Part shown: positions 1 to 22,510 of the stretch, one piece after another
Numbering within the stretch: the first letter of the stretch is position 1
How the letters are laid out: every line of letters begins with the position of its first letter
Virus record (IMG/VR): IMGVR_UViG_3300030090_002673
Span: 21,116 to 43,625 of that record
Length of the DNA: 22,510 nucleotides
Reading direction: 5' to 3' (one strand)
Origin: a virus
Notes under the pieces: model-generated
What the model was told of the DNA's origin: nothing
Databases searched by the model: none
The model's input: only the letters and a program-made list of their open reading frames with translations
Made by a program: the position numbers and the translations under genes

Positions 1-1093
1 TGTAGTCTACATAATGATGCCATCTGTTAAATCTCCATGTAACCCTTGCAACATCTGGGTGCATATCCTGTAGCATTTGACTCTTTGGCAATGTCCCTTC
101 TTTTTCATAAAACTCATCATTATTACCACCTTTGTCTTTTTGAGTTGTTTTTTTAGCCTGTAAAAAAGCATTAAACTGCACTGTACACCAGCCATCTTTT
201 AAAGCCCTTAAAGATAAATCAGTGTCCTCATTATACCTTCCTCTCCACCTGTATGGGATGTCATTTCTAATAAGTAAACAACTGTATATCCTTGTATTAA
301 GTACAAATGGAGGCACTTCCCTGTACCAATGGCAAAACTTAGTATAATTAAGGCCAGAAATAGCAATATTTTCATATCTGAGTACAAAGTCCTCTGAACA
401 GCGAAACAAAGCACCATCTGAGCATCTTATCTTTTTATTATCATTGAATCTTTTAAAACAATCAATATTATCATCCATTACCCAGTGCCAATCATACCCA
501 GACTCTATTGAATGATCCCAAGCATAATTTCTAGCCGCTCCCGGGCCATATCTTTCATCATTATCATCCCAAAATCTGTCATATTCATTTATATACCTTT
601 CTGGAAGAATAAGAACGTTTTTCTTAGGGACTACATTGCAATAATCGTCATATTCATGCTCTTCTACAATTATTTTAAAAGGAACTCCCATCTTCTGAAG
701 GCTTCTGCTTGTAGGATTATTATTAAAACGACCCTTTGAAACAACATAAACAGGAAACTGAGGATTCTTTTTTACAATGTTTTGACTGCTTTCATAATGC
801 AAATGATGTCTTTTTTCAAGTCTTGGATACCATGCCTGCTTTTTATCTATCTTTTGGTTGCCATCAAAGACCTGCTCTCCCTTGTAAATATGTTTTTTAA
901 CAAGAAAATGGAATTTTTCATAATCCTCTTGGTTTCTAAACTTAAATTTTGCTGTTATTTGAGCTTCAGGCTGTTCTACGCATATATATTCAGGCATGCC
1001 AACCCATTCATCATAAGGTTGATTAATGCTATATTGGCCACCAAACAAGTCTTCCTGACTATACCCCACTGTAAAACTTCCTTGGGTCTTCAT
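1..1093 (-). CDS. TET-associated-type glycosyltransferase, partial at left edge
   Basis: Translating the minus strand from the ATG at 1093 gives 364 residues with no stop up to the window edge, so the 3' end is missing. Residues about 25-95 form an N-terminal module (EWVGMPEY, a DYEKF stretch, AWYP) like one I recall beside phage ParB-like or glycosyltransferase domains. Residues about 113-310 look like a nucleotide-sugar glycosyltransferase: PVYVVSKGRF at 114-123, GPGAARNYAWDHSI at 183-196, the DxD-like MDDN at 206-209 and EDTDLSLR at 289-296. This pattern fits the TET/JBP-associated glycosyltransferases, which decorate oxidised methyl-pyrimidines in phage DNA. It is the last visible gene of the early operon; its start overlaps the zinc-ribbon gene by 35 bases and has a modest site (AGGAA). 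No TET oxygenase is seen; it could lie to the left. Glycosyltransferase fold: confident. DNA as the substrate: inferred from family. Confidence 0.8.
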   Translation of the reverse strand, partial: MKTQGSFTVGYSQEDLFGGQYSINQPYDEWVGMPEYICVEQPEAQITAKFKFRNQEDYEKFHFLVKKHIYKGEQVFDGNQKIDKKQAWYPRLEKRHHLHYESSQNIVKKNPQFPVYVVSKGRFNNNPTSRSLQKMGVPFKIIVEEHEYDDYCNVVPKKNVLILPERYINEYDRFWDDNDERYGPGAARNYAWDHSIESGYDWHWVMDDNIDCFKRFNDNKKIRCSDGALFRCSEDFVLRYENIAISGLNYTKFCHWYREVPPFVLNTRIYSCLLIRNDIPYRWRGRYNEDTDLSLRALKDGWCTVQFNAFLQAKKTTQKDKGGNNDEFYEKEGTLPKSQMLQDMHPDVARVTWRFNRWHHYVDY

Positions 1094-1235
1094 TTTTATT
1101 CCTAATTATTCTAATAATTTTATTGCTTAGGCCAATACAGTATTTACAGGACAAATATCTACCTGTAACGTCATTAAAACACCTGTAGTCTATTGTTTTA
1201 ACCTCATAAGTCCTACAATGATCACATTTCCTCAT
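1059..1235 (-). CDS. Small zinc-ribbon-like protein, 58 residues
   Basis: A 58-residue ORF starts at the ATG at 1235, inside the last codons of the resolvase gene, behind a strong AAAGGAGG site. It ends inside the start of the glycosyltransferase gene. It has two CxxC pairs (C4/C7 and C30/C33) plus C19, the pattern of a small zinc ribbon, followed by a basic isoleucine-rich tail (about residues 38-48). Zinc binding is inferred from the cysteine spacing. The protein is not recognised as a named family. Tight coupling to the glycosyltransferase suggests co-expression and perhaps a role in DNA binding. Confidence 0.7.
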   Translation of the reverse strand: MRKCDHCRTYEVKTIDYRCFNDVTGRYLSCKYCIGLSNKIIRIIRNKNEDPRKFYSGV

Positions 1236-1722
1236 TTTTTTCCTCCTTTTGTGTAAACCCTACTGCTAATGGAGATTCACTAATATCAGGAGCTACCTGT
1301 TTACAGTAATTAGCCAGTAAAATAGCATCAGCAGTTTTTAACGTCACTTTAACATTGGGATATAAGCTTTGCGCTAAGTGTTTTAAGCGTGTTTTACGAG
1401 CCTTTTTATCTTTAGGTAAGCTACCATAAGACTTCATCCACATTTGAGGCGTAACCTCCTTATATGGGACTCCCTGAGATGCTAATATCCCTAACCATTG
1501 GCCATAGTTCATACCAAACTTAAATGTACTTGCTACTCCTTGACCCGGCATGCTGTGGACTCTTTCAATAATGCAAAACATGTTTATACAGTCCCATTTA
1601 GCATTTTTAATATAATCAGCCATGTCTTTAACTGTATCAGGACAAGCTGTAACGTCAATATGGCCATTCTCTATAATAGCAACCCCTCCATTTATCCCGG
1701 GATCAATTCCAATGTTAATCAT
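1222..1722 (-). CDS. RuvC-like Holliday junction resolvase
   Basis: A 166-residue protein with the RuvC RNase H fold signature: INIGIDPGINGG with Asp7 in the first strand, Glu53 in CIIERVHS, and Asp132 in KTADAILLA. In cellular RuvC the last motif carries two acidic residues three apart; here the first of them is Lys129. The usual role is metal-dependent cleavage of branched DNA, for phages resolving recombination or replication branches before packaging. It sits three genes downstream of the Rad52-like protein, which fits a recombination module. The start ATG lies a few bases after AAAGGAGG and overlaps the stop of the preceding gene (GATGATTAA). A divergent copy is encoded at 16597-17004. 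Confidence 0.88.
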   Translation of the reverse strand: MINIGIDPGINGGVAIIENGHIDVTACPDTVKDMADYIKNAKWDCINMFCIIERVHSMPGQGVASTFKFGMNYGQWLGILASQGVPYKEVTPQMWMKSYGSLPKDKKARKTRLKHLAQSLYPNVKVTLKTADAILLANYCKQVAPDISESPLAVGFTQKEEKNEEM

Positions 1723-1918
1723 CTATTACCTCCTTTAGATGAATCCAACCTGACGAATCAGTCACTTCATAGACAATGTTTAAACGCTCTCTTTTTGGTG
1801 AAGTCGTTATTGTGTACTGGTACATAGAAAGACCACAATAATTGATAGATGGCGTTCCTTTATTATGAAACCAACTTTTTTCCACAGGTATTTTTAAAAT
1901 TACTTTTGGTTTTTTCAT
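1715..1918 (-). CDS. Hypothetical protein, 67 residues
   Basis: A small ORF between the HTH gene and the resolvase, overlapping the resolvase start by 8 bases. I place the start at the ATG at 1918, just after the stop of the HTH gene; a TTG at 1936 would add six residues. Neither has a clear ribosome site, so translation is probably coupled to the upstream gene. The protein begins with a basic strand (MKKPKVILKIPVEKSW) and ends with an acidic GWIHLKEVIDD tail. No family recognised. One of the GTTTAAAC palindromes (1778-1785) lies in its coding sequence. Confidence 0.6.
   Translation of the reverse strand: MKKPKVILKIPVEKSWFHNKGTPSINYCGLSMYQYTITTSPKRERLNIVYEVTDSSGWIHLKEVIDD
1778..1785. repeat. 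GTTTAAAC palindrome, copy 1
   Basis: Inside the 67-residue hypothetical gene, over Arg-Leu-Asn codons. One of seven copies in the window. Confidence 0.6.
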
Positions 1919-1919
1919 G

Positions 1920-2180
1920 TCACAATTTTGGTGCAAATATTCTACGATGTGGTTTGTACTGAATTGTTATGTAGCTACACTCTTTCAACTTCTTAATCCA
2001 GTTAGAAATAGTAATGTCAGTAACTCCATATTTATCAGCAAACCAACCATTACTGGCGAAACAAAAGCCATGCAACTTAGCCAAGCCACTTATTTCGCCA
2101 TATAACAGTCTAGCACCAAGGGGCAACCTTTTGTCGTACCTGACCCTCGCAGGCACTATAACGTATGGTGCTTTTTTCAT
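1920..2180 (-). CDS. Replication-type helix-turn-helix protein
   Basis: An 86-residue protein resembling the N-terminal HTH domain of phage replication initiators and DnaD/RepA-like proteins: an opening YVIVPARVRYDKRLPLGARLLYGEI, then NGWFADKYGVTDITISNWIKKL as the putative recognition helix region. Full-length initiators carry a further C-terminal domain, which is absent, so this is either a truncated initiator or a small DNA-binding adaptor. The start is the second of two close ATGs (2180); the first, at 2184, is out of frame. It follows the Rad52-like gene by 4 bases. Fold moderately sure; role in replication inferred. Confidence 0.7.
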   Translation of the reverse strand: MKKAPYVIVPARVRYDKRLPLGARLLYGEISGLAKLHGFCFASNGWFADKYGVTDITISNWIKKLKECSYITIQYKPHRRIFAPKL

Positions 2181-2184
2181 TCAT

Positions 2185-3093
2185 CTAAAATGGGGTGTCT
2201 TCTACTTTATACTTAGGCTCACCATTTGGTAATGTCTGTGAAGCTATCCATCTTGCTACATGAACATTGCATTTCCCATTCATAAGATCGACAATATCAG
2301 CCACATATTGCTTTGGTATCCAGTAGTTTTTAGTAGCATCATAGTCATTTGGATCACCTGTAAACGTAGGAGGCAGAAACAAAATAGCTTTTTCTGTTTC
2401 CTTTCCTTTCTTTAAATCGTTAATCCAAACAAATTCATCCTCTGGCGGCGTTCCTTTCTTCAGCTTAGTTTCGCTATCACTTTCTTCTAATTCATCTATA
2501 AAGGGGTCATTTTCAGCCTCTTTGTGCTGTTCCTGCGCCTTCTCAGCAATCCTATCAGCTATATCCATTGCTGTGTCCTGCTTTTCTTCTTCTTTCTTAA
2601 CTGAAGGGTCAGGCTGGGGCTTAGAGGCACTTGTATGTGTAGTTGTGGATGCCTCTGTGGAGCTACCCCAGCCTTTTGGTTGCCAATCTCTATCAACGTA
2701 ACCATTGTCAAGATCAGCCCAATATTTTCCCATTGAATACAGATCCCGACCTATTCCATAATGCACTGCGGCACGTTTAAACGCATCTGAAGCCTGCCCT
2801 TTTTCAGCATCTACTTCAGTTTCTATACCACAGTCAGTCTTTTTAGTTACTTTTCCATCTGGCCAAGTTACTTTGATTGTGCAAAACATTTTATTCCCTG
2901 TAAAATTATATGAACCACTCCAATTATCTTTTCCAACTGCATAATCAAGCCTGTCCATTACAAAACGTGCATCTACATAAGCCAGCATACAGGCCTTTGT
3001 GCCACTTCTATTCTTAAAACCAACCCTGAACTGCACTCTGTCTTTTGGGGTAGGCTCATTTAAGGCATTAATTACCTCTTGATTTGTTTTCAT
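2185..3093 (-). CDS. Rad52/Rad22-like single-strand annealing protein
   Basis: A 302-residue protein. Residues about 15-130 match the Rad52/22 core: DARFVMDRLDYAVGKDNW at 41-58, then EKGQASDAFKRAAVHYGIGRDLY at 97-119, the most diagnostic segment. These proteins form rings that anneal complementary single strands in phage recombination. Residues about 140-210 are a charged, low-complexity linker, and 210-302 a separate C-terminal domain (YWIPKQYVADIVDLM, GEPKYKVEDTPF) of unknown role, possibly contacting a partner protein. Start ATG follows AGGAGG and overlaps the Gam-like gene's stop (TAATG), so the two are translationally coupled. Confidence 0.88.
   Translation of the reverse strand: MKTNQEVINALNEPTPKDRVQFRVGFKNRSGTKACMLAYVDARFVMDRLDYAVGKDNWSGSYNFTGNKMFCTIKVTWPDGKVTKKTDCGIETEVDAEKGQASDAFKRAAVHYGIGRDLYSMGKYWADLDNGYVDRDWQPKGWGSSTEASTTTHTSASKPQPDPSVKKEEEKQDTAMDIADRIAEKAQEQHKEAENDPFIDELEESDSETKLKKGTPPEDEFVWINDLKKGKETEKAILFLPPTFTGDPNDYDATKNYWIPKQYVADIVDLMNGKCNVHVARWIASQTLPNGEPKYKVEDTPF
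2775..2782. repeat. GTTTAAAC palindrome, copy 2
   Basis: Within the Rad52-like gene, over Ala-Phe-Lys-Arg codons. Here the palindrome extends to ten bases, CGTTTAAACG (2774-2783). Confidence 0.6.
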
Positions 3094-3641
3094 TATTTTC
3101 CTCCTGTTGTTACTGTGAATTTATCGTCACGATCCTCTACAGAAACGCCCAATGGAACGTCACCTGTCTCTTTAATATATTTCATTATAGCTTTTTTATC
3201 AGGGTCATATTTAGTTACTATTCTTACTAACTCCTGCTTATCTCCTAATGCTCTAAAAAACTCATCCCTGTCCTCAATTATTAATAAAGGCTGTTGCTTT
3301 CTTGTTTTTAAAGTACCATTAGGAAAGCTTATTGTTTTGATTTCTGGGTCTTCTAACTTTTTATAAGTAAAGAAAGAATAAAGCAGTGCAGTCATTTTAT
3401 CAATGCGCCTTTCATGCTTTGCCACTATTGCGGCCTGCCAATCTTTTAAACTTTCCACTTCTTTTTCTAATTGCCTGTTCACATCATCAACCTTTTGCCT
3501 TTCCCTCTCTATTACATGCAATAAGGCATCAACCTGAACTTCATTATAGTCTTGCTCTTGCTGGTCAACTTCTGGATCAGCAATGCCATTTACAATCTCC
3601 TCATAATATGAATCAATGTTGTTTGTGACATTTTCAGCCAT
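3093..3641 (-). CDS. Gam/Gp157-like host-nuclease inhibitor
   Basis: A 182-residue protein with an acidic N-terminus, a coiled coil at about 40-85, then a compact C-terminal region with KTISFPNGTLKTRKQQP and PDKKAIMKYIKETGDVP, ending in SVEDRDDKFTVTTGGK. This arrangement (long coiled coil, SFPNGTLKxRKQQP strand, DKKAIxKY helix) fits the phage Gam-like and Siphovirus Gp157 families, which shield DNA ends from host nucleases or support recombination. Pairing directly with a Rad52-like annealase fits that role. The start has a strong AGGAGGG five bases upstream. The inhibitor function is inferred from family and neighbours. Confidence 0.7.
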   Translation of the reverse strand: MAENVTNNIDSYYEEIVNGIADPEVDQQEQDYNEVQVDALLHVIERERQKVDDVNRQLEKEVESLKDWQAAIVAKHERRIDKMTALLYSFFTYKKLEDPEIKTISFPNGTLKTRKQQPLLIIEDRDEFFRALGDKQELVRIVTKYDPDKKAIMKYIKETGDVPLGVSVEDRDDKFTVTTGGK

Positions 3642-3653
3642 TATACCCTCCTG

Positions 3654-4019
3654 TTAATTTTCAATATTTGTGAATAATAAGCGTTGGCCATTTGCATCTT
3701 CACGCATTTTATTTCTTGCCTGCATCAGCAAACTCCTCCTCCTACTGATAACAGCAATCCTTTCCTTTAGATTGTCTATTGTAGGCTCAAGCTGGTCTGC
3801 TGTCTTAGCATAGAAAAAGCCTAATGAACCAGAGGCTATAGGCAACCCCTCATCCCTTAATAGGCCTACTGCCTCACGAACAACCCTATTGCTTATGTTG
3901 TATAGCCTCTCAAGCTTTCTTGAAACTATTGGGTTAGCAAAACTTGAATTAAGCTTTAAATAGATGCCTATCCTATCTTTCATTATGAGAGCTTCGCTAC
4001 TGTGATGTTTTTTGCTCAT
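3654..4019 (-). CDS. Winged-helix DNA-binding protein
   Basis: About 121 residues from the ATG at 4019 (two further in-frame ATGs lie at 4025 and 4031; only 4019 has even a weak GGA site). The segment SRKLERLYNISNRVVREAVGLLRDEGLPIASGSLGFFYAKT reads as a winged helix: a recognition helix followed by a wing with GSLGFF. A following coiled-coil helix (DNLKERIAVISRRRSLLMQAR) is typical of small phage HTH proteins. It overlaps the preceding ribbon-helix-helix gene by 23 bases. It could be a transcription regulator or a replication accessory; the sequence does not decide. Confidence 0.65.
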   Translation of the reverse strand: MSKKHHSSEALIMKDRIGIYLKLNSSFANPIVSRKLERLYNISNRVVREAVGLLRDEGLPIASGSLGFFYAKTADQLEPTIDNLKERIAVISRRRSLLMQARNKMREDANGQRLLFTNIEN

Positions 4020-4185
4020 TTTCATCCACATACTTTTTCATAAACTTTTTGAGAACTTCATTCCCAGATTTGTTATTTAGTTTGCATGCCACCAAAAACT
4101 TTGTTCTCAGCTCTTGGTCAAGGCCAATTATCTGGAATCTATGGTCTTTTGCTGGCAATGTTATTTTTATTGCTGTATCTGACAT
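3997..4185 (-). CDS. Ribbon-helix-helix-like small protein
   Basis: A 62-residue protein with a strand (HRFQIIGLD) followed by two helices (ELRTKFLVACKLNN, then GNEVLKKFMKKYVDENE), the layout of Arc/MetJ-type dimeric DNA-binding proteins. Good ribosome site AGGAAGG. It lies near the promoter end of the early operon, where an autoregulator would be expected. It could act on the inverted repeat at 4410-4445. The fold call rests on pattern only. Confidence 0.55.
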   Translation of the reverse strand: MSDTAIKITLPAKDHRFQIIGLDQELRTKFLVACKLNNKSGNEVLKKFMKKYVDENEQKTSQ

Positions 4186-4194
4186 AATACCTTC

Positions 4195-4380
4195 CTAATT
4201 AATTAATGCTACCATAACTATAATAAAAACAATAATTATTATGTAGCGTGTTCTCTTATTTACGTTCACATCTTCTATTAAAGCATCTCCAACTATAAAA
4301 AACAAAAAAGCCCCTATAGATGAAAATAAAAAAGAAACTGCAAAAATAAACAAGTTTGCAATTATTTCATATATTTGCAT
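4195..4380 (-). CDS. Small two-helix membrane protein
   Basis: A 61-residue hydrophobic protein with two predicted membrane spans, about residues 5-31 and 44-60, joined by a short polar loop (EDVNVNKRTR). First gene of the leftward early operon. It has no Shine-Dalgarno sequence, and a candidate promoter places the transcript start at or within a base or two of the ATG, so it may be read from a leaderless message. Family not recognised; early phage membrane proteins are often involved in superinfection exclusion or host takeover, but nothing here shows that. Confidence 0.6.
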   Translation of the reverse strand: MQIYEIIANLFIFAVSFLFSSIGAFLFFIVGDALIEDVNVNKRTRYIIIIVFIIVMVALIN

Positions 4381-4387
4381 AATTCAA

Positions 4388-4415
4388 TCTATAAACTGTT
4401 ATAATTCTAATGCAA
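4388..4415 (-). promoter_or_regulatory. Candidate leftward early promoter
   Basis: On the minus strand, TTGCAT (4415-4410), a 16-base spacer and TATAGA (4393-4388) form a plausible sigma-70-type promoter. The expected start point is about 4381-4380, on the ATG of the first leftward gene. The -35 match is weak. Confidence 0.35.
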
Positions 4416-4445
4416 GTTATATTTACTATAATTATGTTCTTGCAT
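4410..4445. promoter_or_regulatory. Inverted repeat in the divergent control region, possible operator
   Basis: ATGCAAG (4410-4416) and CTTGCAT (4439-4445) form a perfect 7-base inverted repeat with a 22-base spacer containing TATAAT (4427-4432). The left arm overlaps the candidate leftward -35 box. A third TTGCAT lies at 4375-4380. This would suit binding by a dimeric regulator such as the nearby ribbon-helix-helix protein; that link is inference. Confidence 0.35.
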
Positions 4446-4511
4446 CTAATTGTTATAAGTGTTACATTCCAAATAGTTATGATTTTAATTAACAAACAAA
4501 AGGAGTTAAAA

Positions 4512-4697
4512 ATGAAAACATACGATGTAATTAAAGTTGAAAATGGTTATCAGGTAATTTGGTTTTGGGCAAATGACTATATAAAAACAGGCTTTAAGTC
4601 ATTGGAGAATTATGTGGATAATGGATTTTTTAAAGATAAAAATGATGCTGAAAACTATGCTAATGAATTAGAATTTTTTGGCGAAGGAGGCGAGTAA
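4512..4697 (+). CDS. Hypothetical protein, 61 residues, first gene of rightward operon
   Basis: Starts at the ATG at 4512, five bases after AAAAGGAGT; an in-frame ATG at 4410 would add a hydrophobic N-terminus but has no ribosome site. The protein has GYQVIWFW near the N-terminus and GFFKDKNDAENYANELE near the C-terminus, a pattern I have seen in small phage proteins without assigned function. Its stop overlaps the next start (TAATG). Soluble, acidic overall. Confidence 0.65.
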   Translation: MKTYDVIKVENGYQVIWFWANDYIKTGFKSLENYVDNGFFKDKNDAENYANELEFFGEGGE

Positions 4698-4864
4698 TGA
4701 CTCAAGAACAAAAAGACCTGCTCATTGAGCTTGTAAGGGTAGAAAGAAGAAGGCTTCATGGTCTTAGATTAGAATTTTCTTCTGATAGTAATGAACAAAA
4801 AAAAATATGGATAGAAATACATTTATGTAATTCTACTTTACTATCTTTAAAAGGAGGTAAGTAA
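4697..4864 (+). CDS. Hypothetical protein, 55 residues
   Basis: A short ORF overlapping the upstream gene (TAATG) and the downstream gene (TAATG again), with GGAGG seven bases before its ATG. It is mostly one charged helix (residues 3-24, rich in Leu, Glu and Arg) plus a second helix around IWIEIHLCNSTLL. Its own last codons (Lys-Gly-Gly-Lys) form the ribosome site of the next gene, so the three are translationally coupled. No family recognised. Confidence 0.65.
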   Translation: MTQEQKDLLIELVRVERRRLHGLRLEFSSDSNEQKKIWIEIHLCNSTLLSLKGGK

Positions 4865-5256
4865 TGAGCTATATACAAAAATCCAAAATAAAGGCCTTTG
4901 TTAATTCAAAGGGTGTTAGGGTTAGCCCAGAAGCTTTTGATGGCATAAACAGGCAAATAGAGGCCTTAATGGAGCAAATGGTTGATAAGGTTAAGGCTGA
5001 TGGAATGAAAACATTAATGAGCCAGCACACAGGGGTAACAAAGACAGAATCAAAATCATCTGTTCATGGCAGGATGTGTCAAAGGTGTTGCAACGTTGAT
5101 GATGCGTTTTTGGGCAAAGCCGCTAATGAACAAAAATGGTTTTATCAAGAAGTAGTCATTTGTGCAAACCATTACAATAAGAATAAAAAGTATGATCCTA
5201 AGTGGGCTACTAAAAATGGCAGAATAAATAACTTTGTAAATGGGGTCAAGGTATGA
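4864..5256 (+). CDS. Possible histone-fold protein with C-terminal zinc finger
   Basis: A 130-residue protein. Residues about 5-56 (KSKIKAFVNSKGVRVSPEAF, then a long helix to VKADGMKTL) resemble the single histone-fold unit of bacterial and phage DUF1931/NFYB-like proteins: short helix, RVS strand, long central helix, KAxGxKT strand. Residues 72-103 carry C72, C75, C76, C100 and H103, spaced to bind one zinc ion. Such a protein could be a phage DNA-compacting or architectural factor. The two domains are joined by a flexible Thr/Ser/Lys linker. Strong AAAGGAGG site; overlaps both neighbours. The fold call is by pattern and needs a profile search. Confidence 0.6.
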   Translation: MSYIQKSKIKAFVNSKGVRVSPEAFDGINRQIEALMEQMVDKVKADGMKTLMSQHTGVTKTESKSSVHGRMCQRCCNVDDAFLGKAANEQKWFYQEVVICANHYNKNKKYDPKWATKNGRINNFVNGVKV

Positions 5257-5747
5257 GTTGGCAAAGGATGGAGCAACTATCTTCTCCTAAAAGATTAAAC
5301 GTAGATCGTGATAGCGTTAAAGTCTTTTATAAGAAGCTAAAGAAAATAATGAAAGCCAATGGAGTTAGCACTAAAGACTTGACTATGGCCACATGTAAGA
5401 GAGAAATGCAGTTGCAAAATCAGGAAGAAATATGGAGCAATGACATTTATGAAGTTAACGTTAACAGGGAAGACGACATTGTCCATTTAAGCCTGAAAAA
5501 TTATCAAAGGACAACTGATATCCCTTGGCAACATAAACAATGGATTAAGAATGATATTATGGGGGAAGAGTATGAAGCCTGCGAACTCTTCCCTGCTGAA
5601 TCAAGACTTGTCAATACAGCCAATCAATATCATCTTTGGTGCTTTCCAAAAGGGACTATGAAGTTTGGATGGAATCAAAGGTTTATAAGCAACGAAACGC
5701 CTACAAGCCAACTGGGAACAGGGAAGCAAGACCTACAGAAAAGATAG
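5253..5747 (+). CDS. DUF7694-like phage protein
   Basis: A 164-residue protein starting with an ATGA overlap on the histone-fold-like gene. Residues about 61-131 contain the conserved block I recall as DUF7694: a strand ending VHLSLKNYQR, then PWQHKQWIKNDIMGEEYEACELFPAESRLVNTANQYHLW. The function of this family is not known; it is common in phages of varied hosts. The N-terminal 50 residues are basic and helical, and the C-terminus has a KFGWNQRFISNE segment. The next ORF begins inside this one. Confidence 0.75.
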   Translation: MSWQRMEQLSSPKRLNVDRDSVKVFYKKLKKIMKANGVSTKDLTMATCKREMQLQNQEEIWSNDIYEVNVNREDDIVHLSLKNYQRTTDIPWQHKQWIKNDIMGEEYEACELFPAESRLVNTANQYHLWCFPKGTMKFGWNQRFISNETPTSQLGTGKQDLQKR

Positions 5748-5833
5748 AGCGTTTAAACATCCCCATCTGGGAGCAAGACAGCAGGAGGGTTTTCGTCAAG
5801 CTCCCTTCAGGGGAATTATTAAAATTCTTCTGA
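5669..5833 (+). CDS. Possible overlapping small gene, about 54 residues
   Basis: An ORF in the -1 frame of the DUF7694-like gene, overlapping its last 79 bases and ending 15 bases inside the convergent tail gene. From the ATG at 5669 the product is basic (KVYKQRNAYKPTGNREARP) with a tail of WEQDSRRVFVKLPSGELLKFF. The tail reads like a real beta-hairpin, and without this ORF 71 bases would be non-coding in a very compact region. No good ribosome site and no clear slippery heptamer, so it may be expressed by coupling or not at all. Confidence 0.4.
   Translation: MESKVYKQRNAYKPTGNREARPTEKIERLNIPIWEQDSRRVFVKLPSGELLKFF
5751..5758. repeat. GTTTAAAC palindrome, copy 3
   Basis: Three bases after the stop of the DUF7694-like gene, inside the possible overlapping gene. 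Confidence 0.6.
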
Positions 5834-6862
5834 TAACGTTAAGCCTACATTAAAAACATTGTGGGCTGACTGAGACATTTCCAAAGACTCCTGATCAAAC
5901 CTTGCAAAAATATGCTCACTCTCTGCATTTGCTCCTGTTGAGCTATTATCAATGCTAAATATAAATGGCCTATTGTTTCCATCTACCATATTCCAGACCC
6001 TACCAATAAAAGTGTTATCATCATAATCGACAATGCTGTATTCATCAGGCATTACATCAGTGTTATTAAGATAGCTAAATTTCATATCATAGGATATGCG
6101 CCCACCATGATTTGAATGGCCACTTCCTAATCCAAAGGGGCTTCCTGATGATCTTCCAAAGCTTGTAGTGCTTGCAAATCTTTGGCCACCTAAAGACTCT
6201 TGAATTTTTGTCTTGTCGTATATGATCGACCTTTTTACCGCCATATCAGGCGCAAAGGGCATGTCATAATAAGTCCCTATCATTATTCCCCCGCAGGTAA
6301 AGTCCGTACTTGCATTCCAAGTAGTGTCTCCCTCAAACTGTATTCCCCAATATTGTAAGTCTTGTTCTGTGAATGTAATAATTGTAGTCCCATCTGAAGC
6401 AGGCGTAACTGTTACAGTTTTATTAGAATCACTTGCCGCTATCGTGTCAGCATTTACAACTTCTGAAACAGTTACTGAACCCCAATTTATGTCAGAAGTT
6501 TCTGCCCCACCTCCATCTAAAGAAGCATTGTCACTTGTATGATTTCCAGCCACTACTTTAAATCTGCCATCTGAGCTATTTAAATTATGATTTAATATTG
6601 CAATAAAGTTTTGTTTATAAGAAGCATCTTGAAACTCTATTTGCGTTAATACATGCCCATCTGTATCGCTACTTGTGTCAAAAGTAACAGTATTCAATGG
6701 CCTTAAATCAAACAAATCTTCTACTGTATTTGTCGCTGGCAATCCTACAAAATAAGTGCCTGAATCAGTTGCAGTTATAGAAGCAATAGAATGACCTCTT
6801 GCGTAATGGTAACTTGCTAAACAACTGTAAAATCTGGGCGTGACTATGTTCATATTAGCCAT
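5819..6862 (-). CDS. Distal tail protein
   Basis: A 347-residue beta-rich protein, last gene of the late operon. Features: an N-terminal MNIVTPRFYSCLASYHYARG, IAILNHNLNSSDGRF near residue 90, a Ser/Thr/Asp-rich middle, GGIMIGTYYDMPFAPDMAV near 195-210 and GGRISYDMKFSYL near 255. The IGxYYDMPxxPD segment is one I associate with tail proteins of aquatic siphophages. It begins directly after the stop of the 856-residue tail gene, with GGAGTG as ribosome site, and comes after the tape measure, where baseplate or tail-tip genes lie. The exact tip role is unresolved. Confidence 0.6.
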   Translation of the reverse strand: MANMNIVTPRFYSCLASYHYARGHSIASITATDSGTYFVGLPATNTVEDLFDLRPLNTVTFDTSSDTDGHVLTQIEFQDASYKQNFIAILNHNLNSSDGRFKVVAGNHTSDNASLDGGGAETSDINWGSVTVSEVVNADTIAASDSNKTVTVTPASDGTTIITFTEQDLQYWGIQFEGDTTWNASTDFTCGGIMIGTYYDMPFAPDMAVKRSIIYDKTKIQESLGGQRFASTTSFGRSSGSPFGLGSGHSNHGGRISYDMKFSYLNNTDVMPDEYSIVDYDDNTFIGRVWNMVDGNNRPFIFSIDNSSTGANAESEHIFARFDQESLEMSQSAHNVFNVGLTLSEEF

Positions 6863-9433
6863 CTATACACTCCTTGCTTTAATAGACAGTTTTCCAACTG
6901 ATCTTTTTGTATCTGTAATTATGAATTTTAAATTTCCCCAGTCATTATTAGTTAATGGTTTTTCAGGAAACATATTTGTATTGTTAAAATCTATAATAGA
7001 ACCAACTTCTATAGGCTCTAAACTGGAGTTAACCCATTTTGCAGGGTTTATAATATTAAAACTAATTTTTAAATAAACATCTCCAAACAAAGCATTCTGG
7101 TAAGCCGCAAAAGAAGTGTTTTTATTATCGTTAGTTGGGTCTGTATCCCCTACTGCGTTTTCGCTGGCAGTTGTTACAAGCATATCTAAATTAACATTTT
7201 CAATATTTTCTTTTTCTTGAATATTATAATTTTTTCTTGATGAAGAATTAACAGCCGTAAGAGTGCTTTGATATGTTCTTTTTGCTGGATGAACATTATA
7301 ATTAATTACTTGTTTTGTAACAATATCAGAAGGGCTAGAAGTTGTTAACGACACTGCTCCAATATCGTTTTTATTAAGGGTTAAAACACTAGAAGGGCTG
7401 TTGTCTATATGGATATACTGAGGTTGATTAAAATCGCCTTGTTTAAACCTAAATACAAATTGTCCTTCATACTGAGCTTTTTCTAATACGTCTTTTAATA
7501 GCTTTGGTTTATGACACCACCATCTAATTTTCCAATCACCCCTAACTGCCGCCATACTTTGCCAGCCGTCAATATTTGTATTGGGGTCTGTAGCTACATC
7601 AATCCCACAAAATCTATTAAGCAAATCAAGATGAGCTTCTTGTACCCTAATTACGTCTCCACTTGTCCCTGTCGTACCTTGAGTAAGTCCATCTGAATCA
7701 GTATAAAGCCATTTTACTGATTTTACTCTAGCAGAAGCATCTGTTGTATCGTTGTATCTATCAATCCTTGAAGTAACTGCTACCCTGACATCATAAACAG
7801 TCAATGTGCTAAAAATATTAGAGGAAACACCTCCACTTCCATCTACAGAAGAAGAAACGACTCTTTTAAATCTTATAGAAAGCCCATTATCATAAGGATA
7901 TTCAGAAAACTCTGTAGCTGTAACTGCTCCATTTGTTGAACTTGTTTGCTCTGCTATCGTTGTAGCATTACCGCTACCTGTAGCCCCATTTACTAAATCA
8001 GCGCTTCCATTTGTCGCAAATGTAGTTCCATCACTTATTCCTGAATCAGTTGCAGTCCCAGAAGCATACCTACTGTTGTTTGTTATTGCCCAAGAATTAT
8101 TAGCAAGACCAGAAGTGTTTGAAGTGACTCCATAAAAATTAGTCATTTTCCATCTTACCATTATTGTCATTCCATAGTTATCAGAAGAACTTGTTATGTC
8201 TGGAGGATCATCCATAGCCTGAAGGTTAAAAATATTGTCTAACGTCAACGTATTTGTCTGTCCACTTTCATTATCATTCATTGTAGCCTCTTCACCACCA
8301 TTTGAACTGGTATGGTCTACGTCTCCATCTATCATATTCCCTATACTGCTAAATGTTTTAGAAACTGCTCCAAGAGGTTTTAATTTAAAATGCCTTTTTA
8401 AATGCCATTTTGTTTTTAAAATATATCCATTTTCATAGCTTTCAGCATCATGTTTATCTACAACAGGAATAAACGCATCAAGTCCCTCATCATAATATCT
8501 TAAAAACCTATTATTGCTACCAAAATCAAAAGGCAATAAGCACTTATAATAATATCCATACCTGTCAACCTGAACAGGAAACAAGCTTTGCCCTACCCCT
8601 GAAGCTGTGTTTGGAAATTTTAAATTATTTATGTATTCAGTATCTGTAGAGGTTAAATCAGAATTATATGTACTTGGTTGTCCTTGAAAGTCACCATAAA
8701 CTACAGGAAAATAGTTGTTTGTAGTGGTTGTCTGGGTTTGAGGAATAGAAATATTGTCCCAAGGCCTGTGGCTAACCATTGAAATTTTTATAGTGTCGCT
8801 TGATAGTGAAATATCACTAATCCTAAAAGAAGCAATTAAGGTTTTCGCCCCATTGTTAATTACGCTGTAAACATTTGCAATCCTGTTTATATACTTGTGG
8901 GTGACAGTTAGCTCTTGAGATACTAAAGCCCCCTTATAGGTAAAATCAGGAAAAGTTATAGAAACATTGCTTGTCTTGTTTATTGATTTTTTTAAGTCAA
9001 TAGATTCTCTAATGCTTGGAGTGTTTGTTATAACTCCATGATAAAAAGTACCTTCATCTGTGTAGTCTGAGAAAGCTAATGGTAAAAAATTATGCCAGTA
9101 AATTGGAGCATTGTCGCTATGAGATGCCGCAGTTGTTCCTTTTACTCCTCTTGTGACCAGAACATTGTCTGGGGCGACCATACTATGTATGTACATGACT
9201 TCATTATCAACTTTAATAAAATCTCCTACTTGAAATACGCTTTCATCATCTACATCAAAACCCTCTTCAGTAGTATTTAAAGCTTCTCTTGCTAAATTAG
9301 GATTTCCATCTGCTTGTTTTACAGCATCAAATCCACCATCTCCAGAACCTTGAGCATCCCCATTATAAAACCCTAATTGGAATAACCAATTTTCTTTAAT
9401 ATTAGACAGTTTTATTGAAGAAGGATAAGCCAT
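6863..9433 (-). CDS. Large tail-tip / hub-like tail protein
   Basis: An 856-residue protein overlapping the tape measure stop (TAATG). Residues 66-112 hold a motif common in phage tail-tip proteins: FQVGDFIKVDNEVMYI followed by VLVTRGVKGTTAASHSD. The middle (about 340-560) is Ser/Thr/Asn-rich and repeat-like, perhaps an exposed insertion. The last third (from WKIRWWCHKPKLLKDVLEKA, through GQFVFRF, to LEPIEVGSIIDFNN and KRSVGKLSIKARSV) looks like a hub domain of the kind that caps the tail tube. Position directly after the tape measure supports a tail-tip role. No peptidase or glycosidase motif seen. Confidence 0.65.
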   Translation of the reverse strand: MAYPSSIKLSNIKENWLFQLGFYNGDAQGSGDGGFDAVKQADGNPNLAREALNTTEEGFDVDDESVFQVGDFIKVDNEVMYIHSMVAPDNVLVTRGVKGTTAASHSDNAPIYWHNFLPLAFSDYTDEGTFYHGVITNTPSIRESIDLKKSINKTSNVSITFPDFTYKGALVSQELTVTHKYINRIANVYSVINNGAKTLIASFRISDISLSSDTIKISMVSHRPWDNISIPQTQTTTTNNYFPVVYGDFQGQPSTYNSDLTSTDTEYINNLKFPNTASGVGQSLFPVQVDRYGYYYKCLLPFDFGSNNRFLRYYDEGLDAFIPVVDKHDAESYENGYILKTKWHLKRHFKLKPLGAVSKTFSSIGNMIDGDVDHTSSNGGEEATMNDNESGQTNTLTLDNIFNLQAMDDPPDITSSSDNYGMTIMVRWKMTNFYGVTSNTSGLANNSWAITNNSRYASGTATDSGISDGTTFATNGSADLVNGATGSGNATTIAEQTSSTNGAVTATEFSEYPYDNGLSIRFKRVVSSSVDGSGGVSSNIFSTLTVYDVRVAVTSRIDRYNDTTDASARVKSVKWLYTDSDGLTQGTTGTSGDVIRVQEAHLDLLNRFCGIDVATDPNTNIDGWQSMAAVRGDWKIRWWCHKPKLLKDVLEKAQYEGQFVFRFKQGDFNQPQYIHIDNSPSSVLTLNKNDIGAVSLTTSSPSDIVTKQVINYNVHPAKRTYQSTLTAVNSSSRKNYNIQEKENIENVNLDMLVTTASENAVGDTDPTNDNKNTSFAAYQNALFGDVYLKISFNIINPAKWVNSSLEPIEVGSIIDFNNTNMFPEKPLTNNDWGNLKFIITDTKRSVGKLSIKARSV
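7441..7448. repeat. GTTTAAAC palindrome, copy 4
   Basis: In the hub-like tail gene, over Arg-Phe-Lys-Gln codons. The only copy whose flanks do not follow the Y...R pattern of the others. Confidence 0.55.
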
Positions 9434-11991
9434 TAAGCAAGATTCATGCGTTGAGCTTTTTCAATAGCAGGAATAATCGTATCTACTATGCTTTCATCTA
9501 CAAGTGGAGCAGAAATATTAAGAGTAATGCCTCCCATGCCTCCTGCTAAATTTTCCTGTTGAGCTTGATTTAATATAAGCTCCCCTGCTGTGGCTTTCAC
9601 TGGGACAACATCCCCAAGATTAGGATCACCCTGAACAATACCACCCTGAGCAAATTGTTGAGATTCTATATTTGCAACATTTGCCAAGCCTGCGGCTGTT
9701 ACTGCGGCGGCTAAAACATAATTAAAAGGAGGAGGAGCAGAGGCCAGCGCTTTAGTGGCGGCTGAATAAGTGTCTATTATAGCGCCAGCTTGCGCCAATC
9801 TTTTGTTTACTAAAGCAGAACCCTTAAACGCTTCATTAAGCTGTCCTAAACCCCCTATTAACTGAGAAACAGCGTTAGCTTGAAATGAGACTTCATCTGC
9901 TCTAATCTGCTTTTTTTGCTCTGCTACAAATCTTGCAATATCAGTTTCATGCACCCCTGCCTGTTCAAAAAGCTTTGCTTGCTTGCTCATCATTACTCTA
10001 CGCATGGCAAAGTCAGTATTGAACATCCCACTCATCTGCTCATTAAACGACTGCCTTATCTGTATTTTTTCATCACTTGATAGCTCTTCTTGTGTTTTAA
10101 CAAAATCTATGGCATCTATCTCAGCCCTTCTTATTTCATTAACAGCTTCGATTGTTTCACCTAAACTTCTGTAAGACTCTTGAGTGCTTTCGTTTGCTGT
10201 CTGTTGTTTTACACTAGATTCTTCTGCCTTAATTCCCAAAGAATCTAACGTTTCAGCTAACTTATTTACAAAGTTTGCATGCTCTTCTAAGGCTATATTC
10301 CCCTCTATTTCAGCCTCTTTGTAAGTATCCACAGCATCTGTTGCCCTTGCCAACTCTGCCTGTATAAAAGTAACCATTTGCCCAAGCTCAGTAAATGATT
10401 CTCCAGTTTTTTCATTCATTTCTGCCAAAATTTCTTTTTGCCCATGCGTTTTATTAGCGGCCTTTGCTAGTTCTTGATACTTTGAAGCCTGCAAAGCAAG
10501 ATTTTCTTCAAGGCTTTTACCAGAATCAATAGCGACTCCTGTTCTTATTGATAGTTTTTGCAGTGAGTCCTCAGCTTGAATAGAAGCCTCTGTTTGTTCC
10601 CTAAATGCCTCTGCTGATTCTTTTAATTTTTCAGCTATAATTTCCTCTTGAACAGCAATTCTGATTTTTTGCCTATATTGATCATTTACATTTTTTAAAG
10701 ACTTTTGAATTTCATCTGCTGACAATTTTTCCCTATTCATGTTCTGTAAAAAATCTGGGTATTTTTTATCAATTTCACTAATTAATCTTGACCTGACTTC
10801 TTCTTTGTCTATATTTCGAGCTAAAGCCTTTGCTAGATTTGTTAATTCAGCCTGATCTCTTCTTAGCTTTTCAGAAGTTTTTAATTTTATAAAATTATCA
10901 AAGCTTCCCACAAGAGAAGTCATTTTTACTGTTGCTTTTTCAAGCCCGGGAGAAAATCTTTCAAAAATAGATATCCCAAGGCCTTCCATTGCGCTATTTA
11001 ATAACGTTGCTTTTCCAGCTAAATTATCAAGCTGGATATCTGCCATCCTTTGAGCCGCACCACTTGCATTATCAAAGGAAGTGGACAATTTTTCTGTAGC
11101 ATCAACCCCATCTAATAAAACGCCAAATGCAGAAATCGCTCTTTGCCCCACAAGGTCTTTCATTTCAGCAGTTGTTAAACCTGATTCTGAAAGCTTATCA
11201 AAAGCTTTTTGCAAATCTTCAGAGCTTTTTACAGGAAATCCTATTTTTTCGCTTAGTTTAGAGCTTTCATTTCCAAGCTCAAGTAATATGCGCCTTAATG
11301 AAGTTCCAGCCATAGAACCCGAAATACCAGCGTTTGCAAGCGTTCCAAGCATTGCAGTAGTGCTTTCAACATCTAATCCAACCTGTTTTGCCACAGGAGC
11401 AACATATTGCATAGAATTTGTAAACTTGTCCATATCTAATGCTGAAGAACTAAAGGAAGCCGCCATAGTATCTGTCACCCTCGAAGTTTCAGAAACATCT
11501 AACCCAAAAGCTCTTAATGTTTGCCCTGCAACAGCCGCAGACGTAGCCAAATCAGAACCAGAAGCAGAAGCAAGGGCTAACGTGTCTTTTGTAACCCCCT
11601 GAATTTCTTTGCTCGTAAAGCCTAACTTTGCAAATTCTGTTTGAAGCTGGCCTACTTGGGTTGCTGTAAAAACAGTAGTTGACCCTAAATCTTTTGCATT
11701 TTTTTCAAGCGCTTGAAGCTCTTTACCTGATGCTCCAGAAATAGAAGCGACATTTGACATTGTTTTTTCAAAGTTTGCCCCAACTCTAATCACTCCAGAA
11801 ATAGCTTTTGTTGCCGCTATAACGCCTACAGTTGTCAACCCAAGCTTTGCAACCATCCCCCCAAGAGCAGAAGAGCCTCCTCTCGTTGAGCTTTCTAATC
11901 TTTTTGTTCTAGCCTCTAATTCAGAATATTGCTGTTTTAATTTTGCAACACCCTTTCCTTGAAATTCTATTATTTGCTTATTTGTTGCCAC
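9433..11991 (-). CDS. Tail tape measure protein (TP901 type)
   Basis: An 852-residue protein. Residues about 75-245 match the PhageMin/TP901 tape measure core: MSNVASISGASGKELQALEK, LGSTTVFTATQVGQLQTEFAKLGF and LANAGISGSMAGTSLRRILLELG. A long helical region follows (about 330-690), then a hydrophobic stretch (PPPFNYVLAAAVTAAGLANVAN) and the usual C-terminal GGIVQGDPNLGDVVPVKATAGELILN. The protein sets tail length during assembly; at roughly 0.15 nm per residue it would suit a tail of about 130 nm (rule-of-thumb estimate). The start is GTG at 11991, with AAGGAG upstream, overlapping the end of the gpT-like frame by 14 bases. No lysozyme or peptidase insertion seen. Confidence 0.93.
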   Translation of the reverse strand: MATNKQIIEFQGKGVAKLKQQYSELEARTKRLESSTRGGSSALGGMVAKLGLTTVGVIAATKAISGVIRVGANFEKTMSNVASISGASGKELQALEKNAKDLGSTTVFTATQVGQLQTEFAKLGFTSKEIQGVTKDTLALASASGSDLATSAAVAGQTLRAFGLDVSETSRVTDTMAASFSSSALDMDKFTNSMQYVAPVAKQVGLDVESTTAMLGTLANAGISGSMAGTSLRRILLELGNESSKLSEKIGFPVKSSEDLQKAFDKLSESGLTTAEMKDLVGQRAISAFGVLLDGVDATEKLSTSFDNASGAAQRMADIQLDNLAGKATLLNSAMEGLGISIFERFSPGLEKATVKMTSLVGSFDNFIKLKTSEKLRRDQAELTNLAKALARNIDKEEVRSRLISEIDKKYPDFLQNMNREKLSADEIQKSLKNVNDQYRQKIRIAVQEEIIAEKLKESAEAFREQTEASIQAEDSLQKLSIRTGVAIDSGKSLEENLALQASKYQELAKAANKTHGQKEILAEMNEKTGESFTELGQMVTFIQAELARATDAVDTYKEAEIEGNIALEEHANFVNKLAETLDSLGIKAEESSVKQQTANESTQESYRSLGETIEAVNEIRRAEIDAIDFVKTQEELSSDEKIQIRQSFNEQMSGMFNTDFAMRRVMMSKQAKLFEQAGVHETDIARFVAEQKKQIRADEVSFQANAVSQLIGGLGQLNEAFKGSALVNKRLAQAGAIIDTYSAATKALASAPPPFNYVLAAAVTAAGLANVANIESQQFAQGGIVQGDPNLGDVVPVKATAGELILNQAQQENLAGGMGGITLNISAPLVDESIVDTIIPAIEKAQRMNLA

Positions 11992-12424
11992 GCTTCTTCA
12001 TTCTCCTTACCTCATGCTCAGTTACTATAGACTTGATAATAAAATGCTTTTGAATCCATATCTTTGGCGTATCCCCATATCCTCCTGAATATGGAGGCGT
12101 GTTTGTGTCTTTTGAATAAGAATATCGCTTAATATCACTTTGGAATTTAGCATCAAGAAAGTTATTTATATTTGAAAAAAAGGGAATTTGGGCGTAAGTG
12201 TCTAAATAAGCACCCCCAACGCTGTTTTTATTGTGGTCTACAGCTTCATAATAAACCCTTAATAAATAAGAGTTTAATTCTTCTTTATTGTTAAAGGTTA
12301 CAACGCCTTCACCAGAAAAAACTGACTTTGCTTTATATGGAAACGCATTAAACTCTGGCCTATCTTCAGGTGAGCCTAAAAGGCTACAGACAGCGTTAAT
12401 GCCTAAAAATAAGCCTTCTACTCC
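11978..12424 (-). CDS. gpT-like tail chaperone extension, reached by frameshift
   Basis: A long open frame fills the space between the gpG-like gene and the tape measure, in the -1 frame of gpG. The visible extension is about 147 residues after the shift (EGLFLGINAVCSLLG ... HFIIKSIVTEHEVRRMKKRGNK). It contains no ATG, GTG or TTG between the upstream in-frame stop and codon 141, so it cannot be an independent gene with a normal start. It fits gpGT, the fusion made in lambda-like tails to load the tape measure, which is exactly where it lies. The fused product would be about 245 residues. The extension overlaps the tape measure start. Sequence evidence for the frame: strong; the frameshift itself is inferred. 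Confidence 0.8.
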   Translation of the reverse strand, partial: GVEGLFLGINAVCSLLGSPEDRPEFNAFPYKAKSVFSGEGVVTFNNKEELNSYLLRVYYEAVDHNKNSVGGAYLDTYAQIPFFSNINNFLDAKFQSDIKRYSYSKDTNTPPYSGGYGDTPKIWIQKHFIIKSIVTEHEVRRMKKRGNK

Positions 12425-12427
12425 CCC
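12418..12427 (-). promoter_or_regulatory. Probable -1 frameshift site (GGGGGAGTAG)
   Basis: The gpG-like gene ends CTG GGG GAG TAG. A glycine tRNA on GGG can re-pair with GGG one base back, after which GGA GTA GAA continues into the gpT-like frame. This is not a textbook X-XXY-YYZ heptamer, but it is the only homopolymer run in the overlap where the shift must occur. Confidence 0.6.
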
Positions 12428-12717
12428 AGCGTTTGCACATCCTGAATAAGATTCATCAAATCATCTTTTTCTTCTAAGGTAAGTTCTTTTATTACGCTAT
12501 CAACAGGAGTGTCATTTGCTTCTTTGTAGTTTTTAAAATCTCCACCTCCCAATCCATAGCGAATCCACTGGGTGCGTGCTTTAGATGAATTTTTTATTGT
12601 TTTTATTGATCCATCTTGAAATATAATTTCAGGAATATCAGTACACTCATCAATCTGGTCAACTGACATCTGTTTTATTTTTACTTTACGACCTGATTTT
12701 AATTTTTTATCAGTCAT
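12418..12717 (-). CDS. gpG-like tail assembly chaperone
   Basis: A 99-residue, highly charged protein between the tail-tube candidate and the tape measure, the position of gpG in lambda-like tails. It begins MTDKKLKSGRKVKIKQMSVD and ends ELTLEEKDDLMNLIQDVQTLGE, mostly helical at the C-terminus. The assignment rests on position, size and the following -1 frame rather than on recognisable motifs. Ribosome site GGAGGG lies six bases before the ATG, directly preceded by a GTTTAAAC palindrome. Confidence 0.75.
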   Translation of the reverse strand: MTDKKLKSGRKVKIKQMSVDQIDECTDIPEIIFQDGSIKTIKNSSKARTQWIRYGLGGGDFKNYKEANDTPVDSVIKELTLEEKDDLMNLIQDVQTLGE

Positions 12718-12727
12718 ATTTCCCTCC

Positions 12728-12735
12728 GTTTAAAC
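12728..12735. repeat. GTTTAAAC palindrome, copy 5
   Basis: The only copy in a non-coding gap, between the tail-tube stop and the gpG-like start, abutting the ribosome site. Confidence 0.6.
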
Positions 12736-12743
12736 AGTTTCTA

Positions 12744-13769
12744 TTAACTCATTTTAAAAACAGCAAGATTGGCATCTCCATCTGTCCCTGCTGTTGCCCT
12801 CCAAGGAATCTCAACGAACATCCCTTCATCAGCAAAGTCAATGTTGTGTCCTGTCATTCTTGCATTTGGAATTGAAAAATCCCAAGTGCCTCCATCATTT
12901 AAAGCAATAGCATAATTTGTATTTGCTTTCCAATCTGCTAAGGCATCTGCTGAATTTGCTTCATACTTAACAGTAATTGATCCAGAGATATCATATAAGC
13001 CTGCTCTGTTATATCCATCTGCCTCTGCGCTTGTACCTTGCCACGCTACTCTATTAGCAGGGTTTGATATTGTGCATGTAAAAGCTGAAACAGTCATTGC
13101 ATGCCCCCCCACTGTTAAAGTGGTAAAGTCAAACAAACCTTTTTCATAATTCACAGCAGTTGTCGCCCCTGTAACGCCAGAGTCTTTAACAATAGGCTTA
13201 TATCCACTATAAAATTGCCCTGAAGCGTGTAAACGACCAGCATCCGTTGCCATGTCCATAGAAAGCGTTAAATTTTGTAAAACTGCTGAGTGCATTATCT
13301 GATCATCAGCCGCAAGCCCAGAAGTAGTAGGAGGGGCAACCAATAAGACTATCCCAACATTGTCAGCAGTAGTTGATCCATGAGAATAATCATTTGTCGT
13401 ATTTGCGACAGTAGGAGATATAGTCACTGTGCCTGTACAGTCAGCTACGTCAGTTGCTAAACTTAACAAAGTTTGAAGCATTACTTCATTTTCTACTAGA
13501 TAATCAAAATCGTATGTCCACACACCAGAGCCATAATGACGAATTAAATCCCCATCCTCTAATGACCTTCTGCCACTTCTTAGCACTTCTGCTGTTTGGA
13601 AACCCCCATCATAATTAATTCCACTAATCTGGGCAACTCTCATAAACAATCTTGAGCCACTTACAAAATCAGCATCTGCTAAATTACCATCTCCCCCTAT
13701 GGCTAATGCAGAAACGTCTTGCTTCCCGACCACTAATTGATATTCTCTTCCTGATGCGTTGGTAGCCAT
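12744..13769 (-). CDS. Major tail (tube) protein candidate
   Basis: A 341-residue Ala/Gly/Thr/Asp-rich protein with strong ribosome site AAAGGAGA. It is beta-rich, begins MATNASGREYQLVVGKQDVS, has a repeated NYDGGFQTAEVLRSGRRSLEDGD type strand-turn pattern near 52-74 and closes with DFADEGMFVEIPWRATAGTDG. The identification is mainly positional: it is the gene immediately before the chaperone pair and tape measure, and its composition suits a high-copy structural protein. Longer than minimal tube proteins (about 150-250 residues), so it may carry an extra surface domain. Confidence 0.72.
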   Translation of the reverse strand: MATNASGREYQLVVGKQDVSALAIGGDGNLADADFVSGSRLFMRVAQISGINYDGGFQTAEVLRSGRRSLEDGDLIRHYGSGVWTYDFDYLVENEVMLQTLLSLATDVADCTGTVTISPTVANTTNDYSHGSTTADNVGIVLLVAPPTTSGLAADDQIMHSAVLQNLTLSMDMATDAGRLHASGQFYSGYKPIVKDSGVTGATTAVNYEKGLFDFTTLTVGGHAMTVSAFTCTISNPANRVAWQGTSAEADGYNRAGLYDISGSITVKYEANSADALADWKANTNYAIALNDGGTWDFSIPNARMTGHNIDFADEGMFVEIPWRATAGTDGDANLAVFKMS

Positions 13770-13781
13770 AAGCTATCTCCT

Positions 13782-13967
13782 TTACACTTCTTCTATTAAG
13801 TTATTAACAAGCAAATAGTCCATTCTTTTTTTCGTAACGCCTTTAAGTTCGTCACTTTTGCCCCCCAACATTGCCTTATATTGATCTTTACTAAGCATCC
13901 TGTCTGAAACAGTGCTTTTAAATAATTTTGTGGCTTTATAAGCCTTCTTTTTTGATGTTTTACTCAT
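13782..13967 (-). CDS. Hypothetical small basic protein, 61 residues
   Basis: A Lys-rich protein (SKTSKKKAYKATKLFKST at the N-terminus) with a helical C-terminus (KRMDYLLVNNLIEEV) that looks like a small winged-helix or SAP-like unit. Lies between the tail-completion candidate and the tail-tube candidate, each with its own ribosome site (AGAGGTAG here). Probably a minor structural or assembly factor; no family recognised. Confidence 0.6.
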   Translation of the reverse strand: MSKTSKKKAYKATKLFKSTVSDRMLSKDQYKAMLGGKSDELKGVTKKRMDYLLVNNLIEEV

Positions 13968-13986
13968 TTTCTACCTCTAATTTAAT

Positions 13987-14442
13987 TTAATTTGCACGAC
14001 TTAACCTACATGAAAATAGAAATCTAGCTACATGCAAGCTGTCAACGTCAGCCTCACCCTCTGTAAACTCATCAAAGGTAATGCTTGAAACAGTCCCATC
14101 ATGCCAAGGGAATGAAGATGCGTTATTTTCTTTGTTATTAAAAAGAAGTTGATGTAACCTTTCTGAGTCTGAATATAATTGCTCATAAAACCTCTCATCT
14201 CCTTCTTCTCCTATTGAATACAGGGAAAGCTCTACATTGTAAAGCCTCCTCCATTCGTTTGCTGTCATCAAATCTGTTTCTGAGCTTTCCCCCCAGAGCC
14301 TTATTGAATATGTCCCCATATCTTTATAGTCAGGGGACACATAAACTGTGCAAGACCTATCAGTAACAATAATTGATCTCAGCTTTTGCAAAACATTGTC
14401 GTAGAAAACATTATTGTACGTTGTTCCAAGAACCAATGCCAT
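13987..14442 (-). CDS. Tail completion / terminator-like protein
   Basis: A 151-residue protein overlapping the connector-like gene's stop (TAATG). It opens with VFYDNVLQKLRSIIVTDRSC, has a central RLYNVELSLYSIGEEGDERFYEQLYSDSERL and closes with VARFLFSCRLSRAN, strand segments of the kind seen in gpU-like tail terminators. Such proteins cap the tail tube and join it to the head. Position between a connector candidate and the tail tube supports this. Not certain from sequence alone. Confidence 0.55.
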   Translation of the reverse strand: MALVLGTTYNNVFYDNVLQKLRSIIVTDRSCTVYVSPDYKDMGTYSIRLWGESSETDLMTANEWRRLYNVELSLYSIGEEGDERFYEQLYSDSERLHQLLFNNKENNASSFPWHDGTVSSITFDEFTEGEADVDSLHVARFLFSCRLSRAN

Positions 14443-15464
14443 TAAAACCTCATCTTCCTATGGCCTGCTCTCTGATATCCCCCCTTGACACCTTTTCTTC
14501 CAACATGCCATGACCCCCTTGAAAGATTGATATTGCCAGCTTTACCTGTTCTAACGTCTTCCCCATAGCCATAGACTTCAATCTCCCATTCATCATTAGC
14601 TGTTGCTGTTGTCGCATCTGTAGCCCCTGCAAATCTTATTTCTAAGCCACCAGCGCATTGCTGATAGTCTCCATTTATAGTCTCAGCACTAACCACTTGA
14701 GTGGCTTTTAAATCTGTAGAAGATTTTTCCCACACAGAATAAGTTGCTGTACCAATAGCACCTGCATCTATTATTTTTACCTTAATTAAATCATAAGTCC
14801 CTGTGTATGACCCTCTTGTTTGGATTGGCCTAACTTTTCCTGATGTGTAAGTGACATCCCTAATAACACCATAAGAAGAATCCCCTGTAACAGAATTAGG
14901 AAGCTGTATTTCCCCACTTTTTAACCCTGATAAATACTCATTCGCCTCTTCCATAAAGGCATCAGCTACTTCGCTTATAGGGTCATCAGCTTTTAACATC
15001 ATCCCAACAGCCACCAAAGCAGTTGTGCGCTTTATTATATATGGATAATTACCTTCTCTATCTAAACTTATTTCTGCTGTCATCCTTGAGTCAAGTTTTG
15101 ACTCTACGAACCTGCTTGCATTCCTCCTGTGCCTCTGTTTAAACGTTGTGGCATCCTCTCCAGATTCCATGATCATGTCATTGGGGCTTGTCGCACTGTT
15201 GTAATAGTACACAGCATCTAAAGTAGATTCATAGTACCATTCCCCATTAGTGTTTACTTCCCCACTATTTGCTTCTGCACTGCCTAAATCTTGTCCATCT
15301 ACAAAAAGCTGAGTGACTAATCCACAATTATCTGATCGGTATAAATTACTGCTATGAACTACCCAACTATATATGCGAGTCTTAGAGTCTGCTGACTTAA
15401 TTTGTGGATATACGTCATATATATCTCTATCTGTGCAATATTCAATAGTTGATGTAACAGCCAT
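14442..15464 (-). CDS. Head-tail connector-like protein with added beta domain
   Basis: A 340-residue protein. The N-terminal part, up to about residue 185, contains an acidic start (TDRDIYDVYPQIKS) and a helical core with ESKLDSRMTAEI, YPYIIKRTTALVAVGMMLKA and VADAFMEEANEYLSGLKSGEI, the helix pattern of gp6/DUF1320-type head-tail adaptors. Residues about 200-310 form a separate beta domain (VKIIDAGAIGTATYSVWEKS, then GGLEIRFAGATDATTATAND), and the last 30 residues are Gly/Arg/Lys-rich. It would sit between portal and tail. Ribosome site AGAGGTAGGC. Confidence 0.65.
   Translation of the reverse strand: MAVTSTIEYCTDRDIYDVYPQIKSADSKTRIYSWVVHSSNLYRSDNCGLVTQLFVDGQDLGSAEANSGEVNTNGEWYYESTLDAVYYYNSATSPNDMIMESGEDATTFKQRHRRNASRFVESKLDSRMTAEISLDREGNYPYIIKRTTALVAVGMMLKADDPISEVADAFMEEANEYLSGLKSGEIQLPNSVTGDSSYGVIRDVTYTSGKVRPIQTRGSYTGTYDLIKVKIIDAGAIGTATYSVWEKSSTDLKATQVVSAETINGDYQQCAGGLEIRFAGATDATTATANDEWEIEVYGYGEDVRTGKAGNINLSRGSWHVGRKGVKGGYQRAGHRKMRF
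15137..15144. repeat. GTTTAAAC palindrome, copy 6
   Basis: In the connector-like gene, over Thr-Phe-Lys-Gln codons, flanked TGTTTAAACG. Confidence 0.6.
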
Positions 15465-15467
15465 AGC

Positions 15468-15560
15468 CTACCTCTTTTTTCTTTTTAACAACCTCTTGCC
15501 TTTTTTCTTTTTTGAAGGGCGACCCCTTTTTGAGCCATAAGTCCCTTTGCCCATTGGCAT
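15468..15560 (-). CDS. Tiny basic phage protein, 30 residues
   Basis: A 30-residue ORF with AAGGGGA five bases before its ATG, ending three bases before the connector-like gene. It begins MPMGKGTYGSKRGRPSKKKK and is nearly half Lys/Arg. Short proteins opening with GKGTYGSKxGRP are widespread in phage genomes, which supports it being real despite its size. Nucleic-acid binding or a packaged minor protein are possible; no function is known to me. Confidence 0.65.
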   Translation of the reverse strand: MPMGKGTYGSKRGRPSKKKKGKRLLKRKKR

Positions 15561-15576
15561 AAAAATCCCCTTTTTG

Positions 15577-15735
15577 CTAGTCTAACTTATTAACAACCTT
15601 AATTATTTCTTTTACAACCTTATCATCTTTTTTTGATGGGGTAACTTTTGCAACTATTTGCATAATTTTAATTAAAAAATTCTTTAACCCATGTTTTTTG
15701 ACTTGCTTGTCTATATATCTACTTAGAAGACTCAT
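15577..15735 (-). CDS. Hypothetical protein, 52 residues
   Basis: A short basic protein (SRYIDKQVKKHGLKNFLIKI, then KKDDKVVKEIIKVVNKLD), predicted to be two amphipathic helices. It overlaps the upstream 53-residue gene by 17 bases and has an AGGG site. It lies in the cluster of small genes between the lysis genes and the connector-like gene. Function unknown. Confidence 0.55.
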   Translation of the reverse strand: MSLLSRYIDKQVKKHGLKNFLIKIMQIVAKVTPSKKDDKVVKEIIKVVNKLD

Positions 15736-15880
15736 TTGATTTCCCTGCTATTTTAAATATTGCGCCCTTGACAGATGTCCAAATTAAATCATCCCAAGCA
15801 GATGGGCTTAACGCCACCCCTTTGTCAATAGCCAATATTACGATTAAAACATATTCCCAATTATTAAGCACCCATTCCAT
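15719..15880 (-). CDS. Small lysis-region membrane-associated protein, 53 residues
   Basis: Begins MEWVLNNWEYVLIVILAIDK, a short hydrophobic helix, followed by GVALSPSAWDDLIWTSVKGA. Proteins with an N-terminal W-rich helix and a DDLIW-like segment are common beside phage endolysins. Ribosome site AAGAGG. It may act with the 74-residue membrane protein and the lysozyme in lysis; that is from position only. Confidence 0.6.
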   Translation of the reverse strand: MEWVLNNWEYVLIVILAIDKGVALSPSAWDDLIWTSVKGAIFKIAGKSNESSK

Positions 15881-15890
15881 TTTATACCTC

Positions 15891-16115
15891 TTATTTTAAG
15901 TATGCAACTAAGCCTATAAATATTGTTAAAACGCTTCCAACGAACATTCCCATGCCCTTCATAAAAGCAAATCCTGTCTCTAAAGAATTAACTCTTCCCA
16001 TACTGTGAGTCAAAGTCCTGTCTATAGACTTTAGCCTTGCAAAAATCTCATCCAGTTTAGCTGTATGCTCTGCAAGCGTTGCAATTACCTTGTCATTAAA
16101 ATCATCATTTTTCAT
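15891..16115 (-). CDS. Holin-like / XhlA-like membrane protein
   Basis: A 74-residue protein: residues 1-48 form a charged coiled coil (ATLAEHTAKLDEIFARLKSI), and residues about 52-72 a single membrane span (MKGMGMFVGSVLTIFIGLVA). Coiled coil followed by a C-terminal membrane helix is the layout of XhlA-type lysis accessories. Its start overlaps the lysozyme stop (ATGA), so it is coupled to the endolysin. It could be the holin itself or a partner; no separate classical holin is evident. Confidence 0.6.
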   Translation of the reverse strand: MKNDDFNDKVIATLAEHTAKLDEIFARLKSIDRTLTHSMGRVNSLETGFAFMKGMGMFVGSVLTIFIGLVAYLK

Positions 16116-16600
16116 ACTGAATTAGCCCTTCTGTACCAGCCATAATAATATTTTTCATATTTATCTGGCCTTTTTAATACAATTTCAGCATAGTGCATTA
16201 ACCTAAAAGCCCTAAATCTTTCAACTTCTAAGTTCTGCACAGCTTTTATTGTCATGGCTCCAATCCTGCCATCCACAGCTATCGCTGAACCCTTCTTGTT
16301 TTTGTGATTAGCGGCCTTTTGCATAATCTTCGTTGCCCTTGATTGCCCTTGGTTTACAACGCAGTCAAAAAAGGCTTCCTGCAAATGTTCTGGAAGTCTA
16401 TCGCATTTAGATGGTTTATAATACTGACTCCTGTAAATTTCAATCGCCTTCCTTTTAGTTAATGCCTTTATTTCATCAGAAGACAAATCTGTCCCTTTTT
16501 CACTTATCCCATACTTTGTAGTCCCCCCTGTATCAACCACAATTTTTTCCCCACCTTCTCTTTCTATTAGAGGTTCTATAAAATCATCAAAACGACTCAT
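16112..16600 (-). CDS. Endolysin, glycoside hydrolase family 108
   Basis: A 162-residue lysozyme-like muramidase. The N-terminus has the GH108 signature: LIEREGG with the expected catalytic Glu15, then DTGGTTKYGIS. The middle contains AFFDCVVNQGQSRATKIMQ and the C-terminal part AVDGRIGAMTIKAVQNL, the peptidoglycan-binding segment typical of this family, and the length fits. It cleaves the glycan backbone of the wall at the end of infection. No signal peptide, so it should need a holin for release. It overlaps the RuvC-like paralogue at its start (ATGA). Confidence 0.9.
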   Translation of the reverse strand: MSRFDDFIEPLIEREGGEKIVVDTGGTTKYGISEKGTDLSSDEIKALTKRKAIEIYRSQYYKPSKCDRLPEHLQEAFFDCVVNQGQSRATKIMQKAANHKNKKGSAIAVDGRIGAMTIKAVQNLEVERFRAFRLMHYAEIVLKRPDKYEKYYYGWYRRANSV

Positions 16601-17004
16601 GCAAAAGCTCCTACAGATTCATTATTTTTCCTGTCATGCAAATAACATGAAACCAGTATAGCCTCATAAGTATCTTTTTTAACAGGTAACATTGGATACC
16701 TATATTTTACAACATTAATCCAATGCTTATCCATTAAAACAGGGTCATCAGGCCATAAACCAAAATAGTCCATCCATCTTTTTGACTCTATTACTTCATA
16801 TTCCCAATTATAAGTATCCAGTATTCCTGTCCATCTTCCTATTTGAAAAACGCTACCATTGTCTATAATAGCACATTTTGCTTTTAAATATTTATAATTA
16901 TCAAATATTTTAAGATTAAATTTTTCATAAATACTATAAGAAGACATAGAATTTCTATAAAGGATTGCCAAACATTGACCCGGAACTATACCAATAAACA
17001 TCAT
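16597..17004 (-). CDS. Divergent RuvC-like protein lacking the first catalytic Asp
   Basis: A 135-residue protein that aligns by eye along its length to the resolvase at 1222-1722. Its IGIVPGQCLAILY matches IGIDPGINGGVAII, with Val7 in place of catalytic Asp7. CAIIDNGS matches CIIERVHS (Asp48 for Glu53), GRWTGIL matches GQWLGIL, YEVIESKRWMDYFGLWPDD matches YKEVTPQMWMKSYGSLPKD, and KKDTYEAILVSCYL matches KTADAILLANYC. Asp111 and Glu114 keep the C-terminal acidic pair. The loss of the first Asp predicts a weakened or absent nuclease, perhaps a structural or DNA-binding remnant. It is coupled to the endolysin, an odd place for a recombination protein. Overlaps the upstream stop (ATGATG). Confidence 0.7.
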   Translation of the reverse strand: MMFIGIVPGQCLAILYRNSMSSYSIYEKFNLKIFDNYKYLKAKCAIIDNGSVFQIGRWTGILDTYNWEYEVIESKRWMDYFGLWPDDPVLMDKHWINVVKYRYPMLPVKKDTYEAILVSCYLHDRKNNESVGAFA

Positions 17005-17303
17005 AATTCATCTTTCAAGTTCTTAATAACCCCATTGACAATAGCGTGCTTTCCAATAACGTATCTTCCATGTACATCATTGTAGTGTTTTTTGCATTCT
17101 TTTGTATATTCATCTTCTGCTGTTTTTAAGCTATCTGTTTTCAAATGAATTTTCCCATTAGCCCAGACAATATATTTTTTTGTCGTAGAATTTGGAATAT
17201 CATCATCAAACTCATAGGGTTTAAAAAATATTTTAACATCTTTACCCTTATGTGATCTTCTATAAAGGATACTACTCCCCCTTTTCTTCCTTAGCTTCCT
17301 CAA
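17001..17303 (-). CDS. Hypothetical protein with no ATG start
   Basis: An ORF with a conserved-looking body (RRSHKGKDVKIFFKPYEFD, then IVWANGKIHLKTDSLKTAE and HGRYVIGKHAIVNGVIKNLK) but no ATG anywhere. The coordinate given uses TTG at 17303, six bases after AAAGG. Alternatives are an AUC at 17270, four bases after GGGGGAG, or a +1 shift from the upstream gene on the GGGGG run. The true N-terminus is unsure. The protein is basic and beta-rich; no family recognised. It ends in an overlap with the RuvC-like paralogue. Confidence 0.5.
   Translation of the reverse strand: MRKLRKKRGSSILYRRSHKGKDVKIFFKPYEFDDDIPNSTTKKYIVWANGKIHLKTDSLKTAEDEYTKECKKHYNDVHGRYVIGKHAIVNGVIKNLKDEL
17272..17281 (-). promoter_or_regulatory. 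Second GGGGGAGTAG element: ribosome site or recoding site
   Basis: The 79-residue gene ends AAG GGG GAG TAG, the same ten bases in the same codon phase as at the gpG-like stop (12418-12427). The next ORF, without an ATG, lies in the +1 frame. It may be a strong ribosome site for a non-AUG start, or a second shift site. Confidence 0.45.
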
Positions 17304-17511
17304 ACCCAACCTTTGCAATAGCTTGATAATGATCACGCAAAACGATATTATCAGCAAGCGTAGCGTTTAAACGCCCTATCTCATTGTTTAAAGCCCCTGT
17401 TTTTTCACAGGCAAACACCTGCTCAGGTGTAAGCTCTTCTGCTGTTTTTTCAACTGTTTTACCATCTTCAAACGCCATTGTATATGTTCGAGGTTCTTGT
17501 TCTTTAGCCAT
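17272..17511 (-). CDS. Hypothetical acidic protein, 79 residues
   Basis: Strong ribosome site (CAGGAGA), start overlapping the upstream gene's stop by 8 bases. The N-terminus is a small beta unit (RTYTMAFEDGKTVEKTAEEL) followed by a helix (EIGRLNATLADNIVLRDHYQAIA). The layout recalls DUF6447-like small phage proteins (a short 'GKxYxLxxL' strand pair, then a helix with a Tyr near the end), but the match is loose. Part of the cluster of small genes that follows the tail fibre. Confidence 0.6.
   Translation of the reverse strand: MAKEQEPRTYTMAFEDGKTVEKTAEELTPEQVFACEKTGALNNEIGRLNATLADNIVLRDHYQAIAKVGFEEAKEEKGE
17365..17372. repeat. GTTTAAAC palindrome, copy 7
   Basis: In the 79-residue gene, over Arg-Leu-Asn codons; a full ten-base CGTTTAAACG palindrome (17364-17373). 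Confidence 0.6.
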
Positions 17512-17854
17512 TTTTTTCTCCTGCTTTGTTATTTATTTGGTTAAGGTCTGATAAAAGTTGCTCAAAATCTGCAACTTCTGAATCAATTTTTTCTTTCATT
17601 TTCTTTTTTTCATTTAACTGATTTTCAATATTCTTAATATCTACTCTTTGCACGCTGTCAGATAAAGCCTCACCTGTTGAGGGGTCAAACTTTTTTGCAA
17701 CTATTTGCAATTCTTCATGTGACTGCTCAGGCTTATGAGGCCTTATGATGTTTTGCTTTTCGTCTACTATCTCAGTTACTTCAGCCTGATCTATTACTAT
17801 TTTTTTTCTTACAATTACCTTGCTTTTAGATTTTAGGTTTTTATATCCTATCAT
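17504..17854 (-). CDS. Hypothetical coiled-coil protein, 116 residues
   Basis: An N-terminal basic segment (KSKSKVIVRKKIVIDQAEV), a middle with KKFDPSTGEALSDSVQRVD and a C-terminal coiled coil from about residue 74 (IENQLNEKKKMKEKIDSEVADFEQLLSDLNQI). Ribosome site AAGGAGGGAG. It follows the fibre and a 130-residue gene, so a fibre-assembly or attachment role is possible, but only position suggests it. Confidence 0.6.
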   Translation of the reverse strand: MIGYKNLKSKSKVIVRKKIVIDQAEVTEIVDEKQNIIRPHKPEQSHEELQIVAKKFDPSTGEALSDSVQRVDIKNIENQLNEKKKMKEKIDSEVADFEQLLSDLNQINNKAGEKNG

Positions 17855-17872
17855 TTACTCCCTCCTTGTTTG

Positions 17873-18265
17873 TTATTCAGCGTATTTAGCTTTTGCTTTA
17901 GTTAGTAATGCAGACTTAGCATCACTTTCTTTGGATTCTACGCTATGTTTATTTAAATATGTTTTTAGATGTGCTTCTGTCCAACTATCTGCTGGTTCAC
18001 CACTTGGATAGCCATTTTGCCTTTCTGACCTATCAAGATAATCATTTCTTGCTACCACCATAGCAATCATATCATCTTCATTGGCTGGAATTTGAGTCAC
18101 AGATTCATCAGCATATAGCTTTGGCAACCACTCAGCAATCATTCGTTTTTTGCAATTAGCAACCTTGCCATCTATTGCGCTATTTACCCAAGTCTCTACA
18201 TCCATTAAATCATTTTTCAATACTGATTCTTCTGTAGTAGTTAATGTTCTTTTTTTAATATCCAT
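17873..18265 (-). CDS. Fibre-adjacent hypothetical protein, 130 residues
   Basis: Opens with TLTTTEESVLKNDLMDVETW and contains NCKKRMIAEWLPKLYADESV, TQIPANEDDMIAMVVARNDYLDRSER. Small proteins with a 'CKKRM ... IPAxEDD' pattern occur next to structural genes in several phages; their function is not known to me. It is 43 bases downstream of the fibre stop, with its own ribosome site (AAAGGAT). Confidence 0.65.
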   Translation of the reverse strand: MDIKKRTLTTTEESVLKNDLMDVETWVNSAIDGKVANCKKRMIAEWLPKLYADESVTQIPANEDDMIAMVVARNDYLDRSERQNGYPSGEPADSWTEAHLKTYLNKHSVESKESDAKSALLTKAKAKYAE

Positions 18266-18308
18266 TTTATATCCTTTGTATTATGTTATTTCGCATAGGT
18301 TGTTTCGC

Positions 18309-18725
18309 CTAACAAACGAGGTATCCACTAAAATATGATTGCTCTAAAAGGTCGTGACTTGCTCCACCAGCAGTACCACCAGCAAGTATTTGCACATACG
18401 CTGTATCACTTGCATCCATATCTGCTAGAATTGATAAGCCTAATGCCAAAAGAGTCACATCTTGATCAAAGCTACGAGGATCAATCGTTGAAACGTAATT
18501 CACATTTGATGTGGCTAATATTAATTGATAGTAGGTGTATGCTATTTCAGCATCTTTAATCTGTATTTGGACATTAAACTGGTATCTTCCAGTAACAGGA
18601 GCAGTAAATGTATTGGATGCAAAATTAGTACCTTGATCAAATCTTTCAGTTCCCATCACAACAGTGACTGCTGAATTTTCTGCAAAAGCATCTTGTGATG
18701 ATGCTGGATGAACTAAAAATGCTGG
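18309..18725 (-). other. C1q-like C-terminal domain of the tail fibre
   Basis: About 135 residues starting near FLVHPASSQDAFAEN. FTAPVTGRYQFNVQIQI and the closing FSGYLV are the best-matching strands of the C1q/TNF fold. Such domains trimerise and often bind ligands, which suits a fibre tip. Confidence 0.6.
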
Positions 18726-21700
18726 CATTGTTGTAGACATATATTTATCAGCATAAACTGTAGCACCACTATCTTGTGCCATATAAACAGCAGTTACAGA
18801 ACTATTACCAAGTGTTACAGAATTATTACCTTGTCCTGTTGCTTCATAACCTAAAGCTGTTTGATTTTCTGCTGTTGCTGAACTTGCTACTGCAAATGCT
18901 CCTATAAGAGTGTTTTGATTTCCACTTGTAATATCAGTAGATGTGGCAGTATTTCCAGATTGAAAACCTAATGCTGTATTGCTACTTCCTGTTGCATCTG
19001 ATAAGCTTTGACAACCGATTGCAGTATTGTATAGGTGAGCATCCCCACCAGACATTGCATATGCCCCAACCGCAGTATTACTATGACCATCTACCACTGT
19101 ACCTAAAGCAGATTCACCTATTCCAGTATTTTGTGAACCTGTCGTAAGGGCATCTAAGCTTGAAGTACCTACTGATACATTATAATCTCCTTCAGTAATG
19201 CTTCCTAATGCATTTTTCCCTACTGCAACATTATCAGTTGCTCCATTTAAAGCAGAATCCATAGCATAGTTTCCAATGGCAACATTATTATTTGATGCCG
19301 CATCTGCCCATGTTCCACCTCCTGAATCAACTCCGATAAATATATTTTCGGTGCTACCTAATGAATTATTACCAGCATTGGTATCATCCATTGCACCATA
19401 GCCGATAACTGTATTATATCCACCTGTAGTATGGACTAAACCAGCATTATGCCCAATGAATGTTGAATAGCTACCACTAGTAATATTACCTCCTGTTTGA
19501 TAACCTACCGCTGTATTCCCAGCTCCAGAGGTATTATTAGCTAATGACGCAAATCCTATTGCAGTAGCTCCACTTGCCGCAGATGTTAAAACTCCTTGTA
19601 ATGTTGCCGCTCCAACAGCAACGCAATAATTCACATCAGCAGTTGTAAAATTACCAAACATAGATTGACAACCGATAGCTGTATTATAATCTGATGCAGT
19701 TGAAGCTCTGTGCATTGCGCTGTATCCAAGTATAGTATTACTTCTTGAAGTAGTTAATGCTAACCCAGCTTGATACCCGATAGCTATGTTTTCAACACCA
19801 GACGTCAATGCTGTAAGAGAATTATACCCAATCGCTATTGTTCCTGTTTGGGCATTTGTGCCTGTACTGTTTAAAGCATCTGTACCTATCGCAATGTTTC
19901 CTACAATTGCTGTAGAAGCAGTATTTAAATCTCCACCTAAAAACGAATCTTTACCTATTGCTATATTGCTATCAATCGTTCCATTAGTTCCTTCATCTAA
20001 TGATTGACCAGCCGCCATACCAATAAGGATATTTCCATTTTCAGCCGCACCCATTTCCTTACCAGCATTTCTACCAATAGCTACATTCGCACCGCCTGTT
20101 ACCAAATCTTCTAAGGCTGTATCACCTATAGCTATATTTGAACCACCTGACGTACAGGAATTTAATGCTGTATATCCTATTGCTGTATTACCAGCTCCCG
20201 AAGTCAAATTATTTAATGCACTAAATCCAACAGCAACTGTACCACTTGCAGTAGTTTCTAAAACACCTACACTCATTGAAGCGTACCCAAGAGCAGTACA
20301 ATTATTTACATCATTAGAGACTACGCTACCCATTGCATAATTTCCAAGAGCCGTATTCCCATCTAAATTAGCAGTAGCTTTTGAGAGTGCTTGAAAACCA
20401 ATCGCTACATTATGGTCAGAAGTTGTTAGGTCATTTCCAGCATCTTCTCCTATAAGCAAGTTGTAATTTCCACCTGAAGCGAGAGCATTTCCAGCTAATT
20501 TTCCAAAGACTGTATTTGATGCACCACTATCATTATTAGATAGTGAAATTCTGGAGTTGTCATCAAGTAACATTCTTATGTTAGCTCCACCAGTTTGCAA
20601 CGCTAACGATGCACTACTTCTTACACTACCTCTTCCAGATGCAATTAACTGAATATTGGCTTGATCTTCTCTAGAAACTTTTAAAGAAGTATCAGCACTT
20701 GCCTGTGCTACGACTAACTTTGCATCAATAGTAGATGCTCCAATACCAACATTTCCAGAGCTATCTATTCTCATTCTTTCAGCAACTGAACTTGAAGCTG
20801 AGGATGTCCAAAAACTAATTACACCATCATCTTTATTGGATGTGTCTGTACCAGACTCAAACCTAACAGAACTAACAACATTACTTGCTCCATCCCAAGT
20901 AGCATCTATCTTACCTAATAAATGGTCTGCATTTGTACCAACATTACCTTCAAATAAAAGTTGTGGAGCGTACCCAGCAGTAGTGTTATGTATTCTCATT
21001 GTAGCATTTTGAGTGCTTTCAATATGCAATAAAGACTCTGGTGAGTCAGTTCCAATACCTGCTCTAATATTGCTTGTATCTAAAACTAAATTAGTAAAAT
21101 CTTCACCAAAGTGCATTTTTCTTGCATCTGGGTCAAATTTTATAGCAGTAGTCCTACCAACACCACCATCATTTAATGCCCTCATATTAAATTGAATATC
21201 TGCTCCATTAGTAGACTCTTCAATTTGCAACTTAGCTGAAGGACTTGCTGTGCCGATACCAGTTTTGCCATCCGCACGAACTACAAACCTAACATTACCA
21301 GCACTTTCATCTGCATCAGAACTATTGGTTTTAATAAACAATGGATAAGATGTAGTGTTTTCATCTTGAGTTGCTATAATTAACCCATTACCAAAATTTG
21401 TAGTATTTGTAGGGTTTGATATGTGCATAGCATAACTTGAACTATCTTGCTGAACCTTTATACCAGTAGCTCCAGTTGCACTTGCATGGTCATTTATAAC
21501 AAGCATTATATTTCTAGTAGATGTATTTGATGCGTTTGAATATATATATGCTCCATTACCAGTAGTAAATGAAGAGCCATCAACATATAATCCATGCCTT
21601 GTTGTTGCATCTGTAGCTATTAATAATCCGTCTCCATTACCATTTTGGTCAATTTTTACTGCTTGTTGAGCGGCATCTTGCTTAACAAACAAAGCAGTTG

Positions 21701-22510
21701 TGCCAGTAGCGTTTGCATGCTCATTTATTATATGAACTAAATTTCTTGTTCCACCATTATTCTGATTAGAGTTTATATATATTATTCCACCAGTAGTTCT
21801 GCTTGTGCCTACATCATTTATATTAATTCCATACCCAGTTGTCTGTTCGGAAACATCCATATAGATGCCTTGACCATCTTGTGCTTCTGAGTCTATTGTT
21901 AAAGCTGTTCCATCAGTAGCATTTGCATCAATCGTTACTGTACCAGTAAAAGTAGAAGCACCTGAATCAAGCAAGGACATAACCTCAGTAGAGTCTCCTG
22001 TAAATATTAATGCTTGAGTATTGTAATTAGCATGAATTGACCAAATATTATCTGTACCAGAAGTATTAGTTATAGTTATCTTGCTTGAGGTGTTATCATT
22101 TCCTTTAATGTCTAAAGCTGTTGCTGGAGAGTCATTCCCAATACCGAGCTTGTTTGCCTTTATATAAACAGTATTTGAATTAGCTCCATCTGTTAATACA
22201 AGAGAATCTGCACTTGCATCATTAAATATACTTGCTTTGTCTGTACCAGCTTCTTTAAATCTTATAAACCCATCTCTATCAGCCGCAGTATCAATATCAA
22301 TATATGCAGAAGCATTCGCACCATCTGATTCTACAGTTAAGAAAGTATTGTTACTTGCATGATTCTGGTATATATGTAATGCACTTCCTTGATTTGTAGG
22401 AGAGCTAGTGCCGACACCTAATGCTCCTCCGATGTTAGCCGTAATTACTCCTCCACTTGTAGAATGAAGAGTCAAAGCATCATTACCTAAAGGTGCTAAT
22501 ATTAAATTTC
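18309..22510 (-). CDS. Giant repeat-built tail fibre, partial at right edge
   Basis: The frame is open from the right edge (NLILAPLGNDALTLHS...), so the true start lies outside; at least 1399 residues are visible. In order from the visible N-terminus: several copies of a GIGTxSPxxxLxI strand motif typical of phage fibres; two roughly 77-residue tandem units (about 21440-21800); about 32 copies of a YadA-head-like NxAIG repeat (about 18805-20520); and a C-terminal beta-sandwich of about 135 residues (FTAPVTGRYQFNVQ, SYFSGYLVC) like C1q/TNF-type domains. This suits a trimeric receptor-binding fibre with a globular tip. Last domain likely contacts the host surface. Confidence 0.85.
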   Translation of the reverse strand, partial: NLILAPLGNDALTLHSTSGGVITANIGGALGVGTSSPTNQGSALHIYQNHASNNTFLTVESDGANASAYIDIDTAADRDGFIRFKEAGTDKASIFNDASADSLVLTDGANSNTVYIKANKLGIGNDSPATALDIKGNDNTSSKITITNTSGTDNIWSIHANYNTQALIFTGDSTEVMSLLDSGASTFTGTVTIDANATDGTALTIDSEAQDGQGIYMDVSEQTTGYGININDVGTSRTTGGIIYINSNQNNGGTRNLVHIINEHANATGTTALFVKQDAAQQAVKIDQNGNGDGLLIATDATTRHGLYVDGSSFTTGNGAYIYSNASNTSTRNIMLVINDHASATGATGIKVQQDSSSYAMHISNPTNTTNFGNGLIIATQDENTTSYPLFIKTNSSDADESAGNVRFVVRADGKTGIGTASPSAKLQIEESTNGADIQFNMRALNDGGVGRTTAIKFDPDARKMHFGEDFTNLVLDTSNIRAGIGTDSPESLLHIESTQNATMRIHNTTAGYAPQLLFEGNVGTNADHLLGKIDATWDGASNVVSSVRFESGTDTSNKDDGVISFWTSSASSSVAERMRIDSSGNVGIGASTIDAKLVVAQASADTSLKVSREDQANIQLIASGRGSVRSSASLALQTGGANIRMLLDDNSRISLSNNDSGASNTVFGKLAGNALASGGNYNLLIGEDAGNDLTTSDHNVAIGFQALSKATANLDGNTALGNYAMGSVVSNDVNNCTALGYASMSVGVLETTASGTVAVGFSALNNLTSGAGNTAIGYTALNSCTSGGSNIAIGDTALEDLVTGGANVAIGRNAGKEMGAAENGNILIGMAAGQSLDEGTNGTIDSNIAIGKDSFLGGDLNTASTAIVGNIAIGTDALNSTGTNAQTGTIAIGYNSLTALTSGVENIAIGYQAGLALTTSRSNTILGYSAMHRASTASDYNTAIGCQSMFGNFTTADVNYCVAVGAATLQGVLTSAASGATAIGFASLANNTSGAGNTAVGYQTGGNITSGSYSTFIGHNAGLVHTTGGYNTVIGYGAMDDTNAGNNSLGSTENIFIGVDSGGGTWADAASNNNVAIGNYAMDSALNGATDNVAVGKNALGSITEGDYNVSVGTSSLDALTTGSQNTGIGESALGTVVDGHSNTAVGAYAMSGGDAHLYNTAIGCQSLSDATGSSNTALGFQSGNTATSTDITSGNQNTLIGAFAVASSATAENQTALGYEATGQGNNSVTLGNSSVTAVYMAQDSGATVYADKYMSTTMPAFLVHPASSQDAFAENSAVTVVMGTERFDQGTNFASNTFTAPVTGRYQFNVQIQIKDAEIAYTYYQLILATSNVNYVSTIDPRSFDQDVTLLALGLSILADMDASDTAYVQILAGGTAGGASHDLLEQSYFSGYLVC
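18805..20520 (-). repeat. About 32 NxAIG beta-roll repeats in the tail fibre
   Basis: Repeats of the form N-(T/I/V)-A-(I/V/L)-G followed by variable turns, counted by eye from NTVFGK to SVTLGN, mostly 14-28 residues apart. They resemble the left-handed parallel beta-roll of YadA-like adhesin heads. Spacing is irregular in places (longer insertions such as NGTIDSN), so the array is diverged. Confidence 0.75.
21440..21800 (-). repeat. Two tandem 77-residue units in the tail fibre
   Basis: Unit one holds IIYINSNQNNGGTRNLVHII and NEHANATGTTALFVKQD; unit two holds AYIYSNASNTSTRNIMLVIN and DHASATGATGIKVQQD. They are about 231 bases apart and clearly related, so this part grew by duplication. Boundaries are approximate. 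Confidence 0.7.

Follow-up and report, generated by a model that had tools for sequence, protein, structure and literature searches.

How is a long reading frame translated when it has no start codon near its beginning? The question is raised by an uncultured tailed phage in which such a frame, here called the T frame, lies between a gpG-like tail-assembly chaperone gene and the tape measure gene. The locus was examined in a window of 22,510 nt (the whole stretch of DNA analysed; positions 21,116–43,625 of IMGVR_UViG_3300030090_002673). An earlier note on this DNA had proposed that the frame is entered from the chaperone gene by programmed frameshifting. Comparison with relatives makes it very probable that the locus is a gene of the lambda gpG/gpGT type with −1 programmed frameshifting, yielding gpG and gpGT.

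Gene layout and reading frames

The features of the window that bear on this question are the following:

12744..13769, minus strand: 341-aa protein, putative major tail protein by position only, directly upstream of the gpG-like gene
12418..12717, minus strand: putative gpG-like tail-assembly chaperone ORF (zero-frame product), ATG start, TAG stop, 99 aa
11978..12460, minus strand: start-less −1 frame (T domain), 160 codons, TAA stop
12421..12427, minus strand: candidate slip heptamer G_GGG_GAG, at a position that holds slip-type sequences in relatives
12418..12420, minus strand: zero-frame TAG stop, abutting the heptamer
12408..12416, minus strand: predicted downstream stem, 5′ arm
12356..12364, minus strand: predicted downstream stem, 3′ arm, with compensatory changes in relatives
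9433..11991, minus strand: tape measure protein gene (phrog_1533, E 7e-75; PhageMin_Tail, E 1.3e-37)

The −1 frame, coordinates, codon counts and missing start described in the earlier note were all correct on recount. The offset between the two frames (12717 − 12460 = 257, which is 2 modulo 3) places T in the −1 frame relative to gpG, with an overlap of 43 nt. Thirteen codons of the T frame precede the junction, and the remaining 147 begin with GTA (Val14); the first ATG, GTG or TTG is an ATG at 12001, codon 154 of the frame or 141 counted from the junction. When 20,000 sequences of matching composition were drawn from a first-order Markov model, none kept a frame open over 146 codons. The dN/dS values of the T frame, 0.08–0.30 in every computable pair, indicate purifying selection, and substitutions fall mostly at its own third positions. 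On these sequence grounds, the T frame encodes a protein.

The tape measure gene, which lies directly downstream of the gpG-like/T region, begins with a GTG inside the end of the T frame. The 341-aa protein on the upstream side has no family match in Pfam or PHROGs; its gene also sits upstream of the gpG-like gene in relatives. Antisense to the tape measure gene there is a 173-codon ORF (11081–11602, plus strand), which is probably a by-product of the composition of that gene. Farther away, an ORF of at least 1399 aa (18309–22508, minus strand), open at the window edge, contains many repeats of the NTAIG/NVAIG type and perhaps encodes a fibre or appendage protein.

Conservation of the arrangement and variation of the slip site

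In scans of IMG/VR, 18 other contigs proved to encode relatives of the gpG-like protein, at 51–89% identity. The gene is carried through its stop on 16 of them, L028 and L015/L043 being cut off inside it. Cultured phage records gave no match to gpG or T, and no gpG relative was found in prokaryote genomes. The −1 frame is open in 16/16 contigs with a complete gpG-like gene; in one of these, L008, it runs off the contig after 10 codons. In the 12 closer relatives (72–89% identity) the length of gpG is 99 codons without exception, and beyond its stop the −1 frame stays open for a further 146–151 codons, save for the truncated L008. The arrangement is no different in the four distant relatives (51–57% identity), whose gpG has about 104–110 codons. 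The earlier note had named two observations that would count against its reading, a homologue with a normal T start and loss of the open frame in close relatives. The T frame has no conserved start codon of either the standard or the rare kind, and no close relative has lost the frame. A sequencing error or a decaying gene that split one ORF, conceivable for a metagenomic contig, is refuted by the relatives and hardly deserves any weight, given the same arrangement in 16 independent contigs and purifying selection in both frames.

The slip position is kept across 17 genomes (the window and the 16 contigs), and its sequence changes. GGGGGAG occurs in seven of them (the window, L003–L007 and L023), GGGGGAA in four (L008, L012, L041 and L042), AAAAAAT, read as A_AAA_AAT, in two (L010 and L011), GGGAAAG, which is the lambda heptamer G_GGA_AAG, in one (L009) and GGGAAAA in another (L025), and runs of eight or nine A residues take the position in the remaining two (L039 and L040). 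The heptamers of L009 and of L010 and L011 are at the base-for-base homologous position to that of the window. In the window and the closer relatives, the two slip codons come directly before the gpG stop, and the codon that precedes them has the base of the run in its third position. At least three changes of slip type are needed on the tree, where the G5 type occurs to either side of the deepest branch as drawn (midpoint root). The conservation of the position while the sequence changes is the strongest evidence that G_GGG_GAG is the −1 slip site of the window. The earlier note had placed the slip point at CTG GGG GAG TAG, the best candidate within the 43-nt overlap, and the homologous slip heptamers of the relatives support that choice. 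It had also suggested comparing the overlap in related phages: the −1 frame is kept in all of them and the slip position is conserved, and the G5 run itself is absent from L009, L010, L011 and L025.

That last result also bears on the idea that T is a separate protein, made either from a non-standard start or by ribosomes that re-initiate once past the gpG stop, the ribosome-binding site being GGGGGAG. GGGGGAG does resemble a Shine-Dalgarno sequence, and codon 21 of the −1 frame in the window is ATT, a possible rare start. However, the run is missing in the four genomes just named, and at codon 21 other relatives have ATA or ATC, with Leu encoded there in L012 and L023, which leaves independent initiation very improbable.

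In the distant relatives L041 (region 3001–3758) and L042 (region 56–813) the sequence TTG GGG GAA occupies the same protein position, and ribosomes remaining in the zero frame would read on for 10 and 5 codons, respectively, before the gpG stop. Judging from this comparison, not every member of the family has its stop adjacent to the slip site. Pausing at the stop codon was considered as a required element and rejected, since both genomes keep GGGGGAA with the stop at that distance.

Predicted stem-loop downstream of the slip site

A feature overlooked in the earlier note is a conserved stem-loop beyond the heptamer. RNAalifold, applied to 12 sequences, predicts a nine-pair stem starting about 5 nt after the heptamer, in which 93.9% of the cells are paired, compared with 24–56% in slid controls. 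Compensatory changes are found at four of the nine pairs (13 compensatory cells). The covariation score was matched by 0/500 shuffles, a count that cannot be read as a probability when the sequences are related. Since the stem region also encodes T, a stricter control was used in which synonymous codons were shuffled within the T frame. In the stretch that follows the slip site the mean z was −2.8, or −2.6 when more shuffles were run; the rest of the frame gave nothing stronger than −1.8, in a stretch that overlaps this one. For the window alone, the simple dinucleotide z is only −1.25. L041 and L042 have stems of their own in the same place, that of L042 being a different one, perfect over 10 pairs (CCCTCGCAAT/ATTGCGAGGG). 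No convincing stem was found in L040 (none) or L012 (weak). An upstream Shine-Dalgarno stimulator was not supported, with AGGA present in some relatives and CAAGA in others when inspected by eye.

The stem also helps to weigh transcriptional slippage, in which the polymerase would add an extra base on the run. The A8 and A9 runs of L039 and L040 could permit it, but the run of the window is no longer than G5 and that of L009 is G3A3, rather short for a polymerase to slip on. With a conserved stem in the mRNA at the spacing of a frameshift site, the ribosome is the more likely agent, and slippage during transcription can be given scarcely any credence.

Mode of slippage, predicted products and known systems

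We infer frameshifting itself, its efficiency, the tandem over the P-site-only mode and the function of T, as follows. Most ribosomes would read gpG (99 aa, ending in QTLGE) and stop at the TAG. A minority would pause at the stem-loop about 5 nt downstream, slip by −1 on G_GGG_GAG and read 147 more codons, giving gpGT (246 aa). A shift of both tRNAs is the likeliest mode: tRNA-Gly would move from GGG to GGG with perfect re-pairing, and tRNA-Glu would leave GAG for GGA, forming a G-U pair at the middle position.

The earlier note had stated that the heptamer is not a standard two-tRNA site. It was right that the sequence does not follow XXXYYYZ: under the X_XXY_YYZ definition, which requires YYY in the −1 A-site codon, G_GGG_GAG gives GGA, and four close relatives (L009, L010, L011 and L025) do conform. 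One-tRNA slippage, however, need not be assumed, since with G-U pairing tRNA-Glu in the A site could re-pair on GGA as well. In many tail-chaperone genes of actinophages GGGGGAA has been recorded as a slip motif, accounting for about a thousand SEA-PHAGES motifs in the ‘fivetwo’ class of PRFect, whose authors regard its re-pairing as complete if G-U is allowed (PMC10885494). The window falls within the five/fivetwo definition of that program, its G5 placing GGG in the P site in both frames. Corynephage phi16 is a further GGGGGAA tail-chaperone case, with a predicted 3′ structure (PMC5506516). No experimental test of G_GGG_GAG as a slip site was found in the literature.

The earlier note had instead favoured a P-site-only −1 shift, tRNA-Gly moving from GGG to GGG. 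In such a shift the A site would be vacant or face a slow codon. The perfect GGG-to-GGG re-pairing suits this reading, as does the fact that tRNA-Glu on GGA requires a middle G-U pair. Against it, true two-tRNA heptamers (GGGAAAG, GGGAAAA and AAAAAAT) stand at the same two codons in relatives, and the tRNA of the A-site codon (GAG, GAA, AAG, AAA or AAT) can re-pair in −1 when G-U is included; P-site-only slippage is an unlikely reading, although one with some weight. The two modes would differ at the junction, which is Leu-Gly-Glu-Val-Glu by tandem slippage and Leu-Gly-Gly-Val-Glu by the P-site-only shift. The Gly-Gly-Val-Glu peptide that the earlier note proposed for mass spectrometry thus holds for the latter and would detect only that slip, tandem slippage giving Gly-Glu-Val-Glu.

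For the tandem mode, a broader proposal seems somewhat favoured: G_GGG_GAG and G_GGG_GAA would be true tandem slip sites, tRNA-Glu forming a G-U pair at the middle base of GGA with assistance from the conserved 3′ stem-loop. Within this phage family they would have replaced, or been replaced by, G_GGA_AAR and A_AAA_AAT at a single position, in a natural series of interchangeable heptamers. The occurrence of canonical and G5-type sites at one homologous position with a covarying stem makes the two-tRNA G-U idea for GGGGGAR directly testable. With GGGGGAA already recorded as a tail-chaperone slip motif, GGGGGAG is a minor variant. The locus has a slightly unusual heptamer and a predicted conserved stimulator, and its value lies in the predicted natural series.

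Regarding the proteins, neither gpG nor T has a reliable match in Pfam or PHROGs, searched with single proteins and with alignment members, which gave weak, scattered matches only. The AlphaFold2 model of gpG (pLDDT 78.6) had no significant match in the PDB by Foldseek, where rows with E over 2 were ignored. VIA-align 2 was used to re-align it to 55 PDB chains, of which the HK97 tail assembly chaperone 2OB9 alone reached Z ≥ 2 (Z 5.6 over 82 residues, rmsd 3.8), a Z below the level at which a match is safe alone. In BFVD, the high-probability named matches are tail assembly chaperones and Mu FS-gp41 (E 0.01–0.03, probability 0.98–1.00). The predicted gpG fold bears a resemblance to the HK97 protein, at a sequence identity of 8%. 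The T-domain model was poor (mean pLDDT 50) and was left out of the fold search.

The locus resembles lambda gpG/gpGT (G_GGA_AAG) in its place before the tape measure gene, its short G frame, its start-less −1 T frame and a slip site near the end of G, and the relative L009 has the identical heptamer. Unlike lambda, the window has G_GGG_GAG as its heptamer, which abuts the stop, and a conserved downstream stem, and its gpG and T lack a reliable sequence match in the searched libraries. By analogy with the roles of gpG and gpGT in lambda tail assembly (PMC5009743), G may bind the tape measure and T may recruit the tail-tube protein. The actinophage GGGGGAA sites, themselves predictions, share G5 followed by an A-containing Glu codon, the −1 direction and the gene type, and phi16 also shares a predicted 3′ structure (PMC5506516), whereas the window has GGGGGAG in an uncultured phage and an unrelated protein sequence. 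The conserved tail-chaperone frameshift, as predicted here, would be extended to an uncultured phage family without curated profile matches, in which the start-less T gene is missed by start-codon callers.

A second GGG GAG TAG occurs elsewhere in the window. The ORF at 17001–17511 (minus strand) ends in AAG GGG GAG TAG, the next gene overlaps it in the +1 frame, and the only early starts of that gene in the window are TTG/GTG within the overlap. The site at 17272–17281 was considered as a further frameshift and rejected: the relatives L015 and L016 have no G run at this place and carry an ATG in the overlap for the downstream gene, so it looks like an ordinary overlapping start.
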